A stretch of DNA of 46,393 bases from Pseudomonadota bacterium (GTDB lineage: Bacteria; Pseudomonadota; Alphaproteobacteria; GCA-2731375), in assembly GCA_027623205.1 (NCBI GenBank), contig JAQBYC010000029.1:1-46393 (forward strand), read 5' to 3'. The notes under the pieces are model-generated. The model saw only the letters and a list, made by a program, of their open reading frames with translations. It had not been told where the DNA came from and ran no database searches. Positions 1-46,393 of the stretch are shown piece by piece. The translations under genes and the position numbers were made by a program. Position 1 is the first letter of the stretch. Every line of letters starts with the position of its first letter.

Positions 1-236
1 GCGGATATTACTCACTGCCCCCGCGATTCAATATCTAGTGGGTGTGGGTGAAAGGCGGATAGGCAAGCCCTAAACTAGTGCTCGCGGTACTGCCTTGACA
101 AAGTGCGCCTCAGACAAGGCCGGACATAGGACTGCACGCAAGCAAGAGCAAAACCCAGAATCAACCTTGCACGAAAGGGGCCGTCCACATATGTGTCCGC
201 AATCCTTTTTCTCTTGGTTGTCCGACATCACCCAGA
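1..236. other. Left-edge stretch without a recognised gene
   Basis: I see no convincing coding region, RNA gene or repeat here. The open frames that cross it have no family resemblance and no good ribosome binding site. Together with the palindrome that follows, it makes up the roughly 320 bases downstream of the small secreted protein gene on the minus strand. Confidence 0.5.
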
Positions 237-269
237 AATTTGGGCCACGGCGTCGCCGTGACCCAAATT
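237..269 (-). terminator. Strong palindrome, possible terminator of the small secreted protein gene
   Basis: AATTTGGG-C-CACGGCG is followed after one base by CGCCGTG-A-CCCAAATT. This is a near-perfect inverted repeat with one mismatched pair, about 50 bases past the stop of the minus-strand gene ending at 320. In that direction the stem is followed only by TTTCTGGG, so there is no real U-tract. It may be a 3' stabilising hairpin or a weak terminator; a protein-binding palindrome is also possible. Confidence 0.45.
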
Positions 270-319
270 CCGGGCGTCCTGCCTTGTCTATTCTCGGCGG
301 GAGACTTGCATACGGCGCC

Positions 320-592
320 TTATTTTTTTGCTTTGGCCTTCTTCGTTTCGGCTTTCACGCATGCCGATTTTTCTTTCTTGCCGGCGACATCGGCACATGC
401 CGCTTCCGCGGCAGCTTTGACCTCGGTCTTCATGCATGCCGATTTTTTCTTCTTGTCCTTTATATCGGTGCAGGCCGAAGCCGCCTTGTTTGCTTTCTTA
501 TCGTCGGCAAGCGAACTGGCCGGCATGAAGACGGTCGCACTTACACTCAGAACAAAGGCAGTCGCGAAAATAGCGATTATCCCTCTGCGCAT
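320..592 (-). CDS. Small secreted Lys/Ala/Cys-rich protein with two CX11C repeats
   Basis: A 90-residue protein of unknown function. It starts with MRRG and a hydrophobic stretch ending near SSLADD, which reads as a signal peptide of about 29 residues, so it is probably periplasmic. The mature part is very rich in Lys and Ala and contains two copies of one unit: ACTDIKDKKKKSACMK and ACADVAGKKEKSACVK. Each has two Cys separated by exactly 11 residues, and the units are separated by 12 residues. The start is supported by GGAGAG six bases before the ATG and by a TTGACA-type promoter upstream. The Cys pairs could form disulphides or bind metal; this is inference. No partner gene adjoins it. Confidence 0.7.
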   Translation of the reverse strand: MRRGIIAIFATAFVLSVSATVFMPASSLADDKKANKAASACTDIKDKKKKSACMKTEVKAAAEAACADVAGKKEKSACVKAETKKAKAKK

Positions 593-634
593 CTAACTCT
601 CCATTAAAAACAGGGCGCTATCCGCCCACTGGAT

Positions 635-663
635 ATTTGTCTGATGTGGATTGCCGCTGTCAA
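635..663 (-). promoter_or_regulatory. Candidate sigma-70 promoter for the small secreted protein
   Basis: On the minus strand a perfect TTGACA (658-663) is followed after 17 bases by ACAAAT (635-640), which matches the -10 consensus at only three positions. It lies about 43 bases upstream of the ATG at 592. The call rests on motif and spacing only. Confidence 0.4.
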
Positions 664-937
664 TCGGTATATTGGATCCGGTGACAAGAATACGGTGCAT
701 TTAATTGGCACGATTTGAAGGCGGTCTCATGCTGCGAATGGACCAAGAAGGTCTCGATTGAAGGCACTGTCAACTTAACTTGATTACCTCGGCGCCATGG
801 TCGGCCGGCGCCTGGGCCAAAGCGTTGCCGGCGACCAGGCGCGAGCGCCCCAACACCCGCCCCCCATCCGGGGGCGCGGGTGCATCCGGGCGGTAATCCC
901 GTTGGTGTCGTCTGTGCACGGATATGTTTTGCCGCGC
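664..937. other. Intergenic stretch with one GC-rich hairpin
   Basis: With the promoter region, this is part of a gap of about 345 bases between the small secreted protein and the CaiD-like gene. I see no coding region I can support. It holds a strong hairpin at 854-882: CACCCGC plus five C pairs with five G plus GCGGGTG, with one bulged C. The hairpin lies about 56 bases past the minus-strand stop at 938. No U-tract follows, so terminator function is uncertain. Confidence 0.5.
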
Positions 938-1711
938 CTACCGGCCCTTCCAATTCGGCGGGCGTTTTTCCGCGAAGGCCAGGGGCCCTTCAATGAAGTC
1001 CAGGCTGTTGCGCATATCCGTTACCGATTGATAATCCGCGGCGATCGCCTCGTCGGCGGAGGCATGGTGCTGGCCCCGCTGAACCACGTCTTTCGAGGTG
1101 CGGATCGATACCGGCGAGCATTCCGAGATCAACCCGGCCCAGCGCCGGGCCGCTTCCAGGGCGGTTCCTTCGGGCACCACTTCGGTGACGAAGCCCAGGG
1201 CATAACCTTCCGCCGCCATCACCCGCCGGCCGGTCAGGATCATGCCCATGGCCTGTTTCATGGGGATCTGCCGGGACAGCCGGTGCAGGCCGCCGGCCAG
1301 GGCCGCGAGGCCGACCCGCGGTTCGGGCAGGGCGAAGAAGGCGTTTTCGGCCGCGATGATGATGTCGCAGGCCAACGCCACTTCAAAGCCGCCGCCCATG
1401 GCCAGGCCGTTGACGGCCGCGATGATGGGCTTCTGCATGTTGAAGCGGTGCGCCAGACCGGCAAAGCCACTGGCCGGCGGCTCGGTTTTTTTGCCTTCCG
1501 CCTGCCATTTCAAATCGTTGCCGGCGGAAAAGGCGCGGTCGCCGGCGCCGGTGACGATGGCGACCCACAGGTCCGGATCTTTTTCGAAATCATTGAAGAT
1601 CTCGTCCATTTCGAAATGCGACGGTGAATGCAGGGCATTCATCCTTTCGGGCCGGTTCATGGTTACGGTCAGGACGTGGCCGTCCCGCTCCGCCAGGCAA
1701 AATTCAGGCAT
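938..1711 (-). CDS. Enoyl-CoA hydratase/isomerase, carnitinyl-CoA dehydratase (CaiD)-like
   Basis: A crotonase-superfamily protein of 257 residues, the usual length. The oxyanion-hole region FSAGNDLKW is present. Both classical glutamates can be seen, one in GGGFEVALACD and one in FALPEPRVGL. The C-terminus GPLAFAEKRPPNWKGR closely resembles crotonobetainyl-CoA hydratase (CaiD) as I remember it. It probably hydrates or dehydrates an acyl-CoA in the cytosol. AGGGAG about ten bases before the ATG supports the start. It is divergent from the seven-gene operon starting at 1824 and shares a 112-base upstream region with it, so joint control is plausible. The crotonase family is certain; the substrate is not. 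Confidence 0.88.
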   Translation of the reverse strand: MPEFCLAERDGHVLTVTMNRPERMNALHSPSHFEMDEIFNDFEKDPDLWVAIVTGAGDRAFSAGNDLKWQAEGKKTEPPASGFAGLAHRFNMQKPIIAAVNGLAMGGGFEVALACDIIIAAENAFFALPEPRVGLAALAGGLHRLSRQIPMKQAMGMILTGRRVMAAEGYALGFVTEVVPEGTALEAARRWAGLISECSPVSIRTSKDVVQRGQHHASADEAIAADYQSVTDMRNSLDFIEGPLAFAEKRPPNWKGR

Positions 1712-1823
1712 AATCTGTATCTCCCTCTACATATTTTTTACATTCAGCCGCCATCCTTCCCTAAAATGCCCCTATTGGCCAGCGAAGGTGTAGGCTAGGC
1801 CTGAACAAACAAAAAAAGGGGGT

Positions 1824-3521
1824 ATGATGGCAGAGGAAGGGAAGCAGGAAAGCGGCGCGCCGATCAAAGCCTCGGACCTTTTCGTCCGTTGTTTGGAGGC
1901 GGAGGGCGTCACGCATATCTTCGGCGTGCCTGGCGAGGAAAACGCCGACGTGATGATTTCGCTGATGGATAGTTCGATCGATTTCGTGCTCTGCCGTCAT
2001 GAACAGGCCGCCGCCTTCATGGCCGATACCTATGGCCGTCTGACCGGACGTCCGGGCGTGTGCCTCGCGACTTTGGGCCCGGGCGCCACCAACCTGGTGA
2101 CCGGCGTCGCCGATGCCAATATGGACCGCTCGCCATTGGTTGCCATTATCGGGCAGGCGTCGACTGCGCGCCTGCACAAGGAAAGCCATCAGAACATGGA
2201 TGCGATCGCCATGTTCCGCCCGATCACCAAATGGGCGCATTCCATTGGCAATGCCAAGACCATTCCCGAAGTGGTCCGCAAGGCCTTCAAGGTGGCCACC
2301 ACGGAGAAACCCGGCGCCACGGTGATCGAACTGCCCGAGGATCTGGCCAAGGTGCATTTGTCGGCCGCGCCCATGCCGGTCGATGTCACCCGCCGCCCGG
2401 CCGCCGATCACAAGGCGGTGGCGCGCGCCGTCGACCTTATCGCCGCCGCCAAGCGGCCGTTGATCCTGGCCGGCAACGGCACCGTGCGCAAGCGCGCCTC
2501 GGCCCAGCTTCGCCGTCTGGCAAGGAAAAGCGGCATCGGTGTGGTCAACACCTTCATGGGCAAGGGCGCGGTATCGCTGGACGATCCCCATTGCCTGTTC
2601 ACCATCGGGCTGCAGGGCCGCGATCATATCACCGCCGCGTTCGAGGAGGCGGACCTGGTCGTCGCCGTCGGCTACGATCTGGTGGAATACGGGCCGGGTT
2701 TCTGGAATGCCAAGGGCGACAAGACGATCATTCATATCGACTTTGAACCGGCCGAGATCGATACGGACTTCCCCGTGGCGGTCGATGTGGTCGGCGATAT
2801 TGCCGATGCCCTGTGGCAGATCAATCAAGCCATGAGCCAGCGGTTCAGTGGCAAGCTGCCCCTGTTCGATATTGCCGATCGGGCAGCTCTGCGGGCCACC
2901 ATAGCCGCCGATCTGACCGGCGAGGCGGCGGATACCGCCTTTCCCATGAAGCCGCAGACCGTGGTCAATGACGTCCGCGCCGCGCTGGGACCTGCCGACA
3001 TCATGCTTTCCGACGTGGGCGCGCACAAGATGTGGGTCTCGCGCTACTATCAATGTTACGAGCCCAACACCTGCCTGATCTCCAACGGTTTCTGTTCCAT
3101 GGGCTTTGCCCTGCCGGGGGCGATTGGCGCCAAGATTGCCCACCCGGACCGCAAGGTCGGGTTTATCTGCGGCGATGCCGGGTTTCTGATGAATGTCCAG
3201 GACCTGGAAACCGCGGTGCGCCGGAAAATCAATTTTGTCTGTGTGATCCTGGTCGATGGCGAATACGGCCTGATCAAATGGAAACAGCAGAACCAGTTCG
3301 ACGGCAAACATTCGGATCTGGCGTTCACCAATCCGGATTTTGAAATGCTGGCAAGATCCTTTGGCATGTGGGGCCGGCATTTGGACGGCGCCGGGCAATT
3401 GCGCGGCGCCCTGGAAGAGGCGTTCCAGCAATCCGGGCCGGCGTTGATCGCCGTTCCGGTCGATTATGGCGAGAACCTGAAGCTGACCCAGCGCCTGGGT
3501 AATCTGGTGGAAGCGATCTGA
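1824..3521 (+). CDS. ThDP-dependent enzyme, acetolactate synthase large-subunit-like
   Basis: A 565-residue three-domain thiamine diphosphate enzyme. The cofactor-activating Glu is in RHEQAAAF (about E60). The PYR domain motif LGPGATNLVTG and the diphosphate-binding GDAG (about residue 450) are present. The metal-site segment reads VDGEYGLIKWKQQ, with Asp in place of the usual Asn, as I recall for catabolic AlsS-like proteins. No small regulatory subunit adjoins it, so a branched-chain biosynthetic role is unlikely. It probably performs a decarboxylation or carboligation of a 2-oxo acid. It heads a probable operon running to 10023. GGGGG lies directly before the first ATG, and a second ATG at 1827 has better spacing, so either start is possible. 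The substrate is unknown. Confidence 0.88.
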   Translation: MMAEEGKQESGAPIKASDLFVRCLEAEGVTHIFGVPGEENADVMISLMDSSIDFVLCRHEQAAAFMADTYGRLTGRPGVCLATLGPGATNLVTGVADANMDRSPLVAIIGQASTARLHKESHQNMDAIAMFRPITKWAHSIGNAKTIPEVVRKAFKVATTEKPGATVIELPEDLAKVHLSAAPMPVDVTRRPAADHKAVARAVDLIAAAKRPLILAGNGTVRKRASAQLRRLARKSGIGVVNTFMGKGAVSLDDPHCLFTIGLQGRDHITAAFEEADLVVAVGYDLVEYGPGFWNAKGDKTIIHIDFEPAEIDTDFPVAVDVVGDIADALWQINQAMSQRFSGKLPLFDIADRAALRATIAADLTGEAADTAFPMKPQTVVNDVRAALGPADIMLSDVGAHKMWVSRYYQCYEPNTCLISNGFCSMGFALPGAIGAKIAHPDRKVGFICGDAGFLMNVQDLETAVRRKINFVCVILVDGEYGLIKWKQQNQFDGKHSDLAFTNPDFEMLARSFGMWGRHLDGAGQLRGALEEAFQQSGPALIAVPVDYGENLKLTQRLGNLVEAI

Positions 3522-3567
3522 GCGAACCGGATAACCGGGCCCGCGGTAAAATAAAAGGAATAGAGAG

Positions 3568-4398
3568 ATGGCATTGCGCGATTTGGAAGACAGGGTTTTG
3601 CCGGGAAACAGCGCCGGCGATCTGGCGGACGCCAGCGCGGCCCAGGTACGCGGCTTGATCCGAAAAGGCCAGATTACCGGGCAGACCGGCGGCATGGCCC
3701 TGGGGCGGATGCAAGGCAACCTGGCCATCCTGCCGGTGGATCTGGCGCTGGATTTCGCCCGCTATTGTCAGCGCAATCCAAAACCCTGCCCCTTGGTGGG
3801 AGTGTCCGAGACCGGCGATCCCATGCTGCCCACATTGGGCGCGGACATCGATATCCGTAGCGATGTATCCAGCTACAACATCTACCGGGACGGCGAATTG
3901 ACGGATACCGTCCATGATATCGGCGATCTGTGGCGCGATGACCTGGTTACCTTTGTCCTGGGTTGTTCGTTTTCGTTCGAGGCGGCCCTGCTGGCTGACG
4001 GCGTGCCCCTGCGGCATCTGGAAGCCGGCTATCTGGTGCCCATGTACCGCAGCAACATCGCAACGACGCCGGCGGGACCGTTTTCCGGACCCGTCGTGGT
4101 CTCCATGCGCCCCATGCCCATGTCCGAGGCTATTCGTGCTGTCGAGGTCACCGCCAGGTTCCCCATGATGCACGGCACCCCGGTTCATCTGGGTGATCCG
4201 GCCGGCATTGGTATTGCGGATATCGGCCGGCCCGACTGGGGCGATGCACCGGAAATCCGGGCCGGCGAAATTCCGGTTTTCTGGGCCTGCGGCGTAACCC
4301 CGCAAGCCGCCGTTCGGGCCGCCAAGCCGCCCCTCTGCATAACCCACACGCCGGGCTCCATGCTCATCACCGATCTGCCCAGCGGCCGTCCGGCCTGA
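3568..4398 (+). CDS. DUF1445 / YcsI family putative hydro-lyase (D-glutamate cyclase-like)
   Basis: A 276-residue protein, typical for the DUF1445 (YcsI, putative hydro-lyase) family. Recognised segments are RGQTGGMA-like [18 protein letters not shown] near residue 30, LPLYRSN-like VPMYRSNIA near residue 160, SMRPMPM, and the C-terminal FWACGVTPQ and [14 protein letters not shown] mammalian member with this domain is a D-glutamate cyclase that forms 5-oxo-D-proline; bacterial members are largely uncharacterised. AAAGGAA and GAGAG precede the ATG. It follows the ThDP enzyme by 46 bases and precedes an enoyl-CoA hydratase by 29 bases. The presence of a gamma-glutamyltransferase-family gene in the same operon could point to glutamyl or pyroglutamyl chemistry, but this is inference. 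Confidence 0.85.
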
Positions 4399-4427
4399 TA
4401 CTTCCAATTATAAGAAGGACGCCATCG

Positions 4428-5201
4428 ATGAAGACCGAGATCATACGTTGCGAAATCAACGATCATATTGCCCTGGTCACCATGGATAATCCCCCCGTGA
4501 ATGCACAGGACCAGAAATTTCATGAAGAGATGATGCTGGTCTTCGATACCATATCGGACATGGACGAGGTGCGGGTCGCGGTGCTGACCGGGGCTGGAAA
4601 AATCTTCTCCGCTGGGGCCAATATCAAGAACAAGGCGGGCGAAGAGAGGGCGCCGGGAGATGCCTGGCAACATAACCGCCGGGCCCGGGAATGCTTCCAC
4701 GCGATCATGGAATGCCGCAAGCCGGTGATCGGCGCGATCAACGGCGCGGCGCTGGGCGCCGGCCTGGCGGTGGCGGCAAGCTGCGATATTCTGGTGGCCT
4801 CGGAAAAGGCCAGTCTGGGTTTGCCGGAAATCGATGTGGGGCTGATGGGTGGCGGGCGTCATGCCATGCGCCTGTTCCCTCATTCCCTGGTCCGGCGGGT
4901 GATGCTGACGGGTTACCGGGTGCCGGGCCCCGAATTGTACCGGCTTGGCATCGTCGAGGCCTGCGTGCCGCCGGAAGAGCTGATGGCTTGGGCCATGGAT
5001 CTGGCCCGGACCATCGCGGCGAAAAGCCCCATCGCCTCGCGCATCGCAAAACATGCCTTGAACACGATCGAGGAGATGACCCTGCGGGACGGCTACCGTT
5101 TCGAGCAGAACATGACCTACGATTTATCGTCCTATGAAGACTCCAAGGAGGCCATGCTGGCCTTTGCCGAAAAACGCGCGCCCATCTTCAAGGGCCGTTA
5201 G
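4428..5201 (+). CDS. Enoyl-CoA hydratase/isomerase family protein lacking the first catalytic Glu
   Basis: A 257-residue crotonase-fold protein. The oxyanion segment FSAGANIKN is present. At the first classical Glu position the sequence is GAALGAGLAVAASCD, with Ala instead of Glu. The second Glu remains in GLPEIDVGL. Single-Glu crotonases often act as isomerases, decarboxylases or hydrolases rather than standard hydratases, so the reaction is open. The C-terminus FAEKRAPIFKGR is shared with the CaiD-like gene at 938. GAAGGA lies about eight bases before the ATG. The gene sits third in the 1824-10023 operon, 12 bases before the GGT-like gene. Confidence 0.87.
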   Translation: MKTEIIRCEINDHIALVTMDNPPVNAQDQKFHEEMMLVFDTISDMDEVRVAVLTGAGKIFSAGANIKNKAGEERAPGDAWQHNRRARECFHAIMECRKPVIGAINGAALGAGLAVAASCDILVASEKASLGLPEIDVGLMGGGRHAMRLFPHSLVRRVMLTGYRVPGPELYRLGIVEACVPPEELMAWAMDLARTIAAKSPIASRIAKHALNTIEEMTLRDGYRFEQNMTYDLSSYEDSKEAMLAFAEKRAPIFKGR

Positions 5202-5213
5202 GAGCGTCGAACC

Positions 5214-6926
5214 ATGCAACCACCCGCTTCTTTTATGGACGCCTACCGGCCGTCCCTGCGCGGCCATCGACACATGATCGCGGCCGGCCATTATCTGGCG
5301 GCCCAGGCCGGCTTTCAGGTGATGGAAGCCGGCGGCAATGCCATTGACGGCGGGGTCGCCGCCGGCATGGCCCTGGGCGTCGTGCAGAGTGAACTGGTCG
5401 GCGTTGCCGGCGTGGCGCCGATCATCATCTATCTGGCGGAAGAAGACCGGGTGGTGACAATTTCCGGTCTGGGCACCTGGCCGCAGGCGGCCGACCCGGC
5501 GTTTTTCGCCAGGGAGTATCCCGACAGCGTACCCGAAGGCATTCTGCGCTGCATCGTTCCCGCGGCCCCGGCGGCCTGGATCATGGCCCTGGAACGTTAT
5601 GGCAGCATGCGCTTTGGCGACGTGGCCGCGGCCTCCATCCGTCTGGCGCGGGACGGCTTCGCCATGTACGCGCTGATGGCGGAATTGTTGGCGGGCAAGG
5701 CCGAGAAATATGCCCGCTGGCCGGCCAACGCCGAGATCTATCTGCCCGGCGGACGCTCGCCGCAGGTGGGTGATGTTTTCCGGCAGGAGGACCTGGGCCG
5801 CAGCCTGCAGTACATGGCCGACTGCGAGGCCGGCGCCGGGGGCGGCCGCGTGGCGGGCCTGCGGGCCGCCCGCGATGCCTTCTACAAGGGCGATATCGCC
5901 CGCCAGATTGATGCCTACCACAGTGACAACGGCGGCCTGTTGCGCCGGGCCGATCTGGCGGCATTCGAGGTCGAGGTTGAAGATGCGCTGTCCGTCGAGG
6001 TGGGCGGAACCAGGGTCTACAGCTGCGGCCCCTGGTGCCAGGGTCCGCTGCTGTTGCAGATCATGCAATTGCTGCAAGGCCAGGACCTGCGGGGCATGGG
6101 ACATAATTCCACGGCCTACATCCATCACGTGACGGAGGCGGTGAAATTGGCGGCGGCGGACCGGGAACGCTGGTATGGCGATCCCCGCTTCACGGATGTG
6201 CCCATGGACTGGCTGCTCTCGGACGATTATGCCGCCCGGCGCCGGGCCATGATCGATCCCGGCAAGGCCTGGCCCGAAATGCCGCCATCGGGCGACCCGG
6301 GAGCGGCCCGGCCCGTGGCCTCGCCAACCCCGCTTGATGCGCTGGATACATCCTATGTCTGCGCCATAGATGCCAAGGGCAATATATTCTCCGCCACCCC
6401 CTCGGACACCTCCTCCGACGGCCCGGTGATACCGGGCCTGGGGTTCGTGCCGTCTTCTCGCGGTTCCCAATCCCGGCCCGATCGCGAGCATCCCGCCTCC
6501 ATCCTGCCCGGCAAACGTCCGCGCCTGACCCCCAACCCCGCCATTGCCATTCGTCCCGGCGCCTGGGCCCTGCCGCTCGGCACCCCTGGCGCGGATGTGC
6601 AGTGCCAGGCCATGGCCCAGACCCTGCTGAACATCGATGCCTTTGCCATGAACCCGCAGCAGGCGGTGGAGGCGCCACGCTTTGCCTCCTACTCGTTCCC
6701 GCAGTCCTTCGCACCGCATGCCTATCATCCGGGCCTGCTGAAACTGGAAGGCCGCATCGACGGGGAGGTCGGCGCCGCCCTGGCCGCGCTGGGCCATAAA
6801 ATCGAATGGTGGGGGGAGTGGGATTGGCTGGCCGGCGCCGTCTGCACCATTCGCCGGGATCTTAACTCCGGCCTGTTGGAGGCCGGCGCCGATCCACGCC
6901 GCGCCAGCTATGCCCTGGGTTGGTAG
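5214..6926 (+). CDS. Gamma-glutamyltransferase family Ntn hydrolase
   Basis: A 570-residue GGT-family protein with both subunit regions in one frame. The N-terminal part carries MEAGGNAIDGGVAAG. The self-processing region reads LDALDTSYVCAID. Aligned from the following Asp, its Thr (about T379) falls on the nucleophile of classical GGT, while the usual TTH is replaced by TSY. No signal peptide is seen, so it is probably cytosolic, unlike periplasmic GGTs. It may be an amidase or acylase rather than a true glutathione-cleaving enzyme. AGGAG overlaps the preceding stop and lies about nine bases before the ATG. It is the fourth gene of the operon, 18 bases before the tartrate-dehydratase-like gene. 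Confidence 0.87.
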   Translation: MQPPASFMDAYRPSLRGHRHMIAAGHYLAAQAGFQVMEAGGNAIDGGVAAGMALGVVQSELVGVAGVAPIIIYLAEEDRVVTISGLGTWPQAADPAFFAREYPDSVPEGILRCIVPAAPAAWIMALERYGSMRFGDVAAASIRLARDGFAMYALMAELLAGKAEKYARWPANAEIYLPGGRSPQVGDVFRQEDLGRSLQYMADCEAGAGGGRVAGLRAARDAFYKGDIARQIDAYHSDNGGLLRRADLAAFEVEVEDALSVEVGGTRVYSCGPWCQGPLLLQIMQLLQGQDLRGMGHNSTAYIHHVTEAVKLAAADRERWYGDPRFTDVPMDWLLSDDYAARRRAMIDPGKAWPEMPPSGDPGAARPVASPTPLDALDTSYVCAIDAKGNIFSATPSDTSSDGPVIPGLGFVPSSRGSQSRPDREHPASILPGKRPRLTPNPAIAIRPGAWALPLGTPGADVQCQAMAQTLLNIDAFAMNPQQAVEAPRFASYSFPQSFAPHAYHPGLLKLEGRIDGEVGAALAALGHKIEWWGEWDWLAGAVCTIRRDLNSGLLEAGADPRRASYALGW

Positions 6927-6944
6927 CCGATAGGTTTCCCGCAC

Positions 6945-8114
6945 ATGCAGATTTCCGATATTCGTGAGGCCACGGCCTCCATCCGTTCCAATATCCGCAA
7001 TGCCTATGTGGATTTTTCCCAGATGACCGTATCGGTCATCGCCGTGGAAAGCGATGTGATGCGCCACGGCAAACCCGTTACCGGCTATGGCTTTTGCTCC
7101 AACGGGCGTTACGCCCAGGGCGGCATTCTGCGGGAACGTTTGATCCCGCGTCTGCGGGCGGCGGCGCCTGGGGCGCTGCTGAATGATGCCGGGGACAATT
7201 TCGAGCCGCGCAAGATCCGCAATACCATGCTGGCGAACGAAAAACCCGGCGGCCATGGCGACCGGGCCGTGGCGGCGGGGGCCCTGGATATGGCCGTGTG
7301 GGATCTGGTGGCCAAGCTGGCGGCGCAACCCCTGTGGCGGCTGTTGTCGGCGCGCTACAACAATGGCCGCCATGATGAACAGGTGATGGTCTATCCGGGC
7401 GGCGGTTATTACTATCCCGGCAAGGGCCTGGACCGATTGCAGGACGAAATGCGCGGTTACCGGGATCAGGGTTACAAGGTGGTGAAGATGAAGATCGGCG
7501 CCGTTCCCCTGGCCGAGGATCTGCCCCGGATCGAGGCGGTGATGGCGCTGCTTGGCGGCGGTGGGGATCTGGCCGTGGATGCCAATGGCCGTTTTGATCT
7601 GGAGACCGCCCTGGCCTATGGCAAGGCCCTGGCGCCTTTTTCCCTGTTCTGGTTCGAGGAGCCCGGCGATCCGCTTGATTTCACCTTGAATGCGGAATTG
7701 GCGGCGCATTACCCCGGCGCCCTGGCCACCGGGGAAAATCTGTTCTCGCTACAGGACGCCCGCAACCTGATCCGCCATGGCGGCATGCGCCCTGACCGCG
7801 ACTGGATCCAGGTCGATCCGGCCCTGAGTTACGGGCTGACTGAATATCTCGACATCATTGATATGGTGGAGGCAATGGGCTGGTCACGGCGGCGGCTGAT
7901 CCCCCATGGCGGCCATCAACTGGCCCTGGCCCTGGCGGCGGGCCTGCAACTGGGCGGCTCTGAATCCTATCCCGGTGTCTTCCAGCCCTTCGGCGGTTTT
8001 GCCGACGACACGGTGATTGCAGGCGGCATGGCGCAGCCCGGCGAGCATATTGGCATCGGCATGGAAGCCAAGGCCACCATGTTCGCCGAGATCCTTCGCC
8101 TGGTGGGAGGCTGA
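6945..8114 (+). CDS. tarD: D(-)-tartrate dehydratase-like enolase superfamily protein
   Basis: A 389-residue member of the mandelate racemase group of the enolase superfamily. Much of it resembles the Bradyrhizobium D-tartrate dehydratase from memory, including GYGFCSNGRYAQGG, NEKPGGHGDRAV and GGYYYPGKGL. The catalytic KxK is in VVKMKIGA (K181/K183). Metal ligands are recognisable in AVDANGRF, WFEEPGDP and ATGENLFS, and the catalytic His region reads IPHGGHQ. The expected reaction is dehydration of a 2,3-dihydroxy acid to a 2-oxo acid, such as D-tartrate to oxaloacetate. The ThDP enzyme of the operon could use a 2-oxo acid of this type. It lies 3 bases upstream of the HAD gene. The specificity is inferred. 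Confidence 0.82.
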   Translation: MQISDIREATASIRSNIRNAYVDFSQMTVSVIAVESDVMRHGKPVTGYGFCSNGRYAQGGILRERLIPRLRAAAPGALLNDAGDNFEPRKIRNTMLANEKPGGHGDRAVAAGALDMAVWDLVAKLAAQPLWRLLSARYNNGRHDEQVMVYPGGGYYYPGKGLDRLQDEMRGYRDQGYKVVKMKIGAVPLAEDLPRIEAVMALLGGGGDLAVDANGRFDLETALAYGKALAPFSLFWFEEPGDPLDFTLNAELAAHYPGALATGENLFSLQDARNLIRHGGMRPDRDWIQVDPALSYGLTEYLDIIDMVEAMGWSRRRLIPHGGHQLALALAAGLQLGGSESYPGVFQPFGGFADDTVIAGGMAQPGEHIGIGMEAKATMFAEILRLVGG

Positions 8115-8117
8115 TCA

Positions 8118-8822
8118 ATGTTGAGCCACGACGTTCTGAGGGCGGAGACGAAGGCGCTGGTGTTCGATCAATACGGCACTGTCGTCGACATGCAGGGTGG
8201 TTTGACCGCCGCGGTGACGGATTTCCTGCGGGACAAGGGCTGGGACGGCGCGCCGCACCGTTTCGTGACCTGGTGGCGGCGGACCCATTTCGAGAACTCG
8301 ATGATCGATTCACTCAGCCAGGGGGCGCACACACCCTACCGCGAGATTGGCCGGCGCGCCGTCTCCTATGTCATGGATCGATGCGGTTTCCCCTATAGCG
8401 CGGACGAGGCCGCCTGGCTGGTCAGCGAGATCGAACGGCTGCAACCGTTTCCCGAGGTGATCGAGGCGTTGGGGCGTTTGGCGGGACATTACAAGCTGGC
8501 CATCCTTTCCAACGGCGATGCGGATATGCTGGAAGCCGCCAGGCCGCACATTGGCTTTCCCTTTGATCATGTCATCTCGGTTCAAGCGGCGGGCTATTTC
8601 AAACCCCATCACGGCACCTATACCAAGGCAGGGGAGATCATCGGGCTGGCCCCGGAAAACATGCTGTTTGTCGCCAACCACGCCTTTGATTGCATCGGCG
8701 CGAAGTCCTGTGGCATACGTACGGCCTTCATTGACCGGCGCCAACGGCCCTTTGGCCACACGCCGCACCAACCGGATTTAGTCGTCGCCGATTTTAAGGA
8801 GCTTGCCGATGTCCTCTGCTGA
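8118..8822 (+). CDS. HAD-superfamily hydrolase, haloacid dehalogenase type II-like
   Basis: A 234-residue HAD protein. The nucleophile Asp is D17 in VFDQYGTVVD. Other motifs are WWRRTHFE (Arg), LSNGD, and Lys in YFKPHHGTY. Where L-2-haloacid dehalogenases have SSN before the last Asp, this protein has VANHAFD, so two side chains of the active-site set differ. A phosphatase or another hydrolase is possible. GGGAGG lies seven bases before the ATG. The end overlaps the start of the CoA-transferase gene by 14 bases, which implies translational coupling. It is the sixth gene of the operon. Confidence 0.85.
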   Translation: MLSHDVLRAETKALVFDQYGTVVDMQGGLTAAVTDFLRDKGWDGAPHRFVTWWRRTHFENSMIDSLSQGAHTPYREIGRRAVSYVMDRCGFPYSADEAAWLVSEIERLQPFPEVIEALGRLAGHYKLAILSNGDADMLEAARPHIGFPFDHVISVQAAGYFKPHHGTYTKAGEIIGLAPENMLFVANHAFDCIGAKSCGIRTAFIDRRQRPFGHTPHQPDLVVADFKELADVLC

Positions 8823-10023
8823 CGCCCAGACAGGCGCTGGTCCCCTGGCGGGATTGCGGGTGATCGATCTGACCCGTGTTCTTTCAGGGCCGTTTTGCAC
8901 CATGACCCTGGGGGACATGGGGGCGGAGGTGATCAAGGTCGAACATCCCACGGGGGGTGACGATACCCGTGCCTTCGCGCCGCCCTATCAGGGTGACCAG
9001 TCGGCCTATTTCCTGTCGGTCAATCGGAACAAGAAAAGCCTGACCCTGAACCTCAAGGACGATGCGGCCAAGGAAGTGCTGTGGCAGCTAATCGATACGG
9101 CGGATATCATCGTTGAAAATTTCCGCCCCGGCGCCGCCAAGCGCCTGGGTTTCGGCTATGAAGCGGTCGCCGCCCGGCGCCCGGAAATGATCTATGCCAC
9201 GATTTCCGGCTTTGGCGACACCGGCCCCGATGCCACGCGGCCGGGCTATGACCTGATCGTGCAGGGTGAAAGCGCGATGATGAACATCACCGGCGCGCCC
9301 GATACCCCGCCCTTCAAGATGGGCACCTCCATTGCCGACCTGGTGTCCGGCATGAACCTGGTGCAGGGCATCCTGGCCGCGCTTTACGCCCGCCGCGACA
9401 GCGGCAAGGGGCAGCACGTCAAGGTGTCCATGCTGGAGGCGTTATCCTCGTTGTTGACCTATCACGCAGGCAATTACTACGCCACGGGGGTCTCCTCGGA
9501 GCGCCGGGGCAATGCCCATCCTTCCATCGTGCCTTACGAAACCTTCCAGGCAGCCGATGGCTGGCTGAATATTGCCGTTGGCAACGATGCCCAGTGGGAC
9601 AAGTTCTGTCCGGCCATCGAGCGCCTGGACCTGAAGGATCATGAATTGTTTGCCAATGGTCCCGACCGGGTCAATAACCGGGAGCAGTTGATCCCGATCC
9701 TCACGGAGGTGCTGCAAGGGAAAAGCCGCGACGAATGGATCGCCATTCTCAGCGCGGCGGGCATTCCCTGTGGTGCCATCCGAACGGTGGGCGAGGCCTG
9801 CGAAAGCGAGACCCTGAAACAGCGGGGCATGATTTGGAAGATGGACCATCCGACCGCCGGCGAAGTCCGCAGCATCGGCAATCCGATCGAGATGACCGGC
9901 ACGCCGTTTGCCCAGCCCAGCCCGCCGCCAATGTTGGGCGAGCATACGGACGCTGTCCTGCAAGATCTGCTTGGCTTCAGCGCCGAAAAAATCGCGGCGC
10001 TCAAGGCGCAGGGTACGATTTAG
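8809..10023 (+). CDS. CaiB/BaiF family (class III) CoA-transferase
   Basis: A 404-residue family III CoA-transferase. The start ATG is chosen over an upstream TTG because AAGGAG lies seven bases before it. Family motifs are the N-terminal LAGLRVIDLTRVLSGPFC, the segment GDMGAEVIKVEHP and NRNKKSLTLNLK. The catalytic Asp is probably the one in the SIADLVSGM region near residue 180. It moves CoA between a donor acyl-CoA and a carboxylic acid, activating the substrate for the hydratases next to it. It is the last gene of the operon and overlaps the convergent thiolase-like gene by 4 bases. A second member of this family is at 41187. Confidence 0.9.
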   Translation: MSSADAQTGAGPLAGLRVIDLTRVLSGPFCTMTLGDMGAEVIKVEHPTGGDDTRAFAPPYQGDQSAYFLSVNRNKKSLTLNLKDDAAKEVLWQLIDTADIIVENFRPGAAKRLGFGYEAVAARRPEMIYATISGFGDTGPDATRPGYDLIVQGESAMMNITGAPDTPPFKMGTSIADLVSGMNLVQGILAALYARRDSGKGQHVKVSMLEALSSLLTYHAGNYYATGVSSERRGNAHPSIVPYETFQAADGWLNIAVGNDAQWDKFCPAIERLDLKDHELFANGPDRVNNREQLIPILTEVLQGKSRDEWIAILSAAGIPCGAIRTVGEACESETLKQRGMIWKMDHPTAGEVRSIGNPIEMTGTPFAQPSPPPMLGEHTDAVLQDLLGFSAEKIAALKAQGTI

Positions 10024-11231
10024 TCGGCGCGCGCCCTAACCTCCAGAACCACCGCCATGGCGCTGTCGCCCGCCGCGCAGCCCTGGAACAGGCCGCGCCC
10101 GCCGCCTTTAAGCGCCAGTTCCTCGATCAATTCGATAATCGAGCGCAGCCCGGTCGGTCCCTGGGGGTGGCCCCAGATCAGGGAACAGCCGTAGTTGTTC
10201 ATGGCATCAAGCGCAAAGCCGGTTTCCCGGCTGAAGACAATGTCGTTGACGGCAAAAGGATTGTGCGATTTCACCGCATCAATATCACCGATCCCCAGGT
10301 CCGCAGCGTCCAGGGCCCGTTGCGCCGCCTCGACCGGGGCCTGGGGCATGTAGCCCTTTTCGGTCCGGGACTGGCCAAAGCCCAGCAGCCGGATTTGGAT
10401 CGAGGGATCGCTCGCATGCCGGCGCGCGCCCTCGGCCGTCGTCACCAGCAGGCCGACCGAGCCATCGGCGGGATGGGTCTGGCCGCCAAAAGTAATAACG
10501 CCATCTGCCTTCACGGGCTTTAGTTTCGCCAACCCCTCGGCGCTGGCCTCTACGACGCCTTCGTCGCTGGTCAGGGTCGTTACCGTCTTGCGGAAGCGGC
10601 CATCGGGCACGGCGAACGGCAGGGTCATATAGCGTTTCTGAAAGGCATGATCGTTCGCCAGGGCGTCCTGATACTGGCTGTAGCGGCGCAGCACCACAGC
10701 ATGCTGTTCCTCGGTGCCGATCTGGTATTTGGCGGCGACATTTTCCGCCGTATCGATCATGGCATTCCGGGCATGGGGATCATGGTTGAAGTTATCCATC
10801 ACCACGTCTTCGTGGGCGCCGGTGCCGCCAGGCCCGGCGGGGGCGGGATAATAGACGTGCGGGCCGTTTGAGGTGCGGTCCGTGGCCAGGATCAGGGCGG
10901 TGTCCGACAGGCCGCCGCGGACTTCCTGGCAGGCCGCGGCCAGGGTGCGGGCGCCGGTGGCGCAGGCCTGGCTGATGGTCGGCCCGGCCACTGCCTCGGC
11001 CCCCATCATGCCGGTCACCCAGGGCAGGCCATAGAATGACTGCTTCTGCGGCACGGTCATGCCGAGGATGCCATGGTCGATCGCGTCCAACGGTATCTTT
11101 CGCCGCGCCAGTTCCCCTCTGGCCACGTGGGCGGCGAATTCCATGCTGTGCAAATGGGACAGGCTGCCCTGCCAGCGGGCAAACGGCGTGGACCAATAGG
11201 CGCCATAGGGAATTTCGGCATCGCGGGTCAT
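10020..11231 (-). CDS. Thiolase family protein (acetyl-CoA acetyltransferase-like)
   Basis: A 403-residue thiolase-fold protein. The nucleophile Cys lies in SQACATGAR, the HN motif region reads KSHNPFAVND, the GHPxGxTG motif is GHPQGPTG, and the second Cys is in FQGCAAGDSAM. All three active-site regions are therefore present, although KSHNPF departs from the usual NEAF. It probably cleaves or condenses a 3-oxoacyl-CoA; an SCP2-like role is also possible. The ATG at 11231 was chosen because the protein from MTRDAEIPYG onward looks natural; no strong ribosome binding site is seen. It converges on the operon ending at 10023 and may complete a beta-oxidation-like sequence with its CoA-transferase and hydratases. 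Confidence 0.83.
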   Translation of the reverse strand: MTRDAEIPYGAYWSTPFARWQGSLSHLHSMEFAAHVARGELARRKIPLDAIDHGILGMTVPQKQSFYGLPWVTGMMGAEAVAGPTISQACATGARTLAAACQEVRGGLSDTALILATDRTSNGPHVYYPAPAGPGGTGAHEDVVMDNFNHDPHARNAMIDTAENVAAKYQIGTEEQHAVVLRRYSQYQDALANDHAFQKRYMTLPFAVPDGRFRKTVTTLTSDEGVVEASAEGLAKLKPVKADGVITFGGQTHPADGSVGLLVTTAEGARRHASDPSIQIRLLGFGQSRTEKGYMPQAPVEAAQRALDAADLGIGDIDAVKSHNPFAVNDIVFSRETGFALDAMNNYGCSLIWGHPQGPTGLRSIIELIEELALKGGGRGLFQGCAAGDSAMAVVLEVRARAD

Positions 11232-11415
11232 TGTATCATCCAATGTTGATCGCCAGAGGTGCCCACGACGGTGTTTGACAGGCTGGGCGCTTAGCGCCAA
11301 CCTATCCCAGAATTGCTTTGTTTGCAGCTAGGAATAGGCGGGCGGCATGGCCAGGACCGCGATGCGGGCCATGCGCGGTTGTTTTAGATTTGTGACTTTG
11401 TGAAGGAGTATTGTG

Positions 11416-12423
11416 ATGAGCGAGGCGCGGGTGGATACGGTTCGGCTGCAGACCATGGTGAAGGGTTTCTGGGAATCCGCCGCTTTGATGAGCGGCGTGG
11501 AACTGGGGCTGTTCACGGCCATTTCCCAGGGCCGGAAAACCATTACCAGCGCCGCTGCCGCCATGGGCATCGAGGGGGAGAACGCCGAACGCCTGATGAC
11601 CGCCCTGACCGCCATGAAACTGCTGCAGCGTGATGGCGACAGCTTTTCGAATGCGCCGGATGTGGAACGTTTTCTGGTTCAGGGCGCGCCCAGCTATGCC
11701 GGGCCATGGATGCTGTTTGGCAAACCGCAATGGAACGAATGGGGCAACCTGACCGCGCATCTGCGCCAGCCCAAGGCGGCGCAAAAGGTTCTGGGAAAAT
11801 ACGATGACAGCTTCACGGTGGCGCGGGCGAGGGCCTATCACGAGGCAACCTACTCCATCGGCATGGGCGCGGCCCGGCGGTTTCATAGACAGGTTGATCT
11901 GACGGGACGGCGGCGGATCATGGACCTGGGCGGCGGTTCAGGTTGCTATTGCATAACGGCCGCCAATGCCTATCCGGAGATCACGGCAGTGGTCCTGGAT
12001 CTGCCCTCTGTGGTGGTGGTGACCCGCGAATTCATTGCCGAGAACAACGTGGAAAGCCGCGTCGCGGCCGAGGCCTGCGATTTCACCGCCGATCCCTTGC
12101 CCAATGATGCAGATGTGGCGATCATGGCCTCCAACCTGCCGCAATACAGCCGTGAAATTATTGCTGGCGTCGTACAACGGGTGCATGACGGGTTGCTGCC
12201 GGGCGGTGAGTTCCACCTGATCGGCGAAATCCTGGACGATGACCGCCGCGGCCCCATCGGACCCGCCTTGTGGGGCCTGTCCGAGGCCGTCAGCGAATCC
12301 ACCGGGCTGGCCCATTCAGAGGCCGATGTCATCGGCTACCTGGCAAATGCGGGTTTTAGAGACGTCACGGCCACGGAATTCATTCCCGGCACGCTGACCC
12401 GCATCACCGGTCACAAAGCCTGA
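11416..12423 (+). CDS. SAM-dependent O-methyltransferase
   Basis: A 335-residue protein laid out like small-molecule O-methyltransferases of the hydroxyneurosporene or acetylserotonin type. A winged-helix dimerisation domain (about residues 1-100) holds LGLFTAIS and LMTALTAMKLLQ. A Rossmann domain follows with the SAM glycine motif IMDLGGGSGCY and the acidic VVLDLPSV. It transfers a methyl group to a hydroxyl of an unknown substrate. AAGGAG lies seven bases before ATG 11416, which fits better than the GTG three bases upstream. It is followed after 20 bases by the structured repeat at 12444 and then by the SDR gene. Confidence 0.85.
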   Translation: MSEARVDTVRLQTMVKGFWESAALMSGVELGLFTAISQGRKTITSAAAAMGIEGENAERLMTALTAMKLLQRDGDSFSNAPDVERFLVQGAPSYAGPWMLFGKPQWNEWGNLTAHLRQPKAAQKVLGKYDDSFTVARARAYHEATYSIGMGAARRFHRQVDLTGRRRIMDLGGGSGCYCITAANAYPEITAVVLDLPSVVVVTREFIAENNVESRVAAEACDFTADPLPNDADVAIMASNLPQYSREIIAGVVQRVHDGLLPGGEFHLIGEILDDDRRGPIGPALWGLSEAVSESTGLAHSEADVIGYLANAGFRDVTATEFIPGTLTRITGHKA

Positions 12424-12443
12424 GGCCGGGCGGGGCCGTAACA

Positions 12444-12547
12444 AGAGCAATTTACAATTAAACGGGGTCGCTTTCGCGACTTAAGTAATTGGTTCAATTG
12501 CTCTAATCTTAAGGAGTCCAGGCATGTCTCAGGGGAACATGCTCGAG
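12444..12547 (+). repeat. Structured intergenic repeat, copy 1
   Basis: A 104-nt element that aligns without gaps to 26127-26230, with 88 of 104 positions identical. It folds into an outer stem (12444-12452 with 12496-12504), a middle stem (12455-12460 with 12486-12491), an inner GTCGC-TTTC-GCGAC hairpin (12467-12480) and a separate 3' hairpin (GCATGT 12522-12527 with ACATGC 12537-12542). Between the two structures is AAGGAG (12511-12516), seven bases before an ATG inside the 3' hairpin. It fills the gap between the methyltransferase and SDR genes. The repeat family was not recognised. Confidence 0.85.
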
Positions 12548-12565
12548 GATGCGGATAGATTATGA
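12524..12565 (+). CDS. 13-codon mini-ORF in the repeat, overlapping the SDR start
   Basis: The frame ATG TCT CAG ... TTA TGA encodes MSQGNMLEDADRL. It starts seven bases after a perfect AAGGAG supplied by the repeat, and its TGA overlaps the SDR start codon as ATGA. The SDR gene has no good ribosome binding site of its own; a GAGGA lies 12 bases away. Translation of the mini-ORF could therefore deliver ribosomes to the SDR gene. Its own ATG sits in the stem of the repeat's 3' hairpin. That it is translated is inference. Confidence 0.4.
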   Translation: MSQGNMLEDADRL

Positions 12566-13305
12566 CTGACAAGGCGATTTTGCACGTGGGCGCGGTGGCG
12601 CTGGTGACCGGCGCCAGTGCCGGCATTGGCCGGGCCGTGGCCGTGGCGTTGAGCGCACGCGGGGCGCGGGTCATTTGCGCCGCCCGGCGCCGGGACCGGC
12701 TGGAGGCCCTGGTCGGCGAACTGCCCGGGCCGGCCCTGGCCCTGGAGCTTGATATTGCCGATGGCGAAGCCGTCGACGGGCTGGTGGCGCGATTGCCCGA
12801 GGACTGGCGGCGGATCGATATTCTGATCAACAATGCCGGTCACGACCTGGGCGGCCGGCAGCCCTATCATCAGCGCGCGGCGGCGGATGTTGCCGCCGTC
12901 ATTCAGACCAATGTGACTGGGATGATGCGCACCACCCTGGCGATCCTGCCCGCGATGCGCGCGCGGGGCAGAGGGCATATCGTCACCATTGGCTCCGTCA
13001 ACGGCGTGGAATGGGTGGCCAACCACAGTGTCTATGTGGGCTCGAAATTCGCCGTGCATGGCTTCACCAACAGCCTGCGTCAGGAATTGCAGGGCACCGG
13101 CGTACGCCTGACCGAGGTCATGCCCGGCCTGGTGCGCAGCGAATTCGCCGCCGCGCGCTGGGGCGGCGATGAGGCCCGGGCGGCGGAATTCTATGGCCGG
13201 TTCGATTCCGCGCTTTCACCCGAGGATGTCGCCGACGCCGTGCTGTACGCCCTGGATACGCCGCCGCACGTCAACATTTGCGACCTGGTCCTGCGCCCCG
13301 CTTAA
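12562..13305 (+). CDS. Short-chain dehydrogenase/reductase (SDR), YdfG-like
   Basis: A 247-residue classical SDR. The cofactor motif is TGASAGIG, followed by AARRRDR, which suggests an NADP preference. NNAG is in INNAGHDLGG, the catalytic Ser is in TIGSVNG, and YxxxK is in SVYVGSK. It oxidises or reduces an alcohol or ketone of unknown identity; the overall form resembles serine or 3-hydroxy-acid dehydrogenases such as YdfG. Its start overlaps a 13-codon mini-ORF supplied by the repeat element. Its stop region overlaps the convergent luciferase-like gene by 4 bases. Confidence 0.88.
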   Translation: MTDKAILHVGAVALVTGASAGIGRAVAVALSARGARVICAARRRDRLEALVGELPGPALALELDIADGEAVDGLVARLPEDWRRIDILINNAGHDLGGRQPYHQRAAADVAAVIQTNVTGMMRTTLAILPAMRARGRGHIVTIGSVNGVEWVANHSVYVGSKFAVHGFTNSLRQELQGTGVRLTEVMPGLVRSEFAAARWGGDEARAAEFYGRFDSALSPEDVADAVLYALDTPPHVNICDLVLRPA

Positions 13306-14618
13306 TCGTTGCTGCTTTTGGCCGCCGGGTCCGCCGCCGGAACGGCGATGGCGCTGTTCCGCGCGGTTGCGATAGAATCTCCGATCGAGGCCGGCGGCGC
13401 GTTCGGATCCTTATCCGTCTCGGCGATCTGCCGGCCCAGGGCCTGTACGATGGGGATGTCTTCATCGCTTAACGGCGCCATGCGGGGCTTACGCGCCAGG
13501 GCTGCCGCTATATAGGGGGCCAATTCCGCGGCTTTCCGGGCCTCCCGTTCCGCTTCGCCGGCCCTGAACCCCGGCATCACTTCGGCGGCAAACAGTTTCA
13601 GGGAGTCACGGATATGGTCGTGGCGGTTACGTCCTGATTGCTGAATAAAGATAACCTGATCGACGCCCGCATCGGCGAACAGGGCAAGGTTTTCGCGCAG
13701 TTGCGCCGGGGTGCCAATGCCGCTGCCGCCGCCGCTGTTCGGCAGACTGCCCCGGACGGTTTGAAATTGCCGCCAGATGTCCGTACGGCCCGGTTTCTGC
13801 TCGCCATAAATATAATGATGCCCCAGGGCATAGCCGAAGAATTGAAAGCCTTCCAGGCCGCGGGCCATGGCCTCGTTCTCGTCCGCATGGCAGGAAAAGC
13901 CGGTAACCATGGCAATGTTGGGGTTGACCGCATGGCCGATGGGCACGCAGTCTTCCGACTTGATGATGTCGTAATATTCGCTGACCCATTTGACCGCCTC
14001 GACCGGGTCGATGAAGGCGAAGGTCAAGGCGCCAATGCCGGCGCGGGCCGCCAGATGAATGGTTTCCCGCCGGGAACAGGCAACCCAGATGGGCGGGTGG
14101 GGTTTTTGCAGCGGCTTTGGCACCACGTTGCGGCACGGCATGGAGAAATACTCTCCCGCAAAGCCGGGATAGGGGTCCATGGCCAGCATATTGGCGCATT
14201 GTTCCGTGCTCTCGCGCCACATCCGTCGCTTGTCATCCACCGTGACGCCATAGCCGCCCAACTCCAACGCCGCCGAACTTTCGCCGGTGCCGAACTCCAC
14301 CCGTCCGTCAGAGATCAGATCCAGGGTGGCGATCCGTTCCGCAACCCGGGCCGGATGGTTGTAGCCCGGCGGCATCAGAACAATGCCATGGCCCAGACGG
14401 ATGCGCTTGGTTCGTTGCGAACAGGCGGCAAGAAACACTTCCGGGGCCGAGGAATGGGAATACTCTTCCAGGAAATGATGCTCCACCTCCCAGGCGTAAT
14501 CGATCCCCAGTCGGTCCGCCAGTTCCACTTCATCCAGGGCTTCCTTGAACAGGCGGTGCTCGTCACCCTCGTTCCAGGGCCGGGGTAACTGGTGCTCGTA
14601 AAAAACGCCGAACTTCAT
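13302..14618 (-). CDS. LLM-class flavin-dependent oxidoreductase (luciferase-like)
   Basis: A 438-residue bacterial-luciferase-like monooxygenase. Features are the N-terminal MKFGVFYEHQLPRPW, the loop YAWEVEHHFLEEYSHS, and the LGHGIVLMPPGYNHPARVAERIATLD segment that is typical of the family, followed by GRVEFGTG. It probably uses reduced FMN or F420 to oxidise an organic substrate in the cytosol. It is longer than many members because of a C-terminal tail of about 70 residues rich in Ala and Lys. GGAAGAG immediately precedes the ATG. It is divergent from the GST gene, which could belong to the same detoxification or degradation function. Confidence 0.87.
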   Translation of the reverse strand: MKFGVFYEHQLPRPWNEGDEHRLFKEALDEVELADRLGIDYAWEVEHHFLEEYSHSSAPEVFLAACSQRTKRIRLGHGIVLMPPGYNHPARVAERIATLDLISDGRVEFGTGESSAALELGGYGVTVDDKRRMWRESTEQCANMLAMDPYPGFAGEYFSMPCRNVVPKPLQKPHPPIWVACSRRETIHLAARAGIGALTFAFIDPVEAVKWVSEYYDIIKSEDCVPIGHAVNPNIAMVTGFSCHADENEAMARGLEGFQFFGYALGHHYIYGEQKPGRTDIWRQFQTVRGSLPNSGGGSGIGTPAQLRENLALFADAGVDQVIFIQQSGRNRHDHIRDSLKLFAAEVMPGFRAGEAEREARKAAELAPYIAAALARKPRMAPLSDEDIPIVQALGRQIAETDKDPNAPPASIGDSIATARNSAIAVPAADPAAKSSND

Positions 14619-14724
14619 CTCTTCCGTTCTCCACGCAATTTTGTTGCCGGCAGGATATCTTTTCCACCCCGTCCTGGTGCAAGCTAGCTTAGACTGCCCC
14701 GCTGCAAATGAAGAGAGTGATGAA

Positions 14725-15354
14725 ATGAAACTGCATAGTTCCCCGACCTCGCCCTACGTCCGCAAGGTACGCGTCCTGTTGCTGGAAACCGGCCTGGATG
14801 ATCGGGTGGAACAGGTGGCCCAGGCGGTAACGCCGACCGCACCCAACGCCGCGGTCAACGCCGACAACCCCCTGGGCAAGGTGCCGGCCCTGCACACCGA
14901 TGACGGCCTGTCGCTGTATGACAGCCCGGTGATCTGCGAGTATCTCGACAGCCTGCACGATGGCGCCAGGATGTTTCCCGCCACCGGCAGGGCACGCTGG
15001 CAGGCGCTATGCCGCCAGGCCCTGGGCGATGGTCTGCTGGATGCGGCCATCCTGGGCCGCTATGAGACCACCTTGCGGCCGCCCGAGAGGCTATGGCCGG
15101 AGTGGCTGGCGGGCCAGATGCTGAAAATCGAACGCAGCCTTGATGCCATGGACGCCGGGGCAGGGGAGATGGGAGACACGGTTGATATCGGCGCCATCAC
15201 CATCGCCTGTGCCCTGGGTTATCTGGATTTCCGCTATGGCGAGATTGAGTGGCGGGCCAACCGCCCAGCCCTGGCGGCCTGGTATGACGCCTTTGCCCGG
15301 CGGTCTTCCATGCAGGCAACCCTGGCGCCCGACGCCGACCCCCTGAAGCGGTAG
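14725..15354 (+). CDS. Glutathione S-transferase family protein
   Basis: A 209-residue GST. The start is placed at MKLHSSPTSPYVRK, where the thioredoxin-like domain begins; an upstream extension of the frame has no family likeness. The Ser/Tyr-containing SSPTSPYVRKV is the usual catalytic N-terminus. The cis-Pro lies in GKVPAL, and the glutathione-contacting DSPVICEYLD is present. The C-terminal helical domain contains WPEWLAGQMLKIERSLDAMD and VDIGAITIACALGYLDFRY. It conjugates or isomerises a substrate using glutathione. GAGAG lies about nine bases before the ATG. Confidence 0.88.
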   Translation: MKLHSSPTSPYVRKVRVLLLETGLDDRVEQVAQAVTPTAPNAAVNADNPLGKVPALHTDDGLSLYDSPVICEYLDSLHDGARMFPATGRARWQALCRQALGDGLLDAAILGRYETTLRPPERLWPEWLAGQMLKIERSLDAMDAGAGEMGDTVDIGAITIACALGYLDFRYGEIEWRANRPALAAWYDAFARRSSMQATLAPDADPLKR

Positions 15355-15420
15355 CGGGGACAGCGCCCAAATTCAAAAAAGCAATACCCAAGCCAGATAG
15401 GGCCCCAAATGTACGGCGTG

Positions 15421-15426
15421 TATAAT
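15421..15426 (+). promoter_or_regulatory. Perfect TATAAT, candidate -10 box for the glycosyltransferase
   Basis: The consensus -10 hexamer lies 35 bases upstream of the ATG at 15461. The -35 position holds TAGGGC, which does not match, so an activator or an extended -10 type would be needed. The call is weak. Confidence 0.3.
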
Positions 15427-15460
15427 AGGGACGACCAAACCTAAATTGGACGCGACACGA

Positions 15461-16420
15461 ATGCCGATAGACAAAGCCGGATCACCGGATTGGACACGGG
15501 TCACCGCGATCTTGGTCACCCACCATAGCGCCGCCGTAATTGGTGACTGTCTACAAAGTTTTAAAGGCGTGCCCAATATCATCGTGATCGATAACGCCAG
15601 CGATGATGAAACTTTGGATATCGTGCGTGAAATGACACCTCAGGCGCACATCGTGAAAAACAAAATTGGCGTCGGTTATGGTGGGGCTGCGAACCAGGGT
15701 CTGAACTTGGTGAAAACCGAGTTCGCCCTGACCGTAAACCCGGATTCCATCGTGTCGCCGGATGCCGTTTCTGCTCTGTTGGATGCGGCGGATAAGTTCC
15801 CAGATGCCAGCATCATTTGTCCCCAAACAATCAATTTGGATGGCTCGCCGGAACCGACCCATGATGTGGTCATGTTCGACCGCCACCTTATCCCATCTCC
15901 GTATAACAAGCGGCGTGACGAAGCCGTTCCCGAAGGCGATGTTTGTGCTGCATTCGTTTCTGGCGCCGTCAGCCTGATCCGCATATCCGTCATCCATCAA
16001 CTCGGCGGGTTCGATGAAAATTTATACCTCTACTTCGAAGACGATGATCTCTGCATGCGCATGCGGGCCGCGGGTTATCCGTTAATCCTAACCCCGCATG
16101 CCCGGATCATGCACATCAATGCTGGGTCCGTGCGGCCCAGCCTGCATTACAAGTGGGAAAAATTCTGGAACTACGGCTGGGCGCGGCTTTACATTGAGAA
16201 GAAATATAACGGAACGGGCGTGATGCTGGGCCTGTCCGTGCGCCATGTTTTGCGTTTTCTGGTGAAGGCATTGGCGAATACGCTGAGTTTAAAATTCGAA
16301 AAGGCATGGCGCGACTGGGCCCGGTGTACGGGGACACTTGCTTTTCTTGTGGGTGTTCGTGCCATTAATCCAAGTTGGAAGGCGATCAATGAGCGCGAAC
16401 GTCAAAGTCAGCCAAAGTGA
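15461..16420 (+). CDS. Family 2 glycosyltransferase (rhamnosyltransferase-like)
   Basis: A 319-residue GT2 protein. The GT-A nucleotide-binding region reads VTAILVTHHSAAV and then IVIDNASDDETLD. The metal-binding acidic motif is in LTVNPDSIVSP, and the acceptor-side motif is GGFDENLYLYFEDDDLCMRM. The layout resembles dTDP-rhamnosyl transferases (WbbL-type) that act at the cytosolic face in O-antigen, exopolysaccharide or cell-surface glycan assembly. ATG 15461 is preferred over a TTG five codons upstream; no clear ribosome binding site is seen. It stands alone among unrelated genes. A stretch of about 575 bases without a gene follows. Confidence 0.87.
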   Translation: MPIDKAGSPDWTRVTAILVTHHSAAVIGDCLQSFKGVPNIIVIDNASDDETLDIVREMTPQAHIVKNKIGVGYGGAANQGLNLVKTEFALTVNPDSIVSPDAVSALLDAADKFPDASIICPQTINLDGSPEPTHDVVMFDRHLIPSPYNKRRDEAVPEGDVCAAFVSGAVSLIRISVIHQLGGFDENLYLYFEDDDLCMRMRAAGYPLILTPHARIMHINAGSVRPSLHYKWEKFWNYGWARLYIEKKYNGTGVMLGLSVRHVLRFLVKALANTLSLKFEKAWRDWARCTGTLAFLVGVRAINPSWKAINERERQSQPK

Positions 16421-16994
16421 CCTGTGGTTAATGCACTTGGGGAGTTGTCCGGCAAAGTTGGTTTCCTAGCCCCGCAACCAACGTAAGCGGTGTCTTGACC
16501 CGATCATTCGAGAGTGAATGAGATTTTCCAATTGACCTGCGCCCCAAGTTCCCACTGTTCATAAATGGAGCACTTGTCTTGGGTTGATGCCCATTTGAGG
16601 CGATTGATGCCATCAGATAGGGGGATATCTCCTTAGCCAAAAACTCGGCGTCAGGTTGAGCTAACCCGGCCTTGACGGACAGTTTAATTGAGCACCATTG
16701 CTCTGTTCTTCGTAGGCGATTGGACTGATGCGGTTCAGGCTCCTGAGCGGCGCGGTGATGTTGGCGCCGGGCGGAACCATGCTCCTGCGACCTGAGTGGC
16801 TGTTATGACCGATAGAAAGAAACGCGGGTCCCGACCACCCGTGCAGTTCCGATGCACCGTAATTCGTGGCCTGCGTTTCGGCGCGGGCTTCCGAAGCTGC
16901 GATTGACAGCATAGGGGGATGCTTCATGATCACGCGAGACGCGCTTTTGGCGGCCGGTTGCCCCCTGCAATAGTGGCCGCGCGGCAAAACAGGG
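16421..16994. other. Long intergenic stretch, possibly decayed
   Basis: About 574 bases without a convincing gene between the glycosyltransferase and the fusion protein. Frames on both strands are short and broken. It contains a small perfect hairpin (GAGCA-CCAT-TGCTC, 16690-16703) and, on the minus strand, a short translated stretch reminiscent of an IS3-type transposase C-terminus (listed separately). The region may be a site of past insertion. Confidence 0.5.
16661..16765 (-). pseudogene. Possible remnant of an IS3-type transposase C-terminus
   Basis: One minus-strand frame ends with LRSLNRISPIAYEEQSNGAQ followed by a short tail and TAG at 16661-16663. The LNRISPIAYEEQ part resembles the end of IS3/IS481-type integrase domains (of the form LGYLSPxxFE). 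Upstream in the same frame no DDE core can be recognised, so at most the last 35 residues of a transposase survive. The call is from memory of the family and is tentative. Confidence 0.3.
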
Positions 16995-19916
16995 ATGATG
17001 ATGGTGCGGGACGCGCCCGGCGGCGGCGATGATCAGGGCCAGGAGGGCCCAGCGGCGGAGGCTGTGCGCCTGCTGGCGGCGGTGCGGCAATTGTCTGAAG
17101 AGCTGCATCCGCGGGGCCCATCAATCGGCGCCGTCACACTGGATAGCGCGCTTGACCGGGACCTCGGTTTTGACAGTCTGGGCCGCGTCGAACTGCTCAG
17201 CAGGCTGGAGCAGGATTTCGACATCAGCCTGTCCGAACAGCTGATTGCCACCGCCGATACGCCACGCGACTTGCTGCGGGCGCTGCACGGTGCACGGGGC
17301 CGCGGCGATGTCCCGATTTCCCAGGCCATGGAAGATCTGGCATTGGGACAGGCAGCGGCGCCCGACGGCGCCCGCACCCTGATCGAAGCCTTGCAATGGC
17401 ATGTACAGGCCCACCCGGAGCGGCCGCATATCCGTCTGTATAGCGATCATGACGACGGTGAGATCATCACCTACGGCGACTTATGGGGAGCCGCCGAAAA
17501 GACCGCGGCCGGCCTGCTGGCGCTGGGCCTTGATCGCGGCGAAGCAGTCATCATCATGCTACCGACGGGCCGGGAATATTTCGCCGGGTTCACGGGTGTA
17601 CTGCTGGCCGGCGGGGTGCCGGTGCCGGTCTATCCGCCGGGACGGCCCAGCCAGATCGAAGACCATCTGCGCCGGCACATGGCGATCGTCGACAATTGCC
17701 GGGCGGCCATCATGATCGCCATGCCCGAGGCAATTCGCTTTGCCGGGCTGCTGCGCGGTCTGGCCGTTTCCCTGCGCCATGTCGTGACGCAGGAGGCGCT
17801 GACCGCCTTGCCGTTGCCGATGCCGCAATTGCCACAGGCCCAGGCCAACGATATCGCCTTCCTGCAATATACCTCCGGCAGCACCGGCATGCCGAAGGGC
17901 GTGATCCTGACCCACGCCAATTTGTTGGCCAATATCCGCGCCATGGGTGAGGCGCTCGAGGCATCCTCCGAGGATGTTTTTGTCAGCTGGCTGCCGCTTT
18001 ACCATGACATGGGATTGATCGGCGCCTGGCTGGGCAGTCTCTATTACGCGGCCCATCTGGTGATCATGTCACCGTTGGCCTTTATCGCCCGGCCGCAGCG
18101 CTGGTTCCGTGCCATCCATCGTTTTCAGGGCACCCTGTCCGCGGCGCCGAATTTTGCCTTTGAACTCTGCCTCAGACGCCTCAAGGACGAGGACCTGACG
18201 GGGATCGATCTGTCGTCCTGGCGCGTGGCGGCCAACGGCGCGGAAGCGGTCAGCCCCGAAACTTTGGAAAATTTCACCCGCCGGTTCGCGAAATTCGGTT
18301 TCCGCCCGCAGACCATGATGCCGGTCTATGGGCTCGCGGAAAATGCCGTCGGTCTGGCATTTCCGCCGCTGGGCCGAGGACCGCGGATCGACCGTATCCG
18401 GCGTGACCGCCTGATGAACTCCGGCCATGCGGTGCCCGCCGATGAGGCGGACCCGCATGCCCTGCGGTTCGTCGGCTGCGGCCATCCTTTGCCGCGCCAT
18501 CAAATCCGCATCGTTGACGATGCCGGCCGCGAACTGCCGGAGCGGCGGCAGGGACATCTGCAATTCCAGGGCCCCTCGGCCACCAGCGGCTATTTGCGGG
18601 CGCCGGACAAAACCGAGGCCATGTTCCATGGCGCCTGGCTCGATCCCGCGGACCTTGCCTATATAGCCGAAGGCGAAATTTTTATCACCGGCCGCAGCAA
18701 AGACATCATCATTCATGCGGGCCGCAACCTTTATCCCGAGGAAATCGAGAACGAAGTGGGCAAGATTGCCGGCGTCCGGGAAGGTCGCGTGGCGGTGTTC
18801 GGCAGCCATGATCCGCAATCGGGTACGGAACGGCTGATTGTTCTGGCGGAGACCCGGCAGCAGGATCCCGAACAACGCGAGGCCCTTGGCCGCGATGTTA
18901 ACGCCATCGTCACCGATCTGACCGGCGCGCCGGCCGATGAGGTGGTGTTGGCGCCGCCCAATTCGGTGCTGAAGACCTCGAGCGGTAAAATTCGCCGTGC
19001 CGCGAGCCGCGAGCTCTATGAGACGGGCGGTATCGGAAAAACCCAAAGCCCGGTTTGGCTGGAATTTCTGCGCCTCCGCCTCGCAATGCTGCCCAAACGC
19101 CTGCGCCGCACCCGGCAGATCAGCGGCGCCGCCCTTTACGGCGGATATTGCTGGTTTGTGTTCGCATTGATGGCGCTGCCCTTGGGGCTGTTGTTCGCAG
19201 TATTGCCGCGGCCGGATTGGTGCTGGCGCCTGGGCCATTTCGCCGTACGGGCGGTGTTTCGGTTGACCGGCCTGGGTTTATCCGTAACCGGCACCGAACA
19301 TCTGGCCAGCACCTGGGGCCAGATTCTGGTCAGCAATCATCAGGGTTATCTGGATGGGTTCGTCATGATTGCCGCCTTGCCGCGGCGGGCGGGCTTTGTA
19401 GCGAAGAAGGAACTCGGCGACAATATTTTCACGCGCCTTCTGATGCAGCGCCTGGGCGCGGCGTTCGTGGAGCGCTTCGACAGCGCCGCGGGCATCAGGG
19501 ATGCGCAGCGTCTGGCCGAGCGCGGCCAGGCCGGACAGACCTTGCTGTTTTTTGCCGAGGGCACCTTTGAACGGATGCCCGGATTGAAGCCCTTTCGCCT
19601 TGGCGCGTTCGAAACCGCGGTGGCGGCGGCGCGGCCAGTGGTGCCCATGGCCATCCGGGGCAGCCGTTCCATATTGCGCGACGGCACCTGGCTGCCGCGG
19701 CGCGGCGCCCTTCGGGTGATGATCGGTGAACCCATGTGGCCGGCCCAGGGCGGATCGGCGGCGGATGGCGATCATTTCAGTGCCGCCATTGCATTGCGCG
19801 AACGCACCCGAACATGGATCTTGCGCCATTGCGGGGAGCCTGATCTGGCCCATGAACGCCCGGCGTTACTGGTTCGCGATAGCGTTGGGCCGGCTGCGAC
19901 GGAACCGCCGCAATAA
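16995..19916 (+). CDS. Fusion of acyl carrier protein, fatty acyl-AMP ligase and PlsC-like acyltransferase
   Basis: A 973-residue three-part protein. Residues 20-100 are an acyl carrier domain with the phosphopantetheine Ser61 in LGFDSLGRVE. Residues 120-680 are an adenylating domain with YTSGSTGMPKG (about 292-302), SWLPLYHDMGLIG and GRNLYPEEIE, which are features of fatty acyl-AMP ligases. A hydrophobic stretch at about 716-738 precedes a PlsC-type acyltransferase with HX4D in SNHQGYLDGF (H782, D787) and FAEGTF in place of FPEGTR. The protein could activate a fatty acid, load it on its own carrier and transfer it to a lysophospholipid or similar acceptor at the membrane. The order differs from Aas, which has PlsC before the ligase. 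Three consecutive ATGs make the exact start uncertain (16995, 16998 or 17001). Confidence 0.85.
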   Translation: MMMVRDAPGGGDDQGQEGPAAEAVRLLAAVRQLSEELHPRGPSIGAVTLDSALDRDLGFDSLGRVELLSRLEQDFDISLSEQLIATADTPRDLLRALHGARGRGDVPISQAMEDLALGQAAAPDGARTLIEALQWHVQAHPERPHIRLYSDHDDGEIITYGDLWGAAEKTAAGLLALGLDRGEAVIIMLPTGREYFAGFTGVLLAGGVPVPVYPPGRPSQIEDHLRRHMAIVDNCRAAIMIAMPEAIRFAGLLRGLAVSLRHVVTQEALTALPLPMPQLPQAQANDIAFLQYTSGSTGMPKGVILTHANLLANIRAMGEALEASSEDVFVSWLPLYHDMGLIGAWLGSLYYAAHLVIMSPLAFIARPQRWFRAIHRFQGTLSAAPNFAFELCLRRLKDEDLTGIDLSSWRVAANGAEAVSPETLENFTRRFAKFGFRPQTMMPVYGLAENAVGLAFPPLGRGPRIDRIRRDRLMNSGHAVPADEADPHALRFVGCGHPLPRHQIRIVDDAGRELPERRQGHLQFQGPSATSGYLRAPDKTEAMFHGAWLDPADLAYIAEGEIFITGRSKDIIIHAGRNLYPEEIENEVGKIAGVREGRVAVFGSHDPQSGTERLIVLAETRQQDPEQREALGRDVNAIVTDLTGAPADEVVLAPPNSVLKTSSGKIRRAASRELYETGGIGKTQSPVWLEFLRLRLAMLPKRLRRTRQISGAALYGGYCWFVFALMALPLGLLFAVLPRPDWCWRLGHFAVRAVFRLTGLGLSVTGTEHLASTWGQILVSNHQGYLDGFVMIAALPRRAGFVAKKELGDNIFTRLLMQRLGAAFVERFDSAAGIRDAQRLAERGQAGQTLLFFAEGTFERMPGLKPFRLGAFETAVAAARPVVPMAIRGSRSILRDGTWLPRRGALRVMIGEPMWPAQGGSAADGDHFSAAIALRERTRTWILRHCGEPDLAHERPALLVRDSVGPAATEPPQ

Positions 19917-19977
19917 TGTCTCGGCACCTCTTTCGGGCGTCGGTGAGGTTGGCGGGTAATTCAATCTCGAAAATGGT

Positions 19978-20976
19978 CTAGCTGCCGCGCAAAACGTCTG
20001 CGTACAGGGCTGGGTCGATGTTGCCGCCGGATAGGACGATGACGGTAATGCCCGTGCTCAGATCCAGCTTTCCGGCGAGGGCCGCGGCCAAGGCGACGGC
20101 GCCGCCTGGCTCGAGCACCAGTTTCAAATGACTGAAAGCCGCCGCCATGGCGGCGGCAACCTCCCCGTCGCTCACCGCCAGACCACCGCTGCAGAGTTTG
20201 CTGTTGACCTGATAGGTCAGCAGGCCCGGTTCCGGCGCCAACAGGGCGTCGCAAAAACTCGCAGCGTCCGGATCTGCCTTTTGCCGTTGGCCGCTGGCGA
20301 GGGACCGTGCGGTATCGTCGAAGCCCTGGGGTTCGACGGTATAGACCGCGGTCTTCGGCCGGTGATGTTTTACCGCCGTCGCCACCCCCGCGGTCAGGCC
20401 GCCGCCGCCGCAGGGCACCAGAACCCGGTCCGGTTCCAGGTCCAACGCGGCTAGCTGTTGCATGATCTCCAAACCGATGGTGCCCTGGCCCGCCATGATC
20501 AGGCGGTCGTCGTAAGGGCGGACCAGGCTCAAACCCTGCTCCCGGCAAAGTCGTTCGGCGATGGCTTCCCGCGGCTCTGTCCCATACCGGTCGTAGGTCA
20601 CGATCCGGGCCCCCCAGGCGGCGGTGCCTTGCCTTTTCACTGCCGGGGCATCTTCCGGCATGACATTCAAGGCCGGCACGCCGAGATAATGCGCCGCCGC
20701 GGCCACGCCCTGGGCGTGGTTGCCGGAGGAGTAGGCGATCACGCCGGCCTTGCGCGCCTGGGGGTCAAGCCGGCTGATATGGTTATAGGCGCCGCGAAAC
20801 TTGAACGTCCCGGTAACCTGCAATGGCTCGGCCTTGAAAAACAGCCGCCCGCCGGCCCGCTCGGTCAGGGCCCGGTTTTCCAGCAACGGCGTAAGTGCGG
20901 CGATACCGTGCAAGACCTGGGCGGCGGAGGCAACGTCAGCGTAGCTTACGGGCAGATCAGTGTTTTGCGTCACCAT
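19978..20976 (-). CDS. Threonine/serine dehydratase-like PLP enzyme (fold type II)
   Basis: A 332-residue protein of the threonine deaminase and serine racemase type. The PLP Lys is K59 in GTFKFRGA, the substrate loop reads SSGNHAQGVA, and the phosphate-binding glycine loop is CGGGGLTAG. The C-terminal segment ends in VIVLSGGNID. No ACT regulatory domain is present, so it is a catabolic-type or racemase-type enzyme rather than biosynthetic IlvA. GGAG four bases before the ATG supports the start. It overlaps the end of the alpha/beta hydrolase gene by 20 bases and is the last gene of a three-gene minus-strand operon (HAD, hydrolase, dehydratase). Confidence 0.88.
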   Translation of the reverse strand: MVTQNTDLPVSYADVASAAQVLHGIAALTPLLENRALTERAGGRLFFKAEPLQVTGTFKFRGAYNHISRLDPQARKAGVIAYSSGNHAQGVAAAAHYLGVPALNVMPEDAPAVKRQGTAAWGARIVTYDRYGTEPREAIAERLCREQGLSLVRPYDDRLIMAGQGTIGLEIMQQLAALDLEPDRVLVPCGGGGLTAGVATAVKHHRPKTAVYTVEPQGFDDTARSLASGQRQKADPDAASFCDALLAPEPGLLTYQVNSKLCSGGLAVSDGEVAAAMAAAFSHLKLVLEPGGAVALAAALAGKLDLSTGITVIVLSGGNIDPALYADVLRGS

Positions 20977-21823
20977 GGTTCTCCAGGAATTCGTCAATCG
21001 CCGCCAGGCAGGCCGGCTCCGTCAGTTGCGGTACATGGCCGCGGTTGGGCAGGCTTAACTGGCTCAGGTCGGGTTTCTCCTGCGCCATGCGGGCAAAGGT
21101 CTCGGCGCTCAGAATATCTGACAGGGCGCCGCGAATGGCCAGCACGGGGACGTGCGCCAGGGACTTGAAATAAGGCCAGAAATCGACTGGGCTGTCGCCC
21201 TGGTTCGACACCGCCTCGGCGATTGCCGGGTCATAATCCTGCACCAGCAGGCCGTCTTCCCGCTGCCGGTAGCCGCGCCGGGCCTCATCGCGCCATTGCG
21301 CTATTTCGAAATCCGGATAGGCCGCACCAAACAGCGTTTGCAGGTGCGCGGCGGCCTGTTCCAGATCCATGGCCGCCAACGCCTTGCCGGCGTAGCCGCC
21401 AATGCGCGCGACGCCGCTGGGATCCAGTTCCGGGCCGATATCGTTCAGGATCACCCCGGCCAGCGCCGTGGGCCGGGCCGCGCCCATGGCCATGGCCAGC
21501 AGGCCCCCCAACGAGGTGCCGATAACGATCACCCTGTGACAGCCGGTCAGAGCCAATAAGTGGCCGATGTCCGAAAGATAGACCGGCGGCGCATAATTGC
21601 CGTGCTTGGGGTCATGGGCCGATTTTCCCCGGCCACGCAGATCCGGGCACAGCACCCGCCTGTGCGGGCATAAGTGGAGGGCCAGTTCATGAAAATCGAT
21701 GGAATTACGGGTCAGGCCAGGCAGACAAAGGACCGGCGTGCCGCTGGCCCCGGCATCGCCATAGTCCCGATAATAGAGCTGCAGGTCGTCCTGGGCGCGG
21801 TAGCGGTATTCCTGATATTCCAT
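20957..21823 (-). CDS. Alpha/beta hydrolase
   Basis: A 288-residue alpha/beta-fold hydrolase. The oxyanion region is LCLPGLTRNSIDF, the nucleophile elbow GTSLGG carries the Ser, the acid is probably the Asp in GALSDIL, and the catalytic His is in NRGHVPQL. A cap domain lies between about residues 140 and 215. It is likely a cytosolic esterase, lactonase or haloalkane-type hydrolase; the substrate is unknown. The start MEYQEYRYR lies two bases after the stop of the upstream HAD gene, and the end overlaps the threonine-dehydratase-like gene, so all three are probably co-translated. Confidence 0.87.
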   Translation of the reverse strand: MEYQEYRYRAQDDLQLYYRDYGDAGASGTPVLCLPGLTRNSIDFHELALHLCPHRRVLCPDLRGRGKSAHDPKHGNYAPPVYLSDIGHLLALTGCHRVIVIGTSLGGLLAMAMGAARPTALAGVILNDIGPELDPSGVARIGGYAGKALAAMDLEQAAAHLQTLFGAAYPDFEIAQWRDEARRGYRQREDGLLVQDYDPAIAEAVSNQGDSPVDFWPYFKSLAHVPVLAIRGALSDILSAETFARMAQEKPDLSQLSLPNRGHVPQLTEPACLAAIDEFLENHGDAKH

Positions 21824-21825
21824 GC

Positions 21826-22524
21826 TCACGATGCCGCCACGCCCACCAGTGCGGGCAATGCTTCCAGGCTGTCCAGCATAACGTCCGGGTTGCCGGGCAG
21901 GCGCTCCCGCGTTTGGGCAAAACGGTTCACCCAAACCACGCGAAAGCCAAAATTCGATGCCGCATGGGCGTCCCAGGCATTGGACGATTGAAAGCAGATC
22001 CGGGACGGAGCGATGTCAAGATGATCGACCGCCAGTTGATATACCGCCGGCGCGGTCTTGTAGATCCGGATTTCATCGGCCGAAATGACCGCATCCAGCG
22101 CCCCGCCGATGCCCGCGTTGTCCACCGCCGCCTGCAGCATCTTGGGCGAACCGTTGGACAGGATAGCGGTTTTCATGCCGCCGGCCTGCAGCTGGCGCAG
22201 AACATTCCCGACTTCCGGATAGGTATCCAGCCGCAAATACAGCTCCATCAGCCTCTCGCGCAGGACGCTGTCATTCAGTTCAAGGGAGTCCATGGCGAAA
22301 TCCAGTGCCTCGCCGGTGACCTGCCAGAAATCAGCGTAGGTCCCCATCAGGCTGCGCAGCCAGGTGTATTGCAATTGCCGGCCCCGCCACAATTCCGCCA
22401 GGGGTTGCCACTTATCGCCCAATTCGGCGGCGCAATGCTGGGCCGCGGCGTTGACATCGAACAGGGTGCCATAGGCATCGAAGACGCAGGCGTCTATTCC
22501 TTCCAATCTGGTCTCGGTCATCAT
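21826..22524 (-). CDS. Haloacid dehalogenase type II (L-2-haloacid dehalogenase)
   Basis: A 232-residue HAD protein with the whole L-2-haloacid dehalogenase active-site set visible: nucleophile D16 in VFDAYGTLFDV, Arg in LWRGRQLQY, Ser/Asn in LSNGSPKML, Lys in IYKTAPAVY, and Ser-Ser-Asn with the final Asp in QSSNAWDAHAA. It hydrolyses short 2-haloalkanoic acids to 2-hydroxy acids. It is more canonical than the HAD protein at 8118, where the SSN set is changed. Two adjacent ATGs (22524, 22521) are both possible starts and no strong ribosome binding site is seen. It is the first gene of the HAD-hydrolase-dehydratase run. Confidence 0.9.
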   Translation of the reverse strand: MMTETRLEGIDACVFDAYGTLFDVNAAAQHCAAELGDKWQPLAELWRGRQLQYTWLRSLMGTYADFWQVTGEALDFAMDSLELNDSVLRERLMELYLRLDTYPEVGNVLRQLQAGGMKTAILSNGSPKMLQAAVDNAGIGGALDAVISADEIRIYKTAPAVYQLAVDHLDIAPSRICFQSSNAWDAHAASNFGFRVVWVNRFAQTRERLPGNPDVMLDSLEALPALVGVAAS

Positions 22525-22635
22525 CAGGTCTTTCGTGCTGTTGCTACCAGGTTGATTGTTCCATGTAATGGGGTTGGGACCTAGTATGTGCGTAAACACA
22601 TCCCCGCCGCCAGTGTCTGTGGGAATGGAACCGGG

Positions 22636-24612
22636 TCACTTGCTTTGTCGGTTGCCGCGTTGCAGGTCCTGATTGAGGGCCAGGTTGGCCGATCCGGGGT
22701 TGAAGCGCCAGCGGTAGACCTGCAGATTTTCCAATACTTGTTGCACATAGTTGCGTGTCTCGGAAATGGAAATGGCTTCTATCCAATCGATGGGATCGAC
22801 AGCGTCGCTGCGTGGATCACCGTTTTGCCGCAGCCACCGCTGCACCCGATTGGGGCCCGCATTGTAGGCTGCCAGCGCCAGGATGTAGGAACCACGGTAG
22901 GCCTGGATCAATTGGCCCAGATAGGCTGCCCCCAAACGCATGTTGTAGGGGCCGTCGAACAGGCGGTCCTGGCGGTAACGCAGGCGCAGGCTTTTCGCCA
23001 CCTTGCGGGCCGTACGCGGCAATAATTGCATCAGTCCCCGCGCGGAGGCGGAGGAAACGGCAGTGGGATCGAACTCGCTTTCCTGGCGGGCCACGGCATG
23101 GGCCAGGGCAGCTTCGATAGGCATCGGCGCCAGGTTGGAAAGCATGGGATAACCGGTGCGCGGCAGCAAGGTGCCCGCGCGCAGGGCCAGTTTGGATGCC
23201 CGTACCGCCAAGGTGGGCTGGCCCAGGCCCTGGCCCAGGCGGGCAGCCAACAGACGCCCTTCGGGGCTGCCGGCGGTACGGGTCAGATGCAGAATTATGG
23301 GGCGCAAGTATTCCTCCTGCTTCAGTTCCAGCAGCATGCGGCTTAATCGAACCAGTTCCCGATCGTTGAACCGGCGCGTTGCCGCCGCGCTTGGCGAAGG
23401 CATCTCTGGTATCCGCCAGCTGCCTTTCGAGCCCAAGGCTTGGGCTGCCAGCTGGCCGTAAAAGGTGGAGGGATGCCGCGCCGCCGCCTGATACCACTTG
23501 GTCCCGTCTTTGCGATTGCCCATAGCCATATTGGCGCGCCCGGCCCAATAGGCGGCCCGGGCCTGGCTGACCGGAAAATTCACCTGCTCATAAAGATTGC
23601 CAAAATGGCGCAGGGCACTGCCAGCGTTGTTCAAAAACCGCAGGGCGATCCAGCCGGATAACCATTCGGCTTGGGCATAGCTGGCATGCCCGGCCAATTG
23701 CCCATGTTCCGAGGCAAGCCGGTAGGCCAACTCCACTTCACCCTCGCGCAAGGCGCCGCGGGCCTGGATATGCCGTTCTATCCACCATTTTTCCGGTTGC
23801 GGCCCCAGATTGGCTGGCGGTTGCAAAAGGATGTCCCGGGCCGGTTCGTCCAAATTTTTGCGCCGCCGCCAGCGCAGCCTTTCATAGGACAGACCGCTGT
23901 CGTTCAACAATTCCTCAGGCACCGCCGCGATCTTGCTGTCGACGCCGGGGCCGCTCACCATCAGGCTTTCCCGCGCTTCGGCCACCTTGCGGAGATCACT
24001 GGGAACCAGACTGTAGAGTCGGCGGGCGCTATATCGATGACCCTGCCACAGCAGATGATCCAGGCGGGCGATGTGATCCGCCTCGGATAGCAGTTTGCGG
24101 TGGCGGCGGTATATGGCCCGCGAGTTCCGGCGGGCAAAGACATTGTTGACCCAGGCATAACGCAGCCACTGGCGGCCTTCTTCATCCATTCCATTTCGCA
24201 GCATAGCCTCGGCCAGATGGACCTGGCCCGGACCCGAGAGGGGGCGGTGCAGGGTAAACCATTCCAGAGCGACGGGATCGGCAATGCGGCTTGTCGCCAT
24301 TGCCTCTTCGGCCCGCCGGATCAACCGGTCGCGCGAGGGCCAGTCGGGGTTGGCGTCCAGGAAACCTGCAATTTCGCCAAAAGTGGCGTGATTGCCCGGC
24401 TGGCGATAGTTGAGCCAGCGCAGGGCCTTTGCCGGCAAGGGGTCTTTCGCTTTACGGGCCAATCGATGAGCCTCGCGCCAATCATGCTTCTTGGCTGCCG
24501 CAAAGGCTTTGACGTAGTGCGCCCGATCCTCGTGCGAGAGTAAATTGCTTTCCGATTGCGCCCAGGCGGCGCCCGTTAGCGTCAAGGACAGCAACAACCA
24601 CGCGGCGCCCAT
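22636..24612 (-). CDS. slt: Soluble lytic murein transglycosylase
   Basis: A periplasmic peptidoglycan-cleaving enzyme of about 658 residues, close to Slt70 in length. A long helical superhelix region (U/L domains) fills the first three quarters. The C-terminal SLT domain carries the catalytic Glu in ARQESEFDP, then ARGLMQLLP, and AAYNAGPNRV. It cuts between MurNAc and GlcNAc to form anhydro-muropeptides. From the ATG at 24612 the protein starts MGAAWLLLSLTLTGAAWAQS, a signal peptide with no positive charge. The upstream codons read RLFARSVAAL, a proper n-region, so translation may begin further upstream at a non-ATG codon. It is divergent from dapA. Confidence 0.87.
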   Translation of the reverse strand: MGAAWLLLSLTLTGAAWAQSESNLLSHEDRAHYVKAFAAAKKHDWREAHRLARKAKDPLPAKALRWLNYRQPGNHATFGEIAGFLDANPDWPSRDRLIRRAEEAMATSRIADPVALEWFTLHRPLSGPGQVHLAEAMLRNGMDEEGRQWLRYAWVNNVFARRNSRAIYRRHRKLLSEADHIARLDHLLWQGHRYSARRLYSLVPSDLRKVAEARESLMVSGPGVDSKIAAVPEELLNDSGLSYERLRWRRRKNLDEPARDILLQPPANLGPQPEKWWIERHIQARGALREGEVELAYRLASEHGQLAGHASYAQAEWLSGWIALRFLNNAGSALRHFGNLYEQVNFPVSQARAAYWAGRANMAMGNRKDGTKWYQAAARHPSTFYGQLAAQALGSKGSWRIPEMPSPSAAATRRFNDRELVRLSRMLLELKQEEYLRPIILHLTRTAGSPEGRLLAARLGQGLGQPTLAVRASKLALRAGTLLPRTGYPMLSNLAPMPIEAALAHAVARQESEFDPTAVSSASARGLMQLLPRTARKVAKSLRLRYRQDRLFDGPYNMRLGAAYLGQLIQAYRGSYILALAAYNAGPNRVQRWLRQNGDPRSDAVDPIDWIEAISISETRNYVQQVLENLQVYRWRFNPGSANLALNQDLQRGNRQSK

Positions 24613-24795
24613 CAACGCGGCAACCGACCGGGCAAACAGCCGCGCCGCGCTCCAGGAGGCGTGGACCGGGTTGCTTGAATTTCTCGGGAATGCGACCAAG
24701 GAGCGGATTGGTGTTCTCGCAGCTTGCCCCCCTGCCGGGGAAAGGGTTAAGTTCACGTCACTTTTAGCAGAATAGCATTTCCCTAGGAGAGAAAC

Positions 24796-25671
24796 ATGTT
24801 CAAGGGGTCGATTGTTGCGCTTATTACACCGTTCCGCGATGGCCAGGTGGATGAAGATGCACTGCGAAAACTTGTTGATTGGCATGTTGAGCAGGGCACT
24901 CATGGCATCGTGCCCTGCGGCACCACCGGGGAAAGCCCTACGCTGTCCCATGAAGAGCATGGCCGGGTGGTCGAAATCGTCATCGATCAGGTCGCGGGAC
25001 GCCTGCCGATCATTGCCGGCGCCGGTTCCAACAATACCGCCGAGGCGATCGCGCTGACCCTGCGTGCCCAGGCCGCGGGCGCGGATGCCGTGCTGCATGT
25101 GGCGGGTTATTACAATCGGCCGAACCAAGAAGGGCTATATCAGCATTTTAAGGCATTGCATGACGCAACTGATATTCCCATCATCGTCTACAACATTCCG
25201 CCCCGCGCCATCGTCGATATTCTGCCCGAGACCATGGAGCGGATGGCCGCATTACCTCGGATCGTCGGGGTAAAAGATGCCACTTGCGATGGTTCCCGGA
25301 TCAGCCGTGAGCGGCTTTTGATCGGTTCCGACTTCTGCCATCTGTCAGGCGAGGATCCCACCGCGTTGGCCTATAACGCTCATGGCGGAGATGGCTGTAT
25401 TTCCGTGACAGCCAATGTGGCGCCGAAACTGTGCGCGGAATTTCAGGAGGCCTGCCAGGCAGGCGATTACGGTCTGGCGCTGAGTCTGCATGAGCGCCTG
25501 ATGCCCTTGCATATCGTGCTATTCCTGGAACCCAGCCCGGCGGGCACCAAGTATGCCGCCTGGCGTCTTGGCCTGTGCGAGGCCGAGGCGCGCCTGCCAG
25601 TGGTGCCTCTGACAAAAGCGACGGCGGAAAAAATCGACGTTGCCTTGCGCTATGTGGGTCTGCTTAATTGA
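24796..25671 (+). CDS. dapA: 4-hydroxy-tetrahydrodipicolinate synthase
   Basis: A 291-residue TIM-barrel aldolase, the normal DapA length. It condenses pyruvate with aspartate semialdehyde in lysine and diaminopimelate synthesis. The Schiff-base Lys is K160 in VGVKDAT, the catalytic Tyr is Y132 in VYNIPPR, and the [10 protein letters not shown] loop holds the paired Thr. AGGAGAG lies about four bases before the ATG. The stop is four bases upstream of the smpB start, so the two are co-transcribed. The lytic transglycosylase lies divergent upstream, which puts two cell-wall genes back to back. Confidence 0.96.
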
Positions 25672-25675
25672 CGCG

Positions 25676-26128
25676 ATGACCCGATCTGTTGCTGAAAACA
25701 GAAAGGCCCGCCACAACTATTTCATCGATGAAACGTTGGAGGCGGGCCTAATCCTGACCGGCACGGAAGTGAAATCCCTGCGCGCCGGTCAGGCCAGTAT
25801 TGCCGAGGCCTACGCAGTGGAGCGGGACGGCGCCTTGCAACTGATCAATGCCCATATTCCGGAGTACAAAGGCGGCAATCGCTTCAATCACGAGCCTCTG
25901 CGCCCGCGGCAACTGTTATTGCATAAACGCGAGATGGAACGCCTTACCAACGCGATCGCCCGCGCCGGCATCACCGTGGTGCCCTTAAAGCTGTATTTCA
26001 ATGATCGCGGAATTGCCAAAATTCTCCTGGGCATCGCCAAAGGTAAAAAGCAGCATGACAAGCGGGCCACGATCAAGGATCGGGATTGGAAGCGGGACCA
26101 GGCCCGTCTGCTCCGCAACCGGGGATAG
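25676..26128 (+). CDS. smpB: SsrA-binding protein SmpB
   Basis: A 150-residue protein that binds tmRNA and delivers it to stalled ribosomes. Recognisable parts are [10 protein letters not shown] at the start, [31 protein letters not shown], and the basic tail [19 protein letters not shown]. The start MTRSVAENR is chosen because it matches the usual SmpB N-terminus; it lies four bases after dapA. The TAG stop is also the first base pairs of repeat copy 2, so the 3' end of the mRNA passes into that structure. The tmRNA gene is not in this window. Confidence 0.96.
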
Positions 26129-26230
26129 AGCGGTTTTCAATTAATCGGAGTCGCTCTCGTGACTTAAGTAATTGGTTCAATTGCTCTATTCTTAAGGAGT
26201 CCGAGCATGTTTTAAGGACACATGCTCTAG
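26127..26230 (+). repeat. Structured intergenic repeat, copy 2
   Basis: A 104-nt element, 88 of 104 positions identical to 12444-12547. It begins inside the smpB stop codon. Where it differs in stems the pairing is kept: the outer stem has GG in place of AA opposite TT (G-U pairs), and the inner hairpin is GTCGC-TCTC-GTGAC with one G-U pair. The 3' hairpin is longer here (GAGCATGT 26203-26210 with ACATGCTC 26220-26227). AAGGAG (26194-26199) again lies seven bases before an ATG, but here the frame stops after two codons. It separates smpB from the convergent uracil-DNA glycosylase gene. Confidence 0.85.
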
Positions 26231-26242
26231 CCCGGAAACGCT

Positions 26243-26914
26243 CTAAATCCCGTCGGGCGCAAGGGCGTCCAGATCGGCGCGAATGCCGGCGAAAACCGCC
26301 TGGAACATTTCGACCGTCAGGCGTCTGGTGTTGGTGTTGTAGCGGGAGCAGTGATAGCTGTCGTACAGGATGCGCCCATCACCCAGGTCATGACGGGCGT
26401 TATGGCCAAAGGAATAGGCGGCCTGCGGCAACGCCAAGGTTTTCAGCAAACTGTCGTGTGCGATCCGCCCCAAAGCCAGGATGGCCCGTGGCCTCGGTAA
26501 TCCGGCCAGTTGCCCCATCAGAAACTGCCGGCAAGTCCTGATCTCGGCGGCAATAGGTTTGTTTTGTGGCGGCACGCAGCGCACGGCATTCGTAATCCGG
26601 CAATCCACCAGGTTCAGCCCGTCGTCGACCCGGCGGTCGTAGGTGCCGGTGGAAAACCCTTGCTCCGCCAGCGTTTGATACAACAGATCACCTGCGAAAT
26701 CGCCGGTGAAGGGGCGGGCGGTGCGATTGGCGCCGGATAGGCCCGGGGCCAGGCCAACAATCAACAGGCGGGCCTTTGGATCACCAAAGCTTGAAACCGC
26801 GCCGTTGAACCAGTCGGGCTGTTTGACCTGGCTTTCCCGCCGAAACGCCACCAGACGCGGGCAAAGGCAACAATTCGCCGGCGGATCGGCGGGTTGTGTC
26901 CCGGTTCGCGCCAT
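26243..26914 (-). CDS. Uracil-DNA glycosylase, family 5 (UdgB-like)
   Basis: A 223-residue uracil-DNA glycosylase with an Fe-S cluster. Cysteines in CCLCPRL, AVRCVPPQNK and IRTCRQFL supply the ligands. Motif 1 reads GLAPGLSGANRTARPFTGD, which lacks the polar residue of family 4 and matches family 5. The last motif is YHCSRYNTNT. It removes uracil and probably other deaminated bases from DNA. The start ATG overlaps the TGA of the upstream NYN gene as TGATG, so the two are translationally coupled. It is convergent with smpB across repeat copy 2. Confidence 0.9.
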   Translation of the reverse strand: MARTGTQPADPPANCCLCPRLVAFRRESQVKQPDWFNGAVSSFGDPKARLLIVGLAPGLSGANRTARPFTGDFAGDLLYQTLAEQGFSTGTYDRRVDDGLNLVDCRITNAVRCVPPQNKPIAAEIRTCRQFLMGQLAGLPRPRAILALGRIAHDSLLKTLALPQAAYSFGHNARHDLGDGRILYDSYHCSRYNTNTRRLTVEMFQAVFAGIRADLDALAPDGI

Positions 26915-27543
26915 CAGGCGCTTTGGCTCTCGCTATCGTCGTAGTCATCATCATTCTGCCCCAAACCCACAGGTAGTTGGTTGGCCTCGTCGGGCAAAGC
27001 CGGTGCCATCCGGCGGTTGCCGTTGCGGGATATCTCGGGAATCAATTTTTCCAAATCCAGGAAAACATCCGCCTGGCGCCGCAATTCGTCTGCCGCCATG
27101 GGGGGCGTGGAGCGTACCGTTGACACGACGGTGACACGTTTGCCTTTGCGCTGCACGGCCTCCACCAGACGGCGGAAATCGCCGTCACCGGAAAAAACAT
27201 AGAGATGATCCAGGTTATCGGCCATTTCCAGCATATCCACCGCCAGCTCGATATCCATGTTGCCTTTGATTTTGCGCCGGCCGGCCGCGTCGGTGAATTC
27301 CTTGGTCGGTTTGGTCACCATGGTGTAGCCGTTATAATCCAGCCAATCGACCAGGGGACGAATGGGTGAATATTCCTGATCTTCGATTAGCGCGGTATAA
27401 TAGAGCGCCCGTACCAGATAACCGCGACCCGAAAAGTACTCCAGTAATTTCTTGTAATCGATATCGAACCCCAAGGCCCGGGCGGCAGCATACAAGTTCG
27501 AGCCGTCGATGAATAAGGCAATGCGCTCGGATTCAGTATTCAT
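26914..27543 (-). CDS. NYN domain protein, LabA/DUF88-like putative ribonuclease
   Basis: A 209-residue protein of the PIN-like NYN family. The acidic residues are seen in IALFIDGSNLY (D13), KGNMDIELAVDML and FSGDGDFRRL. Such proteins are thought to be metal-dependent RNases. The acidic tail NDDDYDDSES is not part of the domain. AGGA seven bases before the ATG supports the start. It is divergent from folK over a 120-base AT-rich stretch and is coupled to the uracil-DNA glycosylase gene. Its place in this housekeeping block is common in Rhodospirillales as far as I recall. Confidence 0.9.
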   Translation of the reverse strand: MNTESERIALFIDGSNLYAAARALGFDIDYKKLLEYFSGRGYLVRALYYTALIEDQEYSPIRPLVDWLDYNGYTMVTKPTKEFTDAAGRRKIKGNMDIELAVDMLEMADNLDHLYVFSGDGDFRRLVEAVQRKGKRVTVVSTVRSTPPMAADELRRQADVFLDLEKLIPEISRNGNRRMAPALPDEANQLPVGLGQNDDDYDDSESQSA

Positions 27544-27663
27544 GATAATTCCTGTTTTAAAATCGTATTGTATGAATGTATGAAAAATTGGCGTTATTTT
27601 GATAATCGATATAGAAGACCACCATATGCCATGCCGTACAGCCGTTCTACAAGGAAACTTGGG

Positions 27664-27735
27664 ATGGAACCACCAATGTTCGGGGTATTTAGCAACAATA
27701 TTCTGTTATATCTGATTGCGGATGGCGTGCGATGA
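27664..27735 (+). CDS. Possible 23-codon leader ORF upstream of folK
   Basis: The frame encodes MEPPMFGVFSNNILLYLIADGVR: a short polar start and a hydrophobic middle. AAGGAA lies about eight bases before its ATG, while folK itself has no ribosome binding site. The TGA overlaps the folK ATG as ATGA. It could be a leader that couples translation to folK, or simply the ribosome entry point for it. No family likeness is seen. Confidence 0.4.
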   Translation: MEPPMFGVFSNNILLYLIADGVR

Positions 27736-28235
27736 TACTGATTGGCCTTGGTGGCAATCTCGAGTCCCCGGAATTCGGCGCGCCTGAACAGGTGCTTGGC
27801 GCGTCGCTAAATCAGTTGCAGCAGGCGGGCGTGCGGCTGCTTGGCCGTTCGCCCTGGTACCGCTCCGCCCCGGTTCCGGCTTCGGATCAACCTTGGTTTG
27901 TCAATGGCGTCGCCCGTATCGAAACCGCCCTCGCGCCGCAGGCTCTGCTGGCTCTTTTGCATCGAGTGGAAGCCCGTTTGGGGCGCCGGCGGGGCGCGCG
28001 TTGGGCCGCGCGAATTATCGATCTGGATTTGCTCGCCTATGGTGAACGTGTCGTTGCCGACTGCGGCCGAGATGGGCTTGTCTTACCCCATCCCCGCCTG
28101 TGCGAACGCGCCTTTGTGCTGGCGCCCTTGGCCGATCTTGTGCCGGCCTGGCGCCATCCAGTGTCCGGGAAATTGGCGACGGAATTGCTGGCGGCGTTGG
28201 CCGGTGGACAGCAATTCCACGAAATAACTGACTAA
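27732..28235 (+). CDS. folK: 2-amino-4-hydroxy-6-hydroxymethyldihydropteridine pyrophosphokinase
   Basis: A 167-residue HPPK, which transfers pyrophosphate from ATP to 6-hydroxymethyl-dihydropterin in folate synthesis. The N-terminus ILIGLGGNLESP, the SPWYRSAPV loop, DQPWFVNGV, and the signature RWAARIIDLDLLAYG with its Mg-binding Asp pair are all present, followed by LPHPRLCERAFVLAPL. It overlaps a possible 23-codon leader. It is followed by rpoZ after 125 bases. Confidence 0.95.
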   Translation: MILIGLGGNLESPEFGAPEQVLGASLNQLQQAGVRLLGRSPWYRSAPVPASDQPWFVNGVARIETALAPQALLALLHRVEARLGRRRGARWAARIIDLDLLAYGERVVADCGRDGLVLPHPRLCERAFVLAPLADLVPAWRHPVSGKLATELLAALAGGQQFHEITD

Positions 28236-28250
28236 GCTGGCCTAAGTCAT

Positions 28251-28279
28251 TTGCACTATTGGCGAATGTGCTTTACATG
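28251..28279 (+). promoter_or_regulatory. Candidate promoter upstream of rpoZ
   Basis: TTGCAC (28251-28256) and TACATG (28274-28279) are separated by exactly 17 bases, about 80 bases before the rpoZ start. The -35 matches well and the -10 only partly. It would drive rpoZ and possibly rsh and the genes after it. Confidence 0.35.
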
Positions 28280-28360
28280 AGCCTTGAATTACAGCCCTAG
28301 CGGACCTATTTGTAGCGTCGCTGAGAGGCCTCTGAACGGGGCAATGGAGATATAACGAAG

Positions 28361-28741
28361 ATGGCTCGTGTTACCGTCGAAGATTGTATTGATAAAGTAC
28401 CGAACCGATTCGAATTGGTGTTGATCGCGGCCGGCCGCGCCCGGCAGATTTCCGCTGGCGCGGAATTGACCGTGCCCGAGGACCGGGACAAGCAGTCGGT
28501 CATCGCCCTGCGTGAAATCGCCGAGGAAACCATATCCGCCGACACTTTGCGTGATAATGTCATACAGACCATGCAGCGCCATATCGAAGTGGACGAGCCG
28601 GAAGAGGATGATATGGAGGCGCAAATGTTGAGCCACCAATTCGCCGATAATATCGGAGAATCAGAAGTGCTGGTGCCGGATCTCGCGCCTGCCGCGGGTG
28701 GCTCTGGCGGTTCGGACAACGAAGACGAGGATGAAGCGTAA
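28361..28741 (+). CDS. rpoZ: DNA-directed RNA polymerase omega subunit
   Basis: A 126-residue omega subunit, which helps assemble and stabilise core RNA polymerase. The start [20 protein letters not shown] and the segment [16 protein letters not shown] are typical, as is [16 protein letters not shown]. The C-terminal half is an acidic extension found in alphaproteobacterial omegas. It lies directly upstream of rsh, the usual pairing, and omega also takes part in the response to ppGpp. Confidence 0.96.
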
Positions 28742-28831
28742 AGGCATAATTGCCCCGCGCAACGCCGCACCGCAATTGGGCGCACGGCCTGTGTCGCCTG
28801 AGGCGGCGCTGCCGCCGTGTCGGGTCATCGC

Positions 28832-31015
28832 ATGATCCGGCAGTTTGAACTGGTTGAACGGGTTGCTGAGTACGACAGCCACGTTGATGAAGACTTGCTG
28901 AACCGTGCCTATGTCTTTTCAATGAAGGCGCACGGCAGTCAATTGCGGGCGTCCGGTGATCCCTATTTTTCCCACCCGGTGGAAGTCGCCGGCATCCTGG
29001 CGGACTACAAGTTGGATTGCGCCACCATTGTCACCGCCTTGTTGCACGACACGGTGGAGGACACGCTTGCCACCATCGAACAAATCAGGGAATTGTTCGG
29101 CGAAGAAATTAGCCGTTTGGTCGATGGCGTCACCAAATTAGCCAAGCTGGAATTAAAACCGGAAGCCAACCAGCAAGCGGAAAATTTCCGCAAGCTGGTA
29201 CTGGCCATGTCAGATGATATCCGGGTCCTGTTGGTCAAGCTGGCGGACCGTCTGCACAATATGCAGACCTTGATTTTCCTGAGTTCGAAAGAGAAGCGCC
29301 TGCGGATCGCAACGGAAACCATGGAGATCTATGCACCCCTGGCGGAACGCCTCGGGATGCAACGCTTAAAACAAGAACTGGAGGACCTGGCATTTGCCGA
29401 ACAGAATCCCGATGCCAGGGAATCTGTCCTACGGCGCCTGGAATTCCTGCATGACAGTGGCGAAAACCTGCAAGAGCGTATCAATGCCGAACTTGAGGAC
29501 ACCTGCGAGAGGGCCGGGATTCCGGTGGAGGTGACCAGTCGGGTCAAGACACCTTATTCGATCTGGCACAAGATGCAACGCGACCGGGTTTCTTTCGAAC
29601 AATTGTCCGATACCGTCGCCTTCCGTTTAGTCGTCGAAACTGTGGCCGATTGTTATCGGGTTCTGGGCGTCGTGCATGGCCGTTATAAAATGGTTCCGGG
29701 GCGTTTTAAGGACTATATCTCGACCCCGAAATCCAACAACTATCAATCCCTGCATACGACGGTTATCGGGCCGGAAAACCGCCGTATCGAAGTTCAGATC
29801 CGAACCTCAAATATGCACCGGGTGGCGGAATTTGGGGTCGCGGCCCATTGGCAGTACAAACAGGACGTGGGCCCCGGGGACGGCGGCCAGTACCGCTGGC
29901 TGCAAGGCCTGCTTGAAATTCTGGAGAATGCCCATAGTTCGGAAGAATTCTTGGAACATACCAAGCTGGAAATGTACCCCGATCAGGTGTTCTGTTTCAC
30001 CCCGAGAGGCGGCGTGATCGCCTTGCCGCGCGGCGCCACCAGTGTTGATTTTGCCTACGCCCTGCATACCGATATTGGCCACTCATGCGTTGGCTGCAAG
30101 GTAAATGGCAGCGTCGCACCGTTGCGCACGCAATTGAAAAATGGTGACCAGGTAGAAATCCTGCGCTCGAAAAAGGTTGCGCCCGAAGCGGCCTGGGAGA
30201 GTTTCGTGGTGACCGGCAAGGCACGGTCCGCCATTCGGCGATTTGTCCGCGCCGAGCAGCGGGAGGAATACCGGAAGTTGGGTCGTGCCATCGCCGAGAA
30301 GGCCTTTCGTGAATCCAGACACGAATTTTCGGACCGCGTCATGGAAAACGTTCTGCCGCTATTTCATGCCCTGACGGCGGATGAGATCTATGTTGAACTG
30401 GGTCAGGGTAATTTGGCGTCGCGTGACCTGCTGGCCAAAATTTTTCCCGGTGAAGGCCGTTGGCATGCTCGCGGCGCGTTCGGAGCGATCAATCGCATGA
30501 TCCCCGCGCGATTACGCCGGAATAGCGGCAATACCGATGTCAATCACGGTCGCAATGCAGAGAACGCCATTCCCATACAGGGACTGACTCCAGGCCTGGC
30601 GGTTCACTATGCAGAATGTTGCCATCCATTGCCCGGCGACCGCATCGTCGGTATCGTAATGCCGGGCCGGGGCATCGATATCCACACCATCGATTGCGCT
30701 CGATTGGCTGATTTGTCGGACGATCGGGATAATTGGATTGATGTGCGCTGGGATTTGGATCCGAATGATCCGGGTTTCTATGTCGGGCGGATTGATACTG
30801 TTTTGTCCAACCAACCGGGAAGCCTGTCCAGTCTGTCTAGCGTCATTGCGAAGAATCTGGGCAATATATCGAACCTCAAGGTCACCGACCGCAGCGCCGA
30901 TTTCTTTGAATTACGGGTGGATGTCGAGGTCGCCGACCTGAAACATCTCACCAACATCATCGCGGCCCTTAGGGCGACCCCGGACATTAGTTCAGCGGAG
31001 CGAATACGCGGATGA
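28832..31015 (+). CDS. rsh: Bifunctional (p)ppGpp synthetase/hydrolase (Rsh)
   Basis: A 727-residue RelA/SpoT homologue. The HD hydrolase domain has H48 in YFSHPVEV, H72-D73 in LLHDTVEDT, and RLHNMQTL. The synthetase domain has RFKDYISTPKSNNYQSLHTT (R291-D294 are the RxKD charge motif of bifunctional enzymes), then EVQIRT. The TGS domain begins near QVFCFTPRGGVIALP, and an ACT domain closes the protein. It makes and degrades the stringent-response alarmone. ATG 28832 is preferred over a GTG five codons earlier. The gap after rpoZ holds a GGCGGC-GCT-GCCGCC hairpin just before the start. The TGA overlaps pyrE as ATGA. It is the only Rel/Spo gene here. Confidence 0.95.
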   Translation: MIRQFELVERVAEYDSHVDEDLLNRAYVFSMKAHGSQLRASGDPYFSHPVEVAGILADYKLDCATIVTALLHDTVEDTLATIEQIRELFGEEISRLVDGVTKLAKLELKPEANQQAENFRKLVLAMSDDIRVLLVKLADRLHNMQTLIFLSSKEKRLRIATETMEIYAPLAERLGMQRLKQELEDLAFAEQNPDARESVLRRLEFLHDSGENLQERINAELEDTCERAGIPVEVTSRVKTPYSIWHKMQRDRVSFEQLSDTVAFRLVVETVADCYRVLGVVHGRYKMVPGRFKDYISTPKSNNYQSLHTTVIGPENRRIEVQIRTSNMHRVAEFGVAAHWQYKQDVGPGDGGQYRWLQGLLEILENAHSSEEFLEHTKLEMYPDQVFCFTPRGGVIALPRGATSVDFAYALHTDIGHSCVGCKVNGSVAPLRTQLKNGDQVEILRSKKVAPEAAWESFVVTGKARSAIRRFVRAEQREEYRKLGRAIAEKAFRESRHEFSDRVMENVLPLFHALTADEIYVELGQGNLASRDLLAKIFPGEGRWHARGAFGAINRMIPARLRRNSGNTDVNHGRNAENAIPIQGLTPGLAVHYAECCHPLPGDRIVGIVMPGRGIDIHTIDCARLADLSDDRDNWIDVRWDLDPNDPGFYVGRIDTVLSNQPGSLSSLSSVIAKNLGNISNLKVTDRSADFFELRVDVEVADLKHLTNIIAALRATPDISSAERIRG

Positions 31016-31599
31016 ACGATCAGGATGTATTGCAGCATTTTCGGGACTCCGGCGCCTTGCTGGAAGGTCACTTCATTCTCACTTCGGGGCTACGCAGCCC
31101 GACCTATCTGCAGTGCGCCAAAGTCTTGATGTATCCGGACAAGGCTGCGGCATTGTGCGCGGAACTGGCAGACAGGATTGTCGCGGCGCTGGGCAAAGAT
31201 GTCATCGATCTGGTGGTCTCGCCAGCCATGGGCGGCGTCGTGGTTGGTTACGAGATGGGCCGCCAATTGGGTTGTCCGGCTATCTTCACCGAGCGGATTG
31301 ACGGCGAATTTGCCTTGCGGCGAGGTTTTGAAATAACGCCCGGTGCCCGTGTGCTGATGGCCGAGGATATCGTGACCACGGGCCTGTCGTCACGGGAATG
31401 CATCGCCTGTATACGGCACTTGGGCGGTGAGGTTGTTGCGGCATCCTGCCTGATCGACCGTTCGGACGGAAAAGTGGATGTGGGCGTGCCTCTATTCGCC
31501 CTGGTTGGCCTGGAAGTGCCGGCCTATGAAGCAGAACGCCTGCCGCCCGATCTGGCGGCTATTCCGGCCATTAAGCCGGGAAGCCGCGGTTTGCGTTAG
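31012..31599 (+). CDS. pyrE: Orotate phosphoribosyltransferase
   Basis: A 195-residue enzyme that joins orotate and PRPP to give OMP in pyrimidine synthesis. The N-terminal FILTSGLRSPTYLQCAKV, the loop ERIDGEFALRRGFEI and the PRPP-binding VLMAEDIVTTGLS are clear. The start overlaps the rsh stop as ATGA, so translation is probably coupled. pdxJ follows after 52 bases. Confidence 0.95.
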   Translation: MNDQDVLQHFRDSGALLEGHFILTSGLRSPTYLQCAKVLMYPDKAAALCAELADRIVAALGKDVIDLVVSPAMGGVVVGYEMGRQLGCPAIFTERIDGEFALRRGFEITPGARVLMAEDIVTTGLSSRECIACIRHLGGEVVAASCLIDRSDGKVDVGVPLFALVGLEVPAYEAERLPPDLAAIPAIKPGSRGLR

Positions 31600-31651
31600 C
31601 AGGCAAGAAGGTTTTAGATCGGCACAGGGTAGACGAACAAGGGAGTGCCAT

Positions 31652-32407
31652 ATGAGTGAGACATTGCGTCTTGGCGTCAATATCGACCACGTTGCAACGA
31701 TCCGGAATGCCCGTGGTATCGCCCATCCCGATCCAATCCGCGCAGCTCGCATGGCTGCAGAGGCTGGGGCGGATGGTATCACCGCACATTTGCGCGAAGA
31801 TCGCCGGCATATTTCTGACCAGGATATCGAACGTCTAAGCGAGCAGATCGATCTTCCTCTAAATCTTGAAATGGCTGCGACGCAAGAGATGTTGGCCATT
31901 GCTCTGCGCCATCGTCCCCATGCAGCCTGTATCGTTCCAGAAAAACGGCGGGAAATAACGACGGAGGGCGGCCTTGATGCCCATGGTGGCGCGAACCATT
32001 TGCGGCGCTACGTGGATACATTGGGGCAGGCCGGCATTCGTGTTTCCCTGTTTGTCGATCCAGAGCCAATACAATTGGAGGCAGCCTTGCGCCTCGGAGC
32101 ACCAGTGGTGGAATTGCACACTGGCTGCTATGCCGATGCCGAGCCTGGCACCTGGAAAGTAGAGCTGGAACGTCTGCGCGCGGCCGCCGCCTTGGCCGAG
32201 GGCATGGGCTTGGAATGCCATGCCGGTCATGGATTGAGCTATGACAATGTCAGCCCGGTGGCTGCGATCCCCAATCTCAGGGAGTTGAACATCGGCCATT
32301 TTCTGATTGGCGAGGCCATATTTGGCGGGCTGGATTCGGCGATTAAACGTATGCGCTCGCTAATGGACAAGGCCCGCGCCGAAGCCTCGGGTAGCCGCTC
32401 CGCATGA
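31652..32407 (+). CDS. pdxJ: Pyridoxine 5'-phosphate synthase
   Basis: A 251-residue TIM-barrel enzyme that condenses aminoacetone phosphate-type substrate with deoxyxylulose phosphate in vitamin B6 synthesis. LGVNIDHVATIRNARG at the start, ITAHLREDRRHI, and CHAGHGLSYDNVSP near the end are family signatures. GGGAG lies six bases before the chosen ATG. Of the PLP users in this window, the DSD1-type and threonine-dehydratase-like enzymes would depend on this pathway. acpS follows after 20 bases. Confidence 0.96.
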   Translation: MSETLRLGVNIDHVATIRNARGIAHPDPIRAARMAAEAGADGITAHLREDRRHISDQDIERLSEQIDLPLNLEMAATQEMLAIALRHRPHAACIVPEKRREITTEGGLDAHGGANHLRRYVDTLGQAGIRVSLFVDPEPIQLEAALRLGAPVVELHTGCYADAEPGTWKVELERLRAAAALAEGMGLECHAGHGLSYDNVSPVAAIPNLRELNIGHFLIGEAIFGGLDSAIKRMRSLMDKARAEASGSRSA

Positions 32408-32427
32408 GGGAATTCTAGGCATCTGAC

Positions 32428-32862
32428 ATGATCATTGGTATTGGTAGCGACCTGATTGATATGCGCCGCATCGAACGGACCCTTGAACGCTTTGGCGACC
32501 GTTTTGTCCAACGAATTTTTACACCGGTGGAGCGGCAAAAGGCGGAGCGGCGACGCAACCGGGTAGAAACCTATGCCAAGCGTTTCGCTGCCAAGGAGGC
32601 TTGTTCAAAGGCCTTGGGCACCGGCTTTCGCCGCGGCGTATTCTGGTCGGATATGGGCGTTGTCAATCTGCCGGGCGGCAAGCCGAGCATGGAATTGACC
32701 GGTGGCGCCTTGAAACGCTTGCAAGAACTGACGCCACCGGGCATGAAGGCGCAAATCGACCTGACACTGACCGATGAATCTCCCCTAGGCCAAGCTTTTG
32801 TCATCATCACCGCTGTTCCCGTGAACCTGAACAGCGGCGATGACAATCGTGGAACGGAATGA
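32428..32862 (+). CDS. acpS: Holo-[acyl-carrier-protein] synthase
   Basis: A 144-residue phosphopantetheinyl transferase. It activates acyl carrier protein by attaching 4'-phosphopantetheine from CoA to Ser. The Mg-binding Asp is in [15 protein letters not shown] and the Glu/Lys pair in [16 protein letters not shown]. The C-terminal tail of about 15 residues is not conserved. It might also modify the carrier domain of the fusion protein at 16995, although this is inference. Its TGA overlaps lepB as ATGA. Confidence 0.95.
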
Positions 32863-33653
32863 AGCGCGCCCGAACGAATATGGAAAAGATGAACTCAGAA
32901 CATGTAGCCAGCGCCAAGGTCGAACGCCAGGATGGCTGGCGCGAGACCATCAAGACGGTGATTTATGCCGTCCTGATCGCCTTGGTGATACGTACCGTGG
33001 CCTATGAACCGTTCAACATCCCTTCGGGTTCGATGTTGCCGACCCTGTTGATCGGCGATTATGTTTTCGTGTCGAAATTCCCTTACGGATATAGCCGATA
33101 TTCCATGCCTTTGAGCCCGCCTTTGTTCAGTGGACGGATCAATGAGTCGCCGGTCGTGCGTGGCGATATCGTGGTATTCAAGCTACCCACCGATAATTCA
33201 ACGGACTATATCAAACGGATCATTGGCTTGCCGGGCGACCGTATTCAGGTTCTTGATGGTGTTCTGCATATCAATGGCAAAGCCGTGAAACGGGAACGAG
33301 TAGAAGATTTCGTGCAGACTCATCGCCGGTCCCGCTACGGCAGGGTACCGCAATATCGTGAAACTCTGCCCAATGGCCGCAGCTATCTGACTCTGGATTT
33401 GCAGTCCCGCGGCATGGCCGACAACACTAATGTTTATGTCGTGCCGGAAGCGCATTATTTTGCCATGGGCGACAACCGGGACGATTCCACCGATAGCCGG
33501 TTTCTTGATCATGTGGGCTTCATTCCAGCGGTAAATCTGGTTGGGCGTGCCGATATGATATTCTTCTCGGTGAATGACAGTGCCCGCATTTGGGAAATCT
33601 GGAAATGGCCCAAGGCTATTCGTTTCAGCCGTTTCTTCAGCGGCTTTGGTTAA
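32859..33653 (+). CDS. lepB: Signal peptidase I
   Basis: A 264-residue membrane-bound serine/lysine protease that removes signal peptides. One membrane segment (about residues 31-46, [15 protein letters not shown]) anchors it. The nucleophile is S58 in [10 protein letters not shown], the general base is K119 in [11 protein letters not shown], and [12 protein letters not shown] lies near the C-terminus. The start overlaps the acpS stop; ATGs at 32880 and 32889 are alternatives but the coupled one is simplest. It is followed by rnc after 3 bases, the conserved lepB-rnc-era order. Confidence 0.96.
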
Positions 33654-33656
33654 GCT

Positions 33657-34364
33657 GTGAACGACCAGAAGTTCTCTGAACTGTATCTCCTGTTAGGGCA
33701 CGAATTCGCACATCCGGCGTTGTTGGAGGAAGCCCTCAGCCACCCATCGCTGGACCGGCGGCGTCATGGCGGCCGGGATTACCAACGCCTGGAGTTCTTG
33801 GGAGATCGGGTTTTGGGTCTGGTGATCTCCACCGCCCTTTATCGTGATGACTCCGGTGCCGACGAAGGGTCGCTGGCGGTCCGTTTCAATACCTTGGTGC
33901 GTCGAGAAACCGTGGCGGATGCGGCCCGCCTGCTTGGCCTGGGCGCCTATATTTTGCTGGGAAGAAGTGAAGAGCAGCAGGGCGGGCGGGACAAGTCTGC
34001 GATCTTGGCCGACGTTTGCGAGGCGGTGCTGGGCGCTTTATATCTTGACGGCGGCCTGGCGGTGGCGGAGGCCTTCGTGCTGCGTTATTGGGCCGAGTTC
34101 ATGGCCAACAGTAGCAGCGCGGCCAAGGACCCCAAAACTGAGTTACAGGAATTAATTCAGCGCCGGGACGGCAAACCGCCCCGTTACCAGGTGCTGGCCC
34201 GGAACGGCCCCGACCATGCCCCCTGTTTTACGGTGGAAGTACGTGCCGACGGGATCGAACCGGCCAGCGGCCAGGGCGGCTCCCTACAGGAGGCTGAGAA
34301 AGAGGCGGCAAAGGCCATGTTGGCCAGCGTGGACACTCATGTCCACAAAGCGTCGAAAGGCTGA
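33657..34364 (+). CDS. rnc: Ribonuclease III
   Basis: A 235-residue double-strand-specific endoribonuclease that processes rRNA precursors and regulates mRNA. The signature YQRLEFLGDRVLGL (E46, D50) and KSAILADVCEAVLGALYLDGG hold the metal-binding acids. The C-terminal dsRNA-binding domain starts near DPKTELQELIQ and ends in EAEKEAAKAML. The start codon is GTG, three bases past the lepB stop. The era start is 5 bases after its stop. Confidence 0.96.
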   Translation: MNDQKFSELYLLLGHEFAHPALLEEALSHPSLDRRRHGGRDYQRLEFLGDRVLGLVISTALYRDDSGADEGSLAVRFNTLVRRETVADAARLLGLGAYILLGRSEEQQGGRDKSAILADVCEAVLGALYLDGGLAVAEAFVLRYWAEFMANSSSAAKDPKTELQELIQRRDGKPPRYQVLARNGPDHAPCFTVEVRADGIEPASGQGGSLQEAEKEAAKAMLASVDTHVHKASKG

Positions 34365-34369
34365 TTAGA

Positions 34370-35296
34370 ATGAGCGGAATGGATAAAGACTGCGTTGATC
34401 CGGTCGAACGCTGTGGTTTTGCCGCATTGCTAGGCGCGCCCAACGCCGGCAAATCCACCCTGACCAATGCGCTGGTCGGGAGCAAGGTTTCCATTGTCAC
34501 GCCTAAGGTTCAGACCACCAGGGCGCGGATCACCGCCATTGCCGTCCACGGCAAGACCCAGATTGTTTTCGTGGATACCCCCGGCATTTTCACCAAGACC
34601 AAGCAACGCCTGGAGAAAGCTATGGTAGCGGCGGCCTGGAGCGGGGCCCAGGATGCCGATCTGCGGGTTCTGTTGGTTGATGTGGAGCGCGGTCTGGACG
34701 GCAACACACGGACCATTATCGAAGGTCTGAAAAAGGCCGGCCTGAAAGCGGTTCTGGTGCTCAACAAGATTGATCTGGTGCGGAACGACAGTTTGCTTGC
34801 CATGGCCGAGGACTTGCACAAGGAGGGGATATTCAGCGAGGTCTTCATGCTTTCGGCCCTCAAGGGGGACGGTGTCTCGGACTTGTTGGCGTCGTTGGCG
34901 GGGCAATTGCCGCCGGGACCCTGGCATTATCCGGAGGATCAACTGGCGGATATTCCCGAGCGTCTGTTGGCGGCGGAAATTACCCGGGAGAAAATTTTTC
35001 TTCGTCTGCACCAAGAGCTTCCCTATGCGACGACGGTCGAGACCGAGTCATGGAAAACCCTGCGTGGCGGCGACTTGCGCATCGAGCAGGTCATCTATGT
35101 GCGCCGGGATACGCAAAAAGCTATCGTGTTGGGCAAGGGTGGCCAGCAGATCAAGCAGATCGGGGCCGAGGCGCGGGAGGAGTTGTCGGAGATCTTTGGC
35201 TGCAAGGTGCATCTGTTCCTGTTCGTCAAGGTGCGCGACAATTGGCAGGACGACCCGGAACGCTATCGCGAGATGGGCCTGGATTTTCATCGATAG
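34370..35296 (+). CDS. era: GTPase Era
   Basis: A 308-residue GTPase needed for 16S rRNA maturation and 30S assembly. G1 is GAPNAGKST (22-30), G2 lies in the KVQTTR region, G3 is DTPGIF, and G4 is NKID. The C-terminal KH domain contains KAIVLGKGGQQIKQIG and the closing VKVRDNWQDDPERYREMGLD. In many alphaproteobacteria recO follows era; here an unrelated hypothetical gene follows instead. Confidence 0.97.
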   Translation: MSGMDKDCVDPVERCGFAALLGAPNAGKSTLTNALVGSKVSIVTPKVQTTRARITAIAVHGKTQIVFVDTPGIFTKTKQRLEKAMVAAAWSGAQDADLRVLLVDVERGLDGNTRTIIEGLKKAGLKAVLVLNKIDLVRNDSLLAMAEDLHKEGIFSEVFMLSALKGDGVSDLLASLAGQLPPGPWHYPEDQLADIPERLLAAEITREKIFLRLHQELPYATTVETESWKTLRGGDLRIEQVIYVRRDTQKAIVLGKGGQQIKQIGAEAREELSEIFGCKVHLFLFVKVRDNWQDDPERYREMGLDFHR

Positions 35297-35311
35297 GGAG
35301 ACGCGCGGACC

Positions 35312-36004
35312 GTGAAACGAGAAGGTTCCCAGGGGTTGATGGCCTTTTGGGCCGATATTGACGAGGCTTACACCCTGCGCTTTCAGGAATGGCACAATTG
35401 CGAACATATCCCCGAGCGGATCTCCATTCCCGGCTTCAACGCGGGCCGACGCTACCGGGGGATCGACGCGGCGCCAAATTTCCTGATGTTCTATGAAACC
35501 GATAGTGCCTCTGTGTTCGCCTCGGCGGCCTATATGGCGCGCCTGAACGACCCTACCCCATGGACCCGGGACTCCTTGACCTATTTCCGCAATCCCATGC
35601 GAAATATTTATGGCCTGCGGGCAGAAGCGGGCCGGGTAGCCCCCATGGAGGCCCCTTATATACATCTTTTCCGTTTTAACCTGGATGCAGAGGCGGTACC
35701 CTGGCTCGGCGCGGCATGGCTACCCGCCGTCACCGCCTTGGAAGAAGTTCATCGGGGCCGCATTTTTCAAGTGGATGAAGAAATCTCCTCCATCATGACG
35801 TCTGAACGGCGAATCTATGGCGGCGGGCCAGGGCAACAGGAGTTCCTCGCCATGTTTGAGACCACTCAGCCCCATGCCTCGCAATTGCCCAGCTGGCAGC
35901 GGGCGGAAGCGGCCTGTCCCGATAATGTGAAGCATTTGGCCCGGCGCCGTGATCTCTTCATTGAAAGTTTCTGGCTTGAAATAGCCCTTTATCCCGACGC
36001 CTGA
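35312..36004 (+). CDS. Hypothetical protein, EthD-like ferredoxin-fold candidate
   Basis: A 230-residue protein that I do not assign firmly. The segment EWHNCEHIPERISIPGFN near residue 30 resembles the EthD-type dimeric alpha-beta barrel motif, and GRRYRGI and FLMFYETDS continue in the same style. A second similar half may lie at about 115-225, which would make it a duplicated two-domain protein. No signal peptide or membrane segment is seen. The start is uncertain: GTG 35312 has GGGAG 11 bases away, and ATG 35339 has AGGGG close before it. It follows era by 15 bases and overlaps the convergent hydratase by 16 bases. Confidence 0.7.
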   Translation: MKREGSQGLMAFWADIDEAYTLRFQEWHNCEHIPERISIPGFNAGRRYRGIDAAPNFLMFYETDSASVFASAAYMARLNDPTPWTRDSLTYFRNPMRNIYGLRAEAGRVAPMEAPYIHLFRFNLDAEAVPWLGAAWLPAVTALEEVHRGRIFQVDEEISSIMTSERRIYGGGPGQQEFLAMFETTQPHASQLPSWQRAEAACPDNVKHLARRRDLFIESFWLEIALYPDA

Positions 36005-36855
36005 TCCTCGTCCAACCAGGCGTTAAACCGGGGTTGGCGCCTTTCCACGAATGACGCAACGCCATCGCGGGCGTCTGGATGGTGGTCTACCACGGCGGTT
36101 TTGGCGGCGATCTCGTCGCAGGCCTGCTCGAACGTCAGTTCTGCGGCATTGTAGATCGACCGCTTTAACAGGCGCATGGCGACTTGTGGTCCATCGGCTA
36201 GTTCCCGCGCCAGATCCCCCGCCGCCTGGGCCAGTTGTGCGCCGGGCACGACTTCATGCACCAGGCCCAGTTCCAAAGCCTCGGTTGCGGAGACGATGCG
36301 CTTGCGCAGTAGGAAATCCAGGGTCTTGGCCAGCCCCATATGCTGTACCAGAAGATGCTGGCCGCCCTCGTCGGGCAACAGGGCAAAGCGGAGGGTCGCG
36401 CTGCCAAGGCGGGCATCCTCCGCCGCGATGCGGAAGTCACACGCCAGTGCCAGGGAAAAGCCGGTCTGTATGGCGACGCCATTCAATGCCGCGATGGTTG
36501 GTTTGTCGATGATGCGAAGGGTGCGGTTCAATTCCTGGCTGATCATGCGCAGGCCGTCGTAGGTACCTATGGCGTTGTCATGGCCAGGGGGCATGGGCGG
36601 CACCAGACCCGGTTCCGCTTTCAGCCCTTGGCTATAAGCCTTAAGATCGTCGCCGGCGCAAAAGGCCCGCCCGGTGCCCGTGAAGACGATGACGCGCACG
36701 CCATTGTCCATTTGCGCTTGCATCAGGGTTTCGACCAGGTCGCGTTTCACCGCCGAGGTCATGCCGTTCAGACGCTCGGGCGTATTGAAGGTGATCCAGG
36801 CGATGCCCGGCGCCTCCACGCGTACTTCAAAACCTCTAAATGTTCCCTTTTGCAT
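35989..36855 (-). CDS. Enoyl-CoA hydratase/isomerase family protein lacking both catalytic Glu
   Basis: A 288-residue crotonase-fold protein. The oxyanion segment FCAGDDLKAY is normal, but the first Glu site reads GVAIQTGFSLALACD and the second reads LGSATLRFALLPDEGG, so neither classical glutamate is in place. A different reaction, or a non-catalytic role, is likely. GGGAG six bases before the ATG at 36855 fixes the start; a longer upstream frame covers the repeat-like element and is not coding. It lies downstream of the YejA-like gene, separated by the diverged repeat, on the same strand. Confidence 0.85.
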   Translation of the reverse strand: MQKGTFRGFEVRVEAPGIAWITFNTPERLNGMTSAVKRDLVETLMQAQMDNGVRVIVFTGTGRAFCAGDDLKAYSQGLKAEPGLVPPMPPGHDNAIGTYDGLRMISQELNRTLRIIDKPTIAALNGVAIQTGFSLALACDFRIAAEDARLGSATLRFALLPDEGGQHLLVQHMGLAKTLDFLLRKRIVSATEALELGLVHEVVPGAQLAQAAGDLARELADGPQVAMRLLKRSIYNAAELTFEQACDEIAAKTAVVDHHPDARDGVASFVERRQPRFNAWLDEDQASG

Positions 36856-36882
36856 GGTCATCTCCCAAAGTCCGTTAAACAG

Positions 36883-36985
36883 CCAGAGCGCATTTGCCCC
36901 CAATGAGCTCGAAATATTCAAAACAGCGCAAATGCACCAGTTACCCAAGCCGCGTTCGCGGCTCCAACCAATTGAAAATCGTTCT
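36883..36985 (-). repeat. Probable diverged copy 3 of the structured intergenic repeat
   Basis: Read on the minus strand, the first 57 bases from TAGAACGATTTTCAATTGG match copy 2 at about 41 of 57 positions; the rest is weakly similar. The inner hairpin is GCCGC-GAAC-GCGGC, so one T-A pair of the other copies has become C-G with both partners changed. As in copy 2, the element starts in the stop codon of the preceding gene (YejA-like, TAG at 36984-36986). The AAGGAG-ATG part is not conserved. Confidence 0.5.
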
Positions 36986-38801
36986 AGTTGCGCTGTTGAT
37001 CGATTATACCGGCCTTGGCCGGATCCTCCCACCAGGTTTCCAGGCGATAGCCATAAAGCGGCGTTAGGGCGGGACGGCCAAAGCGGTCCCACAGGGCGAT
37101 CCGGTCTGACTTCAGGTGGAACAGGGGAATGACATAGTGCCCCCATTGCAGCACCCGGTCCATCGCACGAACGGCGGCGACCAGACTGGCGCGGTCTGGT
37201 GCGTCCGAAATCTTTTGCACTAAACTGTCGATGGCGGGCACCTGGATGCCGGGATAGTTGCGGCTGCCATCTCGCTTGGCGGCGTCCGCACCCCAATAAA
37301 ACGCCTGCTCGTTACCTGGCGAAAGGGAGGGGTCCCACAAATAGATCATGGCGTCGAAATCATAGGTATTGGCGCGTTGCTGATATTGTGGCGTATCCAC
37401 TGTGCGGACGGCGACCTCGATACCCAGTTTGGCCAGATTTCGGGCCAGGTGCAGAGCCAGTTTTTCGTTACTGCGGCGCAGCAGCATGATTTCAAAGCGA
37501 AACGGCTTGCCGCCGTTGTCATGCACCAAATGCAGATTTTTAACATGCCAGCCGGCCTGGGCCAGCAGCTTGCGCGCCGTGTGCAGATTGCCCCGCAGCC
37601 GGCCGCTGCCGTCCGTTGCGGGCGGGGTATAGGCCTGGGTGAAGACTTCCTTCGGCAGGCTGTCACGGTAGGGCGCCAGCAAAGCGAGTTCGGCGCTCGA
37701 AGGGGGCCCCGTGGCGGCCAATTCCGAATTTTCGAAATAGCTGCGGGTACGGTGATAGGCATCGTGATAAAGGGTTTTATTCAGCCATTCGAAATCGAAG
37801 GCATAGGCCAGGGCAGCGCGAACTTTTGCCTCGTGAAACACTGTGCGCCTGGTATTCAGGGCGATGGCATGCATGCCAGCCGGCCGGCCATGACTGAATT
37901 CCAGCAGGCGGACCGCCCCATTGTTTCTTGCCGGGAAATCATAGGATTTGGCCCAGAGTTTTGGATCGGATTCCGCCCGCAGGTCGACCTTGCCCGCCTT
38001 GAAGGCCTCCAGCGCGGCGCTGTCATCGCGGTAATAGTCGTAGCGGACAATATCGAAATTGTACTGGCCTTTTTGCGCGGGCAGGTTTTCCGCCCAATGA
38101 TCCTTGATGCGCCGGTATTGGATCGAGCGGCCGGGATCAACAATATCCATGATATAGGGACCGCTGCCCAGCACGGGGGCCAGGGAAACACGATCGAACT
38201 CCCGGCTTTGGAACCAGGCCCGCGAGAGAATTGGCATCAGGCCCATGATCAGTGGCAGTTCCCGGTTGCGGTTATCCTTGAAGCGAAATGTTACGGTGCG
38301 GGGGGCGGGTCGTTCGATTGCGGCGACTTGAGCATAGTAAAAACGGTGGTTGGGCCGGCCCTTGGCGCGCAGGATCTCGTGGGAAAAGATCACATCTTCG
38401 ACGGTGATTTCACTGCCGTCGTGAAAGCGGGCGCCGGGGCGCAGGCGAAAGGTCACCGAGCCCCGGTCGGGCGGCGTGGCAATGTCCTCGGCGATCAGGG
38501 CATAAAGCGTGAAGGGTTCGTCATAGCCGCGGGCCAGCAGGCTTTGATGGCTCAGCTGCCGACCGTCAACGCGGGCGCCGCGAACAATGAAATGCTGTAG
38601 AGAATCGAAACTGCCAACGCGTCCCAAAACCAGACGTCCACCCTTGGGCGCCGTTGGGTTGACGTAGCGGAAATGACCTTCGTCGGGGCTATATTTCGGC
38701 GTGCCGTGCATGGCAATGGCGGGCGCCGCCGTCGCGCCGCCGCAACTCAAGCCGATCGAGGCTGCCAACGAAAGCATCAGCGTTGTACAGAAATATTTCA
38801 T
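36984..38801 (-). CDS. Extracellular solute-binding protein family 5 (YejA-like)
   Basis: A 605-residue periplasmic binding protein of the oligopeptide/microcin C type. MKYFCTTLMLSLAASIG is the signal peptide. YejA-like features are HGTPKYSPDEGHFRYVNPTAPKGG, TFRLRPGARFHDG and VEDVIFSHE. Proteins of this subgroup bind peptides or antibiotic-like compounds for ABC import. No permease or ATPase gene lies next to it, so it is an orphan here. Its start overlaps the stop of the MFS gene as TGATG, so both are co-translated. Its stop lies in the diverged repeat. Confidence 0.9.
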   Translation of the reverse strand: MKYFCTTLMLSLAASIGLSCGGATAAPAIAMHGTPKYSPDEGHFRYVNPTAPKGGRLVLGRVGSFDSLQHFIVRGARVDGRQLSHQSLLARGYDEPFTLYALIAEDIATPPDRGSVTFRLRPGARFHDGSEITVEDVIFSHEILRAKGRPNHRFYYAQVAAIERPAPRTVTFRFKDNRNRELPLIMGLMPILSRAWFQSREFDRVSLAPVLGSGPYIMDIVDPGRSIQYRRIKDHWAENLPAQKGQYNFDIVRYDYYRDDSAALEAFKAGKVDLRAESDPKLWAKSYDFPARNNGAVRLLEFSHGRPAGMHAIALNTRRTVFHEAKVRAALAYAFDFEWLNKTLYHDAYHRTRSYFENSELAATGPPSSAELALLAPYRDSLPKEVFTQAYTPPATDGSGRLRGNLHTARKLLAQAGWHVKNLHLVHDNGGKPFRFEIMLLRRSNEKLALHLARNLAKLGIEVAVRTVDTPQYQQRANTYDFDAMIYLWDPSLSPGNEQAFYWGADAAKRDGSRNYPGIQVPAIDSLVQKISDAPDRASLVAAVRAMDRVLQWGHYVIPLFHLKSDRIALWDRFGRPALTPLYGYRLETWWEDPAKAGIIDQQRN

Positions 38802-39967
38802 CAATTTTGCCGCCGTTGAAATCGCAAAGACATCCAGGCCGCTGAAGCGACGACCGGCAGCATGATAAATCCACCCATCAACATGGGCCAGTTCGGCCCC
38901 AAGTGAGTGAACAGCAGACCGGCCAAGGGGGGGCTGGTGATCCGGCCAATGGTTACCAGGCCGTTGGCGGCACCCATAACCGTGCCCTGATGCGCCGCCT
39001 CAGTCCGCTGCGAAATCATCGCCGTCAGTGTGGGGTGGCAGAAGGATGTCCCCATGCAGAGCAACAATGTGTCGCCGGCAAAGGTCATGATGCCATTGAC
39101 CCAAGGCACCAGGAACAGGCCCGTGCTAAGCGCCGAAGCGCCGAGCAACAGAACCCTTGGCCCGCCAATTTTCCGGGTTAACGGGCCCACGAGAACGCCC
39201 TGCAGGAATGCCACCAGGATGCCAATATAGACGTAGCCAAAACTAACCTGACGGGCGCTCCAGCCCAGCCGGGCCTGACACCAAAGCGGGAACAGGACCA
39301 TCAGGGCGGTAAAGGCGAAGCCGACCAGAAAATTCAAACCGATGATGGCTGGTATACCGTTGTTGCCGACGGCTGTCCGCAGTTGCCTGAAATTTACCGA
39401 GCCGGGCCTTCTCTTCTTGTGTTGGGGCGGTTCACTGAGCAGGAACAGGCCAAGCAGCACGGCGGCGGCGGAAATGCCGGCGGCAACCAGACAGGGCAGT
39501 GAGAAATCCGCCGCGCCGGGTTGTACGCCGATCAATAGTCCGCCCAGCGCCGGGCCAACCACGAAGCCAAGGCCAAAGGCGGCGCCCAGCCGTCCCATGG
39601 CGCCGGCCCGGTCGTCTGCCTTGGAGATGTCCGCCATATAAGCCTGGGCCACAGCTATATTACCCGCCATGGCGCCGCTTAGCGCACGGGCCACGAACAG
39701 GCCAGCCAGACTGCTGGCAAGACCGAACCAGAGATAGGCCAGGGCACCCCCCGTGAGGGTCAGCAGCAGGATTGTTTTGCGTCCATAACGGTCGCTCAGG
39801 CGGCCCCAGAGCGGAGAGGAAATGATTTGCACCGCGGAATAGACCGCCACCAGCAGGGTGATCTGCACCGGCGTGGCGTCGAAGGCCTGCGCATACAACG
39901 GCAGGATTGGCAGGATGATGCCAAAGCCGACGAGATCGATGAAAACCGTCAACAACAAGACAAACAT
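38801..39967 (-). CDS. MFS transporter, TetA-like drug efflux family
   Basis: A 388-residue twelve-segment major facilitator. The loop 2-3 motif A is GRLSDRYGRKTIL; the first segment begins LLTVFIDLVGFGIILPILPL, as in TetA-type tetracycline and other antiporters. Segment 5 has the GPALGGLL part of motif C. It is likely a proton-driven exporter in the inner membrane. It is coupled to a YejA-like peptide-binding protein, an unusual pair that joins an exporter with an import-type receptor. The substrate is unknown. Confidence 0.9.
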   Translation of the reverse strand: MFVLLLTVFIDLVGFGIILPILPLYAQAFDATPVQITLLVAVYSAVQIISSPLWGRLSDRYGRKTILLLTLTGGALAYLWFGLASSLAGLFVARALSGAMAGNIAVAQAYMADISKADDRAGAMGRLGAAFGLGFVVGPALGGLLIGVQPGAADFSLPCLVAAGISAAAVLLGLFLLSEPPQHKKRRPGSVNFRQLRTAVGNNGIPAIIGLNFLVGFAFTALMVLFPLWCQARLGWSARQVSFGYVYIGILVAFLQGVLVGPLTRKIGGPRVLLLGASALSTGLFLVPWVNGIMTFAGDTLLLCMGTSFCHPTLTAMISQRTEAAHQGTVMGAANGLVTIGRITSPPLAGLLFTHLGPNWPMLMGGFIMLPVVASAAWMSLRFQRRQN

Positions 39968-39996
39968 GGCGGCGCGCCTTGCGGGCCGACCTTGCT

Positions 39997-41136
39997 TTAG
40001 CTGTTGCCGCGCGCCGCCACCGGCCAGATATCCACCAGAATGTCGCCCCGTACCACGTGGTAGAAATTGTATAGATTGACGTTAGGGTCGCAATGCGGCG
40101 TCACGCACTCCACCTTCGCGCCCAAGCGCAGGCTGTCAGAGGCATTGGCGAAGTCTATAGCGCCATGTTCATCTCCCATATAGCGATAGCTGGCCCCGGC
40201 GGGCGCACCGCGGGCAATGATGGGGAAGGGGCCGTCGGTGGCGAAGGATTTCAAACCGGCATCGGTAACGGCATAGGCCGGATGATTGATGTTGACCACG
40301 CTGGTCTGGACGAAAAGCGCGGTACCGTAGGGCTGCGCGCCCGTGACGGTTTGCTGGACGCTGAGATATTGCACATCCATGAACAGATAGGAGCCGACTT
40401 GAAATTCGCCGAACGCGCCATATTCGGCATCCATTCGATGGGTCCCGGTACCGCCGCCGGTGACAACGGCAGGCGGCAGGTTGGCCTTGATCAAGGCGTC
40501 AACCATACCCTTTAGGTCATTGGTATTGCCATCAAGGCGCCGGCGCCGTTCACTGTGATCATCTACATGCTGTAAATGCCCCATATAGCCTTGCACGCCG
40601 GCGTATTTCAGGGACGGATGGGCTGAAATCTGACCGGCCAGCGCTATGGCGGTCTGCGCCGATGGAGTGCCGGTACGTCCCAAACCGACGTCCAGATCGA
40701 CAAATACCTCCAATTCAACGCCGAGCCCGGCCGCCGCGGCGCCATAGGCCGCCACCAGTTCGGAGTGATCGGCGACCACTGCGATATCCGCGCCGTCTTT
40801 GATCAGTTGAGCCACCAATGGCGCTTTTCCAGGGGCCAGGGGCGTGGTGATCAAAAGGCCGGGAATATTGTGGGCCGCCATGACCTGGGCTTCCCGCAAC
40901 GAAGCGCAACAGAGACCCACCGCACCGGCCGCAATCTGTCGTCGCGCGATATCGGGCGACTTGTGGGACTTGCCGTGCGGCCGCAGGGCGAATTGGCCCT
41001 GTTTCGCCCAGTCCGCCATGGCCTTGATGTTAGTCTCCAATACGTCAAGGTCCAGGATCAATACCGGCGTCAGCAAATCCCAACGGGATCCGGGTTGGCC
41101 GACCAGTTTTCTGTTAAGCGAATCGGATTGAGGCAA
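39997..41136 (-). CDS. DSD1-family PLP enzyme (D-threonine aldolase / 3-hydroxy-D-aspartate aldolase-like)
   Basis: A 379-residue fold type III PLP enzyme. The cofactor Lys lies in RPHGKSHKSP (K56 or K59), the barrel carries VDLDVGLGRTG, and VTGGGTGTH follows. The C-terminal CVTPHCDPNVNLY supplies the His and Cys/Asp ligands of the metal site of this family. Members split D-threonine, 3-hydroxy-aspartate or deaminate D-serine. The lone start is ATG 41136; no ribosome binding site is clear. It lies beside a CoA-transferase on the same strand and 29 bases upstream of the MFS gene, with which it may form an operon. Confidence 0.87.
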   Translation of the reverse strand: MPQSDSLNRKLVGQPGSRWDLLTPVLILDLDVLETNIKAMADWAKQGQFALRPHGKSHKSPDIARRQIAAGAVGLCCASLREAQVMAAHNIPGLLITTPLAPGKAPLVAQLIKDGADIAVVADHSELVAAYGAAAAGLGVELEVFVDLDVGLGRTGTPSAQTAIALAGQISAHPSLKYAGVQGYMGHLQHVDDHSERRRRLDGNTNDLKGMVDALIKANLPPAVVTGGGTGTHRMDAEYGAFGEFQVGSYLFMDVQYLSVQQTVTGAQPYGTALFVQTSVVNINHPAYAVTDAGLKSFATDGPFPIIARGAPAGASYRYMGDEHGAIDFANASDSLRLGAKVECVTPHCDPNVNLYNFYHVVRGDILVDIWPVAARGNS

Positions 41137-41186
41137 TGCCGTCTCCTGCTAAAATTTGCATTGGTGTTCGAAGGCCTGGCGCCACA

Positions 41187-42398
41187 TTAGGCGAGCCTAT
41201 CATCGGTTACCAGAACTCCCGCTTGTTCCAGTACCGTCAACTGCTCGCTCGTCATGCCGATGTGGTCGCTCAGAACCTCGCGATTATGTTCGCCCAACAT
41301 CGGTGCCGTGCTGGGCGGTGGGGGTAGGCCAGCGGAAAACCGCAGCGGATTGGCCGGGACCTGGAAGCGTCCCAGGACCGGGTGATCCAGGGCGCGTACC
41401 GTGCCACGTTCCAACAGGTGGGGATGGCGCATGGCCTCGGCCACGGTCAGGACCGGGGCCACGGGCACCCGCGCGGCTTCCAGTTTAGATAGCGCGGTCT
41501 TGGTGTCTGGCTGGGCTTGCAGCCAATTTTCGATAATTGATGTCAGCGCCACGATATTGTCCAGACGAGCCTGCATATCGGCAAAGCGGGGATCGCGGAT
41601 CAATTCCGGGCGCGCCATGGCCAGGCAAATCTTGGGCCATTGATGTTCAAGAGTGACGATCACAACAAAGCCCTGTGGTGCCCGAAAAATCCCGAGGGGC
41701 GCTGCATTGTAATGGTGAGAGCCGTTGCGCGTGGGCTCGGGTCCGCCCAGCGAGGCCACTTCGACATTCATCTCATGGCAGAAAAAATAGTAATCCAGCA
41801 ACGAGATATCCAGAAATTGCCCCTGCCGATCATTCCGTTCGCGCCAAAACAGGGCGCCATTAATGGCAGCCAGGGCGGTTATGCCGGTGCCAACATCGCC
41901 CATCACCAGGCCCACCAAAGCAGGCGGGGCATCCGGCTCTCCAATCATGGAGGTGACTCCGGCATAGGCTTGGGCAATAAAGTCATAGCCGGGCAGGGCG
42001 CTGAGCGGTCCCGTTTGGCCGAAGGCCGAGATCGAACACATGATCAGTTTCGGATTAAGCGCATGCACCACCTCCCAGCCAAGGCCAAGACGTTCAATGG
42101 CACCCGGCGAGAAATTTTCGACCAGGACGTCTGCTTTGGCGATCAAGGCTTTCAGCAGTTCCAAGCCAGCGGGCTGACGAGGGTCGATACAGATGCCCTT
42201 TTTACCTTGGTTATGTTGAATGAAATAGGCACTGTAGCCATCGCGGGCTGTGGGCAACAGGCGGGATGGATCACCGGCGGGCGCTAATTCTACTTTGATG
42301 ACTTCGGCGCCCAATTCCGCCATCAGACGGGTGCAGGCGGGACCGGCGACAATCTGGCTGAAATCCACAACGACAATGCCACCTAAAATATGCTGCAT
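41187..42398 (-). CDS. CaiB/BaiF family (class III) CoA-transferase, second copy
   Basis: A 403-residue family III CoA-transferase. The N-terminus GGIVVVDFSQIVAGPACTRL, the segment LGAEVIKVE, and NQGKKGICIDPRQPAG are typical. The catalytic Asp is probably the one in GLVMGDVGTGI near residue 165. AGGGAG lies just before the ATG at 42398. It is divergent from the enolase-superfamily gene at 42462 with 63 bases between the start codons, so shared control is likely. It is clearly a paralogue of the gene at 8809, which also neighbours an enolase-superfamily dehydratase. Confidence 0.9.
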   Translation of the reverse strand: MQHILGGIVVVDFSQIVAGPACTRLMAELGAEVIKVELAPAGDPSRLLPTARDGYSAYFIQHNQGKKGICIDPRQPAGLELLKALIAKADVLVENFSPGAIERLGLGWEVVHALNPKLIMCSISAFGQTGPLSALPGYDFIAQAYAGVTSMIGEPDAPPALVGLVMGDVGTGITALAAINGALFWRERNDRQGQFLDISLLDYYFFCHEMNVEVASLGGPEPTRNGSHHYNAAPLGIFRAPQGFVVIVTLEHQWPKICLAMARPELIRDPRFADMQARLDNIVALTSIIENWLQAQPDTKTALSKLEAARVPVAPVLTVAEAMRHPHLLERGTVRALDHPVLGRFQVPANPLRFSAGLPPPPSTAPMLGEHNREVLSDHIGMTSEQLTVLEQAGVLVTDDRLA

Positions 42399-42461
42399 GA
42401 TCTCCCTGACGCCTTGCCGTGCTACGCGGTACGGCAATCATTGTACGAGGAATAAACAAAG

Positions 42462-43670
42462 ATGAAAATCACGGCCATCGAGACGATTCGATTGGAGGAG
42501 TTTCCGAATCTGCTTTGGGTACAAGTCCACACCAATGACGGCTTAGTCGGTTTGGGTGAAATCTTCTATGGCGTGTCCTCGGCTGAAGCGCATATTCATG
42601 GCTTCGTGGCCAAGCATTTACTGGGCCAGGACCCGTTGCGCATTGACTATCATTCCAAGGCGCTGACCGGTTATATCGGCTTTGCCGGTTCTGGCGCCGA
42701 AGTCCGTGGCAACTCCGGCGTGGACATTGCCTTGTGGGATATTTGGGGCCAGGCCACCAATCAACCGATCTATCAATTGCTGGGAGGCGCCAGCCGTGAT
42801 TCGATCAGGGTCTACAACACCTGCGCCGGGTATCAATATGTCCGTAATCAGGTCAAGCAAAGCACGGACAGTTTCAATTTGCCCGGCGATAAACCCGAAG
42901 GACCGTACGAGGATCTGCAGGGGTTCCTGCATAATGCCGATGAACTGGCGGTAAGCCTATTGGACATGGGTATCACCGGCATGAAGATATGGCCCTTTGA
43001 TTACGCGGCGGAGGCGTCCGGTGGCCATTATATATCGCCGGCCGAATTGGACACCGCGCTGGAGCCTTTCCGTAAAATTCGCGACGCCGTCGGTGCGAAA
43101 ATGGACATCATGGTCGAATTGCATGCTTTCTGGGACCTGCCCCAGGCCAAGAAGATCGCCCGCGCGTTGGAACCGTTTGAGCCGTTCTGGTTCGAAGATC
43201 CCATCAAGATGAGCAATCTGCGCAGCCTGAAGGAATTCAAGGACTCAACCCGTATACCAACCACCGCGTCGGAGACTATCGGCATGCGCGGCGAGTTTCG
43301 CGAATTATTGGAACTCCAGGCTTGTGATTACGTCATGTATGATTTGAGCTGGTGTGGCGGCCTGTCAGAGGCGCGTAAGATCGCCGCCATGGCCGAGGCC
43401 TGGCATCGCCCCGTCGCGCCCCACGATTGCACCGGCCCGGTGCTGCTGACAGCTTCAGTGCATCATTCCATCAATGCCACCAATGCCCTGGTGCAGGAAA
43501 TGGTGCGGGCCTTCTATTACGGTTGGTATCAGGAACTGGTCACCGCGTTGCCGCCCGTTGAAAACGGCATGATCAGGCCGCCCGACGGCCCCGGCTTGGG
43601 CACCAAGCTGCAACCCGACGTTTTCAAACGCGCCGATTGCCATATCACGCGCAGCACCTTGGGTGACTGA
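42462..43670 (+). CDS. Mandelate racemase/muconate lactonizing enzyme family protein (sugar-acid dehydratase-like)
   Basis: A 402-residue enolase-superfamily protein. The N-terminal capping domain starts MKITAIETIRLEEFPNLLWV. The barrel carries GMKIWPFD at the KxK-equivalent strand, the acidic metal ligands in MVELHAFWD, WFEDPIK and TASETIG, and the His region APHDCTGPV. This resembles mandelate-racemase-group dehydratases acting on sugar acids; the second barrel-strand motif is KIW rather than KxK, so the chemistry may differ from the tartrate-dehydratase-like enzyme at 6945. The substrate is unknown. It is divergent from the CoA-transferase and converges on the MFS gene at 43677. Confidence 0.86.
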   Translation: MKITAIETIRLEEFPNLLWVQVHTNDGLVGLGEIFYGVSSAEAHIHGFVAKHLLGQDPLRIDYHSKALTGYIGFAGSGAEVRGNSGVDIALWDIWGQATNQPIYQLLGGASRDSIRVYNTCAGYQYVRNQVKQSTDSFNLPGDKPEGPYEDLQGFLHNADELAVSLLDMGITGMKIWPFDYAAEASGGHYISPAELDTALEPFRKIRDAVGAKMDIMVELHAFWDLPQAKKIARALEPFEPFWFEDPIKMSNLRSLKEFKDSTRIPTTASETIGMRGEFRELLELQACDYVMYDLSWCGGLSEARKIAAMAEAWHRPVAPHDCTGPVLLTASVHHSINATNALVQEMVRAFYYGWYQELVTALPPVENGMIRPPDGPGLGTKLQPDVFKRADCHITRSTLGD

Positions 43671-43676
43671 GTCAGA

Positions 43677-44894
43677 TCAGGCTGCTACGACCTGACGGCG
43701 TACTTGCACGACCGTAAGGATCGTCACGGCGAGGAAGCCGGAGACGGCATAGAAGACGGCCTCCGGGTGGCCTTGGTCCAAGGCCCAGCCCAAGGCCAAT
43801 GGTATCAGAGATGATCCAAGATCGAGGCCGGAATAGACGAAACCAAAAACCCGGCCTGACGCCCCCTTGGGCGTCGCCGCGCGTACGAGCATGTCCCGCG
43901 ATGGCGTGGTGATGCCCGATGCCATGCCGGCGGCGACCAGCATCACCAGGAGCATGGCCGGGCTCAAATCATTGGTCGCGATATACAACATGAACAGAGC
44001 GGCCGTGGTCATGCCCGTGATGGCGATGCGGTCGTGTCGGTCGGTACGGTCGGCCGCGATACCGCCAATGAAAATGCCTCCCGCGGTGCCCAGCAGGAAC
44101 CCGGTCACGCTACGGCTGGCCTCCGCCAGGCTGAGTCCAAACAGGTCAACCAGGGCCGGAATGCCAAAATTTTGTATCCCAATCAAAGCCGCCGCCAAAA
44201 ATGCAAAGTACAAAAAACACGAGACAATGGTGGTCGAGAACAGCAGCCGGATGTTCGCCATCAATCTGCTTACCGGGATATGGCCGGCGTCGGGTGCCGC
44301 AGCGGGCGCCGGGCGATCTTCCAGATCGGCGCCCCAGATCAAAAAGGCGGCGACGATGGTCAGGCCGATCAGACCCGCGCAAGTAATGGCGACGCGCCAA
44401 TCCCAAATCTGCGCCAGGGTGATCATTAGGGTTGGCGCCGCAGCCCAGCCCAGATTGCCGCAAAGGGCATGGGTAGCATAGCCCTTGCCGAGGCGATGGA
44501 CACTGACCTTCGAGGTCAGGATCGATAGATCAGCCGGGTGGAAAACGCTGTTGCCCAGACCGGCAATAATGGATAGGGGCAGCAACATCCAATAGCTCTG
44601 TACCAAGCCAAAGGCCAAGGTGGCGAGTGACAGCAGGGTCAGTCCGGATAACAAAATGCGGCGGGCGCCAAACCGGTCCACCAGAAAACCAGCTGCCGTC
44701 TGGGTCAGGCCAGAGGCGCCGTACATCAGGGCAGTCAGCAGTCCCAGCTTGGTGAAAGAGACCTGAAATTCGTCATGCAGAAAAAGGAATAAAGACGGCA
44801 AAACCAATTGAAGAAAATGGCTCGCCCAATGGGCGGCACCAACCAGGCTCATGACTTTAACGTCACGGCCAAGGGATGTTGCGGCGGCGGTCAT
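43677..44894 (-). CDS. MFS transporter, fosmidomycin-resistance (FSR)-like
   Basis: A 405-residue major facilitator with about twelve membrane segments. Loop 2-3 reads GFLVDRFGARRIL, and segment 4 has GLGNSVFHPADLSIL, a motif I associate with the fosmidomycin resistance protein group. It is likely an inner-membrane exporter or sugar-acid-type transporter. It lies 6 bases past the convergent enolase-superfamily gene. The EamA-type gene upstream of it on the same strand is 52 bases away, so they may be co-transcribed. Confidence 0.88.
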   Translation of the reverse strand: MTAAATSLGRDVKVMSLVGAAHWASHFLQLVLPSLFLFLHDEFQVSFTKLGLLTALMYGASGLTQTAAGFLVDRFGARRILLSGLTLLSLATLAFGLVQSYWMLLPLSIIAGLGNSVFHPADLSILTSKVSVHRLGKGYATHALCGNLGWAAAPTLMITLAQIWDWRVAITCAGLIGLTIVAAFLIWGADLEDRPAPAAAPDAGHIPVSRLMANIRLLFSTTIVSCFLYFAFLAAALIGIQNFGIPALVDLFGLSLAEASRSVTGFLLGTAGGIFIGGIAADRTDRHDRIAITGMTTAALFMLYIATNDLSPAMLLVMLVAAGMASGITTPSRDMLVRAATPKGASGRVFGFVYSGLDLGSSLIPLALGWALDQGHPEAVFYAVSGFLAVTILTVVQVRRQVVAA

Positions 44895-44946
44895 CGAAAC
44901 GTTAGATCAGACAGTGGAGACCGGGTCAACACGGGCTGCACCGTCA

Positions 44947-45795
44947 TCACTGGTTGCTTAGTTGCAGCAAGGCAACCCCTAAAGCCACCAGGCCGGCGGC
45001 CAGAAGTCGACGTCTGCCAAAGGGTTCCCCTAGCAATACCGCTCCGATCAGGGCTGCGGCAATCACCGAGGTTTCGCGCAATGCGGTAACCATGGCCAGG
45101 GGCGCCTGGGACATAACCCAGATCACCGTGCCATAGGCTGTCGATGACAGAACGCCGCCGATCAGACCCGGCCACCAATGGCGCCGCAAAGCGGACGATA
45201 ATTGCTGCCGGGTTCGAAACAGCGGTAGCAGCAGGGGCATGGGCAAGCCATCCAACAGGAACAGCCAGGCGATATAGGCCAATGGCTCGCCGGAAGCGCG
45301 ACCGCCCAGGCCATCGGCGACGGAATAACCGGCAATGTTCAGGGCGGTAAACAAGGCCCAGGCCACGGCATGGCGGTTGTTATGCTGACCCCGGCCTGAC
45401 AAAGCCAGGGACAATATGCCGCCGGTAATTATTAGGATGGCAAGCAAGGACCAGGGCGCCAGGTGTTCTCCGGCCCACAGCCATGCTACCGCAGCGACGA
45501 TCAACGGCGAGGCGCCGCGCGCCAAGGGATATACCTGACCGAGATCGCCAAAGCGGTACTGCATCACCAGGCCAACGTAATAAGCCTGATGGATCAAGAC
45601 GGAGGCGATCAGGAAGGGCCAGCTCGCTTGTGCGGGTAAACCGACGAATGGGAGCACCATCAAGGCTAAAAGACTATGAGTGAAATTGACCAGCGCCAAC
45701 GATACCAGGCGGTCACTGACCACTTTGACAATGGCGTTCCAGCAGGCATGCATCAATGCCGCCGCCAGTACCAGCGCGACCAGAAAACCGGTCAT
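44947..45795 (-). CDS. DMT-superfamily (EamA) transporter
   Basis: A 282-residue inner-membrane protein with about ten segments in two EamA repeats. The first repeat starts ALMHACWNAIVKVVSDR and holds VYPLARGASPLIVA; the second holds VADGLGG and ETSVIAALIGAVLLGEP-like residues. Such proteins export amino acids or other metabolites. The start is taken at MTGFLVALV; a longer frame reads back over basic residues without family likeness. It is divergent from the small membrane protein gene at 45903. Confidence 0.87.
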   Translation of the reverse strand: MTGFLVALVLAAALMHACWNAIVKVVSDRLVSLALVNFTHSLLALMVLPFVGLPAQASWPFLIASVLIHQAYYVGLVMQYRFGDLGQVYPLARGASPLIVAAVAWLWAGEHLAPWSLLAILIITGGILSLALSGRGQHNNRHAVAWALFTALNIAGYSVADGLGGRASGEPLAYIAWLFLLDGLPMPLLLPLFRTRQQLSSALRRHWWPGLIGGVLSSTAYGTVIWVMSQAPLAMVTALRETSVIAAALIGAVLLGEPFGRRRLLAAGLVALGVALLQLSNQ

Positions 45796-45902
45796 CAAGC
45801 GCGATCCAGCAATGTCCGTCGCGGCGATTCGTGATAGGTAGGTGCGTTCGCGGCGCACCCGGCACGATGACACTGCGAAAGGGCGCTTTGCAAGGCAGGC
45901 CC

Positions 45903-46136
45903 ATGGCGAAAGATTATTATCAACGTATTCATCATTCGGTACGCCGCTATCCGCGCTGGCTGCGGCTTGGCATCGGCGTGCTTCTTATGCTTGGCGGCAT
46001 CCTAGGGTTTCTTCCCGTTGTCGGTTTTTGGATGTTTCCCCTAGGCTTGCTGGTACTCTCCTATGATCTGCCTTTGGCGCGCAGATGGCGACGCCGCATG
46101 GAAGTTTGGTGGTTGCGCCGTTGGCGCAGACGTTGA
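45903..46136 (+). CDS. Small membrane protein, PGPGW-family-like
   Basis: A 77-residue protein with two hydrophobic segments, LGIGVLLMLGGILGFLPVVG and FWMFPLGLLVLSYDLP, a basic N-terminus (HHSVRRYPRWLR) and a very Arg/Trp-rich tail (RRWRRRMEVWWLRRWRRR). This layout resembles the putative transmembrane PGPGW family, although the PGPGW motif itself is replaced by FLPVVGFW. The function is unknown. AAGG lies about eight bases before the ATG; an ATG at 45867 is an alternative. tRNA-Cys lies just downstream on the other strand. Confidence 0.65.
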   Translation: MAKDYYQRIHHSVRRYPRWLRLGIGVLLMLGGILGFLPVVGFWMFPLGLLVLSYDLPLARRWRRRMEVWWLRRWRRR

Positions 46137-46160
46137 AATAACACTAATCATAGGCGAGGT

Positions 46161-46234
46161 TGGAGGCGCGGACCGGAATCGAACCGGTGTTCACGGCTTT
46201 GCAGGCCGCTGCGTAACCACTCCGCCACCGCGCC
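46161..46234 (-). tRNA. tRNA-Cys (GCA)
   Basis: On the minus strand a 74-nt cloverleaf: acceptor GGCGCGG pairs with CCGCGCC, then discriminator T (the U73 typical of tRNA-Cys) and an encoded CCA. The anticodon loop reads CTGCAAA, anticodon GCA. The T arm GGTTCGATTCC is normal. Confidence 0.95.
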
Positions 46235-46325
46235 ATCCGGCCTGGCATCAATTTCGAGGCCAAGCCATTCGCTTCATAGTGTGCCTTGTTGGCCCGGTCA
46301 ACGCGGCATATTCCGTGACGCCATC

Positions 46326-46393
46326 ATGTCAATGACACATACAGATGTCCGGTTTTTGTAGCACATTAAATGTCCGCTTTTATTTGCTAGGCC
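46326..46393. mobile_element. Possible insertion-sequence end at the right edge
   Basis: A palindrome TGTCA-A-TGACA (46327-46337) is followed by two direct repeats, ATGTCCGGTTTT (46345-46356) and ATGTCCGCTTTT (46370-46381), 25 bases apart. Such multiple short terminal repeats resemble the ends of IS21-like and similar elements as I recall them. The remainder would lie outside the window. The call is tentative. Confidence 0.35.

Follow-up and report, generated by a model that had tools for sequence, protein, structure and literature searches.

The window, by which we mean the whole 46,393-nucleotide stretch of DNA analysed here, carries copies of an abundant, recently mobile family of palindromic repeats. 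We consider it likely that these are non-autonomous mobile intergenic palindromic repeats like Bru-RS, the rhizobial REP elements or MITEs. As far as present searches show the family is new in sequence and previously unrecorded, while elements of its kind are well known; it is not a newly found regulatory RNA.

A first-pass annotation had described two ungapped copies of a structured repeat, each with a long 5' stem-loop and a separate 3' hairpin. Alignment of the two (12444-12547 and 26127-26230) confirmed 88 of 104 bases identical without gaps, and the fold of both has the 5' stem-loop and 3' hairpin layout, each copy folding better than 200 dinucleotide shuffles (z -4.5 and -5.2). Searching with R1, a covariance model derived from 89 copies in the genome, placed the limits of the full element slightly beyond the 104 bases first noted, and matched a third copy that the annotation had overlooked. 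The features in the window are as follows.

11413-12423, + strand: O-methyltransferase gene, neighbour of copy 1
12442-12547, + strand: full repeat copy 1, subfamily A1 (covariance model); site empty in sister genome G010
12444-12505, + strand: 5' stem-loop of copy 1, with predicted outer, middle and inner stems (fold prediction)
12520-12544, + strand: predicted 3' hairpin of copy 1 (fold prediction)
12562-13305, + strand: short-chain dehydrogenase gene, neighbour of copy 1
26125-26230, + strand: full repeat copy 2, subfamily A1 (covariance model); site empty in sister genomes G010 and G002
36883-36987, - strand: third, older copy (R1 match of 62.5 bits, E 3e-12)

At copy 2 and at the third copy the insertion border coincides with the stop codon that ends the gene before it. 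For smpB (25640-26128, +) this codon is the terminal TAG of copy 2 (26126-26128), and the CTAG of the third copy (36984-36987) contains the one that closes a solute-binding-protein gene (36984-38804, -), with an enoyl-CoA hydratase gene as the downstream neighbour. Elsewhere in the window, at 348-484, a 62-nt unit is present within an open frame as two direct copies, 73% identical and 75 bases apart.

The genome to which the window belongs is a 5.02 Mb draft in 228 contigs. An 18-base core pattern, allowing up to 3 mismatches, was found at 305 places in it, compared to 0 for the reversed control, and a pattern for the 3' hairpin gave 301 strand matches, with many palindromic sites contributing one match on each strand. 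The repeats cover approximately 0.6% of the genome. With about 300 genomic copies, the annotation was right to propose a structured intergenic repeat family, and the outcome that it had named as speaking against the idea, a genome holding only these copies, is not what we found. Across 11 genomes of the genus the core matched 305, 139, 106, 100, 74, 49, 38, 20, 19, 12 and 5 times, so that all 10 of the other genomes examined have the repeat (5-139 core matches each), and R1 had matches in all 11. In other genera of the order R1 found nothing except one marginal match (G014, E 8e-4). BLAST against a sample of genomes from another 26 families of the class, a search of a plasmid collection, and the Rfam covariance models at both gathering and permissive thresholds returned no match. 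All of the named records that match 27 bases exactly are metagenome-assembled genomes, with Rhodospirillaceae or Alphaproteobacteria as their label, and from the labels of the isolates having this match (SI072_bin90, BS150m-G9 and PW10.maxbin2.068) we infer a marine source for the hosts.

The element is approximately 105 bp long and consists of two hairpins joined by a conserved linker, TTCTTAAGAGTC. Its consensus is CTAGAGCAATTTTCAATTAATCGGAGTCGCTNTCGCGACTTAAGTAATTGGTTCAATTGCTCTATTCTTAAGAGTCCGGGCATGTTT....GAAACATGCTCTAG, the full ends are CTAGAGCA...TGCTCTAG (the end sequences are also written GAGCAATTTT and GAGCATGTTT), and the terminal inverted repeats are imperfect, CTAGAGCAATTTT matching CTAGAGCATGTTT at 11 of 13 positions in the consensus. 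The short repeat unit has no coding capacity, which together with the terminal inverted repeats is typical of MITEs. Copies fall into subfamilies A1, A2, B and C, the differences lying in the 3' hairpin and at the tip of the 5' one; B copies are about 95% alike, and sister species carry their own versions, some with longer inner hairpins. Four copies (L059, L066, L073 and L077) have the 5' module only and end right after it, while no solo 3' module was found and the whole unit was present at 28 of 29 loci. Tandem head-to-tail arrays with a 101-bp period occur at L197 and L261, with three copies in G010 and two in the window genome.

All five of the occupied sites we examined, including both first-noted window copies, were empty in at least one sister species, so that these copies are recent insertions; insertion polymorphism of this sort is another feature of MITEs. 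At L044 the insertion point reads CTAG in the sister genome, and at most empty sites, where the intergenic sequence has diverged, the exact junctions are blurred. CTAG is enriched at both borders of the repeat, with no preference or conservation outside it, and no target-site duplications of 2-9 bp beyond CTAG were found above shuffles, only the fixed CTAG/TA at both ends. Gene neighbours could be called for 49 of 110 copies using a home-made codon model, and the intergenic placement rests on these called neighbours, about half of the copies. Flanking gene pairs were convergent in 16 cases and divergent in 6 (p 0.05), and the orientation of the repeat relative to neighbouring genes had no preference (13 to 14), an orientation bias apparent with 26 copies having disappeared with 49. 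A palindromic non-coding repeat of about 100 bp in many copies between genes is what characterizes Bru-RS and rhizobial REP-like elements. IS630 (DDE_3), Y1_Tnp and DDE_Tnp_1 loci were considered as autonomous partners and not supported: none of the 17 loci around such genes was bounded by matching ends, in a draft that is broken at insertion sequences. Multi-copy insertion sequences break draft contigs, and a source element may be missing from the assembly.

The repeat serves an IS4-family insertion sequence as a landing pad. This element (transposase NF033591, L107 1504-2511, -) has ends that read GTCGTGTAGTGTG outwards, and 13 of its 15 ends in the window genome (L105-L117, L119 and L120) lie inside a repeat copy, always at one position; a preferred landing site for an insertion sequence is again a feature of the Bru-RS and rhizobial REP-like kind. 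On one side the flanking sequence begins at element position 19-22 and on the other at 26-28, all flanks being in the same register and some of them short and modestly above shuffles (L107 and L117). Many draft contigs end within the insertion sequence and no contig holds both ends of a single insertion, so the 9-bp target duplication we propose, AATCGGAGT, is inferred from the overlap of flanks across the population of ends. A second insertion sequence, an IS5-family element with GTCGGCTGTTAAAAAGC ends, has entered a repeat copy in its linker and is flanked by TCTCTA at either end (L298:445-2080). We had considered that locus as an autonomous version, with the transposase between the 5' and 3' modules; it is really the IS5-family element inside a normal copy.

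The first-pass annotation had also proposed selection on RNA structure, from changes between the two copies that keep pairing through G-U. Six of the 16 differences are at unpaired positions and 10 in stems. Six of these stem differences are single changes that do pair in both copies through G-U, as claimed. At two more (12454 and 12520) copy 2 restores a pair broken in copy 1, and the last two (12528/12536) face each other in a pair that neither copy forms.

An A-C change pairs only on the other strand, so that selection on a transcript should favour G-U over its mirror A-C, and should also push compensated double changes above chance. We scored single changes at Watson-Crick pairs within subfamilies in the 89 copies, leaving out target-site pairs. 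An RNAalifold consensus over all copies was poor, due to decayed copies and mixed subfamilies, and pairs were therefore counted on the stated structure. Within subfamilies 89 single changes gave G-U, 67 gave A-C (p 0.09) and 149 broke the pair; as distinct events G-U and A-C numbered 54 and 43 (p 0.31). Compensated double changes numbered 9, compared to 8.1 in shuffles. Transitions at unpaired positions (222 of 377) predict about 29% G-U, and 29% was observed. With the G-U share at its neutral expectation, individual copies decay much as neutral sequence does, and selection on the RNA structure of single copies is not supported. Changes are less frequent at stem positions than at unpaired ones, a comparison biased by the copies having been collected partly with a pattern for the 5' arm. 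The annotation had itself named stem substitutions that break pairing as often as not as evidence against its claim, and that is what the 89 copies show; the impression of a G-U pattern given by the two window copies reflects a small sample. Differences of the G-U type between two copies are no evidence of RNA function, and within one genome the A-C mirror class is the comparison that pair changes require.

The result is different when the sequences of subfamilies and species are compared with one another, where compensatory changes keep the hairpins and 97.3% of cells are paired. In an alignment of lineage sequences, where some species rows are one representative copy and not a consensus, 5 pairs changed on both sides compared to 2.2 in shuffles, and 4 of 500 shuffles reach 5. 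All 89 copies together gave 46 two-sided cells against 16, a signal that comes mainly from differences between subfamilies. The simplest joint reading of decay within and conservation between lineages is that structure or end symmetry matters for propagation.

That the family consists of structured RNAs with a function (as 3'-UTR elements, riboswitch-like elements or a small RNA) whose pairing is selected in each copy appears highly improbable to us. The predicted fold on the given strand is strong, lineage sequences show compensatory changes, and the 16 convergent to 6 divergent gene pairs indicate some preference for positions downstream of genes, but stem changes within subfamilies are neutral in pattern, orthologous sites in sister species do without copies, orientation relative to neighbouring genes is unbiased, those genes are unrelated to each other, and there is no Rfam match. 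Compensatory changes between subfamilies might instead come from templated repair of the quasi-palindrome, one arm being copied from the other, and not from selection. At L198 in G004 the 5' arm of the copy has become the complement of the 3' arm, making the copy a near-perfect palindrome; this suggests arm-to-arm repair, yet it is a single clear case, and subfamilies otherwise keep the asymmetry of their 5' arms. We regard repair as the source of these changes as rather unlikely. It bears only on why hairpins persist, to which it could contribute, and is compatible with a mobile element.

Two further possibilities concern how the repeat is moved. The palindromic, intergenic, two-hairpin layout, the hairpins kept between lineages and the two Y1_Tnp genes of the window genome would suit a REP/REPIN-type element moved by a RAYT (TnpA-REP), a tyrosine transposase that would act on its single-stranded hairpins. 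By definition such elements have a GTAG (or CGTC) foot and a unit of 20-40 bp (PMC3733652), whereas the consensus here is without either foot and 105 bp long, and neither of the two Y1_Tnp loci has a repeat nearby, so that we hold this explanation to be very unlikely. It is similarly doubtful that the conserved bipartite hairpin with its conserved linker TTCTTAAGAGTC is read, as a folded single strand of DNA or RNA, by some mobilising system other than a RAYT or a classical transposase that reads terminal inverted repeats; if true, folding of the source copies would decide which lineage spreads.

The favoured reading, a non-autonomous mobile repeat, takes as directly observed the high and very unequal copy numbers, genus restriction, empty sites, subfamilies, non-coding sequence and decay of copies. 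A putative transposase would copy the repeat in trans, most likely a DDE enzyme that recognises the CTAGAGCA ends and uses TA/CTAG targets. The repeat itself inserts between genes, frequently at sites resembling CTAG and in some cases at TAG stop codons, and multiplies in bursts of subfamilies. If only structurally intact source copies propagate, hairpins would be conserved between lineages yet decay within them; their maintenance between source lineages fits a requirement of the propagating element. The family adds a large, recently active repeat to those of uncultured marine alphaproteobacteria, and is a natural data set on how such repeats spread, decay and act as landing pads.

Known systems resemble this repeat to differing extents. 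GTAG-tagged REPs and REPINs are likewise non-autonomous hairpin repeats between genes; the present family differs in having no GTAG tag, a longer bipartite unit and no RAYT association at the two Y1_Tnp loci. MITEs are similar in being short and non-coding with terminal inverted repeats, subfamily bursts and presence or absence between relatives, although here no autonomous parent was found among 17 loci and no target-site duplication was seen beyond the fixed CTAG/TA. The REPs of Sinorhizobium meliloti are alphaproteobacterial palindromic intergenic repeats also targeted by an IS4-family element, ISRm22, all copies of which lie inside them (PMC1525189). ISRm22 makes 6-bp duplications at the palindrome axis, whereas here the two flanks share 9 bases (element positions 19-27), where the middle stem of the 5' stem-loop meets the inner one. 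Bru-RS1 and Bru-RS2 of Brucella (Halling & Bricker 1994) are described in the published accounts as repeats of about 103-106 bp and as a hot spot for IS711, with target YTAR (PMC2266754, PMC10800456, PMC2267715). They are alike in length and in being palindromic, non-coding, intergenic, high-copy, alphaproteobacterial and an insertion-sequence hot spot, a likeness drawn from their published description; the host is different, and the insertion sequence is of the IS4 family here and IS711 there. For the landing-pad role of the new repeat, IS711 at Bru-RS (PMC2266754) and ISRm22 at the REPs of rhizobia (PMC1525189) are precedents.
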